A stretch of 64,000 nt of DNA from an uncultured Pseudomonadota bacterium (lineage in GTDB: Bacteria; Bdellovibrionota_B; Oligoflexia; Oligoflexales; CAIYRB01). How positions within the stretch are numbered: the stretch's first letter is position 1; the number at the start of each line of letters is the position of its first letter. Below the pieces are notes generated by a model, which worked only from the letters and a program-made list of their open reading frames with translations, was not told where the DNA came from and made no database searches. The stretch spans positions 1 to 64,000 of the forward strand of contig CAIWTN010000017.1 of NCBI GenBank assembly GCA_903915625.1. The letters are read 5' to 3'. The position numbers and the translations under genes were made by a program. This document shows positions 1 through 64,000 of this stretch, piece by piece.

Positions 1-813
1 GGGCGTGATATCGCCACTATTTTCAATCTCATCACCGGCTTTGATGTTTTGACGGGAGCACACAAGCTGCCTGAAGAGGTCATCTTACAAAAGATAGAGA
101 AACTAGCCCTTTCGCCACTAAACATGCGCAAAATGATCCTGCAGCTCATTGACCAAGAAATTGCCAGCCAGCGCGCAAAAGGCAGCGGCTTTATTGTCAT
201 CAAGATGAATGCTCTTGTAGATAAAGATATCATCGACGCACTTTATAGGGCCTCTCAGGCAGGGGTAAAAATCCAACTGATAGTGCGCGGAATATGCTGC
301 CTAAAACCCGGCCTACCTGGTATCAGCGAAAACATCGAGGTGATCTCAATCGTCGATCGCTTCCTAGAACACTCGCGAGTTTATTACTTTCACGCCGGTG
401 GCGAACACAAGGTCTATCTAGCAAGTGCTGACTGGATGCCACGCAACATGGATCGACGCATCGAGATCGCATTCCCCATTGAAAATTTAGAAATAAAAGC
501 TCGTCTGATTAGTGAAGTCTTACAAACAGCCTGGAGCGACAACGTGAAAGCGCGGGTTCTAACTGCGGAGGGCAAATATGTGCCGAGGCCAGTAGCCCCT
601 GACGAGCCGCTAATCCGCTCTCAATTGAAATTTATTGAGCTCGCTCGAAAGGGAGGGATTCAGTCCATCCCATACGACATCGCTATTCGGCATAATCCGA
701 TGCGGCAGCAAGGCAAAAGACCTATCGCGCGTCGTCGCAGCAAACGCCCGGAAAAATCAAATACCGTCAGCATCGTTCCGAGCGCCAACACCGGAAAAGA
801 AGAAAAAAGCTGA
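1..813 (+). CDS. ppk: Polyphosphate kinase 1, C-terminal part (gene starts upstream of the window)
   Basis: Frame 1 is open from base 1 (GRDIATIFNLITGFDVLTGAHK...). Ppk1 C-terminal motifs: IQLIVRGICCLKPG, HSRVYYFHAGGEHKVYLASADWMPRNMDRRIE. Confidence 0.93.
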   Translation, partial: GRDIATIFNLITGFDVLTGAHKLPEEVILQKIEKLALSPLNMRKMILQLIDQEIASQRAKGSGFIVIKMNALVDKDIIDALYRASQAGVKIQLIVRGICCLKPGLPGISENIEVISIVDRFLEHSRVYYFHAGGEHKVYLASADWMPRNMDRRIEIAFPIENLEIKARLISEVLQTAWSDNVKARVLTAEGKYVPRPVAPDEPLIRSQLKFIELARKGGIQSIPYDIAIRHNPMRQQGKRPIARRRSKRPEKSNTVSIVPSANTGKEEKS

Positions 814-826
814 TCCGACAAGGCGT

Positions 827-2227
827 CTAGAAACGATAAATCAGACCGAGCGGAACGCTAACCTTTCGGTATAGATAGGCGCCCGGCAATTCGCCGGTAC
901 TATCTATACCCAGCGACGCATAAGTATATGCGATGCCCCACTCCACCATCAGCTGATAGTACGGAGCACCTAGATGAGTAGTTTGGGGACTTTTTTCTAA
1001 TTTGGAACTTTGCGGAAGCCGCCCCGGCTGCTTAGTAATTAGCCCCATCTGAACTCCAGCGGCCACCATGGTATATGGTGTCAACGGCGTTAAACCGGCA
1101 ATAATCTGCACCAAGTTAATCGTTCCGAAACCAACAAGTGGCTCGGAACCGCGATTGCCCGGGCCAAGACTGGCTGGCTCATAGCGAAAACCTAGCAATA
1201 AATTTGTATTCGGTAAGACTCGCACTAAGGCGCCGGAACGGACACTCAAGGTATCGTGAAGATCCTGGGGCAGTGGTTTCAATGCAATGAGCGAGAAGCC
1301 AGTCTGGTCCTTGTCAGCTTTGGTATAACGCATATCTGCCAGTAGGCGCACACGCGCACCGATGCTTAACTGCGTACCTGCAAGAATAGAACTAAGTGGG
1401 TTCAAACCTCGAGCTTTTGACCCGTCACTTTTGCTCGGGCTCAGAGCGTCACCATCACCTATTAGTGGGGAACTGACATCTATGCTCTGAGACTGCAGCG
1501 TAGCGAGTGAAGCAGCGACACCAAACTGCAAGATCCCAGGGATGGCGATCATACGCGCACCAACGATCAGGGTCGTTTGACTCAATCTACCGTCGGCATC
1601 CGCAAGCGAGGGACCACCAGCAGATGGGACTAAATTAGCTTTAAATTTTATCGCCTGATAATTAGCGCCAACGCCAACACCAAGTCGCTCTGAAAGCCGA
1701 ACTCCAAAAGCACCGGATGCAAGACCCTCGACTTTCGCTGACACTTTTAAGTCAACATAGTTCTGGGTGCCTAGAATTACCACGGGCACCCGACTTTTCT
1801 CTAAGTTTATTGCTATGGGCAGAGGCGGCAGGATGAAACCACCGTAGCCGATTCTTTGATTAGGCTTAAAAATAAAACCAGGCTTATTTGTTGGTACTGC
1901 GGCTCCACTATTTACAATTTTTGTTGCTTCAAAACCTGGATAGCGAACATCGATCTGTTCATTTTTTATCACCTCCCCAACAAAGGAGATTTGTGTCTGA
2001 TCGATAAATGCGGCATTGGCTGGATTGTCTTCGGCAGCTTCCGCAGTCGAATACGCGGCCATTGCATCACCAAGCAGGGGATCTGCATGAGCTGCTGATG
2101 TCATTAGGCTTAGTACCAAGGTTCCTAAGCAAACAAATCTCCAAAAGACACACAAGTTGAGTGTGGCGCTGCGGTACCGTGCATATGATCCCTGATACAT
2201 CCTCGCCCCGGATAGCCTATCGCTCAT
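827..2227 (-). CDS. Putative outer-membrane protein (beta-barrel-like), hypothetical
   Basis: Signal-like hydrophobic N-terminus (LCVFWRFVCLGTLVLSLMTSAAHA), alternating aromatic/Gly strands, ends in YRF. Last gene of a minus-strand lipoprotein operon. Confidence 0.6.
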   Translation of the reverse strand: MSDRLSGARMYQGSYARYRSATLNLCVFWRFVCLGTLVLSLMTSAAHADPLLGDAMAAYSTAEAAEDNPANAAFIDQTQISFVGEVIKNEQIDVRYPGFEATKIVNSGAAVPTNKPGFIFKPNQRIGYGGFILPPLPIAINLEKSRVPVVILGTQNYVDLKVSAKVEGLASGAFGVRLSERLGVGVGANYQAIKFKANLVPSAGGPSLADADGRLSQTTLIVGARMIAIPGILQFGVAASLATLQSQSIDVSSPLIGDGDALSPSKSDGSKARGLNPLSSILAGTQLSIGARVRLLADMRYTKADKDQTGFSLIALKPLPQDLHDTLSVRSGALVRVLPNTNLLLGFRYEPASLGPGNRGSEPLVGFGTINLVQIIAGLTPLTPYTMVAAGVQMGLITKQPGRLPQSSKLEKSPQTTHLGAPYYQLMVEWGIAYTYASLGIDSTGELPGAYLYRKVSVPLGLIYRF

Positions 2228-2277
2228 TGTTGAGTGGAATGGCTTTATCCTACCAGGAGGCTGCGTAGCAGCAAAGT

Positions 2278-3180
2278 TTAACCATCAAAATCGTAGTCTT
2301 TGACAGTCACTTCAATCTTTATATCCCCCAGCAATGGACTGACTGAGGAGCCCCCATTGCTGTTACCGATGAAATCAGTTAGTTCACCGTAAATCACTAA
2401 CTTTGGGATCATCACTGGCTGAACATTCCAAAACCATTCCATACGCTTAAAAATGAGGCCATCTTTGGCTGCGATACCATCAAAACCAGATGCAGAAACA
2501 CTCCAATGCAGCACTTTATCAAAAAAATTTTTAGGAGATAATTCATTCGAGTAGCTTGTCAGCACCTCTCCCGTCGCCTGATCCGGAATCACTTCTACAT
2601 CGAATTCACCGTTGGCAGTTTTATGCTCTTTTGTGCGGACATCGAGCACGTCTACGACTGTTGTGACGGAACGGCTGAATCCCCTATACGCGTTTACATC
2701 TTGAATCACTGGCCCGAGCAAGAAGGGGCGAGGCGGTGTAAATTTAGCGTTGCCAAGCGCTGCAGCAGACAGCATTTGACCATCACTGGAGAAATTAGCT
2801 AGTCCGGATTTGGACCCCGTGAACCCTGCGCCAATCATGTTAGCAATATCGATCTTCAAGTTTAAACATTCAACCACTGCCTCCGGAAAGCGCATGGTGA
2901 AATTCGACATAACATTGATCGTTGCATCGCCGTTACAGAGGCGATCCCCCGAATTGGATGTCACAGTAATAATATAATTAGCATTCGCCACCTTAGTCGG
3001 CGCATCGAAACCCGAATCCAGTTTATTAGCTTTCATGAGAGCATCCTGAGTGGATACTGGCTTTACCTGCCTGCCTCCACCTGTGGAAAATACGGATGAG
3101 TCAGCTGCATTCGTACAGGCATAGGCCCAAAAGAGTGGCAACATGATAACTTGAACGACTGATTTCTTGGCTACTCTCAC
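2278..3180 (-). CDS. Putative lipoprotein, paralogous to the protein encoded at 4123-5187
   Basis: Lipobox-like WAYAC near the N-terminus. Overlaps the upstream gene by 4 bp. Shares an SGF...IF...N.QPV.I...G motif series with the 4123-5187 product. Confidence 0.6.
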   Translation of the reverse strand: MRVAKKSVVQVIMLPLFWAYACTNAADSSVFSTGGGRQVKPVSTQDALMKANKLDSGFDAPTKVANANYIITVTSNSGDRLCNGDATINVMSNFTMRFPEAVVECLNLKIDIANMIGAGFTGSKSGLANFSSDGQMLSAAALGNAKFTPPRPFLLGPVIQDVNAYRGFSRSVTTVVDVLDVRTKEHKTANGEFDVEVIPDQATGEVLTSYSNELSPKNFFDKVLHWSVSASGFDGIAAKDGLIFKRMEWFWNVQPVMIPKLVIYGELTDFIGNSNGGSSVSPLLGDIKIEVTVKDYDFDG

Positions 3181-4097
3181 GAGTTACCTCGCACGATCAT
3201 CAGAGAATCCAAAACACTCTTTAGACCGGTGCTTAAAAACGAGTTCAATTGCTTATCCAAAACTGATTGAAGGCCAATATTATAAAAATCTACGTTCGAA
3301 TATAGGTCGATGTAGACATCATTGGCGTATGGCGTGACAAACAAGACAAATTCAATATTTCTGATGATTGATTCAGAGTAGGCCGCAGGCTTTAAAGTTC
3401 GAATCACAATAGCTACAGAATTATCTAATAGCTTTCCGTCGATCTGGAGTACTTGGCTAGCCTTAACTATACCGCTTATATTAATCTCTATTTGTGTTGA
3501 AAAAGATAATTCTGACATATCTAATTCAGGCTTTTTCACAATATTTATGCTTGTCTTTGCAAGACTTGCAAAATTTTTGCTCGCGCTGTCCGGAAGTTCA
3601 ACTACTCCACGTCCAAAATTCTGTTTATCTTTCATAAAATTTGTCAAAGTCCCTGCTACATCGAGCAAAGATTTATTTAACCAAATTTGCGCCCGAGTTT
3701 TTCTACTGGAGACAGGAGGTTCTGTAGTTGGCGCTGCAGAGGACGCGCTGCCTTCCGTTTCGGGCGCGAGGAGCAAATCCCGCCCTAGATTCAAATTTGC
3801 ACTAGAACTGGTGCCTACTATGCTGCCGTCTATGTTAACGAAAGCAAATGCATCAGCCTCCGCATAATTCAACGCTGCTTGACCCGCCCTTTGGCAACCT
3901 TGCAGATTTAACTTCAAGCCTTTAGTGGTCGGCGCTTCTATGCGAGCCGTTAAATTATCGCAGGCATGACTTAGGATGTCCTGCAAAGAATCCGTCGATA
4001 AAAACAAAGACGCAACACTTGAAGCCGGCTTAGTCGGTGCGCCGCAGCCCACTGGCAACATCGCGATTAATAATTTCAGAGTTGCGGACACCTTCAT
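3177..4097 (-). CDS. Putative lipoprotein, hypothetical
   Basis: Start placed at MKVSATLKLLIAMLPVGCGAP (in-frame ATG, complement of 4095-4097), giving a signal peptide plus lipobox LPVGC. The ORF track extends to 4136. Confidence 0.55.
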   Translation of the reverse strand: MKVSATLKLLIAMLPVGCGAPTKPASSVASLFLSTDSLQDILSHACDNLTARIEAPTTKGLKLNLQGCQRAGQAALNYAEADAFAFVNIDGSIVGTSSSANLNLGRDLLLAPETEGSASSAAPTTEPPVSSRKTRAQIWLNKSLLDVAGTLTNFMKDKQNFGRGVVELPDSASKNFASLAKTSINIVKKPELDMSELSFSTQIEINISGIVKASQVLQIDGKLLDNSVAIVIRTLKPAAYSESIIRNIEFVLFVTPYANDVYIDLYSNVDFYNIGLQSVLDKQLNSFLSTGLKSVLDSLMIVRGNS

Positions 4098-4122
4098 TTT
4101 TTTGTCACGTTCCTTGCTTTGC

Positions 4123-5187
4123 TTACTGGGTCTCAACTAAGGTTTTGGCAGACAATGTTTCCGCATCAGCAATTTGGGCCGCAAGGCCTTCTTGCTCAGC
4201 AAGAATCATCTCCACAGTGAGCGGAAGAATATTTGCGGCACCAAGCACAATGCCTGTTCGGTCTTGTTTTGCAATCTGAGCACCGGCTCCTAGCAACCCA
4301 GTGACATTTCCTGCCTTACTACCGCCGGCAACCAGCACTCCTTTGATGCTTCCCTTAAGCGAAATACTTAAAATGGACACTGGATTGGCATTCATTTTGA
4401 ACCGGATCTCGTCGAATATAAAATTGCTCACTTTATCCAATTTATTGAAGCCAGAGTTCGTTATGGTGAAGTCCATCACATTTTTAAATTCAACGCCCGT
4501 CTCGTGACTAACAAAGGCTTGATTATAGGAATTCATTTTCACTCTAACTGAGCCATGGTCGCTGCCGCTTGGAGTCGTTAAAGTGATATTGGGCTGCAGG
4601 TAATCGAGCTTTGCCATCTCTTCCGCAGTAACAGCAATGAATGATGGCAACAAAGGGCGCGCTGGAGAATAATTTCCGTCTCCCAACGTGGAAACACTGA
4701 CGACATTGTGCGCGATTACTAAGGTTTCTTTCCCCGCCGGAGGTGGCTGGGAGAAGGCACCGAGAATCTGCGCCAAATCGATTTTACCTAGAAATCCGCA
4801 GTCGAGGCCGCCGGCCGGCACCTCGAACAATTGCGCCGTTTTTGTACCCGTAACGGCTGCATTAACTTTCATATTCATGCGCCCACTGCACGCCTGAATA
4901 CCCAAGGTCTTTGCCGTGAGCTTAAACTCTGCATTCACCAAATTAACTGTGTCGGGCACCCCTGTGGTGGAGGGGGCGTCAGACGATCCGTTGGTTTTAG
5001 ATGTCTCGCTATTGCTAGCTAACTGGCTGGATACAGATGCGGAACCCAGTCGGCCACTAAGCTGCGAATCTCTGCCTGAACTGGTGGAGTTGCTGCAGCT
5101 TAATGTTGCCACGCAGAGCAATGGATACAGCTGACACAGCAACGTAAACCTACTGTGCAGTTTAAGCCGTTTAAAGCTGACTCCCAT
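4123..5187 (-). CDS. Putative lipoprotein, hypothetical
   Basis: The ORF extends to 5481 but would overlap the MazG gene. Start at MGVSFKRLK...LLCVATLSC (complement of 5185-5187) gives a signal peptide and lipobox. Confidence 0.6.
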   Translation of the reverse strand: MGVSFKRLKLHSRFTLLCQLYPLLCVATLSCSNSTSSGRDSQLSGRLGSASVSSQLASNSETSKTNGSSDAPSTTGVPDTVNLVNAEFKLTAKTLGIQACSGRMNMKVNAAVTGTKTAQLFEVPAGGLDCGFLGKIDLAQILGAFSQPPPAGKETLVIAHNVVSVSTLGDGNYSPARPLLPSFIAVTAEEMAKLDYLQPNITLTTPSGSDHGSVRVKMNSYNQAFVSHETGVEFKNVMDFTITNSGFNKLDKVSNFIFDEIRFKMNANPVSILSISLKGSIKGVLVAGGSKAGNVTGLLGAGAQIAKQDRTGIVLGAANILPLTVEMILAEQEGLAAQIADAETLSAKTLVETQ

Positions 5188-5342
5188 GCCGCCCCTTCCT
5201 CTAAAGCGAAAGATATGAGCCATTTCTGGCTCCTGGCTCTGGGATTCGGCAGCTTTGGGGCGCAACTTTAGCGCCAAGTTTAAAAAAGATGAATAATTTA
5301 ATAATTTCAGGAGATAACGCCACCCAGTGAAGGTGTCGGCAA

Positions 5343-5702
5343 TTATTCCTTCGGCAGATCCGTATACTTTGCCGCAGTACCACGCGCCAAATGCACCGGA
5401 TACTTTGCAGCGTTTTTTTGTAACTTGGACCAGACTGCAGCTTCGACATCGATTTTTAAGACATCTGCAAGCCGGAGACAATAAAGTAGGATATCCGCTA
5501 CTTCGTCTCTTACCCTCTCGGCAGATGCCGGTTCGTTCATCACGGCGTCACTCTCGCCGGCAGTCAACCATTGGAACAACTCAGTGAGCTCGCCAGCCTC
5601 ACCGCTAAGTGCCATGACTAAGTTCTTAGGGGTATGGAACTGCTCCCAATTTCGCTCGGCGGCGAATTGGCGCAAAAACAAGGTAATTTTATTGATATCC
5701 AT
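5343..5702 (-). CDS. MazG-like nucleotide pyrophosphohydrolase
   Basis: ALSGEAGELTELFQWL ... VRDEVADILLYCLRLADVL, the EExxE/ExxD signature of all-alpha NTP-PPases (RS21-C6 type). Confidence 0.88.
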   Translation of the reverse strand: MDINKITLFLRQFAAERNWEQFHTPKNLVMALSGEAGELTELFQWLTAGESDAVMNEPASAERVRDEVADILLYCLRLADVLKIDVEAAVWSKLQKNAAKYPVHLARGTAAKYTDLPKE

Positions 5703-5731
5703 ACTATCCCCCGTGATTTAATTGCCAACTC

Positions 5732-7021
5732 TCAAGCCCGAGGACCCACCGTGCTGCTACCAGTGATAACTTGGCACTTAGCTGCAATCTCGAGACGTTC
5801 AGCCTCGGGATCGCTACCGATCACGATACCGCTGCCGGCAGCATACTCATAGTGACCGTCTCCACTCCCAACTAGAGTGCGAATCAATAAGGAGGAATCG
5901 AACGAACCATGATCATCTAGGTAAAAAGCATGACCCATAAAATACCCACGCGCACGCCCTTCGTAGGCACGAATCGCGTTCATCACTTCCCGCTTGGGTG
6001 CGCCTGTGATCGATCCCCCGGGGCATATGTGCGCAAGCATATCGCCCAAGGTTTGAGGCAGTCGCAGCTGAGCTTGCACCTGCGCTTCCAAGTGGTGAAC
6101 ACCGTGGGCGCTCAATAATTCACCGGCTGAACGCACACTCACGCTTCCGGGCTGCCCCACTCGAAAAAGGTCATTGCGCATCAAATCGACAATGATCGCC
6201 AATTCAGCGCGATCCTTGGCACTCTTTAGCAAATCAGCGGCAGCCTTCGCGTCGGCTTCGGGTTGGCCTTCAAAACGGGCGGCTGTACCTTTGATCGGGC
6301 GAGTCTCGATGGTTGCTTTGGACTCACTTCCCGAGCCGGCAAAGATACGTACAAATCGCTCTGGACTGAGCGACACCAGGCTCAAGCCCGGAAGCTCAAA
6401 CCAGGCCCCAAATGGACCAGCGCAGTTATCTAGTCGCTCCGCCACCCAGCTCCGGGAAAGTCGCTGTCGTACCTGGAAATATCTTAGCAAATTTAGCTGA
6501 TAATAACGGCCCGCACGAATGTCCTGTAGGATCTGCCTTACCTGCTGACGGTAGTCATCATCGCCAGTAGTCGGTAGCAACTGCGTTAACTGAGACTCCG
6601 TTTCACCGACCTTAGCTTCGCGAATCAGGCTTTGGGCCAAGCCTTGAGGATCGACGAAAACATCACCCTCGTGACGGCTCTGATTCGATTGAGGAATATG
6701 AAGAAGTTGCAGGTCTCGGTCGTAAACTAAAGCAGCCTCGACTCGCAACACCCGCGGCACTGAGCCTGAGCCGGAGCCTGCCTCAGCAAACTGGTCGTAA
6801 CTCAGCACACCCAGCAAACCGCGACCGAATGGCAATGCTGATGCCTGGGGTACGCGTAAGGGAATTGAGGCCGCTTGCTCCCAGCTAATTTCACGAAAAT
6901 GGGTCGCGATAACGGTGTATCGACCAGTGCCCGCCAAACATGCCAGCGGCAACTTTTCAGGCCAGACCGTGGCCAGTTTAGACATGTATAGCTTTGACAG
7001 CCGCAGAGGTGGTAACCACAT
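5732..7021 (-). CDS. pabB: Anthranilate/aminodeoxychorismate synthase component I family (PabB-like)
   Basis: Chorismate-binding motifs: [55 protein letters not shown]. Confidence 0.82.
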
Positions 7022-7103
7022 GGGCGAGTCTATATCACGACAGGCGCCCTACCGCGAGCATGGAGAGCGCCAATGCGGACCGTTAGCGACAGGAGTGGCT
7101 AAG

Positions 7104-7955
7104 ATGCTGGAACATGGATTTAAGCAGATCGGCGTCCTCGGTGCAGGGCAAATGGGCAGCGGCATCGCACAGGTATGCGCGAGCAGTGGTCTACCTGTGA
7201 CTTTAGTCGATCATTCCTCGGCACAACTCGAAAAAGCGAAGATTGCGATTACCGCTAGCCTCGCAAAATTGGAGGCCAAAGGGTTAGTCAATGCCCAAAG
7301 TGCTCTACTGAATTTGAAGTTTGCGACTGAAATCGTGGATTTAACTCGTGCTGATTTAGTGATCGAAGCAGTCTCCGAAGACGAGGTGCTGAAGACCAAG
7401 TTGCTAACACAAGTCGATCGACTGGTATCTCCAGAGGCGATACTTGCCAGCAATACCTCTTCGATTCCGATTACTCGACTCGCGGCGGCGACCTCTCGCC
7501 CCGGTCAGGTGATCGGCATGCATTTTATGAACCCGGTCCCACTCATGCGCCTGGTAGAGGTGATCCCCGGCATGGCAACCAGTGAGGCCACGACTGGCCG
7601 CATTCTGGCGCTCTGCGGATCATTGGGAAAAGAGGTATCACGCAGCCAGGATTACCCGGGATTCGTGGTCAACCGGATCCTGATGCCGATGCTCAACGAG
7701 GCCTTTAATGCGCTCATGGAGGGTGTCGCTAGCGCTGAAGATATTGATAAAGGGATGCGACTAGGCACCAATCAACCTATGGGACCATTGGCTCTGGCAG
7801 ACTTCATCGGCCTAGACACCTGCCTGGCCATCATGCAGGTGCTACACCAGGGTTTGGGCGACCCTCGTTATCGCCCTTCCCCGTTGCTCAAGAAATACGT
7901 CGAGGCCGGATTTCTCGGCCGCAAAAGCAAACGCGGCGTGTATACCTACAACTAA
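7104..7955 (+). CDS. hbd: 3-hydroxybutyryl-CoA dehydrogenase
   Basis: [15 protein letters not shown] (Rossmann), [59 protein letters not shown]. Start moved to ATG 7104 ([15 protein letters not shown]). Confidence 0.92.
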
Positions 7956-8003
7956 ATTTACTAATGTTTATGAATAGTTAACCATGAAAAGGCGGAATTC
8001 AAA

Positions 8004-8804
8004 ATGAGCACCGAGCCACTCTATAAGACACTGATAGTTGAGCATGATGGCCCAGTCTGCCGCGTCACGATCAATCGCCCTGAACAACTAAATGCTCTAA
8101 GTCCTTTAGTATTTGAAGAGCTACAAGAGGTGTTATTCGGTGGCACGCTTGAGGTGGAATCTACGCGCGTACTAGTGCTTCAAGGCTCAGGCCAAAAAGC
8201 TTTTGTCGCGGGCGCCGATATCAGCGCTATGCAAAACCTGAGTCCTGACGAGGCACGTGCATTTGCCCGCCACGGCCAATTGTTAACCAAAGGGCTTGAG
8301 ACACTCAATATTGTTACGGTGGCAAAAGTTCAGGGCTATGCATTAGGTGGTGGCTGTGAACTAGCCATGGCTTGTGACTTGATTATCGCAGGCCGCAGCG
8401 CCAAATTTGGCCAACCAGAAGTGAATCTCGGGCTGATTCCTGGATTTGGTGGTACCCAACGACTAGTGCGGCGAGTTGGTATGCACGTGGCTCTGGACAT
8501 GCTCCTTTGCGGCAGAGGCCGCTCGTTGAGTGGAACCGAAGCACATCAATTAGGCCTGGTTTCACGCGTTGTTGACGACGATAAACTCGATGCGGAAGTG
8601 CAAAAAGTCATCGCTTCATTGCTGGCTGCAGGACCACAAGCGATCGCAGACTGTAAGCGTCTCGTACGTGATTCATACAACATGAATCTAGATGCCGGAC
8701 TGAGTGCCGAGGCCACAAACTTCGCGCACTGCTTCGCCGGTGAAGAGGCGCAAGAGGGCATGACAGCTTTTCTAGAAAAACGAGCACCAGAATTTACTCT
8801 GTAG
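8004..8804 (+). CDS. Enoyl-CoA hydratase/isomerase (crotonase family)
   Basis: NRPEQLNALS, AFVAGADISAM, GYALGGGCELAMACDLIIA, FGQPEVNLGLIPGFGGTQRL. Confidence 0.93.
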   Translation: MSTEPLYKTLIVEHDGPVCRVTINRPEQLNALSPLVFEELQEVLFGGTLEVESTRVLVLQGSGQKAFVAGADISAMQNLSPDEARAFARHGQLLTKGLETLNIVTVAKVQGYALGGGCELAMACDLIIAGRSAKFGQPEVNLGLIPGFGGTQRLVRRVGMHVALDMLLCGRGRSLSGTEAHQLGLVSRVVDDDKLDAEVQKVIASLLAAGPQAIADCKRLVRDSYNMNLDAGLSAEATNFAHCFAGEEAQEGMTAFLEKRAPEFTL

Positions 8805-8913
8805 TTAAGTATTTTGGCCAATTACCTTGACCCATCGGTCTATAGGCCTTAAAAATATATAGGTATTCTATTAATTCTTAGCTGCCGCTAAGCCGTAAAG
8901 GAGCATCATTATC

Positions 8914-9369
8914 ATGGCTATAGAAAAACCACTGAGTGACTTCTTAAACAACTTCCAAAAAGACCTGAAACAGCTACAAAAGAAGATTAAACAAGAGGGC
9001 GATCATTTGGTCAGCAAGGCAAAAACTGCCGCGACTAAAGACAACTTGAACGCTAAACGCAAAGAAGTTGAGCACCTCGTCGAGCAAAATCTAAAAAAAC
9101 TCGAACCCACAATCAACCGCTTCGTGCATGAGCTCAACCAAACCGCCAAAAAAGCCGGCGTCGATCTGACCGACCTGGAAAAGAAAGTGCGGACAAATTT
9201 GGCAACAGCTCGCGGCCGCTTAGCTAAGGCATCGGGCAAACCCGGCAGCAAAAAGACCACGGGCAAAGCGAAAAAAGCAGCACCTAAGAAAGCTGCTGGT
9301 AAACGCGCTCCTGCCAAAAAAGCAACCGCTGCTGCAAATTCTGCAGCATCGACCGGAGAAGCGAAGTAA
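8914..9369 (+). CDS. Helical protein with a histone H1-like Lys/Ala-rich tail (hypothetical, phasin/nucleoid-protein-like layout)
   Basis: About 105 aa of amphipathic helix, then GSKKTTGKAKKAAPKKAAGKRAPAKKATAAANSAAS. Good SD (aaggag) upstream. Confidence 0.7.
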   Translation: MAIEKPLSDFLNNFQKDLKQLQKKIKQEGDHLVSKAKTAATKDNLNAKRKEVEHLVEQNLKKLEPTINRFVHELNQTAKKAGVDLTDLEKKVRTNLATARGRLAKASGKPGSKKTTGKAKKAAPKKAAGKRAPAKKATAAANSAASTGEAK

Positions 9370-9371
9370 GC

Positions 9372-10595
9372 GTGAGCCCTTCCTTTGAGCAAAAGGCTAA
9401 GCACAGGTTACGTGTAGAAAAACGCGAGGATCTGTGTTGGCCTTTTGCCCTTTCAGCCCCCCGAAAGGCCCTGCTAGCCTGGTACTTGCGCCATCGCCGC
9501 GCATTACCTTGGCGCCTTTTATGGGCTGAGACTAAAGATCCATTCGTAGTCTGGGTCAGCGAAATTATGCTGCAACAGACCGTCATTAAAGCCGTGATCC
9601 CAGTCTATGCGCGGTTTCTACAGCTGTTTCCCGATCTCAGAACTTTCGCCGCTGCCAGCGAACAGGATGTCAGACAGGCTGTGCGCGGGCTCGGCTATTA
9701 CCGCCGATTTGCCTTCATGCATAAAGCCGCTCAACAGCTCGCAAGCTCCGGCAGCGACTGGCCTACTACATTTGCCGGATGGCGGGCGCTACCGGGAGTC
9801 GGCGACTACACTGCATCGGCAGTTAGTAGCATTGCCTTTAACGAGCCGGCTGCTGTGGTCGATGGCAATGTTGAGCGGGTGTTTTGCCGCCTACTAGACC
9901 TGCGCGAGCCGCCAAACGCGCCTGCGCTCAAGCGCGCATTTCAAGTGATGGCGAAGGAACTACTGGACGAAAAAAATCCGGGAGATTTCAACCAAGCCTT
10001 AATGGAATTAGGACAGACTGTCTGTACTGTCAGTCAACCCGGATGCAAAGCTTGCCCCATCAAATCGGTGTGCCTTGCCTATGCGCGCGACAGTCAATCT
10101 CTCGCTCCTGCTGCAAAGCTAAAAGGGCCACCCCCGATGAGCGTCCGCATGAAGCTTATTCTGCTTCGTCAGGGGAACATGATTGGCCTGGTGGAGCGGC
10201 CCAAGCAAGCAAGATTCTTAGGCAGCACTGCGGGATTCGTGACTTTACTTGAGACAGCAGATGGAGAGGTATTAGGTGACGGCTGGTCCGGCGCCCCCGT
10301 CCACGCTAAGCTCCACAAGTTATCCCTGAAAAAGGGCGAAATTTTAGGATCGATTCGTCACAGCATTACTCATCATCGAATTCAGGCTGAAGTCCAACTT
10401 GTCGATGGTGAGACTGCCGGGTTACCAGTGACGTGGCTTGCTGCTGTGGACGTAGAACGACATTTAATTTCAAATCTGGATCGCAAAGCATGGACGCTAA
10501 CTCGATCAATTTTGAGCCACAAAGACACAAAACGGGACAAATCTAGTCCGGGCGCACGCAAATCTAAGCCTAACGTCGCACTTTTTGCTGACTGA
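9372..10595 (+). CDS. mutY: A/G-specific adenine glycosylase
   Basis: RRALPWR, EIMLQQT, GLGYYRR, LPGVGDYTASAV, VVDGNVERVFCR, and C-x6-C-x2-C-x5-C Fe-S motif (CTVSQPGCKACPIKSVC). GTG start. Confidence 0.93.
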   Translation: MSPSFEQKAKHRLRVEKREDLCWPFALSAPRKALLAWYLRHRRALPWRLLWAETKDPFVVWVSEIMLQQTVIKAVIPVYARFLQLFPDLRTFAAASEQDVRQAVRGLGYYRRFAFMHKAAQQLASSGSDWPTTFAGWRALPGVGDYTASAVSSIAFNEPAAVVDGNVERVFCRLLDLREPPNAPALKRAFQVMAKELLDEKNPGDFNQALMELGQTVCTVSQPGCKACPIKSVCLAYARDSQSLAPAAKLKGPPPMSVRMKLILLRQGNMIGLVERPKQARFLGSTAGFVTLLETADGEVLGDGWSGAPVHAKLHKLSLKKGEILGSIRHSITHHRIQAEVQLVDGETAGLPVTWLAAVDVERHLISNLDRKAWTLTRSILSHKDTKRDKSSPGARKSKPNVALFAD

Positions 10596-10620
10596 AACAG
10601 CTTCAAAGCCAGTAATGAGC

Positions 10621-10636
10621 TGGCACATCTCTTGCA
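10621..10636 (+). promoter_or_regulatory. Sigma54 (-24/-12) promoter
   Basis: TGGCACATCTCTTGCA matches TGGCACRNNNNTTGCW at every defined position, 27 bp upstream of the ATG at 10663. Confidence 0.8.
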
Positions 10637-10642
10637 AAATAT

Positions 10643-10660
10643 AGCCCTCAAAGGAGGGCT
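10643..10660 (+). promoter_or_regulatory. 5'-UTR hairpin sequestering the Shine-Dalgarno of the 10663 gene
   Basis: AGCCCTC-AAAG-GAGGGCT: perfect 7-bp stem, tetraloop. The GGAGG SD lies in the loop and 3' arm, directly before ATG 10663. Confidence 0.65.
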
Positions 10661-10662
10661 GG

Positions 10663-11142
10663 ATGAAACAGTCTCAAAAATTTACGGCTAACAATGTGCC
10701 TAGAGAGCTTGATGCAGCTGTAGCGCTGATGGTCAGGTGCCCTGCCAACACGCCCTCTTTAGCCGAATTGGCGAGGGCTGCAGGCCTCTCAATAACAAGC
10801 TTAAATCGCAAATTTCGCCGCCAACTTGGGCTAACTCCCAGGCGATGGTTTTGGAAATTTCGGACCCAATTGGCTGCAGAAATGCTCGCTACTGCACCGC
10901 AAGCTTCCTGCCTCAGCATCTCCAGACGCTGTGGGTTCGCCAGTATGGCGCACTTTTCCCGGCGCTTCCATATCGCTTTCGAGCAGCCACCAAGAGCATT
11001 CAGAGCACATTGCCAGCTAAATTGCACAAGCATCGACTCCCACGTTCACCCCACTGATATTGACATAAACGAACTCATCGAGCGGACACTTAATCTCATG
11101 GGCAAAGCAGAATGCCCTCCCGGAACTAAAACTCCACTCTAA
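10663..11142 (+). CDS. AraC-type helix-turn-helix protein without a sensor domain
   Basis: SLAELARAAGLSITSLNRKFRRQLGLTPRRWFWKFR ... SISRRCGFASMAHFSRRFHIAFEQPPRAFR, the two HTHs of the AraC family. Confidence 0.85.
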   Translation: MKQSQKFTANNVPRELDAAVALMVRCPANTPSLAELARAAGLSITSLNRKFRRQLGLTPRRWFWKFRTQLAAEMLATAPQASCLSISRRCGFASMAHFSRRFHIAFEQPPRAFRAHCQLNCTSIDSHVHPTDIDINELIERTLNLMGKAECPPGTKTPL

Positions 11143-11189
11143 TCGTCGACCTACTCTCCAAATTATCTTAAGCTTTACCTCGACGTTCT

Positions 11190-12719
11190 ATGATTCAACT
11201 GGAGGCCCACTCGTTGCCTGCTACATCCACATTATCGCTTAAAGTTTTGCATTTGGATGACGATCCATTTGAGCTGGAACGGGTAAAAAATGCGCTCGAA
11301 AGACACGCGCTAGATTGTACCTTTCATGTGGAATCTGTAAGCAATGTGAGCGATTACCGTAAAAAGCTCGCAAGCTATCCAGATCTGGTAATTTTAGATA
11401 TTCATGTCAACGATCCTGCTTTCACAGGCATTACTCTAACAAGAGAAACGCGGGAATCCGCTCCCGACACCGTCATTTTGATGTGCTCAACCGCAGATGA
11501 TTTGCGCACGATTGCTGATTGCCTAAATGCAGATGCCGATGACTTTATTTCAAAAATGTCGGACAAAGGGGAGCTGAGCCTCAGAGTCTTCAACTCCTAC
11601 CGCCTAGCTACTATGAAGCGAGGTGGTAATTTTATCGCCCAGCCCATCAGTACAGATAGGCTGCTACCAGTCGGCGCGACTATGGAGCGCATAGCACGCC
11701 GCATACCACTGATCCTCGATTCAGCAATCTCGGCTATATTTATCATTGGTGAATCTGGAACCGGCAAAGAAGTCGTAGCGGATCTTATTGGTAGCGCCCT
11801 ACCTCCAGAAACCCCGTTTATCAAAGTCAACTGCGGTGCCATTGCCCCAACCCTGCTCGAAAGTGAACTTTTCGGCCACGTCAAGGGTGCCTTTACCGGC
11901 GCGACCGCCGACAAACGCGGTCTACTGGAAGCGGCATCCGGCGGATGGATCTTCCTCGATGAAGTGGCTACGCTTAGCCCTTTAGCACAGGTGGCTCTAC
12001 TACGGGTCCTTGAAGATCACACTATGCTCCGTGTCGGATCAACTAAGCCCGTGCATCTTGACCTAAGAGTGCTTTCGGCAACAAACGAGTCCCTTGAGAC
12101 GCTTGTAGCGGAGGGTAAATTCCGCGCCGACCTTTGGCAAAGGCTCAGAGAAACTGAAATCAATCTGCCACCGCTGCGCCAGCGACCTGATGAAATACCA
12201 GCTTTAGTGGAGCGCTTTTGTAATAACATGAACGGAGGCCCCTACACTGTGAGCGGACCAGCAATGGCCGTACTAACTAGCGCCAGCTGGCGTGCGGGAA
12301 ATATCCGTGAACTCCGCAACTGTCTGCGCGCGATGACCGAAATGCATGTGAATAAGTTACTCACGCCACTTTCTATACCGGAGAGACTCTGGGAGGAAAT
12401 AGGCGAAAATCCTGAAACACAGCCTCAAGATCAAGCTGAACTAAGGCCACAGGTGCCGCCTGACGATTCAGATGACCACGGAATCGTAATTCCTTGGAAA
12501 TATGACGATAAACAAACATATGATCACCTTACTGACCTTTTGCTACTGACCTTGACGCGCAAAGTAGCATCAAGGCATGGGCGATTATCACTGCGTAGCT
12601 TGGCTCAAACTATTGGAATGTCCCGCAGCACGTTATCTTCTCGGTTAAAAAATCTCGTCCATCGAAATTTGATTTCTACTACTGAGCTCTCTCAACTCGT
12701 TGGAATTAATGAGGCCTAA
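11190..12719 (+). CDS. Sigma54-dependent response regulator / enhancer-binding protein (REC-AAA-HTH)
   Basis: Receiver LHLDDDP, LVILDIHV and ISK; Walker A GESGTGKE; GAFTGA motif; SGGWIFLDEVATL; C-terminal HTH. Confidence 0.93.
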   Translation: MIQLEAHSLPATSTLSLKVLHLDDDPFELERVKNALERHALDCTFHVESVSNVSDYRKKLASYPDLVILDIHVNDPAFTGITLTRETRESAPDTVILMCSTADDLRTIADCLNADADDFISKMSDKGELSLRVFNSYRLATMKRGGNFIAQPISTDRLLPVGATMERIARRIPLILDSAISAIFIIGESGTGKEVVADLIGSALPPETPFIKVNCGAIAPTLLESELFGHVKGAFTGATADKRGLLEAASGGWIFLDEVATLSPLAQVALLRVLEDHTMLRVGSTKPVHLDLRVLSATNESLETLVAEGKFRADLWQRLRETEINLPPLRQRPDEIPALVERFCNNMNGGPYTVSGPAMAVLTSASWRAGNIRELRNCLRAMTEMHVNKLLTPLSIPERLWEEIGENPETQPQDQAELRPQVPPDDSDDHGIVIPWKYDDKQTYDHLTDLLLLTLTRKVASRHGRLSLRSLAQTIGMSRSTLSSRLKNLVHRNLISTTELSQLVGINEA

Positions 12720-13287
12720 CTTGTCTAAAGATCGTATTCAGCTATCCCACTTACGCCTGCACCTGATCATCGGAATTCTCCCCGCAGAACGACTGATTCC
12801 ACAACCCGTGGATGTCGGTGTGGATCTAGACCTTGATCTAAGCAAAGCGGCAGTTAGTGGCAACTTAATGCAGAGTGTCGATTACGGAGATCTACTCAAG
12901 CAAGTCAGCTTTATTCTACATGCCGGGCACTTTTATCTCTTAGAGACAGCAGCTCTTGCATTGGTTCACTTTTTACTGACGCCTCTAAATAAGGACGCAC
13001 AAGTCAGCCATGCTCGAGTCAGTTTGAGCAAAAGGGAAGCACCACGAGTTAGTCCAGCTATACCAAAAGTCACTGTTGCTAGAGACTTCGTAGACGTGAA
13101 CGTGGCGGAAGAAAGAATCGGCGACACCACAGTCCACCATATTTTCTCAGGACATAACGTCACCGTACAGCGGCTGCACGGTAAAAACATTCCGACGGTG
13201 CAGCACGACTCTAGCCATAAGGCACGAGTTGAGGACATGGAGATAGCTCCTGGCACAATCTTGCGCGTAAGATCTCTCGAAATCTAA
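12709..13287 (+). CDS. folB: Dihydroneopterin aldolase with a C-terminal extension
   Basis: LRLHLIIGILPAERLIPQPVDVGVDLDLDL, VDYGDLL, FYLLETAA. ATG 12709 overlaps the stop of the preceding gene. About 65 extra C-terminal residues. Confidence 0.82.
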   Translation: MRPNLSKDRIQLSHLRLHLIIGILPAERLIPQPVDVGVDLDLDLSKAAVSGNLMQSVDYGDLLKQVSFILHAGHFYLLETAALALVHFLLTPLNKDAQVSHARVSLSKREAPRVSPAIPKVTVARDFVDVNVAEERIGDTTVHHIFSGHNVTVQRLHGKNIPTVQHDSSHKARVEDMEIAPGTILRVRSLEI

Positions 13288-13319
13288 AGACGCACAAGAC
13301 CCATAGCCGCCGACAGAGC

Positions 13320-14102
13320 TCAGGTGACAAGCATACCGCCATCGACGGGTAGTTCCACTCCGGTAATCCAGCCTGCCGCAGGACTCGCGAGAAACACCAC
13401 CGCCATCGCGATATCCCGCGGCTGCCCCATCCGTCCGAGAGGATGTAGCTGGTCCACCGCGGCAGTGCTTTCAATAAAGCTCTTTTCATCGACGAAACGA
13501 CTACGGTACATCGGAGTATCGACGATAGCCGGGAGAATCGCGTTCACTCTAACACCCTCGGGCCCTAGCTCGAGTGCAAGTGTCCGAGTAAGCTGACCAA
13601 GGGCAGCCTTGCTGGCGTTGTAGGCCGATGCACCCGGAATCGCTTTTTGCGCTAAAGTGGAACTTATATTGATCACCGAAGCATGCTTTGACCGGCTCAG
13701 TAATTCGAGCAAATCGCGAGTAAGGAAAAACGGTACACTCGCATTTAGTATAAAGCACTGATCTAAGCTGGCATCTTCGGTTTCCCGAATGGGAGCAGAG
13801 ACAAAACAGCCGGCATTATTAACTAGCACATCCAAACTGCCAAGCAGCTTGGCCTGTTCCACAACACGAGCACGGTCAGCATGAACGGCAAGATCCGCGG
13901 CCACCCGGTAAACCTGACAACCAGCATTTATTGCACCAACAGCCTGTGCTGTGTGCTCCAATTTTTTCGCATCACGTCCTACCAAAATCAGCTTAGCAGC
14001 ACCGGCTTGCGCCATTTCTACTGCAGTGGCCGCACCGATGCCAGAACCAGCGCCCGTGATCAGAGCAGTATAACCATCTAAACTGAAGACGGTAGACATC
14101 AT
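13320..14102 (-). CDS. Short-chain dehydrogenase/reductase; sepiapterin-reductase-type role suggested by context
   Basis: TGAGSGIG, VLVNNAG, NISS, YNASKAA, PVDGGM. Start codon directly abuts the stop of the PTPS gene. Confidence 0.9.
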   Translation of the reverse strand: MMSTVFSLDGYTALITGAGSGIGAATAVEMAQAGAAKLILVGRDAKKLEHTAQAVGAINAGCQVYRVAADLAVHADRARVVEQAKLLGSLDVLVNNAGCFVSAPIRETEDASLDQCFILNASVPFFLTRDLLELLSRSKHASVINISSTLAQKAIPGASAYNASKAALGQLTRTLALELGPEGVRVNAILPAIVDTPMYRSRFVDEKSFIESTAAVDQLHPLGRMGQPRDIAMAVVFLASPAAGWITGVELPVDGGMLVT

Positions 14103-14522
14103 TTAGCTCCGTGTTTTGCGGACTCGATTGCTTGGTGTTTCGTGAAGCACAATATCTTCTAGCCGCACATGAGGCGCTTCACGAGCTAGCACGCTGACAA
14201 TTCGTTCCCAGATTTTTTCTGCAAACATTTCAGTGGTTGGTACTACGCTTTGCATCCAAGAAACGTCAGTATTAAGATTCTTGTGATCTACGTCTGAGAT
14301 CACTTGGGCAAACACGACCTCTTTCAGCTGGCGTAGATTCATAATCATACCCGTCTCAGGATCAAGCGACCCACTAACTGTGACTTCGAGAGTATAGTTA
14401 TGGCCGTGTCCAGCAGGGTTAGCACATAGTCCAAAAACCGAGGTGTTCTGCCTGTCGTCCCATTCAGGACGGTACAGCCGATGACCAGCACAAAATTGAA
14501 AGGCCCGAGTGATCGTCAGCAT
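14103..14522 (-). CDS. 6-pyruvoyl-tetrahydropterin synthase (PTPS/QueD superfamily, BH4-type by sequence)
   Basis: FCAGHRLY, VFGLCANPAGHGHNY, DPETGMIMNLRQLK, VDHKNLN, PTTEMFAEKIW, HETPSN: zinc His set, catalytic Cys and closing Glu. Confidence 0.9.
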   Translation of the reverse strand: MLTITRAFQFCAGHRLYRPEWDDRQNTSVFGLCANPAGHGHNYTLEVTVSGSLDPETGMIMNLRQLKEVVFAQVISDVDHKNLNTDVSWMQSVVPTTEMFAEKIWERIVSVLAREAPHVRLEDIVLHETPSNRVRKTRS

Positions 14523-14542
14523 TTATTAGTCCCTTTTAAGGT

Positions 14543-16309
14543 TTAGTCTGCAGCCGCTGCCAGTGCTAGCCCCTGCTGCACCAACCATCTTTTTTCATCG
14601 CTTGAAGCTGCCGTCTCGCGCTCCAGCGCTGCCGCGAGGTCATCTGCACCAGGTGCCTTAGTTCTCTTTGCAAGCTCGATCAACTCGATCTGCAGGAGCC
14701 ACTCATGTGGAAAACCAGAGCTAATATCCTGGAGTAGTTTTACCACCTGCTCGGCAAACACCTCAGGTCGCACAGAATTCGTGATCTTATCGCGTAGCTC
14801 TCGCACTTTCTGATAGGCAGCAAATGCTGCTAGCTCAGCGGCAGAGAAAGGTGAAGTCCTAGCAGGACTAGTTGCTGCTGTCCCGACATCGTGTGAACCA
14901 TATCGTTCAGGGTCTGCGGGGCCTCCGGAAACCGATGTCACAGCTTCGCCGACAGCCATGTCAAAATCTCCCCACTCGGGAAGAAAATAGTCCTTTTCGC
15001 CTCTTTTAACGGTGCATCCGCGCCACTTTATTGCGAGCAAAGTCTGACTCTCATCTCGCAATATTTCCGCAACCAAGCCTACAATTTCAAATCCGGTAGT
15101 AAGACGCAGCGTTGATTTTAAGCCGACCTTGATACCCAACTTAGACAGATCGTCTGTATTGGCATAGCGCAGCGGCTTCTCGGCTAGGCCAACAGCACGC
15201 CCGAGTGGCGTGCTAAAGCCGAAAGCATGCTCAGCTACGCTTTGGCCACGAAGTTCTCTGCCGTTCACGCAAAGTTGTACAGGGCCTTGCCACCTAACAA
15301 AATCCACGGACTGGTCAGCCTGGGACAAATATTCAGCGACTTCACCGCTAATCTGAATACCTGAATCTAAAGTAGTGGTGGTAACCGTGGCGCCACTTAA
15401 GGCCTCGGCCAACCCATAAACACCACCACGCTTGTAAGACAGTGTTTGCTCAAATTCGCGCAGCACTGTTTTCAAATGGTTAATATCCTCAGCCACGAAA
15501 AGCTGAGGTTGCGGCTCAGTGATATCATATCCGGTCTCTACACAGTCTGCAGTCAATCGCAGTTTCTTGACCTTGGGCATCAAACAAGCCTGGCTTTCGC
15601 CGACGGAAGATAAAAGACCAGCACCATATATTTTAGGTGCCGCAAGTGAACCGATTAAACCGTACTCAACGGTCCACCAATTCATCCGGGCTACTTTACT
15701 CGCCTCGGTTATGACTGTCACTGCAGCAGTTGCCTGAGTCAATGCCACTGTCGCAGATTGCACTTGAGAAACAGTGCTATCTGGATTCTCTTTTACATCC
15801 GACAGGGTCCGTATGGCCTCGTAAAGCTTCAGATCCTGCTTAGAGAAGATGGCTTTTTGTGCCATTGACGCATACATCTGAAGATATTCGGAATATTCCG
15901 GATCAGCGAGTATCGGAGCGTGTCCTGCGGCCTCATGCACAATATCCGGTGCTGGCGTATAGTGAATGTGATCTACAGACCGCATATCCGAAGCAATTGG
16001 CAAAATTCGCCTAGCCTGAAAATCAAGAAAGGCTGCTGGCGGAATGAAGCCTTCCACTGGTACGGCACCCCAGCCTAGATCCCGTAGTTTGGCATCCATT
16101 TCTGCGATACTTGGAATCCGATCCACGCTGATGCCAGTTCGACGCAGCCCTTCTAAATAGATGGGGACTGCGTGCTCCTTAAAATAAGCGCGTGACTGCC
16201 GCATGATGTAACGCCAGCCAGCATGATCACGCGCCGAATACCGATCGGCACGCTGCTCGACACAGTATTTTTGCAGGTAAGCTGGTAGCTTGGCTATAGT
16301 TCGATACAT
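14543..16309 (-). CDS. phhA: Aromatic amino acid (phenylalanine 4-) hydroxylase, long form
   Basis: TPAPDIVHEAAGHAPILADPEY (HxxxxH iron ligands), WWTVEYGLIG (Glu ligand), GAGLLSSVGE. 588 aa with a C-terminal extension. Confidence 0.92.
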   Translation of the reverse strand: MYRTIAKLPAYLQKYCVEQRADRYSARDHAGWRYIMRQSRAYFKEHAVPIYLEGLRRTGISVDRIPSIAEMDAKLRDLGWGAVPVEGFIPPAAFLDFQARRILPIASDMRSVDHIHYTPAPDIVHEAAGHAPILADPEYSEYLQMYASMAQKAIFSKQDLKLYEAIRTLSDVKENPDSTVSQVQSATVALTQATAAVTVITEASKVARMNWWTVEYGLIGSLAAPKIYGAGLLSSVGESQACLMPKVKKLRLTADCVETGYDITEPQPQLFVAEDINHLKTVLREFEQTLSYKRGGVYGLAEALSGATVTTTTLDSGIQISGEVAEYLSQADQSVDFVRWQGPVQLCVNGRELRGQSVAEHAFGFSTPLGRAVGLAEKPLRYANTDDLSKLGIKVGLKSTLRLTTGFEIVGLVAEILRDESQTLLAIKWRGCTVKRGEKDYFLPEWGDFDMAVGEAVTSVSGGPADPERYGSHDVGTAATSPARTSPFSAAELAAFAAYQKVRELRDKITNSVRPEVFAEQVVKLLQDISSGFPHEWLLQIELIELAKRTKAPGADDLAAALERETAASSDEKRWLVQQGLALAAAAD

Positions 16310-16348
16310 CTCTGGACTCCGCCATCGCCATTCAGAAGCACTAAAGCA

Positions 16349-17893
16349 TTATTGATGAAACTTCATACAAGATGCGACCATCGTGCGCAGGCCAAAAGTC
16401 GATCCGCCTCCCGATGGGTAGCCAAGAGCCTGACAATTCCAACCGGTACCTGCAATATCCAGGTGAACCCATTTAGAATCACCAACAAACTCCTTGAGGA
16501 ACAGACCACCCATGATGGTGCCGCCTTTAACGCTCGGCTTGGCAATATTCTTCAAGTCGGCAATGTCACCTTTTGTCTCTTTTTCCAGCTCGGCCCAAAG
16601 GGGTAACTGCCACAGAGGCTCACCTTCAGACGCACCGGCATCCAACACATTCTGCGCGGAAGCTTGGTCATTTGACATGACAGCAGCTCCGACACAGCCT
16701 AAAGCCATAAGAACGGCGCCAGTCAAAGTCGCGATATCGATGGTCAGTTGAGGCTTGTATTCCGTGATCGCATAGTGGAGCACGTCGGCCAATACAAGGC
16801 GCCCCTCGGCATCCGTGTTGTGAACTTCGATGGTCTTGCCATTCATCGCCCGAACAACGTCACCTGGCTTGGTAGCGTTACCAGATGGCATATTTTCCGT
16901 GGTTCCCACGACACAAACCACATTTACAGGAGGCTTCACCTTAGCAAAAAAGTGGGCTGCGCCTAGAACAGCCGCGCCACCGGACATGTCGTACTTCATC
17001 TCTTCCATCCCGGCGGATGGCTTGATGCTGATGCCGCCAGAGTCAAACGTCAAACCTTTGCCCACGAGGGCCACGGTCTTGCTTTTGTCCTTGCCTTCGA
17101 TCTCAATAACAATCGTGCGTGGCTCGGTGCCCCCACCATCGGAAACGCTCAAGAACGATCCCATGCCAAGCTTAGTCATTTGCTCTTTATCGAGAATTTT
17201 GTGCTTTAGACCGTTATCCTGCGCAATTTCTTGCGCTATCTCTGCCAACTTGATTGGATTGATGTAGTTGGCCGGGGCGTCCTGGAGAAAACGAGTCAAA
17301 ACTTGCGCTTTAGCAAACGCAATTTGCTGCGCAATAGCATCGGCACTCACGTCGGATCCTAGCAACGTGACGCGAGCGGGGAAGCTCTGGACGTCTTTCT
17401 TCCTCGCGCCCTTGAATACGGCTGAGGTGTAGAGACCACTCGCATAACCATCGAAGACTTCTGTAGCACTGAGACCTTCGGCCGCAGCAAACGCTAGGTG
17501 ACTGATCTTGAGCTCTTTAGTTGCTTTAGCTGCATCGAGACCGAGCTGGCGCGCGACTTGCCGCGCATGAACCTTCACTGTCGACTGCGGTACTAATGTG
17601 AAGGCACTGCCGTCAACGGCAAGGTGCAGTGGTCCAGCGCTGAGCTTCCAGCCTAGTGCTGCAGCGGCTGCAGTCAGTTTGCGCACTAATTCCGCATCAA
17701 GCTTCGGTGCGTTGAAAGCAAACGCATCCTTATTGTCATCTTGACCCTTCACAACGATGACAGTGTGGGCTCCCGCTGCCGCCTGACCAGCGGCAACCTG
17801 CACAATATTAAGCCAATCGCTACTGTCCGGTAGCAGGTTTTTCCAGGATTCATTTTGTAGAGCGTGGCGCATGGTCTTATTCCTTTGGTCCAA
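16349..17893 (-). CDS. pepA: Leucyl aminopeptidase (M17)
   Basis: LVGKGLTFDSGGISIKPSAGMEEMKYDMSGGAAV, NTDAEGRLVLADVL, IDIATLTGA. Start may be the internal ATG at MRHALQ. Confidence 0.95.
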   Translation of the reverse strand: MDQRNKTMRHALQNESWKNLLPDSSDWLNIVQVAAGQAAAGAHTVIVVKGQDDNKDAFAFNAPKLDAELVRKLTAAAAALGWKLSAGPLHLAVDGSAFTLVPQSTVKVHARQVARQLGLDAAKATKELKISHLAFAAAEGLSATEVFDGYASGLYTSAVFKGARKKDVQSFPARVTLLGSDVSADAIAQQIAFAKAQVLTRFLQDAPANYINPIKLAEIAQEIAQDNGLKHKILDKEQMTKLGMGSFLSVSDGGGTEPRTIVIEIEGKDKSKTVALVGKGLTFDSGGISIKPSAGMEEMKYDMSGGAAVLGAAHFFAKVKPPVNVVCVVGTTENMPSGNATKPGDVVRAMNGKTIEVHNTDAEGRLVLADVLHYAITEYKPQLTIDIATLTGAVLMALGCVGAAVMSNDQASAQNVLDAGASEGEPLWQLPLWAELEKETKGDIADLKNIAKPSVKGGTIMGGLFLKEFVGDSKWVHLDIAGTGWNCQALGYPSGGGSTFGLRTMVASCMKFHQ

Positions 17894-18032
17894 GTTGGCT
17901 TGACGGTCACGAATCTACCGGATTGGCCGAGCCAGGGCAAGACAGCGAGGAGGGCTTGAGACTTGCGGCCAGACCGTCTACAACTATAGCGCCGCCACTC
18001 ACAGACGGTGGCCACTGGCTAGAGTCCTGTAA

Positions 18033-19319
<1,287 letters not shown>

Positions 19320-19326
19320 TCCCGCT

Positions 19327-20436
19327 GTGGCGCGCAACTCTATCGCCCCAATTTTCTGGATGCTGGCACTAGGCCCTACGCTTATTGCCAGCGATTGCGC
19401 GCAAAACCCCTCAAAATCAGTAAATTCAGTGGCGGCAGAGCAAACTGCCGCCACTTTCGAACTTGATGTCGCCCGTAGCCAAAGTGATCTCGCCGAACTG
19501 ACGAGACATCCCCATCCGCTAGGCTCAATTCGCCAGCGCGAGGTAGCCAGTTGGCTCGTGTCTAGACTGACTAGCGAGGGCATTCGCGCAGTTAAGGAAG
19601 ATTTTAATGCTGTGACGCCAAATCCAGCAACTCAGCGCACAAGCGAGAATACACCCCTTACCGTCAATCTGATCGGCCACAACATATATGCCATGGATGT
19701 CGGAAGACTTAATCCGCCATGCGTCGTCGCTCTAGCATCACACTACGATTCAAAAGATATTGCCGGGGTTAAATATCTTGGGGCGAACGATAGCGGATCG
19801 TCGACTGCAGTCCTTTTACAACTCCTCACTCACATTAAGAAGCATAGTGTTTACCATCAAATGACCTGTGGCTTTGTAGGCTGGTTTTTTGATGGAGAAG
19901 AGTCCGTGTTAGCAAACTGGACAGACGGCCAACTATCCCATCCGTCGAGAATGATCGACCATACTTATGGTAGTCGAATGCTCGCCTCCAAGCTAATACC
20001 CTGCATGTTCAGCGGCAAGCCGTCGAGTTGCCTGCCAGCCGAAAATGGTCGAAATACAGGGCCAGCTGTGGCTGCTGTAATCCTCTTGGACATGATCGGC
20101 TCACCCGAGCTTAAACTATCCCGCGATCTCCAGTCATCACCAGAGTTACAAAGAATCGCGCAAAGAGGAGCTGCGCTATTAGGACTTCCAGAAATTTTTA
20201 CTGAACAAGCTGCTAGCATCGAGGATGATCACAGGCCGTTCCGCGCCCTAGGTATTCCAGCCATAGACCTGATCGACTTTCAGCACCTTAAGCACTGGCA
20301 CAAGCCTAGCGACGATGTGGACACACTTTCACCAGCAAGCCTAAATATTGCTGGACATATAGCTCTTTACGTTGCATCTAGCCTCGCCAATCCAGCTGAC
20401 CCAAAGCACCCCACCAAAAAAATTAATAATCAATAA
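19327..20436 (+). CDS. Animal-type glutaminyl-peptide cyclotransferase (M28 family), likely exported
   Basis: ASHYDSKD...GANDSGSSTAVLLQLL, FDGEES, YGSRMLASKL, LLDMIGS, DDHRPFRALGIPAIDLIDF, HWHKPSDD. Start placed at GTG 19327, after the eno stop. Confidence 0.8.
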   Translation: MARNSIAPIFWMLALGPTLIASDCAQNPSKSVNSVAAEQTAATFELDVARSQSDLAELTRHPHPLGSIRQREVASWLVSRLTSEGIRAVKEDFNAVTPNPATQRTSENTPLTVNLIGHNIYAMDVGRLNPPCVVALASHYDSKDIAGVKYLGANDSGSSTAVLLQLLTHIKKHSVYHQMTCGFVGWFFDGEESVLANWTDGQLSHPSRMIDHTYGSRMLASKLIPCMFSGKPSSCLPAENGRNTGPAVAAVILLDMIGSPELKLSRDLQSSPELQRIAQRGAALLGLPEIFTEQAASIEDDHRPFRALGIPAIDLIDFQHLKHWHKPSDDVDTLSPASLNIAGHIALYVASSLANPADPKHPTKKINNQ

Positions 20437-20505
20437 TATCAATATATTATCAAAATCCTTTAAAGTTTTTCCCACCCCCACCGACAAGTCTTTAGAAGAG
20501 AGATA

Positions 20506-21036
20506 TTGCGTTTAGGAGTCATAGTCATGCTGACTAGCACGGTGGATTTCGGAAATCTAACTATCGATATCCAACAAACTGCAAATGAAGTCGTCTATAA
20601 ATTCGTTGGCGAGGTTGACGAACATTTTCGGCAAAAAGACGTGCCCAGAGTCAAGAAGGCGAACATCACCTTCGTCCTGGAGGACATCGCCACATTCAAC
20701 TCCTGTGGTATTCGCGAATGGATTTACTTGGTCCGTGATATTAGCGAGCTTGGGGCGTTGAAATTTACCAAATGTTCAGTAGCAATGATCGATCAGATTA
20801 ATATGGTCCCGGACTCTCTCGGCAAAGGGACTGTTGATTCATTTTTCGCCCCCTACTACTGCAACTGTGGTGGCGAAGTAAATCGCCTGATCAATGTCGG
20901 AGATTGCCTACCTCTCTTACTTAGGAAAAATGCTCCTGAGTTTAAATGCGAAGAATGCGGCCACAAACTCGAGTTTGATGCTTTAGAAGAAAGTTACTTT
21001 CTGTTTGCTGAAGCGGCACTACCAGAAGCTTCCTAG
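20506..21036 (+). CDS. STAS-like domain protein with a CxC...CxxC zinc ribbon
   Basis: ITFVLEDIATFNSCGIREWIYL (STAS strand-helix); CNCGGE ... CEECGH. Paralogous to 53390-53869. Confidence 0.75.
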   Translation: MRLGVIVMLTSTVDFGNLTIDIQQTANEVVYKFVGEVDEHFRQKDVPRVKKANITFVLEDIATFNSCGIREWIYLVRDISELGALKFTKCSVAMIDQINMVPDSLGKGTVDSFFAPYYCNCGGEVNRLINVGDCLPLLLRKNAPEFKCEECGHKLEFDALEESYFLFAEAALPEAS

Positions 21037-21088
21037 ATCGGCCTAAGGGGCTCACCTTACTTAACACTATGAAATAGGATGATGATCA

Positions 21089-22498
21089 ATGGGCATGGAT
21101 GCTCTGACGGCTTCAGCGTTTACTGCTTTAGCCAGAACACAACTCCCTGATCTGCACAGAAAGTTAGCTGCCTTAGCCAAGCTTCCAGTAAGCAAACGGG
21201 AAGCCGACTCGGAACTCGCTCAAGCCATCAGCGCTGTTCAGGCCTCGTTTTTTCGACTAAATGAATGGATTAGCGGCCACAGCGCTGGCACCACTTCAGA
21301 TCACTTAACCCAAAACGAGATTAAACTGGAGCATTCCCAAGCGGAGCTCACAAAGAATGCGGACTATGAAGACGAGTCGAACGTTGCGACCAATAAATCC
21401 CAATTAGACTCCCTCACCTCTCTGGCCGCTGAGCTCGTGTGCGACCGAACAAGATTTAGCAGTATCGAGGAGGATATTCGCAGCATAATCCCGCGCAACA
21501 TCGCAAGTACTTTGGCTGAAGCCATTCAACAACTAGACCGTCACACTAAACAAATGCGTGACACTGTCATGAAAATCAGGATGGTTCCACTCAGCCATGC
21601 ATTCAGCAGATTACCTACAATGGTTCGGGAATTAAGCGCCCAGCTGGGGAAGGATATAGAACTTCAATTCATCGGAGAAAGTACTGTGCTCGACAAAACT
21701 ATTGTCGAACAAATTGAAGACCCACTCATCCGACTGATCCAGAATTCCTGTAAGCAGGGAATTGAGACTCCGGACACGAGACAAAAGGTAGGCAAACCTT
21801 CAGCAGGACTAATAAAAATATCCGTGCGACAAGAGGGCAATTATATTCTCATCGTCATCAATGATGACGGACAGGCGCAACGCGATGTTGACATGGACAT
21901 CGTGCAAAGCCAAATATCAAAACTCCAGGGCACTTTGGAGCTAGATTCAGCACAGGCCCATGGCACCACTGTAACCATCAAGCTTCCGTTAACTCTAGCA
22001 ATGGCTCAAAGCCTACTTGTAGAATCCGCGGGTGAGCTCTTCGCCATTCCGATGGGTTCAGTCATCGAGTCAAAGCGTATCACTCCTGAAGAAATCCAAG
22101 TCAACGGCAACACACACTTCATCCAACAATACGATTTCAAGATTCCAGTGATTTATCTTCACGAAGCTTTCAAACTAGATTCTAAAAATGAACTTTCCTG
22201 GTACTCAAAAAATCAAAACCAAAAGAATCAAATTCGATTGCATGACAAGATCGTAGCACGCCGTGAGGACCGCCTGTATGTCGTAATTATAGGTTCAGGC
22301 GAGCAAAGCTTCGGCCTTATCGTAGACCAGGTTTTATACCAACAAGAGATCGCAATTAAATCACTTGGCCCCATACTGCACACTCTACCCTGTATCGCTG
22401 GCGGATTTATTTCTGGCAATGGTGAGGTCGTATTAGTACTCGACCTCGAACAGATTGAATCACGATTTATATCACCCGTAAGGAGAAGGGCCGCATGA
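21089..22498 (+). CDS. CheA-like protein with degenerate HPt and ATPase regions plus a C-terminal CheW-like domain
   Basis: RDTVMKIRMVPLSHAFSRLPTMVRELSAQLGKDIEL, LDKTIVEQIEDPLIRLIQNSCKQGIE, GTTVTIKLPLTLAM, then a P5 domain. The ATP-lid segment is missing. Confidence 0.85.
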   Translation: MGMDALTASAFTALARTQLPDLHRKLAALAKLPVSKREADSELAQAISAVQASFFRLNEWISGHSAGTTSDHLTQNEIKLEHSQAELTKNADYEDESNVATNKSQLDSLTSLAAELVCDRTRFSSIEEDIRSIIPRNIASTLAEAIQQLDRHTKQMRDTVMKIRMVPLSHAFSRLPTMVRELSAQLGKDIELQFIGESTVLDKTIVEQIEDPLIRLIQNSCKQGIETPDTRQKVGKPSAGLIKISVRQEGNYILIVINDDGQAQRDVDMDIVQSQISKLQGTLELDSAQAHGTTVTIKLPLTLAMAQSLLVESAGELFAIPMGSVIESKRITPEEIQVNGNTHFIQQYDFKIPVIYLHEAFKLDSKNELSWYSKNQNQKNQIRLHDKIVARREDRLYVVIIGSGEQSFGLIVDQVLYQQEIAIKSLGPILHTLPCIAGGFISGNGEVVLVLDLEQIESRFISPVRRRAA

Positions 22499-23052
22499 CT
22501 CTCGACCTTAGCAACCGCAGCGATTCATTCGACTCTGCCAATAGCCAGAGCGAGCAACAAACACTAATATCTAATGGCGCTCTTAAAACGGAGCTCGAAG
22601 TCGAGAACTATAAGTTTTTTAGCTTCTTTATCCATGACACTGAGTACTTATTACCAATAGCAAATGTCGAGGAAGTCACTAATTTGCCATCAATTTCTTT
22701 CTTGCCTAATGCAAACAGATTCTTAGATGGCGCATTTCATCTGCGCGGAAGTATACTGCCGGCAATCAACATGAGGAAAATTTCTGGATCACCAAGAGGC
22801 GAGCCTTCGCCTGAAAGCCGCCTCATAGTGGTCCGTGAGGCTGGACTCGATTTCGGGTTGATAGTCGATAGAATTAATCATGTGGTCACCCTATCTGCAG
22901 ACCATATAGAGCGCCAAACTCAATCTAGCTACCCAAATAGCGAGAATTTTTGCAGCCAAAAACTCAAAAACGGCAACCGATTTACAGGTATTATAGATCT
23001 CAGCAAATTATTAACGCTGATAACCGGCGAAACTAATCTAGACCTTTCATAA
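22495..23052 (+). CDS. CheW-like protein
   Basis: FFIHDTEYLLPIANVEEVTNLP, FHLRGSILPAINMRKI, RLIVVREAGLDFGLIVDRINHVVTL. Overlaps the CheA-like gene by 4 bp. Confidence 0.82.
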   Translation: MTLDLSNRSDSFDSANSQSEQQTLISNGALKTELEVENYKFFSFFIHDTEYLLPIANVEEVTNLPSISFLPNANRFLDGAFHLRGSILPAINMRKISGSPRGEPSPESRLIVVREAGLDFGLIVDRINHVVTLSADHIERQTQSSYPNSENFCSQKLKNGNRFTGIIDLSKLLTLITGETNLDLS

Positions 23053-23148
23053 AGCCAGGTGACCTGCTAGCACCTGAGGACTTTATTCTGCAACTAAATC
23101 ATGCCATAATTCCCCAAATCAAAGTCTTGTTTTGGGAGAAACACCATC

Positions 23149-23925
23149 TTGAAGCGATCGATCTTCAATCAAAAGGGCGGCGTCGGCAAAACTTCTATCA
23201 CCTGTAACCTTGCCGCTGCCTTTGCCAAGGCTGGTCGGAAGGTCTTAGTCGTAGACTTAGATTCTCAATCAAATAGCACCCAGTACCTACTGGGACCATT
23301 AGCTAAAGAAGTGACGAGTACAATTGCTGACTTTTTTGAATCAACACTCAGCTTCAAACTCTTTGGAGATTCATTAAAACAAGCCCTCTACAAAACAAGC
23401 TTCGATAACCTCTGGTTAATTCCAGCCGAGCGCGGACTCTCTGAGCTACAACAAAAGCTCGAAGGTCGATATAAGATCTTTAAATTAAGGGACGCAATTG
23501 ACGATCTAGTCAAAGATTTAGGATTCGACGACGTGTTTTTTGACACACCACCGGCGTTGAATTTTTATAGCATGAGTGCACTAATGGCATCTGACCGAGT
23601 GCTCATCCCCTTCGACTGTGACGCGTTTAGCGGAGAGGCTTTACTTCAAGTGATGGAAGTCATTGAAGAAGTGGCCTCAGATCACCAGCCGGATTTATAC
23701 GCCGAAGGAGTGATTATAAACCACTTCCAAGCGCAAGCGAAGCTACCTCTTGAAGCAATTGAGAGCCTGCGGAGCAAGGGATTTCCAGTACTCGAACCGT
23801 ACCTTTCCACTTCAATCGTGATGCGAGAGAGCCACGCAGCACATATGCCCCTAGTGCATTTTCGCCCAAAGCACAAACTATCTGATGAGTTTAGCAACCT
23901 AGCTGGGCATCTTATCAACCACTAA
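23149..23925 (+). CDS. ParA/MinD-family ATPase without an adjacent ParB
   Basis: FNQKGGVGKTSITCNLAAAFAKAGRKVLVVDLDSQSNST, DVFFDTPPAL. TTG start. Confidence 0.9.
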   Translation: MKRSIFNQKGGVGKTSITCNLAAAFAKAGRKVLVVDLDSQSNSTQYLLGPLAKEVTSTIADFFESTLSFKLFGDSLKQALYKTSFDNLWLIPAERGLSELQQKLEGRYKIFKLRDAIDDLVKDLGFDDVFFDTPPALNFYSMSALMASDRVLIPFDCDAFSGEALLQVMEVIEEVASDHQPDLYAEGVIINHFQAQAKLPLEAIESLRSKGFPVLEPYLSTSIVMRESHAAHMPLVHFRPKHKLSDEFSNLAGHLINH

Positions 23926-23939
23926 GCAAGGCACCTAGA

Positions 23940-23972
23940 TAGTTTCTGGCGCTCAAAGCGCGCTAGAAACTA
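23940..23972. terminator. Hairpin between convergent genes, possible terminator
   Basis: TAGTTTCT-gGCGC-tcaaa-GCGCgct-AGAAACTA, overlapping the stop codon of the minus-strand gene; AT-rich sequence follows on the + strand. Confidence 0.5.
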
Positions 23973-26900
23973 GATATTTAATTTTGTCACGAATTCAATT
24001 AACGCCTTGGCATACGGTGACCTTTGATAAATTTCACTATGCTTATGCAGATTCGGCACCAATAAATCCTTATCGAGAATTGATTCGAAGAGGCCGATCA
24101 CATCCAAAGTCTCAGCTATCTGCATGCGGTAAATATGTGCTCGCATCGACTCCCATAACTGCAGTACTTGATCTTCGCTCGGCATTCCTATTTTTTCGTG
24201 TATAGCTCTAACCGGCCTAAGATCAAAATCGCGCAGATATTTATTAATGCCATCAGATGAACTGAGCTTCATCTTTAGCTTTGAGAAGCCCTGTTTACTA
24301 AAAATCTGATGCAACGAACCAATAACTGGCAAGAAATCCCTTACAGGATCAAGTGCCAGCGGCACATAGTAATGGATCCTAACAGACCATATCAGACCGA
24401 TTATACGATGAAACAGATGACTAGACGGCGTCTTTCGATAGTGGGAGCTATCGACATATAAAGTACGCCGCAAGCCATCATAGAATATTTCTGCACCAAG
24501 ACCCGGCAAATCGTATGCTGTGTACTTCGCGACTCGGACTCGCTCTGCATAATGGTGTAAACCTACCGTGCGTAAGATGCCACTCTGCCAGTCAAGTGGC
24601 TTACGCATCTGCTGAATCATCGACTCCGTTAAATTCAATTTCTTATTAAGATAAGTTTGAGAGAATCTTGATGAGTTTATTCGCACCAGTAAAGGTGCCA
24701 TCGCAATCACCAATTTATGCAAACTTGAATTGAGCCCTGGCGTATTCAGACGCTGAGGGAACCTTTCTTTACCCGACAAGGGATATCCATACTCATCAGG
24801 ATTTCTCCAGACTCTCCAATGCCAATTGCTCAATCTTTCGCAGTTGCCTGCCACAAGTGCAACACTCTGTATCGCTAGATGCTTTTCAATTTCACTTGCA
24901 AATGCTTGCTGCAATAGTCGGCCAGTAAGATCAGCATTGAAATCACCTTTTATGACTGCTGCCCGCCAGTCAGCAGCATCATCAGCAGCATCGACATTGA
25001 CTCCAAAGCCCTCTCGCAAAGTATTGTCGACCTGGACAGTATCTATGACATTGCGATCAGTGGACTCATTTCCATCAGCTACCTCGAACGAAGTACTCTG
25101 ATTCATAAGCATAGTTCCGTCAGCACCATCACCAGAATCTAAAGCAGTCTTAATAGGTGGGATAGGTGGAATAATGACACCTGGTGCCGGCGGAAAAATC
25201 ATATTGCCAAGTGTCAGCGCCTGGGTGGTCGTTTCTTCGCTTAGATCCGCCGAAAATCCAGCGACCACAATTGGCGGCACAGCTCTGGGACTAAGACCAC
25301 TCAGCACATCCGCGCCCAAATTAAACTCCATAACGTCTGCCGAGGGGCCAGTTTTTCCATTTAATTGACCATTGCTGGATAGACCGACCTGCAAGATTTC
25401 GTCACCACCTAGGTTCATTGAAGACTCGGCAGAGTCTTCAACGTCATCAATATCTTCGCTATCGAGATCTATAACATTGGCCGCAAACGGATTGTCATCT
25501 TTACTAACTTTTTTAGTGGATAAGATCTGACCTTTTGGAGCGACTGTCGATGCGGCATCTTCATGTTGCACGTCAGCTCTATCTTCAACGGAAAGATCTA
25601 GTCCACCGGCCGGTTCCAAGTCTAGGCGCAGAATATCACTACCACCCATCGACCCTGAACTTGGAGGAACTTCGTCCGCGATATCCAATTTAAATTCTAC
25701 TACTTCCCCACCACTGAAGGATTTCGGCACAGGAGCAAAAATCCCGACCGGTGATGGTTCGACTAGGCTCGAATCACGTGCAATATTTGGTACGACAAAT
25801 CCAGCAAAGTCACCGGAAACTGCCTTTAAATCAACATTCGCGGATTCCTCTTTTGAAGTAAAATCCACATCCTGTAGTCCTGCAGAAACAGCGAGTCCAA
25901 TATCGATCGCGGGGGCAGAAATTTCTTGTGGCACTCCATTATCTGAATCTGGACGAAGAGATGACTCCTCCTTCTTAGCTAAATCGATACTTTTCTCTGC
26001 AGACTTAACCGGCGTACGAGGGAGCGCCGTGGCCCCATGTACTAAAATTTCCTTCTCCAGATTACGCAACTCTAATTGCATCGACTCGATAGTAAGCGGG
26101 AATGATTTCAATGGACGCTGATCGAGGCGAAGCTTAGGCAGAATGGCACGCAAATGAGTTAAGCGTTCCGTAGGGGCACCAAATTCGAGCAAGAGAAAGT
26201 AAAGCGGCATCCAAGTACGACTATTACTTGGATCAGCGGCGTAGACCTCCGAATATATCGCCAAAGCCTTGCGCCTGGTTTCATCCTGGTCAAACAACAT
26301 ACTTGCATAAACTAACATTAATTCTTGCTTACTCGTTGGCCCAATGCGATCACCGATATTGTGATCTAAGGCAGCCTTGTAGCAATCAAGCAGCACATGA
26401 CGCATCTCCCCCCGCTCGATTAAAATAGTGGTCTCAGATAAATACGCTTTCATCTTTGACTTGTTTGCTACACAAGCAAGACCGCGCCACCATTGGTCAA
26501 CCACTTTTTCTGCGTCAAGCTCAACAATTGCTGCCTTAAGAGTAACTTTGTAGATCTCACTCGATACAAGGCCGTTATTAATCAAGGCACCCGCTAATTG
26601 TCCAGCCTGCTGCCATCTACCTTTTGAAAAAGACTTATCTACGTGCTTCTGGAGTATCCGCTGCACCGCAACAGGATCCTCTCCAATTTTCAATAAACGC
26701 TCTGCATTTCTAGTCAAAGTCTCAATATCTACCGTAGATGCGACATCCTGCAAATACTCACCAAGATGTTGCTTTTCGCGCTCCACATCATTAGTTTCCG
26801 CAGCTAACTTAGCGAGCACATGATGAATTTTATGTGGTTCGTCGCTAAAGCGAGCTGAGGCACTAAACGCTAGGCGAGCTCGCGCACGATCCTTCATCTT

Positions 26901-29900
26901 GTGCCAGAAGATTTGACCAAGTTGGTCTAGTAGCGCAAACTTCTGCTGCCTATTTTCTTCAAATTCCGCCTGCTTCTGCAATGCCTTAGCGAGCAACTTC
27001 CAATGACCAGTACGCTCTACAAGTATTCTAAGTTCCTGCAATTCATCAGGAGTACAAGCTACGAGTGTGCAGACTCTAGCCACCATTTTTTCGGTCGCTA
27101 CTTCTTGATTCAACCTCTTGGCATATAAAGCTGCGGCAGTTCTCGCATGACTCACAGCGACGTGTATCGTTGTCGCCTTAAACGACATCAACTCATGGTA
27201 GATGGCCAACTCCTGGTCCAACCCCCTCAGTAATTTTATAATATCTCGTTCGGCGAGCTCAGCTGTCAGCCCTCGTTTAAGCAGCTCCCTAACGAAGAAA
27301 AGTAAATACTTTAAATCCGGCGATTCTTTCAAAGCAGAAACAGCTTCGTTAAGAACGATTGTTTGATCATCAACTATAGGCAACATTTGCGAATAAATAC
27401 TGCCCATGAGCTCGTAACGACGAACATTATCTAAATCAAATAGTGACTGTATAGCCTCACGCATCCACTGCAATCGTTGCATCGATGTCAGCTTTTTCAG
27501 CTCACCAATTGCGGCCATTAAACGCCCAATTGCATCGACCTGATTTGCTTGATGGTAAACTTGAAATCTTTTTTTCAAAGCAATATCAGCAGATAAATCG
27601 AATGCGTAAACTCTTAGGGCCAGATTATCTCGTTGTAAATCTGTCAACTCAGCGGGCGTTGTCAAGAGCTCGAGAATTAGAGACTGCTGATCTGCTGGCG
27701 ATACCTGCTGCAGACGCAATTCAAACGCTTGAACTAACGATCTATAGTCCTTCTGCTGTGATAAGTACTCTGTGAGAAACGCAAAGCCACTCGCATCTAT
27801 CCAGCCTTCCTGGTTAGCTGCACGCAGATGCCGAATAGCGCCAACATCATCACCCAGCCGATCCCTAAAAACCTCAGCTAATCGACATAGAAATTCCCCG
27901 CGACGGCGTCCAGACTGAACCGCTGGAATTTTCGCTATCAGCCTCGCACTGAGGTCCGACCAATCAATATCAACATCGTTCCAGCTAAACAAAAGGTCTA
28001 GCTCCTGCGTTGCAATCGTACTCGTCGCAAGCAGACGGAGATACAATTCTAATGCTCGCTTCGGCTCTCTCACTGAACCACGATATAGGCTCACTAGTTC
28101 ATCAAAAATGGGCTTTAAATATTCACTCTTCCCATTCTGCTCAAATACCGCGAACTCAGCTTCAAGAATACGGGCCAGTGACAAGTGATTTGCGCCCTGC
28201 CTATAGATGTGCTCAAGCTCACGCAACGTCTCAAGATCAGAAACATCGTATTCTATTGCCATTTCATAGCGAGTCGCCGCCAGATCTGGCCTATGGAGAT
28301 GATGACACCAAATACGGCCAATTGTTGCTTCTAAACAGCGCTTTTCGGCAGCACTCAGATTTAGGTTCCGATCCTTGAGCAAACTATCGGACACCTGGAT
28401 CGCCTCTTCGTAGCGTTCACGCTCCACGAGTATGTCAGCTATGAGCAATGCAGCTGCCACTAAGCCTCGATCAAGTTTCAAAGCCTTCTGCGCTAACTGT
28501 ATAGCATCGTCGCCACTGATCCCTTGTAGTCGACGGAGTTCAGCCAATCTCAAATGAATTTTAGCTAGTTCGATACGCCGTCTCTCGGCACCTATCAGAC
28601 GGTGCAGCAGACTTATTTCCGCGTCGATACGATTATCCAGTCTAGCCAATTCTATTAATTTTTTTAGCACCCTAGGTACGTCGCCACGTTTCTCAAGAAC
28701 TCTGTAATAGCAATCTGCAGCTTTGTCGTGATTTTCCTGAGCCCACACATCGCCTAGCAATTCTGGCAATACTAAATCAAAGCATTGCAAATTGTCCGCA
28801 CCACGAATCTCACTCATGAGCAGCGCACCAAGTTTCGATAAATGCTCGAGTGATGCTGACTGATTTTTGCTCAGTAAGGCTAGATGAATCGAATAAGAGA
28901 GGAACAGCTTTTGATTAGGCTCAAGATCCAAAGCCCTACCCATGATCGCATCGTCGTTGAGTTCACCGCACCCAACAAGCCCAAGTAATGAAAGGCGGCG
29001 CCACAGATAGAGAGTGTCACGTTCTGTCGCACAACGGTCGACTAGCTGCTTCCAGGCTTGGTTCAACTTTCCAGTAGTGATCGCCTTGTCGAGATCACGA
29101 CATTGTTCTAGGCGCTCTCTCGACTCCAAAACTTCCACCGGCACAAACGTCACTTCGGTAAAACCAGCAGGTATCTCCATGTCATCAGACAAAAGTCGAA
29201 CACTTAACCCTTCATCGCCAGCGAAAACACTTGGGCTGAATTGACCACGTGCCTGCGATAATTCCGCTTCCAGCTTCCGAAGCATCGCCGGTGTTGCCCC
29301 GAGGCTAGCCAAATGAACCAACACGGGCGCCATCAGAGGAAAGCGCATTTCATGAATCGAGGTCGGCACGCACTCTTTGTGGCTAATTTCGCCCCATGAT
29401 CTTAAACCCAGAGCCTCTGCTAAGAATCTCAGAGGCACGGTTACAAAGACGAAGGGAAGGAAGCCAAACCCAAAGATATCGGAAAGTACTAGCTGGCCTT
29501 CAGTGCCTTCGGCGAGGATACGTACCTTAAATCCACCTACCCCGTTTGTGTGCTTGGATAGTTGGCGCGACACATCGTCGCCTTGAGTTCCTTGATCGCG
29601 ACGAAGAGCACGGTTGAATTCGAAAAGGCACCATATCGATCCGTCTTTCTGAAAAACGAAGTCACTGGTGGTACGGGCCCCGAAGTATTTTTTGGTCAAA
29701 TTGCTCAAATTGCGCAAAATAGCTGTCTTATCGAGGTCCATCATCAAATTGTGAACGGCCAACCCACTCTTACGAGATGCCAGCTCGCTACCAAGGACAC
29801 GCCAAGGATTGACGACTCGACTGGACGCCGGCTTGTTTTGAAGACTTTCCGGAACTTCTTTGGGATCAACCAAAGACTCGCTCCGCAGTCTCCACAAGAC

Positions 29901-29978
29901 CCACGTTTGACGAGACTCACTCACGAAGCCGAGCTTCGTCAGCAGTGCATCAATAGGCTTTTCGCTCTCCTTGCTCAC
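23970..29978 (-). CDS. 2002-aa TPR-rich protein with an acidic/disordered linker and a distinct C-terminal domain
   Basis: Single 6-kb ORF. Multiple TPR-like helical pairs (e.g. ALELYLRLLATSTI, KALAIYSEVYAADPSNSRTWMPLYFLL), then low-complexity D/E/S/P/G and a conserved-looking end. Confidence 0.75.
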   Translation of the reverse strand: MSKESEKPIDALLTKLGFVSESRQTWVLWRLRSESLVDPKEVPESLQNKPASSRVVNPWRVLGSELASRKSGLAVHNLMMDLDKTAILRNLSNLTKKYFGARTTSDFVFQKDGSIWCLFEFNRALRRDQGTQGDDVSRQLSKHTNGVGGFKVRILAEGTEGQLVLSDIFGFGFLPFVFVTVPLRFLAEALGLRSWGEISHKECVPTSIHEMRFPLMAPVLVHLASLGATPAMLRKLEAELSQARGQFSPSVFAGDEGLSVRLLSDDMEIPAGFTEVTFVPVEVLESRERLEQCRDLDKAITTGKLNQAWKQLVDRCATERDTLYLWRRLSLLGLVGCGELNDDAIMGRALDLEPNQKLFLSYSIHLALLSKNQSASLEHLSKLGALLMSEIRGADNLQCFDLVLPELLGDVWAQENHDKAADCYYRVLEKRGDVPRVLKKLIELARLDNRIDAEISLLHRLIGAERRRIELAKIHLRLAELRRLQGISGDDAIQLAQKALKLDRGLVAAALLIADILVERERYEEAIQVSDSLLKDRNLNLSAAEKRCLEATIGRIWCHHLHRPDLAATRYEMAIEYDVSDLETLRELEHIYRQGANHLSLARILEAEFAVFEQNGKSEYLKPIFDELVSLYRGSVREPKRALELYLRLLATSTIATQELDLLFSWNDVDIDWSDLSARLIAKIPAVQSGRRRGEFLCRLAEVFRDRLGDDVGAIRHLRAANQEGWIDASGFAFLTEYLSQQKDYRSLVQAFELRLQQVSPADQQSLILELLTTPAELTDLQRDNLALRVYAFDLSADIALKKRFQVYHQANQVDAIGRLMAAIGELKKLTSMQRLQWMREAIQSLFDLDNVRRYELMGSIYSQMLPIVDDQTIVLNEAVSALKESPDLKYLLFFVRELLKRGLTAELAERDIIKLLRGLDQELAIYHELMSFKATTIHVAVSHARTAAALYAKRLNQEVATEKMVARVCTLVACTPDELQELRILVERTGHWKLLAKALQKQAEFEENRQQKFALLDQLGQIFWHKMKDRARARLAFSASARFSDEPHKIHHVLAKLAAETNDVEREKQHLGEYLQDVASTVDIETLTRNAERLLKIGEDPVAVQRILQKHVDKSFSKGRWQQAGQLAGALINNGLVSSEIYKVTLKAAIVELDAEKVVDQWWRGLACVANKSKMKAYLSETTILIERGEMRHVLLDCYKAALDHNIGDRIGPTSKQELMLVYASMLFDQDETRRKALAIYSEVYAADPSNSRTWMPLYFLLLEFGAPTERLTHLRAILPKLRLDQRPLKSFPLTIESMQLELRNLEKEILVHGATALPRTPVKSAEKSIDLAKKEESSLRPDSDNGVPQEISAPAIDIGLAVSAGLQDVDFTSKEESANVDLKAVSGDFAGFVVPNIARDSSLVEPSPVGIFAPVPKSFSGGEVVEFKLDIADEVPPSSGSMGGSDILRLDLEPAGGLDLSVEDRADVQHEDAASTVAPKGQILSTKKVSKDDNPFAANVIDLDSEDIDDVEDSAESSMNLGGDEILQVGLSSNGQLNGKTGPSADVMEFNLGADVLSGLSPRAVPPIVVAGFSADLSEETTTQALTLGNMIFPPAPGVIIPPIPPIKTALDSGDGADGTMLMNQSTSFEVADGNESTDRNVIDTVQVDNTLREGFGVNVDAADDAADWRAAVIKGDFNADLTGRLLQQAFASEIEKHLAIQSVALVAGNCERLSNWHWRVWRNPDEYGYPLSGKERFPQRLNTPGLNSSLHKLVIAMAPLLVRINSSRFSQTYLNKKLNLTESMIQQMRKPLDWQSGILRTVGLHHYAERVRVAKYTAYDLPGLGAEIFYDGLRRTLYVDSSHYRKTPSSHLFHRIIGLIWSVRIHYYVPLALDPVRDFLPVIGSLHQIFSKQGFSKLKMKLSSSDGINKYLRDFDLRPVRAIHEKIGMPSEDQVLQLWESMRAHIYRMQIAETLDVIGLFESILDKDLLVPNLHKHSEIYQRSPYAKALIEFVTKLNI

Positions 29979-30151
29979 CCAAGAAACCTCTAAAAATCAG
30001 TCAATTACAGGAACGTTATTAGACATTTGCTCAACGCGAATCACACCTCCTCAAACTGCTGCCACTTGGTGTGGCTGGTCGTTAGAGGTATCGGCACATT
30101 TTATAAACAGCTTAAACTTTTCCTTGAATTACCCAGTTCCGCGATATGCCT

Positions 30152-30160
30152 TGCTATAAT
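30152..30160 (+). promoter_or_regulatory. Extended -10 promoter element (TGC-TATAAT)
   Basis: TGCTATAAT in the divergent intergenic region, 54 bp upstream of ATG 30215. Confidence 0.55.
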
Positions 30161-30214
30161 CAGACTTATGCCAATGACATGGACACCCCGGGGTGAATAG
30201 AAAAGGATCAGCTC

Positions 30215-31447
30215 ATGACGGCTACTTTTGAGAAATTTCGGCATCATCTGGCTTATTTGGGTGATCCTAGGTTTACCGCAACTACCAGCGCTCTGTCTTT
30301 AGGGTTCAGCAATGCCGTCGCCCCTTTGTGCGAGAGTGGCATCGTCGCACCCGGCCTTATGCAAGCGATCGAAATTGATCTTCTATATTGCGTCACACGC
30401 CATCGCCTTTGGTTAGCGACACCGCTATTTGCCGTAATTTTGACCGATCATGTCGCCACAACGTTCCAAATACCTCAAGAACTAGCTAGAAGCTTGACGA
30501 GCGGTATTATTGCAGTCGGCCGTCAAACCTTAGCGACCAATGCAGCTAGCAGCGATGAATTTTTGACATGTATTTGTATAGCTACGGCAACTGCCGAAGA
30601 CGAGGAGTCGCTACTACTAGACTTGGGATTTGGCCGAAGTCTGCTGCTTCGCATTAAAGAAGCTCTGGGGCTGATGACCCAACAGACTGACCACGGCACG
30701 CGCTATCTCCCTGAATTGGATGCACAAATTGCGCGAATTGTGACCACGATCGCTGACGAGCTGCAGGACTCCCCCTGGGCGCTACAACGCCGAAGGTTGC
30801 ATTATCTTTTACTCGACTCAGAGGGACCTTGGTGCGATGCATTCATCCGACACGGTACCGAGTGGGTATTTGAATTATTGTTAAAACTCTCGCAGCAGCG
30901 CGTCATGCACATTAGGGAACTGACGAAGGAGCTAGCAAATCTTTTACCCCATGCGCCTGAATTTCACGGCGAACGCACAACAACATTACTTTGTAGACTC
31001 CTCGCAGCCCGAGGGCTCATGGCCCCAGAGGGGCAACGAACTTGGCGCAATCTAACCCTAGCTAGCGAATTGACCGCAGCCGCCTTCGCCGCTAATTGGA
31101 CCAGTGACGCGTCGGATTTACGCTCTGAAATTCCAAAACTTGATGCCTATTTTCAGGCCAGTCTAATTCAACAGCGCATTGAGGACACCGATCTACTCGC
31201 AGCCGCAATCAGTGAGATCAGACCCCTGACTCCGCTCGGACTGAAAACGGCATGTCGACGCCTGAGTGCGTTAAAGGGACAAGATGCCACCAGACTATTG
31301 CTGCAAAAGACACTCCCATCAGAGTCCTCTTTTTGCCTCAAGGAGGCCATTGTAGAAATCCTAGATGAGCTTGATTTGGCAGTTGGACAGAATAGAAACA
31401 AAGTGGCAAAATTGCGGCATGAACAATACGTTGACAGCAATAATTGA
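30215..31447 (+). CDS. Hypothetical protein, alpha-helical
   Basis: Long ORF with good coding character, SD-like aaaggatcag upstream. Overlaps the downstream gene. Confidence 0.65.
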   Translation: MTATFEKFRHHLAYLGDPRFTATTSALSLGFSNAVAPLCESGIVAPGLMQAIEIDLLYCVTRHRLWLATPLFAVILTDHVATTFQIPQELARSLTSGIIAVGRQTLATNAASSDEFLTCICIATATAEDEESLLLDLGFGRSLLLRIKEALGLMTQQTDHGTRYLPELDAQIARIVTTIADELQDSPWALQRRRLHYLLLDSEGPWCDAFIRHGTEWVFELLLKLSQQRVMHIRELTKELANLLPHAPEFHGERTTTLLCRLLAARGLMAPEGQRTWRNLTLASELTAAAFAANWTSDASDLRSEIPKLDAYFQASLIQQRIEDTDLLAAAISEIRPLTPLGLKTACRRLSALKGQDATRLLLQKTLPSESSFCLKEAIVEILDELDLAVGQNRNKVAKLRHEQYVDSNN

Positions 31448-32990
31448 TCAATTGACGCGATTAGGACTTGCACCGGATGAATTGCTGGCTCAGGAGCAAT
31501 TGCTCAGCCGCGCTATCAGCGAGCAACGGAAGGCGTCGTTCAAAATCATAGACACTTGCCGCTTTGACAATGGCAGCATGTTAGCTCTGCCCCCAGCTGC
31601 TGATCTTAAAAGCGACTGGGCAGAGGGCTACATTGCTTTTGTACTTGCTGCAGGTGCCGCAAGCCGTTACTCACAGCCCCTACATCATCTTAGCTGTGCA
31701 TTAGAGGACAAAAACCATCCCGACATCGTCTCGAGCTTAGAATCGCTCGCTCACGAGGGAGCCCTTACTTGGCCACTGCCGCAGCAGTTGGCCACATTGG
31801 TATCGGCGCCAGCTAAGGCCAACGAACTAAGCGCAAAAGACTGCGAGCGTTTATCCGAAGAGATCCACCTACCCAAAGCACTCATGCCATGCGTGCGCGA
31901 GGGGACGTCATTTCTAGAGTTAAAACGTCTAGAGCATCTAAAGCTCAGAGGACTCACGGGTGAGCTTTTTGTGACGCCGCCAGGCAAGACCGCCGCATTC
32001 TCCAGCGCTCTAGCCGCAGCCAACACTCAGCAGCTTAAGCCATCTACCTTAGAGTCACACTTTTTGGAGCAGGGCCCTGCGCTGTCGACGATCCGCTTTC
32101 ACCGCGATGGTCGCCCAGTGCTGGAACCTAATGGTGAGCCGTCCATGGTCCCAGCGGGACATGGTGCCATAGCCAAATTATTCCCTACGGCACGGCAATT
32201 ATTTCCTAAGAGCGACGCACTTTTCATTCGCAACATCGATAATATTATGGGCACTGGGACCGCAGCGATAGCGGCAACCAGGGCCTTTTTGTCGATGCAT
32301 CGCCAGCTTCTGACAGGCGTTCGCGCGATCAGGGCAGCCCTCGCAAAGCAGCAAATCGAAGTGGCTGCAGCGAGCGCTGAAAATATCTTGAGGCAATTTT
32401 TGCCGACGTCGGCTCCGGCGTCTGCGATTAAGCTTCCCAGTGGCCCGGTTGCCGCGTTATGGCGCCTTCAGGCATCGCTGTTCCATACTCCACTAAATAA
32501 GCCTCTAACTGACGCCTATTTACGCGAGTTATTTGCTCGCCCAGTAAACTTAATGGGACAAGTGCCAAACATTCATAACGACGTCGGTGGCACGCCATGC
32601 TTTATTGACGCCCCAAATGGCGGTGCACCGGTAAAGATAAGCTTAGAATTGCCCCATGTAAGTGGAGTAGACCGCAAACAATTCCTAGAAAATCCCTTAA
32701 TTGCGACCCATTTCAACCCTGGATTCTGTGCCGTCGAAATCCCGCAAGATGCTGACTATTATTCAAAGCAAAACCGGGACTTCTGGTTAATGGCAGAGAA
32801 GGTTTATCGGGGTGAGCAAGTCGTTTATTATGAGACCGTCTTGTACGAACTACTAGGTAATAGCTCGTTTGCCAACACGGTCTTTGTCGAAGTCCCACGA
32901 CTCGTATTCAATCCGCATAAAGCCTTACGTGACGCGATGAACCAAAGTTTAACTGGCTGGCTTGATGCACCGAGCACAAGCCACTCCTAG
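31419..32990 (+). CDS. DUF4301-like protein (nucleotidyltransferase-like)
   Basis: GHGAIAKLF, DALFIRNIDNIMG, GGTPCFIDAPNGGAPVKISLELPHV, THFNPGFCAVEI, SFANTVFVEVPRLVFNP. Start at ATG 31419. Confidence 0.65.
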   Translation: MNNTLTAIIDQLTRLGLAPDELLAQEQLLSRAISEQRKASFKIIDTCRFDNGSMLALPPAADLKSDWAEGYIAFVLAAGAASRYSQPLHHLSCALEDKNHPDIVSSLESLAHEGALTWPLPQQLATLVSAPAKANELSAKDCERLSEEIHLPKALMPCVREGTSFLELKRLEHLKLRGLTGELFVTPPGKTAAFSSALAAANTQQLKPSTLESHFLEQGPALSTIRFHRDGRPVLEPNGEPSMVPAGHGAIAKLFPTARQLFPKSDALFIRNIDNIMGTGTAAIAATRAFLSMHRQLLTGVRAIRAALAKQQIEVAAASAENILRQFLPTSAPASAIKLPSGPVAALWRLQASLFHTPLNKPLTDAYLRELFARPVNLMGQVPNIHNDVGGTPCFIDAPNGGAPVKISLELPHVSGVDRKQFLENPLIATHFNPGFCAVEIPQDADYYSKQNRDFWLMAEKVYRGEQVVYYETVLYELLGNSSFANTVFVEVPRLVFNPHKALRDAMNQSLTGWLDAPSTSHS

Positions 32991-33211
32991 GTACGTCAAG
33001 GCTTACGATCCCTGAATCCATCCTAGGCAGATCCCTAAGGCAGGATCACTGGGCGGCATCTTTCGCACGCCGTCAATGACGCGCCCTGCAAAGATTTCCC
33101 GTTGTTTATCTGCGGATGAGAGCGCTAAACTTATTAAGTCCGGTTCTCATCTTCGCCTTCTCCCCCCCCAACAATCAACACCACACATCACAAATCTTCA
33201 TCGGAGGACAC

Positions 33212-33478
33212 ATGCCTGTGCAGGTAAGCAAGGACGCGTTTGCCAAAGCTTTAACTGAGCTCGGCCACGATCCCGAGCAGTACCGAGGACAACGCTTGGC
33301 TCTAGCTGGCATGTGCGAATTATACGGGCTCGAGGTCGATGCCGTCTTAGACGCAATCGAACATCGGCTCGTCGCCGCGCACTACGATTATTTCAACGAT
33401 ACAATTTGGGTTGATGCCTTGGACGCGGCACATTTTTATTTTTGCATCCGGCACGAATCCCATTTGTACGCAGAATGA
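33212..33478 (+). CDS. Small hypothetical protein (88 aa)
   Basis: Clear SD (ggagga) before ATG 33212: MPVQVSKDAFAKALTELGHDPEQY... Confidence 0.6.
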   Translation: MPVQVSKDAFAKALTELGHDPEQYRGQRLALAGMCELYGLEVDAVLDAIEHRLVAAHYDYFNDTIWVDALDAAHFYFCIRHESHLYAE

Positions 33479-33485
33479 AGTTTTT

Positions 33486-34253
33486 TCAGGATTTCGCATA
33501 AAAGAAAAGTTCTTGATTACCAGCGCGGCCAGCCAATCTGCAGTCAATGGTCACTCCACCAGTGAGACCAACTGCGGTAAAAGCAGCCGCTACTTGCTCC
33601 GCCGCTGCGGCGCGCAGGTCGGGATCTAGTACTACGCCGCCATCTGGAATTAGCTCACGCGCTAGTTCAAATTGCGGCTTCACCAACAGCAAGAAATGAA
33701 CATTTGGCCCCGGCGCTGCATTTTTTAGCGCCGGGGCCAAACGCGCTAAAGAATTGAAGCTGACATCGGCCACGACAAATTGCACTGGCGGGTGTGCCGC
33801 TGGAGAAAAATCGCGAATATTGGTCTGCTCAAGGACAGTAACGCGCGGATCCGTCCTTAACTCCCAGGCAAGCTGATTACTACCTACATCCAGTGCAATG
33901 ACCTGCTTTGCTCCATGCGCCAAGCAACAATGGGTGAAGCCACCTGTGGACGCTCCCACATCGAGCACCACTAAGTCGTTAAGGCAATCAGATAAGTTCA
34001 AATCCAGTAACGCAGCAGCTAGCTTGTCGCCGCCACGGCTGACGAATTTTGATGCTTCTTTTACTCGTAGCGTGTCGTCGGCATTGACCTTACTGCCAGA
34101 TTTGTCGATGCGCTGCTCGTTCACCAAAACTTTGCCAGCCATGATGAGAGCTTTAGCCGAGGTTAAGGTATCTGCCAGACCGCGCTCAACGAGCATCAGA
34201 TCCAGGCGTTTTTTCTTTGCGGGGCGCTCGGTCAAGGCTTTAACTCCACCCAA
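33486..34253 (-). CDS. tlyA: TlyA-family rRNA 2'-O-methyltransferase (S4 + FtsJ-like)
   Basis: KKRLDLMLVERGLADTLTSAKALIMAGKVLVN, YVSRGG-like KFVSRGGDKL, LDVGASTGGFTHCCLAHGA, ADVSFNSL, LLLVKPQFE. Confidence 0.93.
   Translation of the reverse strand: MGGVKALTERPAKKKRLDLMLVERGLADTLTSAKALIMAGKVLVNEQRIDKSGSKVNADDTLRVKEASKFVSRGGDKLAAALLDLNLSDCLNDLVVLDVGASTGGFTHCCLAHGAKQVIALDVGSNQLAWELRTDPRVTVLEQTNIRDFSPAAHPPVQFVVADVSFNSLARLAPALKNAAPGPNVHFLLLVKPQFELARELIPDGGVVLDPDLRAAAAEQVAAAFTAVGLTGGVTIDCRLAGRAGNQELFFYAKS
33703..33741. repeat. Perfect 15-bp inverted repeat inside tlyA
   Basis: tttggccccggcgct - gcatttttt - agcgccggggccaaa. Confidence 0.95.
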
Positions 34254-34374
34254 AATATTTTTTTTATTCTAATAATAACAGATATTTAAAAGAATTATCA
34301 GAGACCCCTCTAAACCCCTGCCACCAACTGCCGAAGTAAAAGTGAGTGTGGAATTCGGCAGGAGGAAAAACACG

Positions 34375-35097
34375 ATGAGCAACTCACAAATAATCCGCAT
34401 GATACAAATCGACGACAAAACAGTCACTACCGACCTTGACCGTGCAGGCTACCGCAAAATGGGTGTCTTTGTCAGAGCGGCCGCAAATTATGAAGAAGCT
34501 CGGAAAATCATGAAGGCCGAGAAAATCGATCTCGTCGTCATCAATCTCGACTTTGCTGCCGTCGACGGAGCGCTGATAACACGTCATTTGAAAGCCCAGG
34601 AAGACTCCCAAAACGTGCCCATCGTCCTCACCAGCGTCCGGACCTCTGCGCGCGTGCGAGCTGTCGCACTTGAGGCTGGAGCAGACCTTTTCGTCGAACA
34701 GCCTTTGCCCCGTCAGTATTTCATTGAAAAGCTTAAGCAGCTTCTGGAACAGCGTACCCGGACCAATGAGCGCGTCGAAGGCCCAGGTGAAGCTCACTTT
34801 CAGGTAGAAGGTAGCGACATCAGCTGTCCCATCGGGGACCTCTCCCAAACCGGCATGCTGCTATCTACAGATCAGGAGATTCCGGATGGTACCGAAATCA
34901 AGGTCGAATTCGAGCTCCCGGGCAGCAAAAAACCGCTTCGGATCAAGGGTACAGTCGTCAGAACGCTACGTTCGCTGAATCAAACAAACGGTGTCGGTAT
35001 CCGCTTTTTAGAATTTCTTGGCGACTCCGAGCGGCGCCTCGAGCGCTACATCGCGAAAACCTCCCAGGGCGACAATAAAATGCAGTATTATCTGTGA
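34375..35097 (+). CDS. Degenerate receiver domain fused to PilZ (c-di-GMP effector)
   Basis: SD ggagg before ATG 34375. REC-like IDD...LVVINLDFAAVDG; PilZ RTNER (RxxxR) and DLSQTG (DxSxxG). Confidence 0.85.
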   Translation: MSNSQIIRMIQIDDKTVTTDLDRAGYRKMGVFVRAAANYEEARKIMKAEKIDLVVINLDFAAVDGALITRHLKAQEDSQNVPIVLTSVRTSARVRAVALEAGADLFVEQPLPRQYFIEKLKQLLEQRTRTNERVEGPGEAHFQVEGSDISCPIGDLSQTGMLLSTDQEIPDGTEIKVEFELPGSKKPLRIKGTVVRTLRSLNQTNGVGIRFLEFLGDSERRLERYIAKTSQGDNKMQYYL

Positions 35098-35190
35098 TAG
35101 TAACCAGCTGAAAATAAAGCTTTAAAAAGAAAAACTAAAGCCACCCACTGAGCACTCCGACGGCGTATATAAGCCAAAAAAGGAGCCTTG

Positions 35191-37542
35191 ATGAGGTGGT
35201 TTTTCACATCGTTAATTTGGATGTCATCCGTGACAGCCTGCCTGGATATTTCAGGCGGGACTGGCGGAAGCGACCCTAACGAAACGAACAAACCGAGTCT
35301 GGCGACAATCAGACAGGATGTCGGCGGGATCGTCACGGCTGAAATTACCGCGTCCACTGACAGGCCTCAGCAAGTCAATGCAAGTCCTAGCAGCGCTATT
35401 AGCGGAGCCGCTGTGCTATTTCCCAGCGGCTCACTCCCTGCCTCTACTTCTGTGACTATACAGCAGGGGGAATCGGTCATCCTGCCCACGCTGCCATCAA
35501 CTTTGGGCTTGGCAGCTGGCAATCAACTTTCCGAAGCCACTCGAGCGGTGGTCGTAACGGCAGCCACATCTATGGATGCGACGTCACCTTTTGCAATAGC
35601 GCTGCCTATCACAACAGACTCAACTAGCCTTACTGATGGGAACGACCTGAGTAAACTTGTAATTATTTACATTGCGCTGGATGCATCGAGTAACCAGTCC
35701 CGGATCGGAGTGATTCCGAACACAGAGCTCGTGATTGTCGACGGACGAATCCAATTTAAGACTAAGCATTTTGGTTTATATCAGGGGGCCTTTACCGCTA
35801 ATCCTCTTACGGAGCGCATTGACCGTCCCACCAAGAAATCCATTTTAACTTCCAAAATTGCCGCCACGCTGCCTGGAGTGAGCTGGCAGCCGGTTAGCGC
35901 TTCCTATCTCAATGGCCAACTTCAAGTTAGCACCACAGTAAACGGAGTGGTTTCACTGCAAGAGTGCTTAGTAATACTTGTGGAGGACAAGAGTTCTTGG
36001 CCGATTTTTACCGCTGTATTAGGGGCAGCTACGACAGGGTCGGTGCCGATGACGGTCCCAAAGCCAGGCAGCTATCTAGCGCAATTGATTTGCACGGAAG
36101 AAAACGGCCGCGTAGTAACTTCGCCTTGGTCCAAGCCCGTGATCTTCAGTAACGCCAGTTCCCCCCCACCCCCTCTTCCATCACCCATCGTAAAAACTGA
36201 CAAAGTTAATAAGGACAGCGATGCATCTTCGACTCCTCTAAGCTGGCAGCAACCAATTAATTTGTTTTCGAACATAGACCGTGCTCCAAACACCCCATTT
36301 ATGACGACATCAAATCCCAATGGCGCCACTTTAGTCATTTTCACGGGAGCGGGTGGCGCGAGTTCTTCAGGTACGTTTGCCGGCATGATGAGTGATTCAG
36401 AAAGCAGAAAAGCAACCATGCCCATGCGCATCGGTGAGCCTCAAGCAATGGAATCAATGGCCGCAGCAATAGATAATTCAGGGAACGCGCTCGTGTTATG
36501 GCCACAGCTTGCCGAAGACGGCAACAGCCACCTGAGCGGGAGTTTTTTCAACGCCATGGCGCAAGATCAAGATGCATGGACGTTCCTGGATCCGGTCATT
36601 AATTCATCAAACGAAACGATGCGCCTGCCGGGCACTGTGGTTTCACACGCTTCGGTTGCCACAGATCCCACCGGACATTTCAGGGCCATTTGGGTTGAAC
36701 AATCAGCTGACGAAGATGCCAGGTTATACAATCGGATTTTCGACCACGCATCCAAGACTTGGGTAGGAGATGCCCAAATGCTTCATTCTGAAGCATTGGA
36801 CTTATCGACGCCGCCTTTAATTCGTATCGACAGTCTCGGTAATACTGCCGTTTTGTCGTCTATTAAAGGCAACGATAGCCATACTCTGCGACTTGATTAC
36901 GCGGCTGCAAGCAGTAGTTCTAATTGGAGCACATATACAATTGCGACATCATTACTGAGCACCGAAATTGACTCGCTGAATTGGGCGATGGATCCTTCGA
37001 CAGGACAAAGCTTTATCGTCTGGTGGGATAGCGTCACAGGCTTCAAAGCCCGCTCTTTCATCCGCGGCAAGTCGCAGGGGATCGCCACCCTTTCAGTCAG
37101 TGGCCCAGCCAAAGACGGACAAAGACCTTTGCAGACTATTCAAGCAGGAGTGGATCAACTCGGTAATGCAGTATTTGCCTGGCGAGCCCGAGACGGTGTG
37201 TACGCAAGTTACCTAGAAAGGGGCGCTACTGCGGCTTCCGAGGCGGCATTGATCTCGACCCTTGATCTTGACGAGCTATACTTAACCACTGACTCCAACA
37301 CCGGCAATTCTGTGATTGTTGGTGTTCAGCGCGTAAATGGAAGAGTGGACATTCATACTATTCAGCGCCAGGCTAACAAAACCAGCTGGAGTGCAATTAG
37401 CACACTGAATCTAATAATCCCTCTCAAAGACCCCACTCTAGTGTTAGCCCAAGGTGGGCTAAGCGTAACAGCCTCAGGGATATTCAACCTATTGTGGGCC
37501 TCTGACGAGAACTCGTCGATCAACCTAATTCAGCTGCGCTAG
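35191..37542 (+). CDS. Large putative lipoprotein, hypothetical
   Basis: MRWFFTSLIWMSSVTACLDIS signal/lipobox; Ser/Thr-rich, repeated beta-type segments. Confidence 0.6.
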   Translation: MRWFFTSLIWMSSVTACLDISGGTGGSDPNETNKPSLATIRQDVGGIVTAEITASTDRPQQVNASPSSAISGAAVLFPSGSLPASTSVTIQQGESVILPTLPSTLGLAAGNQLSEATRAVVVTAATSMDATSPFAIALPITTDSTSLTDGNDLSKLVIIYIALDASSNQSRIGVIPNTELVIVDGRIQFKTKHFGLYQGAFTANPLTERIDRPTKKSILTSKIAATLPGVSWQPVSASYLNGQLQVSTTVNGVVSLQECLVILVEDKSSWPIFTAVLGAATTGSVPMTVPKPGSYLAQLICTEENGRVVTSPWSKPVIFSNASSPPPPLPSPIVKTDKVNKDSDASSTPLSWQQPINLFSNIDRAPNTPFMTTSNPNGATLVIFTGAGGASSSGTFAGMMSDSESRKATMPMRIGEPQAMESMAAAIDNSGNALVLWPQLAEDGNSHLSGSFFNAMAQDQDAWTFLDPVINSSNETMRLPGTVVSHASVATDPTGHFRAIWVEQSADEDARLYNRIFDHASKTWVGDAQMLHSEALDLSTPPLIRIDSLGNTAVLSSIKGNDSHTLRLDYAAASSSSNWSTYTIATSLLSTEIDSLNWAMDPSTGQSFIVWWDSVTGFKARSFIRGKSQGIATLSVSGPAKDGQRPLQTIQAGVDQLGNAVFAWRARDGVYASYLERGATAASEAALISTLDLDELYLTTDSNTGNSVIVGVQRVNGRVDIHTIQRQANKTSWSAISTLNLIIPLKDPTLVLAQGGLSVTASGIFNLLWASDENSSINLIQLR

Positions 37543-38650
37543 GTTTTTTCGCGAACGCTACTAATTGGCCACAGGCTGCCGCAATATCCTGCCCCTTGCT
37601 ATAACGCACCATGACTCGGATTCCAGCCTGATGCAGGACATCACGAAAAGCTTGGATACGCTCTGGAGGCGGAGCCGAGAGGCGCGATGGCTCAACATTG
37701 TTAAGTGGAATCAGATTAATCTTTGCATTCAAACCAACGGTCAACGCAGCAAGAGCGGATGCATCAGCATCACTGTCATTCACTCCAGCGATCATAGTGT
37801 ACTGCATCATAACGGGCGGTCCAGACTCGCCAATACGCTCACGAAGCCGACCGATCACATCAGTCAGAGGCCAGCGTCGATTAATAGGCATGATCCGTGA
37901 GCGCTTAGATTCATCAGGACTGTGAACGCTGAGAGCCAATCGAGCTTTCGGATGGGCATCGTACAAGCGGTCGATCCCAACCAAATGGCCGGCAGTGGAC
38001 ACAGAAATATGTGCCATACCCAAGGCCAAACCATAGGGATCGGTCAAAATGCTGAGGGCATCGATCACGGCCTCTACATTGTCTAAAGGCTCGCCCATCC
38101 CCATAAACACAATATTGCTGATACGAGTACCAGGCGCCAATCGCGTGCTCTCCAACCACTCGGGATGCTCACGCAGCCAGTGCTCCGCTAACATGACCTG
38201 CCCAACAATCTCCGCAACCGAAAGCTGGCGCACCAGCCCCATGCGTCCGGTATGGCAGAAAACACAGCCCTGAGCACAACCGACCTGAGACGATAAACAG
38301 AGGGTTAACCTTGCCTTCTCCGGCATCAGTACGGCTTCAACTTCGCGCCCGTCACCAAGACCCACCAAAAATTTCATACTCTGGTCATAAGCGGATCTGT
38401 GAGCGACTTTAATCTGCGGTAGGCGAACCGCGAATTTATCTTGCATGACAGCAACTAAACGCAGCGGCAGTGTCGGCTCGGACCAAGGATTGATCGACAA
38501 ATCCTTGTAGATGCGGCGAAATAAAGTTTTCGCATGGATCTCGGGAGCTCCAAGATTTCGCACCGTGTCTGTTAGTCCCGCTCGGGTCAGACCCAACAAA
38601 TCCTGCAACAGCTCATTTTCTATTTTAATTTCGCTTAAATGCTGCGCCAT
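37520..38650 (-). CDS. rlmN: Dual-specificity RNA methyltransferase RlmN (radical SAM)
   Basis: CLSSQVGCAQGCVFCHTGRMG (CxxxCxxC type), NIVFMGMGEPLDN, VSTAG, LALSVHSPDE, IPLNNVEPS. Start at MAQHLSEIK (complement of 38648-38650). Confidence 0.95.
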   Translation of the reverse strand: MAQHLSEIKIENELLQDLLGLTRAGLTDTVRNLGAPEIHAKTLFRRIYKDLSINPWSEPTLPLRLVAVMQDKFAVRLPQIKVAHRSAYDQSMKFLVGLGDGREVEAVLMPEKARLTLCLSSQVGCAQGCVFCHTGRMGLVRQLSVAEIVGQVMLAEHWLREHPEWLESTRLAPGTRISNIVFMGMGEPLDNVEAVIDALSILTDPYGLALGMAHISVSTAGHLVGIDRLYDAHPKARLALSVHSPDESKRSRIMPINRRWPLTDVIGRLRERIGESGPPVMMQYTMIAGVNDSDADASALAALTVGLNAKINLIPLNNVEPSRLSAPPPERIQAFRDVLHQAGIRVMVRYSKGQDIAAACGQLVAFAKKPSAAELG

Positions 38651-38728
38651 AGACTCGCCAAATGATCTTTTTAAACTTATAAAGTGAAGGTGGGGTAAAG
38701 TCACGGATTCAGGCGGGGTTGATAGCAC

Positions 38729-40024
38729 ATGGCAGGGCGCTTTAGCATTGAAAATTTAGGCGAGGCAACGCATCCGTCACCTATCGAGCGAGCCGAAGGC
38801 TTCGGCTTCACCGGAGATGACGAGCGTATCGCCTACAATCCTTACTACTCGGTTGCGGATCAAATTGAACCAAAACCGCTCGAAGAGGGCTTCGAGGTAG
38901 CTGGTCCCCGCGCCAAGATATACTTCAATCCATCCCAGACTAGGACTGCGATCGTCACTTGCGGTGGCCTTTGCCCGGGCATTAACGCCGTGGTTCGCGG
39001 CCTCGTGTTGCAGCTTTGGTTTCGCTATAACTGCCGCGATATCCTTGGCATAAAGTATGGCTTTGGCGGCCTGGCGGCGACCAGCGAACCACCCGTTAGA
39101 CTAGATCCTGACGTGGTAGCCGACATCCATATGCAGGGCGGCACTATGCTGGGCACCAGCCGCGGCTCTCCAACAGCCACCGAAATAGTGGATCGCTTAG
39201 TCCATCACGGTATCGATGTACTCTTCACGATTGGCGGTGACGGGACCATGCGCGGCGCAACTGCCATCTGGAATGAAATTAAGCGCCGAGGCCTCCGGAT
39301 CGCGGTGGTCGGCCTGCCGAAGACCATCGACAACGACATCCCTTTCGTACGCCGCGCGTTCGGGTTTGAGACCGCTGTGTCAGTAGCTACTCAGTCGGTA
39401 CACTCGGCGCATGTTGAGGCGACGGGAGCCCCACACGGCATCGGCTTAGTAAAGCTAATGGGTCGCAACGCCGGCTATATCGCTGCGACCACATGCCTGG
39501 CTGCTGGCCAGGCCAATATTTGTTTGATTCCAGAGGTGCCTTTTAGCCTGAACGGACCAACTGGGCTGCTCCAGCTCATTGAAGATAGAGTCACGTTAAG
39601 GCGTCACTGCGTCATTGTCGTGGCTGAGGGCGCCGGTCAACAATTCTTCGCAGGGAAGCAGCAGGAAAAAGACGCCTCCGGCAACGTCAAACTTGGTAAC
39701 ATTGGCACATTTTTGCAGGAGCAAATTTCCGCGCACTTTCGCACACGCAATCTCGACTTCACCTTAAAATATATCGATCCCAGCTACTTAATCCGCTCCG
39801 CTCCAGCTAATCCAACGGACCAGCTCCATTGTGCCAGGCTGGCACAAAGCGCTGTACATGCAGCGATGGCGGGAAAGTCAGGGCTACTGATAGGCTACTG
39901 GCACGGCCTGATGACGCATGTACCGATGGCCGCCCTGGCAGGCCTCAAGCAGTCTATCAACCCCCAAGGTGAGACGTGGTTCAACGTCCTGGAGACGACG
40001 GGCCAGCCTGCACGGATTGGCTAG
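38729..40024 (+). CDS. pfkA: 6-phosphofructokinase, ATP-dependent (plant/PPi-like clade)
   Basis: GGLCPGINAVVRG, LGTSRG, FTIGGDGTMRGA, GLPKTIDNDI, KLMGRNAGYIA. GGDGT suggests ATP use. Confidence 0.92.
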   Translation: MAGRFSIENLGEATHPSPIERAEGFGFTGDDERIAYNPYYSVADQIEPKPLEEGFEVAGPRAKIYFNPSQTRTAIVTCGGLCPGINAVVRGLVLQLWFRYNCRDILGIKYGFGGLAATSEPPVRLDPDVVADIHMQGGTMLGTSRGSPTATEIVDRLVHHGIDVLFTIGGDGTMRGATAIWNEIKRRGLRIAVVGLPKTIDNDIPFVRRAFGFETAVSVATQSVHSAHVEATGAPHGIGLVKLMGRNAGYIAATTCLAAGQANICLIPEVPFSLNGPTGLLQLIEDRVTLRRHCVIVVAEGAGQQFFAGKQQEKDASGNVKLGNIGTFLQEQISAHFRTRNLDFTLKYIDPSYLIRSAPANPTDQLHCARLAQSAVHAAMAGKSGLLIGYWHGLMTHVPMAALAGLKQSINPQGETWFNVLETTGQPARIG

Positions 40025-40049
40025 CGCCCGAACAGGTGCGATAAGCCGC

Positions 40050-40574
40050 TCAACTTGCGTGCTTACCGCTTCTTTCTTTAGCCTGAGTCATAACAGCGGC
40101 ATGTCGCTTCTCTATGGACTCGGCCATAACGTTCAGTTTCGCCACGAGGCTTTGGAGCTCGTCTTTTTCGCGAATTTTACAGCGCACCTGATAGTCACCC
40201 TGGGTTAACTGATCTACAAACCGTTCGATACTAACTACAGGTCCGTAATATCTGTGAGTTAAGCGGAATACGACGGTAAACATCACCACAATAAATAGGG
40301 CGAGTATTGCTCCTACGCGCAAAGCGTTGGTGTAGAACACGTCATTTGTCACTAGCTCCCACTGCAGATTTGGGTCGACGACGTGGAAGATGCCCATGAC
40401 GTGATTATATTGCTCGTTAAACGCTAAAACGAACATGAATGCACATACGCCTACAAAAGCGATCGAAATTCCAATGACGTAAAGTCCGAATTTAATCTGC
40501 TTAAACGGCTCGATCACAGTGGATCGCAGGCTGCGCCTGGCCCTTTCGAAGTCAGAAGTGGGGTTTGCGGACAC
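40050..40574 (-). CDS. Stand-alone membrane HAMP-domain protein
   Basis: Two TM segments, then YYGPVVSIERFVDQLTQGDYQVRCKIREKDELQSLVAKLNVM (HAMP) and a short tail. Confidence 0.75.
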   Translation of the reverse strand: MSANPTSDFERARRSLRSTVIEPFKQIKFGLYVIGISIAFVGVCAFMFVLAFNEQYNHVMGIFHVVDPNLQWELVTNDVFYTNALRVGAILALFIVVMFTVVFRLTHRYYGPVVSIERFVDQLTQGDYQVRCKIREKDELQSLVAKLNVMAESIEKRHAAVMTQAKERSGKHAS

Positions 40575-40840
40575 GAGTTACTCCCTTTCGGCAACCTTCA
40601 GGTTCGAGTTGCTCCTTACCCCAATCTGGGGATGTCTTCATTTCGGCAGACCTGCAGCAAGCTTGAGTCAATACCCCCCAGCAATATCCTTAATGCGGCT
40701 CAAGTCATTATAATAAAAGATATAAATGAAACAAAATCCACTAAACCAACGAGAAGATCTAGCTGAACGATTGTGCTTGCACTTTTGGCTGCAGCTGGTT
40801 AATTTCGGCAACCTTATATCTCATGTAACGGAGTTCGGAC

Positions 40841-40945
40841 TTGCACGGTTCTAGACACAGAAGAAAACATCCAAAAGGTCGCCGTAAAGTTGGTCGGAAA
40901 AAACGCCGGATGATGCGCAAGCGTCGTCAATTGCGTACCGTCTAA
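40841..40945 (+). CDS. 34-aa very basic protein (missing from the ORF track), possibly AURKAIP1/COX24-like small ribosomal protein
   Basis: TTG start with cggag SD: MHGSRHRRKHPKGRRKVGRKKRRMMRKRRQLRTV*. More than half K/R. In-frame TAA just upstream. Confidence 0.55.
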   Translation: MHGSRHRRKHPKGRRKVGRKKRRMMRKRRQLRTV

Positions 40946-41188
40946 TAGCGGTAGTAGGTCAACCAGCTATAGCTGCACTCGCCAATTTGATTTTTTCACA
41001 AAATTCAATTGGCGCTAATGCTTGCTATGATAAATTTTCCGCGTCAGGCCCGCTCACTGCGGTGCCTGAACGCAGAGAATTTTATTTAGTTAAGTTTTTC
41101 CATACTGCCAGCCTTCTGCCCATGATATCCTTAGCGAACGCCCGCACAATTTTTCGGACGTCTCAACCATGGAATGGGGAAGGCCTCG

Positions 41189-41881
41189 ATGATGCTCGAC
41201 TTTATCTGCGAACTCGAAAGAGTCATGGGGAAGTGGCCTGAGACCACTAGTTGGACTTTGGCTCAGATCGCCGACAACACCCGCACGGGGGTGCCCCAAG
41301 TGGTCGACATCCTGTCCGACACGCTCGATCGGGAACTTGAGGTCCATGAAACGCTGACCCATGCCGAAGCGGCACAGGTGCTGGCGACGCTCAAGGAACG
41401 CATGTCAGGGGAGCTCGCTGCTCGCCAAAAGCGACTCGAGCTACGCCGCGAAAAGGCGATCAGGGCGTATGACCTAACCATGGAAAAAGTTCGGGTTCTG
41501 CAAGCCACTAAGAACTGGCGTACTGCATACAAAAGTCTAAGTTATTATGTCGGCTGTCATGAGAATGACCTACCCGAAGATTTGCTGCTTACATTATGTG
41601 GTGAGTGTCTTAGGCTTGGAGTTAAGAGTGAGGCAAATTTACAAGAGCTCAGCCAGTGGCTGCGCAAAGGTATCGCCGCTTGCTTCACCACGTCGTCGCC
41701 TGAAGCAACCGAGGACGCCATCGATTTCATCGATGCTTACGGACACTTCTTCTTAGACGACATTAATCAGCGCGGCAAAAGGTTGCTGGAAAATGTACTC
41801 GAAACACTCAAAAATCAGGCAGCTCAGCACAATTTACTGCCGCGCTATGAAGAGCTTGTGCGGGAGCTGCAGGTTAATTAA
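41189..41881 (+). CDS. Hypothetical helical protein upstream of the Lon-like protease
   Basis: SD gggaagg before ATGATG; long helical ORF ending 17 bp before the protease gene. Confidence 0.65.
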   Translation: MMLDFICELERVMGKWPETTSWTLAQIADNTRTGVPQVVDILSDTLDRELEVHETLTHAEAAQVLATLKERMSGELAARQKRLELRREKAIRAYDLTMEKVRVLQATKNWRTAYKSLSYYVGCHENDLPEDLLLTLCGECLRLGVKSEANLQELSQWLRKGIAACFTTSSPEATEDAIDFIDAYGHFFLDDINQRGKRLLENVLETLKNQAAQHNLLPRYEELVRELQVN

Positions 41882-41898
41882 CGTCAAAAGGAATACCC

Positions 41899-44358
41899 GT
41901 GCCTAAAAAGCAGTTGCGGTCGTCGGCGCGTAAACACCCCACGGCAGCAAGGGCGGCGCGCTGGCAGTTACCGAAGCCGGTACCAGCGCGCCTGACATAC
42001 CTTAAATGCCCTACGAGTCTGTTCAAGTTTAAGGACACCTCGGATCTTGGCAAGTCACACGATATCATTTCCCAAGATCGGGCCGTCGGCGCGATTAACA
42101 TGGGACTTGGTATCCGCAAGCCGGGCTACAACATCTACGTCGCCGGCATACAGGGCACTGGCAAGACCAGTGTCATTCGGTCATTCCTGGAAAAGTGGTC
42201 CGCAGACTCGGCTAAACCATCCGACTATATTTATGTCTACGACTTTGAGGACACCGAAACCCCTAAGGCCGTTAAAATGGCTGCTGGGGGAGGCCGCAAA
42301 TTCAAGAAGCAAATGGATGCGTTAATCAAACATCTGCGAGAGTTAGTGCCATCAGCTCTGCAGAGTGAAGATTACGAAAATGCAGTTAATGCATACGTCT
42401 CCGCTTCAAATGAACGGAAAGCCAAGCTCTATGCTGAGCTTGAGCGCTTGGCTAAGTCGATGGATTTCGTCATCAAGTCGACGCGCATGGGGATCGAAAC
42501 CATCCCGGTGGTCGATGGGCGCGCTCTTACCGAAAAAGAATACGGCAAACTCGGCGATGCTGACCGAGAATCCATAGAGGACAGAAGGGCCCAACTCGAG
42601 CCTGAAGTATTAGATTTCGCGCGGAAGGTCCGGACTATAGAGCAAGAGACCACTGGCTTTGTTGAGTCTCTGCGAAACGATCTAGGACTTAATTTAGTCG
42701 GCAGAGAGCTCGACCCACTAGCCGAGGAATACAAAGATCACGCCGAGATCGCCGCACATCTAGCTGCTGTTAGATCCCATATTCTTGAAAATCTGCTTGA
42801 TTTTGTTGATGAAAACAGCGAGCAGGAGCAGGAAGCGGCGCACTTCATGGCTGAAGAGCGTGATCGCTACGTCAAGTACAAGGTAAATGTTTTCGTAGAT
42901 AACACCAATGTCCAGGGTGCGCCGGTAATCATCGAGTCTAATCCGACTTATTATAATCTTTTCGGTCGCATCGAAAAGAATGTCGAACACGGCATGTATC
43001 TGACCGACTTCACGATGATCAAAGCCGGAGCCATACATCGCGCCAACGGTGGCTATTTAGTTCTGAATGCTATGGATATATTCAAAACTCAGAGCATTTG
43101 GGACACGCTGAAAAGAGCTCTTAAGAATCGCCTAGGCTTTATCGAGGACATGGGCGAACAATATTCGCTCTTACCCACCTCTGGCCTACGGCCCGTGCCG
43201 ATTCCACTCGACGTCAAAGTAATCCTCATCGGCAACAACGATATTTACCACATACTTCATGGTGGCGATGAGGACTTCCATAAGATTTTCAAAATCAAAG
43301 CTGATTTCGATCATCGCATGCCCCGTAATGCCGAGACGGTAAATGCCTACGCCGGGTTTATCGCAACGCGAACTCAAGTGGAAAACCTACTACCGTTTAA
43401 CTCTGATGGTATCGCTGCCGTTGTGGAATACGGTTCGCGCTTAGTCGAGGATCAACGCTTTCTGTCAACGCAGTTCGCCGAAATCAAAGATCTAACCATC
43501 GAAAGCGACTATATTGCGCGGGGCCTTAAGGCCAAAGAAGTGACACGCACTCACGTGGAAGAAGCGCTCAATCTAAAACACCATCGCCTTAGCCTAGTCG
43601 AGGAGCAACTACTCGACATGGTGCGCAACGAAGACATCATGCTCAGCGTCGATGGCAGCCGGATTGGCCAAGTCAACGGCCTGGCCGTATATGACATGGG
43701 TGACTATTCCTTCGGTAAATTGGGCCGGATCACCTGTACGGTATCGACCTCCAAAGAGGGCGTCTTCAACATCGAGCGTGCCAGTAAATTGTCCGGCAAG
43801 ATCCACGACAAGGGCATTTTTATCCTGGGCAGCTTTCTCAATGCCGTCCTCGCTAAAGAGAATTCCCTCGGAATCGCCGCTAGCGTTTGCTTCGAACAAT
43901 CCTACGGCATTATCGATGGCGATAGCGCCACTGTTGCTGAATTGGTCGCAATTCTCAGCTCGCTCAGCGAGATTCCAGTTCACCAGCATATTGCGATGAC
44001 CGGGAGCTTGAACCAATTCGGCGACGTCCAGCCGATTGGCGGAGTTAACGAAAAGGTTGAAGGGTTCTTCAAAACGGCCAAACTACTTGGCAAAGGCAAA
44101 TGCTACGATGTGCTAGTGCCAGCGCAAAACATTCCGAACTTAATGCTGCACAGTGAGGTGAGGGAGGCGATTGACGCACGCAAGTTCCGCATCTTCCCAA
44201 TTCGCAGCATCAACGACGCATTCGAACTGGCGACAGGTGTACCTCTGGGATATTCGCATGTGCAAAATGTGGAGTTCCCTGCGGGTTCTGCACTAGCCTT
44301 GATCTCGGAAAAGCTGACGAAAATTCGGAAAGCAAAAAAGACTAAGTCCCACGACTAG
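41899..44358 (+). CDS. Lon-like AAA ATPase/protease (AAA_32 + S16 domain)
   Basis: VAGIQGTGKTSVIRSF, NGGYLVLNAMDIF, RIGQVNGLAVYDMGDYSFGKLGRITCT, ASVCFEQSYGIIDGDSATVAELVAILSSLSEIPVHQHIAMTGSLNQFGDVQPIGGVNEKVEGFF. GTG start. Confidence 0.93.
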   Translation: MPKKQLRSSARKHPTAARAARWQLPKPVPARLTYLKCPTSLFKFKDTSDLGKSHDIISQDRAVGAINMGLGIRKPGYNIYVAGIQGTGKTSVIRSFLEKWSADSAKPSDYIYVYDFEDTETPKAVKMAAGGGRKFKKQMDALIKHLRELVPSALQSEDYENAVNAYVSASNERKAKLYAELERLAKSMDFVIKSTRMGIETIPVVDGRALTEKEYGKLGDADRESIEDRRAQLEPEVLDFARKVRTIEQETTGFVESLRNDLGLNLVGRELDPLAEEYKDHAEIAAHLAAVRSHILENLLDFVDENSEQEQEAAHFMAEERDRYVKYKVNVFVDNTNVQGAPVIIESNPTYYNLFGRIEKNVEHGMYLTDFTMIKAGAIHRANGGYLVLNAMDIFKTQSIWDTLKRALKNRLGFIEDMGEQYSLLPTSGLRPVPIPLDVKVILIGNNDIYHILHGGDEDFHKIFKIKADFDHRMPRNAETVNAYAGFIATRTQVENLLPFNSDGIAAVVEYGSRLVEDQRFLSTQFAEIKDLTIESDYIARGLKAKEVTRTHVEEALNLKHHRLSLVEEQLLDMVRNEDIMLSVDGSRIGQVNGLAVYDMGDYSFGKLGRITCTVSTSKEGVFNIERASKLSGKIHDKGIFILGSFLNAVLAKENSLGIAASVCFEQSYGIIDGDSATVAELVAILSSLSEIPVHQHIAMTGSLNQFGDVQPIGGVNEKVEGFFKTAKLLGKGKCYDVLVPAQNIPNLMLHSEVREAIDARKFRIFPIRSINDAFELATGVPLGYSHVQNVEFPAGSALALISEKLTKIRKAKKTKSHD

Positions 44359-44375
44359 GCGACTAGTGAGCTAAC

Positions 44376-45329
44376 ATGCAAACAATCATCGGGCTCAAGC
44401 AAAGGGCCCGCCTCAAGCGAGCGATTAGAGACTTCTTCGGCGCACGTGATTACTTAGAGGTAGACACTCCGATAGCAGTGACGTGCCCTGGTACAGAGGT
44501 CCATCTTCGCTATTTTAAAACAGATTGGACCGACTACGACGGTAGTCAGCACCAACTTTATCTACGCTCAAGTCCAGAGCTTCATATGAAGCAGCTGCTC
44601 GCTATGGGTGTGGAGCGCATCTTCCAGATCGCCCCGTGCTTCAGAAATGGCGGGGAACTTGCTGAGTGGCATAGGCCAGAGTTTGCCATGCTTGAATGGT
44701 ACGAATCCGGTCTTAGCTTCACAGGCCTGATTGATCAGACTGAAGCATTACTACACGCCACACATAACGCCCTAGGTAGCGGCCTATCAATCCCGAAAAG
44801 ACTACCTCGCGTCAGCGTGGCCGAGGCATTTGAACGCTGGGCTGGGGTCACTCTGATAGACGGTGATCCAGAATTAGCCCTCAAAGGCACGGCGGCTGGA
44901 GCTGTGTCTTTAAGAGACGATGACGATTTTGAAACCGCTTTTTTCAAAATTTTAATTGAACGCATCGAGCCTGGCTTGGCCAGCCTCGGCGCTGCTGTGC
45001 TTTATGATTACCCAGCATCACAAGCTGCTCTAGCCATAGTGCGTGACGGCTTTGCCAAGCGCTTTGAGATTTATTTTGGGCGAGTTGAACTTTGCAACGG
45101 GTTTGAAGAGCTACTGGATGCCGACGCTAATCAAGTGCGGATCCGCGAAAGTAATCTTAAAAGAGCGCAGCTGGGCTATGAGGTGCCCGAGGAAGATCGG
45201 AACTTTTACGATGCATTGCGCAAGGGACTTCCGCCCTGCTCGGGAAATGCCCTAGGTTTTGACAGATGGCTCGCTCTTCTATGTCAGGCCTCAACTTTGA
45301 ACGAAGTGACACCGTTCGCATTCCGCTGA
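44376..45329 (+). CDS. epmA: EF-P--lysine ligase / LysRS-like protein
   Basis: VDTPIAVTCPGTEVHL, LRSSPELHMKQLLAMGVERIFQIAPCFRNGGELAEWHRPEFAMLEWY, ALGFDRWLAL. No N-terminal anticodon-binding domain. Confidence 0.92.
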   Translation: MQTIIGLKQRARLKRAIRDFFGARDYLEVDTPIAVTCPGTEVHLRYFKTDWTDYDGSQHQLYLRSSPELHMKQLLAMGVERIFQIAPCFRNGGELAEWHRPEFAMLEWYESGLSFTGLIDQTEALLHATHNALGSGLSIPKRLPRVSVAEAFERWAGVTLIDGDPELALKGTAAGAVSLRDDDDFETAFFKILIERIEPGLASLGAAVLYDYPASQAALAIVRDGFAKRFEIYFGRVELCNGFEELLDADANQVRIRESNLKRAQLGYEVPEEDRNFYDALRKGLPPCSGNALGFDRWLALLCQASTLNEVTPFAFR

Positions 45330-45366
45330 CTCCACGCTGGACTTAGTACATGTCGCTTCCCAGATC

Positions 45367-45401
45367 ATAGATTTCGGCGCTACTTTTAGCGCCGAAACTA
45401 T
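45367..45401. repeat. Strong intergenic hairpin
   Basis: ATAG-a-TTTCGGCGCT-acttttt-type loop-AGCGCCGAAA-CTAT: 14 pairs with one bulge, 6-nt loop (acttt t). Confidence 0.9.
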
Positions 45402-45429
45402 CAGCCTGTGTGAGGCACGCAGCTCGACT

Positions 45430-45867
45430 ATGTCATCAAACATCCAAATTATCCTTTTTTTAGTGCTCGGCAGCATTCCGACTGCGAGGGCACTAACGGC
45501 ACTTAAACGTTGCACCAAATTATCTGATGATTTTGCACATCAATGGCGCCAGGAGTATGAGACGCGGCTTTGTGGCGAGATTTTAGCCAACACGGCAAAT
45601 CTTTCTGAGGCAGCAGATTTAATTGGCGACCTAAACTCAAATCTATCTGTGATGGCAAAAATAGCTGCCGAGACTCTCACTGATCAGCTGATTTCAATCT
45701 ATCCGTCTTCCTTGCTGTTAGATCCTGAGACCTGTCAAACAACAGAGACTGCCACAATTGCAGCAGTCCTCCATAAAGAGCATCATCCCGGCCAACCAAA
45801 GCACTGGCCGAATTGGCGCACCAGGATCATAGACCTACAAAGTGAAGCCCTCGATGCAGCAAGGTAA
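45430..45867 (+). CDS. Small exported/membrane protein, hypothetical
   Basis: N-terminal hydrophobic segment; first of three overlapping ORFs. Confidence 0.5.
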   Translation: MSSNIQIILFLVLGSIPTARALTALKRCTKLSDDFAHQWRQEYETRLCGEILANTANLSEAADLIGDLNSNLSVMAKIAAETLTDQLISIYPSSLLLDPETCQTTETATIAAVLHKEHHPGQPKHWPNWRTRIIDLQSEALDAAR

Positions 45868-46216
45868 TATCTCTTTGGCTCTGCTCATACTTATTGCAGC
45901 TTTGAGTATGATGGCAATTTTTACAGCTCAGGCTGGGCTTATCAGGGCAACCAACCACGCTATTGCACTTTTTGATTCCAGGGAAGACTCCAATTTATTC
46001 TGCCGAATATCGCTGGAGCAACTCATCAACCAAGGTCCAACCCAGCTAAGGTCGACACCAGGTTCAAACAACGCAGTCACTACGCTGTGTTTGCCAGCAC
46101 GCTGGGATCACGCTGCACCGGGCCTACCGCGTTCGAATTCGTCACCCATTGTTTGTGCCATTATCCACCAAATCAAACGACCTAACAGGAAGCTCACAGG
46201 TATCTTATGCGACTGA
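45842..46216 (+). CDS. Pilin/TadE-like membrane-anchored protein, hypothetical
   Basis: QQGNISLALLILIAALSMMAIFTAQAGLIRATN: single N-terminal TM after a short leader, Cys-containing tail. Confidence 0.5.
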   Translation: MKPSMQQGNISLALLILIAALSMMAIFTAQAGLIRATNHAIALFDSREDSNLFCRISLEQLINQGPTQLRSTPGSNNAVTTLCLPARWDHAAPGLPRSNSSPIVCAIIHQIKRPNRKLTGILCD

Positions 46217-46650
46217 ACCTTAGCCTAAATGATTGGCCTCCTTTGGCATCTCATTTAGCCTGCTTATTATTGGGAGTGGCTCTTGCTCACCTATCCTGGC
46301 GTGATGGGCCACTACCACTTCGCTTACCTCCACAATCCCTAACTCTTTCTTTACCGGCAAATTCCATCCAGCGCACTTCCGCAAAATTTGCGTCCCGAGG
46401 CGTCAAGGTGCAACTAATACAGCGGCTACCAGGCAACACACCATGTCGGCTGACTCCGGACCCCTGGTTGCTGCTCGAACAAAACCCAACATTTGTGATC
46501 AGTGGCGGCATTCACTCGGCAGCTGAAATACCCGTAATAAGCAGGGCCGTTGGCGCCAAGCAATTGGACCTCATGGCCTTCTCCAATCTGGAGGGGGCAC
46601 CACCACTATGCGCGGCTAAGCCGCGCGTAACCTATGGCTCAGGAGATTAA
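46207..46650 (+). CDS. Small membrane-anchored protein, hypothetical
   Basis: N-terminal hydrophobic segment; overlaps the previous ORF by 10 bp. Confidence 0.5.
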   Translation: MRLNLSLNDWPPLASHLACLLLGVALAHLSWRDGPLPLRLPPQSLTLSLPANSIQRTSAKFASRGVKVQLIQRLPGNTPCRLTPDPWLLLEQNPTFVISGGIHSAAEIPVISRAVGAKQLDLMAFSNLEGAPPLCAAKPRVTYGSGD

Positions 46651-46816
46651 AACCATAGCTATCATGGTCCACCTAGCTGCCGGGAAGATCTATGATTTTC
46701 TGCGGTTTTAGCAATCAGACCAACCGCAGTCACGACGAAATATTGCTCAAGAAGCACCAAGTTCCAACCGATCTGCCCCAGGTACACGGGGAGTACTGAG
46801 TAAAGGCAGATCAAAT

Positions 46817-47590
46817 ATGAAAGCACATTTCAAAAGCTTCGCAATTACAAGCTGCCTACTTCTAGGGGCCTCTGCAGCATTGGGAAACGAAGGTGACACA
46901 TATGCGCCGACTGCCTATTTTGAACTGACTGGTGGCTATTCAACGTATAAAAGTGCTTTGTTATCGAGCAACGACACCTCAACTTCGATGTCTTATGGCT
47001 TAGGAGTTTGGGCTGGGCACGACAAATCTCTCGGTATGAAGCTCGAGCGTTCTAGCTCGACGTTCAACTTCGCTCTAAACAGCAGCAAGCTGACTCAAAA
47101 CTGGCAAGACTTACATTTTCTTTATCGCCTTGGGGTCGCGCGCTTGGGTGCAGTGATCTCTAGCAGTAGTTACTCAGTGAGTGCGCCACCTGATAGCAAC
47201 GGCGACGGCAAGCCTGACGACTCACTAGCGGCCGTTGACTACATTGATGTGGTGACGGATGGTTACGGCGTCAGCGCTGGTCTCAGCATACCTTTAGGAC
47301 GCGTAAGTCTCTTGGAGAGTAATTTTATCTATGTCTTGTCTGCGGCTGGTCGGCAAAAAGCAGCCGCTGCTGACGCAGACACAGCAACGGTGACAGCCTC
47401 GCAACGAGTGTCTAGCATAGGTCCTCGAATGGAATTTAATATCGGTGGACGCTTCGCATTGACGCGCAATGTTCTTAGTGCACTGTGTGGCTTTCGTTAT
47501 AACTCTTACACGATTACTGTAGATAACACTGCCAAAGCTGATGTGATGACATCAACTTACGTGGGATTAGCGACAGCCTGGGACTTCTAA
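46817..47590 (+). CDS. Outer-membrane beta-barrel-like protein
   Basis: Signal peptide MKAHFKSFAITSCLLLGASAALG, amphipathic strands, terminal aromatic TAWDF. Confidence 0.65.
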   Translation: MKAHFKSFAITSCLLLGASAALGNEGDTYAPTAYFELTGGYSTYKSALLSSNDTSTSMSYGLGVWAGHDKSLGMKLERSSSTFNFALNSSKLTQNWQDLHFLYRLGVARLGAVISSSSYSVSAPPDSNGDGKPDDSLAAVDYIDVVTDGYGVSAGLSIPLGRVSLLESNFIYVLSAAGRQKAAAADADTATVTASQRVSSIGPRMEFNIGGRFALTRNVLSALCGFRYNSYTITVDNTAKADVMTSTYVGLATAWDF

Positions 47591-47598
47591 TTCAGTCC

Positions 47599-50001
47599 CT
47601 AAATATCCATCGTAAGTTTATAGGTCAAATACTTACGTTTGAAATTATTTAACGCTCGGCTGGAAGTCTGGGCCTCATAGCTACCTTCGATCAGTTGTGC
47701 CACAGAATCGGTGACCCACCAGCGCCAGTTTATTCTCAGTTTAATTGAAGAGTCGCTCCGCTGATCAGATGAATTCGGAAATTTCCTCGAATTATATACA
47801 AACCCCAAATTCATATTACCGCGCGGACCTGGCTCGTAAACACTATCCAATCGAAAACCGCTATCGTGAAAATTTTGGTTATGCATGGATACATTACGGT
47901 AATTGCCTTCGCCGACACGAACACCCAGCTTAAAACTCAAATTAGAGATAGCCTGGAATCCAGCACTGACATCATAATATGGCAGCACTGCTGAATAATC
48001 ACCCGATCCAGCTAGCTCCCAACGGATGGGCTCAACGAATCTTTCGCGACCTGGTGCTGCATCAATCGCTTGGGATCTTTCCATGACTGCATGCAAATCA
48101 TACAGCTTCGGCGACCACAGGCTTATATTAGTACCAGTTTTGGTCAGATTTTTCTGACCACCTAAAGTCTCAGCTCCAGCAAAAGCACCGAGTCCGAAGA
48201 TGAGGATGCGATCATCGCGAGTACCACCGAATCCAAGATTGGTGTCAAAACCGATGCGTTGTTTCATCAATGACAATTCACTATTGGTCGGTTTTATATA
48301 ATCAGTGATGTCGGCTTCCACAGTGAATCGAGCCGTAGCACTGTCACCACGATATGGCCAAAGGCTCAGGCGAATGTCACCTTGATAGCCGGAGCCATAA
48401 TTGCTACGCAAATCACCATTGGGTAAAACCAGCTTCAAACTACTCACACGCAAAATACTCGAGTCATAAAATAGACCGAGCGAAGTCGTCGCCTCGTACC
48501 AAGTGTCATCTTTGAGTCTCTTGAGATAGTCACGGGCCGATCTGGAGATCTCGTCATCGTCTCCATTCCAATGCACCTTCGTGAAGGCCGATTTAGCGCG
48601 ATTACGCAAGTTTCTATGATACTGAGCAACGCCAAGTTGATAATTTAGGTTTTTCTGATCAGGATAGTTTAGTTTCGCAGCAGCCTCAAAAGCGCGCGCT
48701 GCCTGACGCCAATGTTTTTGGTTTAATTTTATTTTTCCCATCACAAAATATGGAGTGGCAGCGGATGGATCCAATTGAATCGCGTCTCCTAAGAGCATTG
48801 TTGCGCGATCAAACATGAAAAGCCCAACATATGCCTCGGCGAGGACTGTATTGCCCTCGGAAGTATTTCTGACATGACTCCAATGAGGAGCTAGGGTCTC
48901 TATGGCGCTAATGAAATCTCTATCATGATTAAATGTTCGCGCCTGGTCCATTGCAGCTGCAGGTGTTTTCGGCGCAGGTACGCCGAGATAAAAAGCTCCC
49001 TTATCGGGCCACTTAAGCAGATTCTCCGGTAGATACTGTGCACTTGTCGCTACAACTAGCGACTGGATCTCGCCGAAGTTGGCCAGCTCTGGCATTGCGC
49101 GTGACACCGACTTGGGATTAAAGGACAAGCTATATCCCTGCTCTACCTCAACCGGTATTGATGTTTCGACCCCTTCCGGTTTGGCTGCTAGGAATAGTTT
49201 TGCCCTACCGCGCAGTACCGTCAGCCTTGCGGTGCTTTCACTTGTGACTTGCACCAATATGTCGCCGTCAGAATCAGTCTCTATTCGGCTCTGATCCCCA
49301 ACCTTGATCGCCCAACCAGATCTGCCCGCTCCAAGGTTGCGGGCCCTCAAGCTACCCTGCGTGAGCAGGATCATCCGCGTGGAATCTGTGTCAGTTGACA
49401 GCTGAAGCCTGCTGTCAGCTGCCAGCACATAAGCCGCCGTGCCGCGGCGGCCAAATTCGAGGGCTGATTGCGCGACTGTCTGCAGTGACACATCCCAAGT
49501 CAGCAAATCTGGCAACTTACCGATATCCCGAGCGACACCTCCAAACTCTCGGATACCGTGACCGTAAAGTGGCCTCACAATCCAGTCGTCCGCCGTGAGG
49601 CTTGTTAATCCCCTGGCTGCAACTAGCCGAGGCCTAACGCTAGCTGGACGATGGTCAAGCGGAGGCCTCACTATGCGAATGTTTATCTCGAGGCTGCGCG
49701 AACCAATGGCGTTGCCAACTGTTACAACCACGCTATGTCGGCCCAGTGTCCAATTCCCGGTGTCAATGTCACAGGCAGCTGCCAAGCAAAAAAAAGTATC
49801 ACCTTTCGACCAGGTATATTTGATCTCTTGGCCTACAGCCTGCACCTCGAGTGTCAAAGAGTCACCTTGGTATACCGATAGGTCAGAATCCGAATGTAAC
49901 CGAAGTATTGGAGCCTCTGAGGATTCCGCTAATGCCAAACTGCCCAACTGCAGCAGCAGTGCAATCGCCACAAGTAGCCTTCTCAAAAGCAGCATAATCA
50001 T
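47599..50001 (-). CDS. FecR-like domain + TPR + C-terminal beta-barrel protein
   Basis: Signal peptide; LLTQGSLRARNLG...VKVGDQSRIETDSDGDILVQV (FecR-like); TPRs around PYFVMGKIKLNQKHWRQAARAFEAAAKLN; C-terminal barrel strands. Confidence 0.7.
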   Translation of the reverse strand: MIMLLLRRLLVAIALLLQLGSLALAESSEAPILRLHSDSDLSVYQGDSLTLEVQAVGQEIKYTWSKGDTFFCLAAACDIDTGNWTLGRHSVVVTVGNAIGSRSLEINIRIVRPPLDHRPASVRPRLVAARGLTSLTADDWIVRPLYGHGIREFGGVARDIGKLPDLLTWDVSLQTVAQSALEFGRRGTAAYVLAADSRLQLSTDTDSTRMILLTQGSLRARNLGAGRSGWAIKVGDQSRIETDSDGDILVQVTSESTARLTVLRGRAKLFLAAKPEGVETSIPVEVEQGYSLSFNPKSVSRAMPELANFGEIQSLVVATSAQYLPENLLKWPDKGAFYLGVPAPKTPAAAMDQARTFNHDRDFISAIETLAPHWSHVRNTSEGNTVLAEAYVGLFMFDRATMLLGDAIQLDPSAATPYFVMGKIKLNQKHWRQAARAFEAAAKLNYPDQKNLNYQLGVAQYHRNLRNRAKSAFTKVHWNGDDDEISRSARDYLKRLKDDTWYEATTSLGLFYDSSILRVSSLKLVLPNGDLRSNYGSGYQGDIRLSLWPYRGDSATARFTVEADITDYIKPTNSELSLMKQRIGFDTNLGFGGTRDDRILIFGLGAFAGAETLGGQKNLTKTGTNISLWSPKLYDLHAVMERSQAIDAAPGRERFVEPIRWELAGSGDYSAVLPYYDVSAGFQAISNLSFKLGVRVGEGNYRNVSMHNQNFHDSGFRLDSVYEPGPRGNMNLGFVYNSRKFPNSSDQRSDSSIKLRINWRWWVTDSVAQLIEGSYEAQTSSRALNNFKRKYLTYKLTMDI

Positions 50002-50540
50002 CTTTTCTTACTGAACTTTTTTTTCAGCTCTCGCGCCACCAGCGAAGGCACCAACAGACCGGAGTTACCACCATGACGGGCAATTTCTTTAGCTAAAGAT
50101 GAGGAAATATGACTCAGGTCCGCGCGAGTGGGCAAAAATATAGTCTGCAGCTGCGGTTTCATGGCCTGGTTCATCAGAGCCATGCGCATCTCATAATCAT
50201 AATCGATAGCTGACCGGACACCGCGAATGATCGTAGTTGCCCCTTCCGCCAGGGCGCAATCGACGGTCAAGCCATCAAAACTGATCACCCGAACGTTCTC
50301 GTATTCGCTACACAATGCCTGGGTCATCGCGACACGCTCGGCAGTAGTAAAGAGCGGTGATTTACCATCGGCGGCACCGACGGCGACCACGAGCTCGTCC
50401 AAGAGCGAACTGGCACGCTTTATCAGGTCTTGGTGCCCAAAAGTGGGCGGGTCAAAACTACCCGCAAAAATACCCACCCTCAGCTTCGCTGGGCTTCGCT
50501 GTTTGTTACCTGTGACCCTGCCCTTAGCTATCCGCCCCAC
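49998..50540 (-). CDS. coaD: Pantetheine-phosphate adenylyltransferase
   Basis: GIFAGSFDPPTFGHQDLIKRA, IIRGVRSAIDYDYEMRMALMNQAM, ISSSLAKEIARHGG. Confidence 0.95.
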   Translation of the reverse strand: MGRIAKGRVTGNKQRSPAKLRVGIFAGSFDPPTFGHQDLIKRASSLLDELVVAVGAADGKSPLFTTAERVAMTQALCSEYENVRVISFDGLTVDCALAEGATTIIRGVRSAIDYDYEMRMALMNQAMKPQLQTIFLPTRADLSHISSSLAKEIARHGGNSGLLVPSLVARELKKKFSKKR

Positions 50541-50614
50541 TAGTCCCTCCTGGCCCGTGAGCAGCCACCCTTGGGCTCCTTCACAGCGACAAAATCACTT
50601 GCGTCCTTAGACCT

Positions 50615-51202
50615 TTAAGTCTTTTCTAGCATGGTCAGCAGGGTTTCTCCATACGCGCGCTGCTTGACGACGACCCACGCGCCCTCCGCCGCAGTGTTAA
50701 TCGCGGCCTCAGCATCCACCGCACTCTCAAAGAGCACGGTCGCCGACGGTGCGACCAAATTGACTAAACCAGTCAGAATGTCGACTGCTAACAGCGGGAC
50801 ATCACGATAGGGAGGGTCAACAAAAACCAGATCGAACGGACCTGACGACGGAGCTGACAAACGCCCTAATGCCAACGGCAGGGGACCGGAGTGGACCCGC
50901 AGCTCTGGCGCTAACAAGTTTTGCGCGGTTGCTCGCCGCAACACCTCTGTAATGTTGGCTCGCAGTGCTTTGATCGCACCGGGCGCTTGGTCGACGAAAG
51001 TCGCTGAGCGGGCGCCGCGACTCACGGCCTCTAGGCCCATGGCCCCGCTGCCAGCAAAAAGATCAAGGAAAGAAGCCTCATGGAGCAAGGGCATGAGGAT
51101 GTTAAGAGCTGCGGCGCGCACCTTAGCTGCCGTTGGCCTTGTGGTGTCACCCTGCGGTGTTGCGAGCCGAGCTCCCTTTGCCCATCCGGATGAGATCTGC
51201 AT
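50615..51202 (-). CDS. rsmD: 16S rRNA (guanine(966)-N(2))-methyltransferase RsmD
   Basis: DTTRPTAAKVRAAALNIL, FLDLFAGSGAMGLEAVSRGA, DLVFVDPPY. Confidence 0.92.
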   Translation of the reverse strand: MQISSGWAKGARLATPQGDTTRPTAAKVRAAALNILMPLLHEASFLDLFAGSGAMGLEAVSRGARSATFVDQAPGAIKALRANITEVLRRATAQNLLAPELRVHSGPLPLALGRLSAPSSGPFDLVFVDPPYRDVPLLAVDILTGLVNLVAPSATVLFESAVDAEAAINTAAEGAWVVVKQRAYGETLLTMLEKT

Positions 51203-51370
51203 AAGTCTTCCATTTTTTTACTTAAGACCCTAGAATCGCTTGACCTATCATAGCTAGTTTAGATAGGAGACGGTGCATTAATAGCTGTTGCTATTTTGTA
51301 CTTGTAAATTGCGGTCAATGCCGCCATTTTACGCCGTCCCGGTCATCCTTTTTGTGCGAGTCACCAGCCT

Positions 51371-53281
51371 ATGAATATCCGTCAGATCCAAGAGGCACGC
51401 GAACTTTACGGCATCGACGATTGGGGCGCCGGCTATTTCGGCATCAATGACGAAGGTCACGTCGTCAGCCACCCCACGGGCGAAGAACACCTTAGCGTGT
51501 CACTGCCAGAGGTGATCGCCAAGCTAAAACATCAAGGGATTCACACCCCGCTGATTTTGCGCTTTCCGCAGATCATCGAATGCCAATTGGAGCGCATGCA
51601 CTCGGCCTTCAGGCAGGCTATAGGCGAGTTCAACTTTAAGGGCAAACACGTCGGCGTGTTTCCTTTCAAAGTAAACCAGCGCCGTGAGTTCATTGACGCT
51701 GTCGTTTCTTGTGGTCAACGACTGGACTACGGCCTCGAGGTCGGCAGTAAGACTGAGTTCGTTGCCGCTCTGAGCTACCCGCTAACTGCCAACTCTCTGC
51801 TCATTTGTAACGGCTTTAAAGACCGTGAGTTTATCGACATGGCGTTCCTCGGAGCGGCCATGGGTAAGCGCGTCATTGTGGTCGTCGAGGGTCCAGACGA
51901 GCTTGCTACTTTTATTGAACTAGCTAAGGATCAGCCCGTAGTGCCGCAAGTTGGCCTGCGCGTTCGTCTCTATAGTAAAGGTGCAGGCAAGTGGGAGAAG
52001 AGTTCAGGTGACTCCTCTAAATTTGGCCTGACCACGACCGAAGTTCTCAACTGTCTGTCGATGCTAGAAGAGGCCAACTTTAAAGACCGCTTGGCCATGC
52101 TTCACTTCCACATCGGCTCGCAAATCACTGAAATTAAGCGCTTCAAAAACGCCATCAAAGAAGCGTCACGAGTCTATGCCAAAGTCGTCAAGATGGGTTA
52201 CAGCCCACAATTCCTGAACATCGGCGGCGGTGTCGGTGTCGACTACGACGGTAGTAAGACGTCTTTCCTCTCCAGCGCCAACTACACGATGCAGGAATTT
52301 GCCAACGACGCAGTTTACGTACTCGGCGACGTTTGCGCCAATGAGGGTGTGCCTTACCCGACTATCGTAACGGAAAGCGGCCGTGTCATTGCTGCCTATC
52401 ACTCTGTGGTGGTCACCGACATCCGCGAAGTTCAAGGCGAAGAGTTACTTCCGATCGAAGCGGACTTGCCAGAGTATACTCAGGGCGAAGTTCACAAGAG
52501 CATTAAAGAGCTCAAGTACATCCTTGATAATATTAATCGCAAGAATTACGTGGAATTCTATCACGATGCGATTGAGTATCAGGAAGAGCTATTTACCCTG
52601 TTCAACCTCGGCTACCTAAACATGCAGGATCGGGCCTACGCCGAAGATCTGTTCCGCCGTGTGTGCAGAAGAGCCCTCTACTTTTCTAGCTTCCAGCGTC
52701 ATCAACTAGAAGAATTCGAGGACCTCCAAAAGGCACTGGTCAGTAAGTACCTAGCCAACTTCTCCATGTTCCAGTCGATTCCAGATTCTTGGGCTATCGA
52801 CCAGCTTTTCCCAGTGATGCCTCTTAGTCGCCACGATGAGAAACCATCACACAAAGCAACTATTGTAGACATCACCTGTGACTCAGATGGTTGTTTGGAT
52901 ACCTTCGTCGATCGCGCCGACGTCAAAACGGCACTCGACCTTCACGTGCCAAACAATCAGCCGTATTACATTGGTTTCTTCCTAGTCGGCGCTTACCAGG
53001 AAAGTCTGGCAAACGAACACAATCTGTTCGGAGCTATCCACGAAGCAGAGATTTACATCAATGCAGATGGTGACTGGGAGCTCACTAAGGTGACCAAAGG
53101 CGATCCGATTGACGAGCTACTGGAATCCCGCAATTACGACCTGAAAGAAATGGTGGGATGCTACGAACTGCAGTTCGATCGGGCAATAACCGGCGGCATT
53201 CTATCGGCTGAACAGGCAAAATTGGGGCTGGAAAGGCTCACCAAGTTTATGCGCTCGTACCCCTATCTGATCGATCGTTAG
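51371..53281 (+). CDS. speA: Biosynthetic arginine decarboxylase
   Basis: YGIDDWGAGYFGIND, VFPFKVNQRREFIDAV, GLEVGSKTEF, MLHFHIGSQI, CDSDGCLD, FFLVGAYQE. Confidence 0.96.
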   Translation: MNIRQIQEARELYGIDDWGAGYFGINDEGHVVSHPTGEEHLSVSLPEVIAKLKHQGIHTPLILRFPQIIECQLERMHSAFRQAIGEFNFKGKHVGVFPFKVNQRREFIDAVVSCGQRLDYGLEVGSKTEFVAALSYPLTANSLLICNGFKDREFIDMAFLGAAMGKRVIVVVEGPDELATFIELAKDQPVVPQVGLRVRLYSKGAGKWEKSSGDSSKFGLTTTEVLNCLSMLEEANFKDRLAMLHFHIGSQITEIKRFKNAIKEASRVYAKVVKMGYSPQFLNIGGGVGVDYDGSKTSFLSSANYTMQEFANDAVYVLGDVCANEGVPYPTIVTESGRVIAAYHSVVVTDIREVQGEELLPIEADLPEYTQGEVHKSIKELKYILDNINRKNYVEFYHDAIEYQEELFTLFNLGYLNMQDRAYAEDLFRRVCRRALYFSSFQRHQLEEFEDLQKALVSKYLANFSMFQSIPDSWAIDQLFPVMPLSRHDEKPSHKATIVDITCDSDGCLDTFVDRADVKTALDLHVPNNQPYYIGFFLVGAYQESLANEHNLFGAIHEAEIYINADGDWELTKVTKGDPIDELLESRNYDLKEMVGCYELQFDRAITGGILSAEQAKLGLERLTKFMRSYPYLIDR

Positions 53282-53350
53282 TCAGTTAAGTCAGTGGGTT
53301 ACTGAATTATTTAAACTATTGCTCAAGTCCATCCAGGACTGACCGATGAG

Positions 53351-53388
53351 CCCTCAGGACCGGCTTTTAGCCATCGTGAGGGTTTTTT
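53351..53388 (+). promoter_or_regulatory. Terminator/attenuator-like hairpin with T6 directly before the 53390 start codon
   Basis: CCCTCA-ggacc-GGC-tttta-GCC-atcg-TGAGGG-TTTTTT-c-ATG. The 3' arm TGAGGG is also the only plausible SD. Confidence 0.6.
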
Positions 53389-53389
53389 C

Positions 53390-53869
53390 ATGGGTATTAC
53401 ACTCAACGTAGAAAAAAAAGGTCAGTGGGATCAGCTAGTATACGTGGGTCCTATCAATGAGGATTCCGAAGTACATCTGAAGCCAATGATCACCGCCCTA
53501 GGCACCAACGTCATCATCAACTTCCGTAAAGTGGAGTCCGTGAACAGTTGTGGTGTTCGCGCCTGGATAAACTTCATGCGTGAGGCAGAGAAGGGCCGTA
53601 AGGTTATCTTCGAAGAGTGCACTCCGGAAATCGTAAGTCAGATCAACATGATCCCCAACTTCCGCGGGTCCGCCCAAGTACGATCAGTGTATGCATCCTA
53701 CGCTTGCGGCAAATGCGACCACCAAACTTGGGTACTATTCGAAGAAGGCCGGAATTTACCGTCGTCTGGAACGGCTGAAATTCCGCCTCAAAAGTGCGAG
53801 AAATGCGGCACGATTATGGAGATGGAAGAGCTGGAAGATGAGTTTTTTGCGTGGTTGGATGCAGCATAA
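53390..53869 (+). CDS. STAS-like domain protein with CxxC...CxxC zinc ribbon
   Basis: VIINFRKVESVNSCGVRAWINFM, CGKCD ... CEKCG. Paralogue of 20506-21036. Confidence 0.77.
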   Translation: MGITLNVEKKGQWDQLVYVGPINEDSEVHLKPMITALGTNVIINFRKVESVNSCGVRAWINFMREAEKGRKVIFEECTPEIVSQINMIPNFRGSAQVRSVYASYACGKCDHQTWVLFEEGRNLPSSGTAEIPPQKCEKCGTIMEMEELEDEFFAWLDAA

Positions 53870-53935
53870 ATACAGCTAAACTGATCCCATGGACCGAGGA
53901 CTTAACATTTATTTAGAACTTCATGTGAGACACAA

Positions 53936-54940
53936 ATGGCAGAGGCAGCAGTAAATCTTGAACTTCCTTTAGCAAATGAAGTGCTCGAGGCATTCAAGCC
54001 TTACGAGCACTTCTCCAAGTGCCTTTTGGATGCCTACGCTGTTGTGGATATGAATGGCAAAGTATTAAAATGTAACGCCCTCTTATCGCAAGTGACGGGT
54101 CTTAAGACTAAACAGATTTTGAAGTCTGATTCGCTGACCGATATGCTGGTGCTCACCATCGCTGGCAAACCATTAGATATTAGCGAGCTACTCAATGCTG
54201 CGGGTCCCACTCGCTTTGATGAAGTGACGGCGACAGCGATCATCAATAGCCAGTCGCTTAACCTTATCATTGGGGTTTACCCATTTTCCAGCAACAGTAA
54301 TAACATCGGAGCCTTTATGCTGCTCCGTGATGTGACTGCCGAGACCAACCTACAAGATAAGTACAAAGACAAGGCGACTCAGTCGATCACAGATAATCTC
54401 ACTGGATTATTTAACCGAGCATACTTCAGTGAATATCTGAGCTCTCAGGTCGCAGCACTACAGACCCTACCGCCTGACGCGCCCCAGCGCACCATGTCAG
54501 TCGTCATGCTGGACATCGACTTCTTCAAGAAAATCAATGACGTTTATGGTCACCAAGCTGGTGATTATGTGCTCAGCAATGTCGGCAGGCTGTTGAAAAA
54601 TGGTTTTCGCAAGACAGATATTGTATCGCGCTACGGCGGCGAGGAGTTTCTCGCGATTCTACCCAGCACTGAATTAGTTGGTGCTGCAACAGCTTCTGAA
54701 AAAATTCGCTTGGCGATTGCAAACTTCAGATTCGACTTCAACGGAACGATTATCCCAGTGACGATTTCCAGCGGTGTCTCGCAGGTCACGATTGGCAATG
54801 AGACCCCAACGGAAGCTATGGCGCGCGCTGACGCGGCCCTGTATTTCGCTAAGAAATCCGGGCGAAATCGCGTCGGCGTTCACAATGGCTCGGAACCGGT
54901 AGAACTAGAGCCCAGCCTGATTAAACCCGAATCTGCATAA
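53936..54940 (+). CDS. PAS-like + GGDEF diguanylate cyclase
   Basis: DNLTGLFNRAYFSEYL, MLDIDFFKKINDVYGHQAGDYVL, SRYGGEEFLAILP. N-terminal PAS-like YAVVDMNGKVLKCNALLSQVTG. Confidence 0.93.
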   Translation: MAEAAVNLELPLANEVLEAFKPYEHFSKCLLDAYAVVDMNGKVLKCNALLSQVTGLKTKQILKSDSLTDMLVLTIAGKPLDISELLNAAGPTRFDEVTATAIINSQSLNLIIGVYPFSSNSNNIGAFMLLRDVTAETNLQDKYKDKATQSITDNLTGLFNRAYFSEYLSSQVAALQTLPPDAPQRTMSVVMLDIDFFKKINDVYGHQAGDYVLSNVGRLLKNGFRKTDIVSRYGGEEFLAILPSTELVGAATASEKIRLAIANFRFDFNGTIIPVTISSGVSQVTIGNETPTEAMARADAALYFAKKSGRNRVGVHNGSEPVELEPSLIKPESA

Positions 54941-54941
54941 T

Positions 54942-55382
54942 TCAGTGTAACTGGTCGCCAGTAGAGTCACCAGCAAGCAGGGCATCAGCAAGACGCTCAA
55001 CTTCGAGGTTTAGCAGCTGCCCCTTGAGCTGAAGCGACACTCCGCCCCACTCGTAATCAGTCCAATCGATCGGCAAAAAGACATCGCCGTCTTCACGAAA
55101 GTATTCAGCAAAATACTCTGTGATGTAGTCGACTAGAAAAAGAGCGGCTGCACGCTCGTCAAAATCGTGGTCCATGTGGGCCACCCTGGCCTCGACGGGA
55201 TAGTAGAACGAGCCTGACTGATTCCGGAGGGCAACTTTCGCGTAAACGCCTTGACTGTCTTTGTTAACGGCTGCCTCGAAGTATCGCTGCTTCAGAAGAC
55301 CTGTAAATTTACGGTCCAAAAGCTGCGAGATCTCGGCACAGTCCTCAGCGGTAAGGAAATTCGGTTGCTTTGCCAAAGTCAT
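54942..55382 (-). CDS. Hypothetical protein
   Basis: Overlaps the upstream DUF6178-like gene by 4 bp; conserved-looking acidic protein. Confidence 0.6.
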   Translation of the reverse strand: MTLAKQPNFLTAEDCAEISQLLDRKFTGLLKQRYFEAAVNKDSQGVYAKVALRNQSGSFYYPVEARVAHMDHDFDERAAALFLVDYITEYFAEYFREDGDVFLPIDWTDYEWGGVSLQLKGQLLNLEVERLADALLAGDSTGDQLH

Positions 55383-57223
55383 GATTGCATCTCCTCACTA
55401 CTAACTACGTTGATCAAACTTGCCATGGCCGATCTTTGCGCCACCATCGATGGTAAATCTTTCGCATAAGTGCAGGCGGTACTAAGTTGCAGCAGCAAAT
55501 CGGCTATATCGGCCAAAGTGCCATGAACAGGGTCGGAGACCATTAAACCGGCGGCACGACTTACTGACCATCCAGCGCTAGCACCGGGAGCCAAAGCCAG
55601 GCGCAGGCTTCCTTCAATACTAGCCAGAACATCACTGGCGAGTCCCTGAGCGGACTCCACCGGTAAAGAGACTAGGCGCTCAAACTCGCCTAAGCTAAGA
55701 GGGTCACTCCGGAACTGACCACCAGTCAGCACCCGCGCCAACGCCGTCATCAACCTTTGGTCTAGGGCTGTAGTCGCCGCTTGTAAATCATCATCACCCA
55801 ACGCTGCCACTGCCATTAGACCGGCAATCGCATCCAGTTGACTAGCAAGAGTCATCAGCGAAGCCATACTATTCACAGGAGTAAAGACCACAGCGGAGGC
55901 ACCACGTCCATCGACACGGAACTGTAGCGGCCGGACCGGCAACCTATTACAAGCGCCCTTTAGAGTCTCGGCTTTAGCAAAGCCCAAAATAGGCAGCAGC
56001 TGTTGATCTATTTGCAAAAGCAAGGCACCACATTTATCAAGACGCAACTGACGGCGCATGTCATCGACACCAGGCAAGCCATGTTTCTCGCACTGCTCAA
56101 GCATTGCGTCAGCCAGCTTGCGCACCAGAGTCAGGCCAACTCGAAACAGCGTCTGCGGATGCTCTTGCTTCAAAATCATTGCCGCTAGCGTCACATCGCC
56201 GCTAGCGAGATGCTCAAGACCCAGACTTACTAGTGCCTGGGCATGGTTCATTAGCAACCGCACGCCATTTAGGTCATCTGGCTCAACCTGTGCCGCCGCA
56301 CATAGAGAGTTCGCCAAAAACAATAGCCTTTGCCACAAATCGATGTTGCCATCTTGGTCGCTCTGAGCAGTCCGCTTCAACACCTGCTCTAAGAAAAGCG
56401 CATCGCCGGTCTGCTTCTGGACGAGATCCTCCACACCGGGTACGCCCGATGCCTGCTGCAATAACCAGCGCTGTTCAAGAGGCTTAAGCTCGATCGGTCG
56501 GAAAGCAGCAAGACTTTCTTGATAGCTAACAAAACCGTCCTCGGTCAGTCTAGCGCGGCGGAATTGGCTAATTTGGGCCTCCGACTCATGCGGCGGCATA
56601 AAGGCGGCATGCGCCAACATTGCATATGCATAGGAAATGTCACTAGCCATAGTCGCTTCGACTAAGCTGGTGACAAACTCCACTAGCACTGGATCCTCAG
56701 TCTTAATGCGGTAATAAAGAGTGCCGCATGGCAACCTGTGCAGTGCATCTTGATCCTGGGTGCCAAGTTTTTCGTACTGATCTTCATCGACCAGATCGAT
56801 CATCGGACCTAGTAGTGCTAATTGATACTCTTCATCGAGGTCACGAAAACGACGATAGAACTCCTCGTCACTGACTTCCTTGAACAGAGACAGCCAGCGT
56901 ACCGCTCGGCGCGGCTCCAACGCATCCTGCCGCCAGGCGTCGTAATCAAGTAAACGGACCACTTGCTCTTCGGAGAGGAGAGGCAGCAGCTCGATGCAGT
57001 CCTCAGGCCCCTTAGCTAGCAGCGCCTGAAATATTTGTTGCGTAGGGACCGCCTGAACGGCGGCCTCTGGATCTTCTGCGAGCAACAGTGCGTCAAGGTC
57101 AACAGTGGCCGGTTGTAACATCGGCACGCGACGTTCGGACTCAATAACCAGTCCCTGATGACCGGCATCCATGATGCCAGCTAGGTCACCAGACAGTGTC
57201 TCTTCCGACAATCGGCTTGCCAT
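55379..57223 (-). CDS. DUF6178-like protein
   Basis: IFQALLAKGPEDCIELLPLLSEEQVVRLLDYDAWRQDALEPRRAVRWLSLF... recalled as DUF6178-type pattern. Confidence 0.6.
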   Translation of the reverse strand: MASRLSEETLSGDLAGIMDAGHQGLVIESERRVPMLQPATVDLDALLLAEDPEAAVQAVPTQQIFQALLAKGPEDCIELLPLLSEEQVVRLLDYDAWRQDALEPRRAVRWLSLFKEVSDEEFYRRFRDLDEEYQLALLGPMIDLVDEDQYEKLGTQDQDALHRLPCGTLYYRIKTEDPVLVEFVTSLVEATMASDISYAYAMLAHAAFMPPHESEAQISQFRRARLTEDGFVSYQESLAAFRPIELKPLEQRWLLQQASGVPGVEDLVQKQTGDALFLEQVLKRTAQSDQDGNIDLWQRLLFLANSLCAAAQVEPDDLNGVRLLMNHAQALVSLGLEHLASGDVTLAAMILKQEHPQTLFRVGLTLVRKLADAMLEQCEKHGLPGVDDMRRQLRLDKCGALLLQIDQQLLPILGFAKAETLKGACNRLPVRPLQFRVDGRGASAVVFTPVNSMASLMTLASQLDAIAGLMAVAALGDDDLQAATTALDQRLMTALARVLTGGQFRSDPLSLGEFERLVSLPVESAQGLASDVLASIEGSLRLALAPGASAGWSVSRAAGLMVSDPVHGTLADIADLLLQLSTACTYAKDLPSMVAQRSAMASLINVVSSEEMQS

Positions 57224-57441
57224 GGCGCACTCCTCTATGTATTTCTACCAAGCACGTTTAACGTCAAAGCCTTGTCTCTAGCAGCGGGCAAAGCCCCGGA
57301 CCACAAGGCCATGAGCGGCGCCGGAATGTACCAGGAAATCCTGATTGCCGCAAATCATGCCTGGTCGTGGTATATATACTGTGTAATATTCGGGAGTTGC
57401 TGTCGTCTTGGAGGTGCCCTCTGCAGGTTTTAGTCCCATCG

Positions 57442-58437
57442 ATGCCCCCGGATTCTCTTGCCAAATCATTGATTGAGCAGGCTCTTGCCCCTGTGCTTCC
57501 TGATTTAGGCGAGCTAAATCAACGCCTGCTCAATTACTTGCCGACGGAAACGGCAACTGGGCGCGCGGTGGCAGAGCATGTGTTGGGTGCCGGCGGGAAA
57601 CGCATCCGGCCCGCCATGTTCTTCATGGCCTGCAGACTAATTAAATATAGCGGTGAGCATCTCTACCCGATCGCAGCTGTGACTGAATTCGTTCACACGG
57701 CGAGTCTGCTGCATGACGATGTGGTCGACAATAGTACACTTCGCCGCAACCGCCCCACTGCCAATAGCATCTACGGCAGTGCCGCAAGCGTGCTAGTTGG
57801 GGACCTTATTTACTCGACAGCAAGTGAGATGATGGCCGCGACCGGTAATATGGACATCGTTCGCACCTTCGCTCGCGCGATCCGGTTGATGAGCGATGGC
57901 GAGCTACTGCAACTTGAAAATGTATTTAATCCCGACATAAGCGAGCTAACCTACCTAACCATCCTCGAGTACAAAACGGCGGTACTTCTCGAAGCCTCGT
58001 GTCAGGCAGCTGGGCTGCTTTCCGGTGCACCTAAGGCGCACAGCGACGCACTGATGCAATTCGGTCACAACGTTGGAATGGCTTTTCAACTCATCGATGA
58101 TGCATTGGACTATACTGGGTCCGCCGCGATTGTTGGCAAAGAGACGCACTCCGACTTGCTCGAGGGCAAAGTAACCTTGCCTGTCATCATGCTCAAAGAG
58201 TTAGCCACTGCCTCTGAGTGGACGGAGATAAGCTCCCTTATTAATACGTCGGTAACTGCTGATGCCGTGACCAAGATCGCAACGTTCATCGAGAAGTACG
58301 ACACTGCGGCATTGACCGTAGAACGCGCTCATCAATACACCATGAAGGCTATGGCGGCACTACACAGCTTCCCCCCTAGCCCAGCCCGAGACTGCATGGA
58401 GAACTTAGCGAATAAGTTACTCTTCCGGTTCAATTAG
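57442..58437 (+). CDS. Polyprenyl diphosphate synthase
   Basis: GAGGKRIRPAMFF, ASLLHDDVVDNSTLRRNRPTAN, AFQLIDDALDYTG, DLLEGKVTLPVI. Start placed at ATG 57442; the ORF track starts at GTG 57367. Confidence 0.9.
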   Translation: MPPDSLAKSLIEQALAPVLPDLGELNQRLLNYLPTETATGRAVAEHVLGAGGKRIRPAMFFMACRLIKYSGEHLYPIAAVTEFVHTASLLHDDVVDNSTLRRNRPTANSIYGSAASVLVGDLIYSTASEMMAATGNMDIVRTFARAIRLMSDGELLQLENVFNPDISELTYLTILEYKTAVLLEASCQAAGLLSGAPKAHSDALMQFGHNVGMAFQLIDDALDYTGSAAIVGKETHSDLLEGKVTLPVIMLKELATASEWTEISSLINTSVTADAVTKIATFIEKYDTAALTVERAHQYTMKAMAALHSFPPSPARDCMENLANKLLFRFN

Positions 58438-58443
58438 AGGATT

Positions 58444-59787
58444 ATGATACGCAAGCGACCTAGTGACATGCATACCCTGCGTCTGGAGCAATTTGACGCG
58501 AGCTGGCAGCAACATACGCTGCCAAGCGGCCTGACCATAATGCATGTACCTAGGCCCAATGATGATCAGTTTTTCCTGGGTGTCACGCTCAAGGCAGGAA
58601 CGCGCCTCGAGAGTGCCCCGCATCCAGTAGGGGTATCGCATTTTCTCGAACACATGATGTTCCGGGGTTCGCGACTCTACCCCAACTATGCACAGCTAGC
58701 CGAGGCCTTCGAGTGGCTCGGAGGCGACTGGAATGCAGCCACAGGCCAAGAACACACCGAGTACTGGTACTCGGGTATTCGCCACACGGCCACCGAAGTG
58801 ATCGAACTTTTCGTCGATTTCTTAGACTATCCACAACTTACGGACATCGAAATCGAACGCCAAATTATCTTGCGCGAGCTCGACGGCGAAACCAACGACC
58901 ACGGCCACTGCACCGATCTCGATTATCATATTGCGACGCTGATTTGGCCGAGCACCTCAATAGCACAACCCATTCTAGGCACCCGTGATTCCATCGCAAA
59001 AATCAGTCAAGCTGATCTACGGCGTTATCGGGATGCCTTCTATGTACCCCACAACATGGCTGTCTGCGCCGTTGGTGGCGATGCTGATTTACTCAGCTCG
59101 CTGATCAAATACTTTTCTCCATTGCGTGCTGATCACAGCGCACTGCCGAGGGTGAGTTACCGGGAGCTTCCGGCATTTAAGGGGCCTGCAGTAAAATGGG
59201 TCGAGCACAGCGATAATGAGTACGAAATAAAGCTGAGCTTTGTTTGCGGATCCGAGTGGTCAGAAGATGCGCAGGGCATTGAACTGATCAGTCGGATTCT
59301 CGCGGATGGCTTCTGTTCACGACTTGGCCGCCGGCTACGTGAGGAGCTCGGCTTGGTTTATGATATTCATGCCCATGCCACTTTGGGTCTTGAGTCTGGA
59401 ACTCTGGATATCGGCGCATCCTGCGCCCAAGATCAGCTTGATGAATTCCTGCGTGAACTCACCTCGGAATTAAAACGCCTAGCCGATCAGGGGCCCACCG
59501 CAGAAGAACTTGATCGGTCGATCGTCCGCAGCATCGTAGATTTAGAATTAGCGCCCACTGTGCCAGAGGCCATAGGCACACGCTTACCGTGGGCTCAGCT
59601 GTCAGACCGCCGTCTCTCTTTAGTCACAGAACGCGAACGCCTTAAGGCTGTAACTGCGGACAAAGCTGCAGAGCTTTGTCGCCGTACCTTGCGAGCAGAA
59701 AATGCCGCAATTGCCGTATTAGGGCCTGCCAGCCGAGATATCGAGAAGCGCCTTAAGAAGGCTCTGCTATCGGGTCTTAGCGGATAA
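58444..59787 (+). CDS. M16-family zinc peptidase (insulinase/processing-peptidase-like)
   Basis: SHFLEHMMFRGS (HxxEH), ELDGETND, SRILADGFCSRLGRRLREELGLVYDIHAH. Confidence 0.92.
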   Translation: MIRKRPSDMHTLRLEQFDASWQQHTLPSGLTIMHVPRPNDDQFFLGVTLKAGTRLESAPHPVGVSHFLEHMMFRGSRLYPNYAQLAEAFEWLGGDWNAATGQEHTEYWYSGIRHTATEVIELFVDFLDYPQLTDIEIERQIILRELDGETNDHGHCTDLDYHIATLIWPSTSIAQPILGTRDSIAKISQADLRRYRDAFYVPHNMAVCAVGGDADLLSSLIKYFSPLRADHSALPRVSYRELPAFKGPAVKWVEHSDNEYEIKLSFVCGSEWSEDAQGIELISRILADGFCSRLGRRLREELGLVYDIHAHATLGLESGTLDIGASCAQDQLDEFLRELTSELKRLADQGPTAEELDRSIVRSIVDLELAPTVPEAIGTRLPWAQLSDRRLSLVTERERLKAVTADKAAELCRRTLRAENAAIAVLGPASRDIEKRLKKALLSGLSG

Positions 59788-59837
59788 AAGTTCGACGTTC
59801 GTCATGACTATTGCCCTGCAGCAAACAGGTTCTTCTG

Positions 59838-61100
59838 ATGAAATCACAATTTTGCTCAGTATTCGCGCGTGGCCGTTGCTCGGGATGTACAGCTCTGCAC
59901 ATGCCCTACCCCGAGCAACTGTCAGCAAAAGAGCAATTCGTTCGTGATACGTTAGCAAAAGTCATAAGTGCTGAGGTTAAGGTTCTGCCAATAGCCGCAT
60001 CACCGTTAAATATGACGTACCGTACCTCAGCAAAACTTTGCCTGCATGAGGAGAGGGGCTCAGGGCCAACTGTAGGCCTATATTATTTAGGTACCAAAGA
60101 AGTCACACCCATCACAAGCTGTCCGGCGCAAACAACCGGTATTAACAAATTGGTAGCCACGCTCTTTCAGAATCGGCGGCGAATACCAGCTCCGTTTTAT
60201 AATCACAAAGGGCGCGGCTTTCAGCGCGGCAAGCTCAAATTCTTGACGGTGCGCGCTGGTCCAGGCAGTGGTCTGAATGGTAGTGAATCGCACGCTCTGA
60301 TTGTGAGTCACACCGGAGTTCCCCGCCGTGATCTGATGAGTTGGTTACAACATTCAGGCCTCGGGGATGTTTGTGCTTACGAGTCGTTATTGACCCCACG
60401 CGACGGACAGGCAACGGTCGGCAGTCATAAAGCTCACCTGAGTGGGCCCGCATATTTTCCGCTGCGCATCGGCCAGCACACGTTCCAACTCCCGCCGACT
60501 TCATTTTTCCAAGCTAACCATAGCCTGAGCCCGACTTTGATTGATTTGGCGACCAAGTTTGAATATCAAGGGGCAGCTGCCAATAAAACACTGCAGCACA
60601 AAACCGGAGATGTGTTGTTAGATCTCTACGGTGGGTTTGGAGCTTATAGCTTCACCGTCGCTCCGCGATTTCACCAGGCCATCATCGTCGACGGTAACTC
60701 TGATGCAATCGCTGCAGCAACACGCATGGCAGCCAACCTCAAACTGGGGCACATAAGTGCCTTCAGTGCATACTGTGAAGATTACATGGAGAACATGGCC
60801 CATGAGTTAGCGAGTAGAGTTACTCACATCATCGTGAACCCACCTAGAGGGGGACTCTCGCGGCGCGCCTTGATGGCCCTGAGCCAGGGCCGTTTTAGTG
60901 CCGCCCGTTCGCTCAACTACGTATCCTGCAGTCCTGAGGCCCTAGCGCGCGATCTGGAGCTGCTTGTGGCACCACAGTCGGGTCCAAACAATGCGGGCGC
61001 AGGCTGGCGCCTAGTCTCTGTCCAAGCCGTCGACATGTTTCCTCAAACCGAACATGTCGAGGTCGTGGCTAAGCTAGTGCGTTCGGACCAATCTAATTGA
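59838..61100 (+). CDS. RNA (uracil-5-)-methyltransferase, RlmC-like
   Basis: FCSVFARGRCSGC (Fe-S Cys), PTSFFQANHSL, LLDLYGGFGAYSF, IIVNPPRGGLSR, LNYVSCSPEALARDL. Start at MKSQFCSVF. Confidence 0.85.
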   Translation: MKSQFCSVFARGRCSGCTALHMPYPEQLSAKEQFVRDTLAKVISAEVKVLPIAASPLNMTYRTSAKLCLHEERGSGPTVGLYYLGTKEVTPITSCPAQTTGINKLVATLFQNRRRIPAPFYNHKGRGFQRGKLKFLTVRAGPGSGLNGSESHALIVSHTGVPRRDLMSWLQHSGLGDVCAYESLLTPRDGQATVGSHKAHLSGPAYFPLRIGQHTFQLPPTSFFQANHSLSPTLIDLATKFEYQGAAANKTLQHKTGDVLLDLYGGFGAYSFTVAPRFHQAIIVDGNSDAIAAATRMAANLKLGHISAFSAYCEDYMENMAHELASRVTHIIVNPPRGGLSRRALMALSQGRFSAARSLNYVSCSPEALARDLELLVAPQSGPNNAGAGWRLVSVQAVDMFPQTEHVEVVAKLVRSDQSN

Positions 61101-61123
61101 GCACTTAAGACTGCTGTAGCCGG

Positions 61124-61537
61124 TTATCCATTCAACTCGGCCACTTGCTCGTTTAAAGTCCAAAAATCGTAAACAATACCGACGAGAAACAAACCACCGG
61201 TGCACAGATACAGTAAGCCGGTCCAGATTTTACCCATATAAAACCTATGGATACCAAAGGCCCCGAGATAAGTTAAGAGCAGCCAAGCGAGCGAGTAGTT
61301 AAGGCGCCCCTCTGGATACCGGCGCTGTGCTTGGCGTTCCATGCCGGGTATCAAAAAAGCATCAATCAACCAGCCAAATCCGCAAAGCCCAAGGGTAAAA
61401 AACCAAATGGTGCCAGTCACGGGCTTACCGTAATAAAAGCGGTGCGCTCCCGTAAACCCAAGCAACCACAGTAAATATCCGAACAGCAAGTTGTGGCTGT
61501 CGCCGTTGGCTGTGTTTTGGCTCGCCGCAATGCTCAT
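61124..61537 (-). CDS. Double TM2-domain protein
   Basis: Two copies: GAHRFYYGKPVTGTIWFFTLGLCGFGWLIDAF and GIHRFYMGKIWTGLLYLCTGGLFLVGIVYDFWTL. Confidence 0.85.
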   Translation of the reverse strand: MSIAASQNTANGDSHNLLFGYLLWLLGFTGAHRFYYGKPVTGTIWFFTLGLCGFGWLIDAFLIPGMERQAQRRYPEGRLNYSLAWLLLTYLGAFGIHRFYMGKIWTGLLYLCTGGLFLVGIVYDFWTLNEQVAELNG

Positions 61538-61770
61538 GACTCATTCTCCAAGGGTGTGCGCTTAACTAAGGGAATTCAGCACATCCTCACGAAGTGCTGC
61601 CCCCAAGGGGATACACAAAATACGCCCACACTTTCAACATGGGAAAGTGGCTAAGGCTTAGACAAATCATCTGACCAAGATTCTAAGCCTGCGATCCGAC
61701 TGACCTGAGATTTGCGCACGCATTTTGCAACAATGTACTCGAACGCACTTTTTCACAGGAAGGACTACGC

Positions 61771-63204
61771 ATGTCACAGGGCAAACGTACCCAGCAATTG
61801 CGCAAAGCCTCTCTAATTGCGAACTCGCTTTTCGCCAGTATGCTCCTGATGAACTGTAATCAAGCAAGTTTTGGCGGCAAAGAGTTCTCGGGCAATGAAC
61901 AAAACGCCAAAGACTCTGCCAAGAGGAAAGATAAATCCGATCTGACCGACGCTAGTAATAACGGCATTGACGATCAGGCTTATGGCACTCCTGAATCACC
62001 TGCCATTGATCAGCCAGGCTGGGCCGGCAATCAAATTAAGTCATTAGTTGATGCTTTATTTAAAAACGGTTCGCTACCAGCCATCGGCGACGATCCAAAC
62101 CAAGGATCGAATAAAAATTCTAGCAACAATCCTGGTGGTAACTTTAACCAAGATCAAAATGGTTCCCAACCTGGTGTCGGCGGCAGTTCTGATGGCAGCA
62201 GTGTACAGGGCGGAGACATCTTCAGTGACTCCAGTGGAGTGCTATGGTTGCCATGCCGCGCTGATGGCCCAGATGCTGGCACCTTTAACTCCGAATTCTT
62301 TGCTAAAAAAGGCTCGAAAGTGCGCCTTGCCGGCGAGTTCTGTCCGCAAACTAAAATTACTGGTGACGTAACGGTGCTGTTCATTATCGACCACTCGGGC
62401 TCGATGGAAGGCTCTGGCGGTGAAGGCCCCAACGACAAGACTGGCAACGGCACCTGTGGTCGTCTTAAATCAGCCGAGCTCATCGTTAAAAAATACCAAG
62501 AAATGGGTGGCACCAACGTGCAGGCAGGCGTCGTCGGTTTCTCAACCAAAGCTAAAGTACAAATACCTGTAGGACCCATTGACACGGTCGCGAGCAATTT
62601 AAAACCAGAAGTGTTCTGCGGTTCTGACAGCGGCATCGCTTTGACAAATTATAATGCAGCATTTACGACGGCAGAAACACAGATTGCCACCATCCCAGGA
62701 CAAAAAATCGTCTACTTCATCTCTGATGGCTCGCCAACAACTGGCGGTTCAAATCCAGCTCAATCTGGCCTACAAGCAGCGGAAAACCTACGCAAAATAC
62801 CTGGCGTCAGCCTCAATGCGCTGTTTGTCGGCTACACCACGGGCAAAGCAAATAATCCAAAGGGCTACCTAGAAACCATTACGGGCAACCCAAAACTAGT
62901 ACGCGTTACCGCGAACGCCCAGGAACTGGTTCAGGCAGCGGCAGCTTTAGCTACGCCTCCAATTACCATCACGGCAGCAGATACCTCTGCAAAAATTGAG
63001 AACGCGAATGGCACAGTCGAAGTCAAGATCGACCGCATTGAAGCCCGCAAAGATGTGCCAAATCGCTACTACTGGACCACTGAGCCATTTGAACTTATCG
63101 GCCAGGCGAGTAAAGCTGAGCTCAACAAACTCACGGTCACAGCCAAGGCGTCTACTGGTGACACGCTAACATCTGTAGCGGATATCCAATTCAATCAGAA
63201 CTAA
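61771..63204 (+). CDS. VWA-domain putative lipoprotein
   Basis: SLFASMLLMNCNQ lipobox-like; VLFIIDHSGSMEGSG (MIDAS DxSxS), VYFISDGSPTTGG. Confidence 0.85.
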   Translation: MSQGKRTQQLRKASLIANSLFASMLLMNCNQASFGGKEFSGNEQNAKDSAKRKDKSDLTDASNNGIDDQAYGTPESPAIDQPGWAGNQIKSLVDALFKNGSLPAIGDDPNQGSNKNSSNNPGGNFNQDQNGSQPGVGGSSDGSSVQGGDIFSDSSGVLWLPCRADGPDAGTFNSEFFAKKGSKVRLAGEFCPQTKITGDVTVLFIIDHSGSMEGSGGEGPNDKTGNGTCGRLKSAELIVKKYQEMGGTNVQAGVVGFSTKAKVQIPVGPIDTVASNLKPEVFCGSDSGIALTNYNAAFTTAETQIATIPGQKIVYFISDGSPTTGGSNPAQSGLQAAENLRKIPGVSLNALFVGYTTGKANNPKGYLETITGNPKLVRVTANAQELVQAAAALATPPITITAADTSAKIENANGTVEVKIDRIEARKDVPNRYYWTTEPFELIGQASKAELNKLTVTAKASTGDTLTSVADIQFNQN

Positions 63205-63230
63205 TCAGCAATATTCAGAATTAAGCAGAC

Positions 63231-63953
63231 TTAGTCTCGAGCGGTTTCCGCGAGTAATTTACGGAAATCGCTCAAAATCGTTACGGTAGCGCTAGAGCCA
63301 ATCCGCTGCACTCCAGCAGCAGCAAACTCGACAGCTGATTGAAGCGTACGAATTCCACCAGAGGCCTTAATACCGACTTCCGGATGCTGGCTTAACCCTG
63401 CGCGCATGGCTTTAATGTCTTCAAGCGAAGCTCCACGCGAGCCAAATCCTGTACTAGTCTTAACCATGGCTGCCCCAGCGTCTGCACACCAATCACTGAG
63501 CTCCGTAATCTGCTTAGGTGACAGCAGTGCCGTCTCCAAAATCACCTTAACTGGCACATGGCCAGCAACGCGCACTATGGCGGCGATATCATGGCGGACT
63601 GCGGTTGCCTCGCCGCCTAAATAAAAACCGGCATTAATCACCATATCGAGTTCTCGCGCACCGTCAGCAACTGCGCGCAGGGCTTCATCGATCTTGATAT
63701 CAGTCCGGGATGCGCCAAGTGGAAATCCAATGACGGTAATAGGCCACACTCTCGAACTGCGGAGCTCCCGAGCCGCCAAAGATACGTAGCATGGATTCAC
63801 GCAAACAGTTTTGCAGCCCAACTCATCGGCTTCCTCGCATAGAGCACGAACTTGCGCTGGCGTGGCCTCGGGCTTTAGCAAAGTATGATCGAACAACGCG
63901 GCAAAGGCGTCAACGTCTCGCAGATTTTCCGGCAGCTTGCTCAACATAAACAA
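63231..63953 (-). CDS. deoC: Deoxyribose-phosphate aldolase
   Basis: LFDHTLLKPEATPAQV, VCVNPCYVSLAARE, VIGFPLGA, KVILETALL, MVKTSTGFGSRGAS, GIKASGGIRTL. Confidence 0.96.
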   Translation of the reverse strand: MFMLSKLPENLRDVDAFAALFDHTLLKPEATPAQVRALCEEADELGCKTVCVNPCYVSLAARELRSSRVWPITVIGFPLGASRTDIKIDEALRAVADGARELDMVINAGFYLGGEATAVRHDIAAIVRVAGHVPVKVILETALLSPKQITELSDWCADAGAAMVKTSTGFGSRGASLEDIKAMRAGLSQHPEVGIKASGGIRTLQSAVEFAAAGVQRIGSSATVTILSDFRKLLAETARD

Positions 63954-64000
63954 ATCTCTCTGATTGAACGGTGCATATCGTCAGTTAGTCTGCGCACCAC

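Follow-up and report, generated by a model that had tools for sequence, protein, structure and literature searches.

A CheA homologue without Hpt domain and ATP lid, under purifying selection in Oligoflexales

Judged from its sequence, the 469-residue product of a gene in an Oligoflexales (Bdellovibrionota) MAG belongs to the CheA family but cannot act as a kinase. The gene is located in a 64,000-nucleotide stretch of this genome (G000), hereafter called the window, and it is under purifying selection after the loss of catalytic parts, yet less constrained than a working CheA. We consider it reasonably probable that the protein is a pseudokinase descended from a complete CheA at the same locus and kept as a P5/CheW scaffold or array modulator.

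The window locus and its CheA

All the best solved relatives of the protein in a PDB search are CheAs (to E=5e-49), and synteny and similarity to the complete CheAs of the same genus support its descent from that family. As in the chemosensory kinase CheA, its domains are in the order P3-P4-P5, a CheW is encoded next to it, and it is orthologous to the complete CheAs found at the same locus; it differs from them by the absence of the Hpt and the ATP lid and by dead N and G2 boxes (Table 1).

The gene order is enolase, M28 peptidase, STAS-like protein, CheA, CheW and ParA, followed by a convergent gene for a giant TPR protein; this order holds within the genus and, in part, throughout Oligoflexales. 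The STAS-like gene is the most conserved partner in the locus, syntenic in complete and degenerate loci alike, and its product has no Pfam match. The parA gene is syntenic in the window genus, in G020/G026 and in G023, and among PDB structures its product matched general ParA/Soj relatives only.

Table 1. Features of the CheA locus (window coordinates).
Feature	Position	Strand	Basis
STAS-like protein, Cys-rich tail	20506..21036	+	Motif similarity; alternative start possibly ATG at 20527
CheA pseudokinase, whole gene, 469 aa	21089..22498	+	ORF and translation; Pfam domains; PDB CheA match
N-terminal ~62-aa domain, two predicted helices (5-30, 41-61), not Hpt	21089..21274	+	Alignment, omega, model helices, hhalign
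Variable linker	21275..21388	+	
P3 dimerisation helices, eroded, 18/31 invariant columns kept	21389..21577	+	Pfam, orthologue alignment
P4 GHKL core without lid	21578..21997	+	Structure model compared with 1i58_B
Degenerate N-box RLIQNSCKQGIE	21731..21766	+	H215R, R218Q, D222K, H223Q; N219 kept
Junction of 46-residue (138-nt) in-frame deletion of F-box and ATP lid	21874..21875	+	Alignment; same junction in G005
Degenerate G2 box AQRDVDMD (from SGRGVGMD)	21875..21898	+	Orthologue alignment
P5 CheW-like domain, retained, 38/48 invariant columns	21998..22495	+	Pfam, orthologue alignment
CheW gene	22495..23052	+	Pfam CheW, 82.6 bits; start overlaps CheA stop by 4 nt (ATGA)
Orphan ParA-family ATPase	23149..23925	+	Pfam; PDB relatives
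Terminator-like hairpin 3' of parA	23940..23972	+	Such sites in total no more than in shuffles

Several features of the neighbouring genes were recorded. The Cys-rich tail of the STAS-like protein is zinc-ribbon-like, and its Ser66, which we take to be the position of the SpoIIAA-type phosphosite, is invariant in 7/7 aligned proteins. A second STAS-like protein encoded in the window (53390-53869) is its paralogue (E 1e-24), and such paralogues are numerous across Bdellovibrionota. The M28 peptidase ORF (19204-20436) overlaps the enolase gene as listed; its start is probably at 19273, because the orthologue in the related genome G005 (387 aa) begins later. The 2002-residue TPR protein (23970-29978, minus strand), whose gene converges on the operon and keeps its position throughout the genus, has a variable middle part and a conserved C-terminal region of ~350 residues. 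In Bdellovibrionales, a related STAS gene is often found directly before the gene of a CheA-like kinase (L101, L103, L107, L110, L145, L153 and others), which suggests an old pairing between STAS proteins and CheA-type kinases; those kinases that were checked have a PAS-Hpt-HATPase architecture and no CheW domain. In family f7, a REC-PilZ gene follows the STAS gene in place of cheA (L163:1504-2256, L164:5920-6684), and a link of this neighbourhood to c-di-GMP is possible.

Loss of the catalytic parts

In complete orthologues the Hpt is located between the N-terminal domain and P3. The original prediction stated that the N-terminal ~90 residues of the window protein have no HxxKG phosphotransfer motif, and indeed neither this motif nor a Pfam Hpt match was found in the protein. 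The operon in the window contains no Hpt gene either, which rules out a split-off Hpt. Pfam recognizes the dimerisation domain (H-kinase_dim, residues 102-163, 36.2 bits for a cut-off of 23) and P5 (CheW, residues 308-456, 66 bits). The HATPase_c match at residues 210-302 is barely significant, with 27.0 bits for a cut-off of 26.4, compared with 61-71 bits in the orthologues that keep the lid.

Relative to the orthologue of genome G001, exactly 46 residues (GLPADIIRRKAIEKGLITDDMVLSKRDTFNLIFEPGFSTAEKITNI) are gone between residues 262 and 263, and in complete orthologues this segment spans the last part of G1, the F-box and the lid. A gap of ~40-50 residues comprising the F-box, the lid and the GRGVGMD segment had been proposed; the first two are indeed gone, but the third is degenerate rather than deleted, with Gln, Asp and Asp in place of its three Gly residues. 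Degeneracy of the N-box had been predicted as well, and the box is altered, although the more damaging change is H215R, four residues upstream of the retained Asn219. Arg215 occupies the position of the T. maritima CheA His residue that we take to be number 405, from the alignment with the PDB match and the known numbering. The full complement of HATPase features (N-box His/Asn, G1, F-box/lid and G2) is not present in the window protein. As the Hpt, the lid, the equivalent of His405 and the G2 glycines are all absent, ATP binding and autophosphorylation appear very unlikely.

The dimerisation and CheW-like domains, both described as intact in the original prediction, fare differently. P5 is well kept, but P3 has changes in 13 of the 31 columns that are invariant in complete orthologues, the poorest retention among the remaining domains.

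An assembly error or frameshift was ruled out, because the same deletion junction is present in G005, a species assembled independently. The junction DNA was found in only 2 of the 58 genomes of the class, namely the window genome and G005.

In an AlphaFold model of the window protein, built with 11 sequences, P4 alone is predicted with confidence (10-residue mean pLDDT of 73-93, residues 161-300), with P3 and P5 modelled at low to moderate confidence. The modelled GHKL core is at 1.4 A from T. maritima P4 (1i58_B), minus the lid. Structure prediction had been proposed as a check, and it yielded a lidless GHKL domain; searches of the protein sequence and of the operon revealed no hidden Hpt. 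The P4 fold is thus predicted to remain, and the nucleotide clamp to be lost.

Orthologues and selection at the locus

The G005 genome matches contig JAPLFY010000035.1 (Lake Pavin), the nearest named relative contig. In relatives, complete CheAs at the same locus have 638 to 914 residues, and the N-terminal domain of ~62 residues is common to the complete and degenerate CheAs of the window locus. The CheAs of G001, G002, G006 and G007 (881-914 residues) harbour an Hpt (AAHTLKG) and the RNxxDHG and GRGVGMD motifs, with repeats such as SDDEAMRLLAEM between the N-terminal domain and the Hpt. One to four copies of similar motifs are present in most complete CheAs (L034 7259-9976, minus strand; L039, L043, L172, L170), and they resemble the N-terminus of the FliM of the same genome, LSQSEVDALLSAV. 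On this resemblance, they are possibly CheY-docking motifs that replace P2. No such repeats were found in the CheAs of G003, G004, G000 and G005. The G003 CheA (638 residues) has the Hpt and ATPase motifs; that of G004 (518 residues; L037 6497-8053, minus strand) is devoid of Hpt and keeps GRGVGLD and RNACEHG, and no FliM was found in the G004 genome, which is 91% complete. In G000 and G005, both the Hpt and the lid are missing. In a tree of neighbouring genes, G003 groups with G004 (100/100), and these two with G000 and G005 (99/96). Unless the Hpt was regained in G003, this topology requires two or more losses of it within the genus.

The G000 and G005 proteins both have 469 residues and share 89% identity, and all differences between them postdate the shared deletion. 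Between these two species, omega (dN/dS) for the whole gene is 0.24 (95% bootstrap interval 0.16-0.35). It is 0.07 for the N-terminal domain (95% interval 0-0.32), 0.39 for P3, with an interval that includes 1, 0.17 for P4 and 0.27 for P5, the intervals of the latter two overlapping. By comparison, the values are 0.013 for the STAS-like gene, 0 for parA, 0.31 for cheW and 0.06 for the active CheA paralogue (C87 in G000, C54 in G005). No stop codon or frameshift was found in the gene in the two species, at a dS of 0.23. Simulated neutral evolution gave a mean of 8.9 stops and 63% identity, with no stop-free run in 1000, compared with the observed 0 stops and 89%. The omega values and the simulation rule out an unconstrained pseudogene.

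The same CheA has degraded independently in genus g15 (G020, G026 and G029), which forms one clade (100/99). In the gene that follows the STAS gene there, Pfam recognizes only P5 (CheW, 61-76 bits), P3-P4 being unrecognizable. The g15 protein nevertheless aligns collinearly with the window protein from end to end, including the N-terminal domain (hhalign probability 99.8), although the G029 protein is devoid of that domain. A neighbouring cheW was not found at the g15 loci. Omega between G020 and G026 is 0.26 overall and 0.13 for P5, with no stop or frameshift at a dS of 0.66. The structure model of the G020 remnant has a mean pLDDT of 36, and we base no claim on it. Most other loci of Oligoflexales harbour complete CheAs, and in G008, G012, G014 and G018 no CheA is encoded beside the STAS gene; G041 was excluded from the latter group, its STAS gene being at a contig end.

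Kinase motifs are present in two further CheAs of the window genome: C87 has two Hpts and a receiver domain, and C124 has a partial Hpt match. FliM and 4 MCP matches were found in this genome as well. G005 has one other CheA, C54. Free-standing Hpt genes are present in most of the relatives examined, irrespective of Hpt loss.

Possible roles of a CheA without kinase activity

The original proposal, that the role of the protein is structural or allosteric and not that of a kinase, fits the catalytic losses, the purifying selection and the predicted GHKL fold; the positive role itself is one that we infer. In our favoured reading, the GHKL core would fold without binding ATP, so that the protein would act through its protein-binding parts. 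Together with the translationally coupled CheW, P5 would probably take CheA positions in chemosensory arrays without phosphorylating anything, or else the protein might belong to a small STAS/CheW/ParA complex. It may dilute, tune or position arrays that signal through the remaining complete CheA, C87, and the conserved N-terminal domain may link it to one or more partners from the locus. In support of a scaffold, the cheA-cheW overlap and most of the P5 columns are kept, P5 is the best-kept part in the independent g15 lineage, and the genome encodes other CheAs with Hpt and lid, MCPs and FliM. Against it, the omega of the gene is four times that of the active paralogue, and constraint on the coupled cheW is likewise loose, a pattern that a weakened function would produce. 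Erosion among the domains still present is strongest in P3, which a CheA needs in order to dimerise, and the lack of CheA beside STAS in some relatives indicates that the role is dispensable over time.

The raised omega values of both genes, the erosion of P3 and the four CheA-less loci would also suit a transitional relic, in which the CheA function is lost and the ORF is slowly decaying towards loss under weak residual selection, for instance against misfolding or for cheW translation. We deem this unlikely, given the lack of stops and frameshifts in both pairs of species, omega values far under 1 and the nearly frozen N-terminal domain. A less probable option still is that the GHKL core without its lid now serves as a binding module, for instance for STAS or a receiver, in a complex that reports to another pathway. 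A precedent is the Caulobacter pseudokinase DivL, in which the histidine-kinase fold is kept for a regulatory role besides kinase output (PMC4211667), although DivL is not a CheA and senses the phosphorylation state of a response regulator. Constraint on P4 equals or exceeds that on P5, P4 is confidently modelled, the STAS gene precedes cheA, and Bdellovibrionales STAS genes also adjoin genes for Hpt-HATPase kinases; however, the overlapping P4 and P5 intervals and the retention of P5 rather than P3-P4 in g15 argue against such repurposing. Free-standing Hpt genes and a complete CheA in the genome might point to one half of a split kinase, phosphorylating in trans either together with an independent Hpt or as part of a heterodimer like R. 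sphaeroides CheA3/CheA4, and the Hpt-less G004 CheA with its intact ATPase motifs could work so, but this is highly improbable for the window protein, which cannot be the kinase half without lid, catalytic His and G2 glycines, nor the acceptor half without Hpt, and which has no same-operon Hpt protein paired with an intact kinase half.

The accessible part of a survey of 13,673 CheAs describes Hpt, dimerisation, HATPase and CheW domains in every CheA and attributes missing Hpts to contig ends or split genes (PMC10542144). It also describes the R. sphaeroides pair, in which CheA3 has a live Hpt and a kinase domain that misses helices and ATP residues, and CheA4 lacks the Hpt (PMC10542144). As portrayed there, CheA4 resembles the G004 CheA, and each half of the pair keeps one catalytic function and complements the other, whereas the window protein has neither. 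The window CheA is away from a contig end, unsplit, common to two species and under selection, and a selected CheA with neither Hpt nor usable ATPase is outside the description given in the accessible part of the survey.

Non-kinase array proteins are known in other bacteria. Vibrio ParP, a CheW-like non-kinase with a ParA-like ATPase partner, takes, according to a model, the place of some CheA-P5 within arrays (PMC5706961). The putative array role of the window protein, whose locus has a ParA-family gene after cheW, would be similar, and we claim no homology to ParP beyond the CheW fold. ParP is not known to contain the P3 and P4 of a CheA. Myxococcus FrzB, a divergent CheW, lost an interaction region, and an array component thereby became a non-transducing modulator of clusters (PMC6952110); FrzB is a CheW, whereas the window protein is a CheA. 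We found no CheA pseudokinase in the open-access literature, which also gave nothing directly applicable on Oligoflexales chemotaxis or E. coli active-site mutants.

There is in our view an even chance that the CheA of this conserved locus in Oligoflexales turned more than once, independently, from a kinase into a dead array component or scaffold, in the window lineage and in g15, with intermediates in living species. The visible stages would then be loss of the linker with the docking motifs (G003), loss of the Hpt as well (G004), further loss of the lid (window genome and G005), and a state in which P5 is the sole recognizable part (G020, G026 and G029). If such multiple conversion is true, CheA is a recurrent source of non-kinase array proteins. 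From a dead yet selected CheA and the separate decay in relatives, it follows that bacteria can probably keep a CheA for some purpose other than kinase activity. This would show that the CheA scaffold has a selectable value apart from catalysis, and the orthologue series makes the order of losses and the value of each domain testable.
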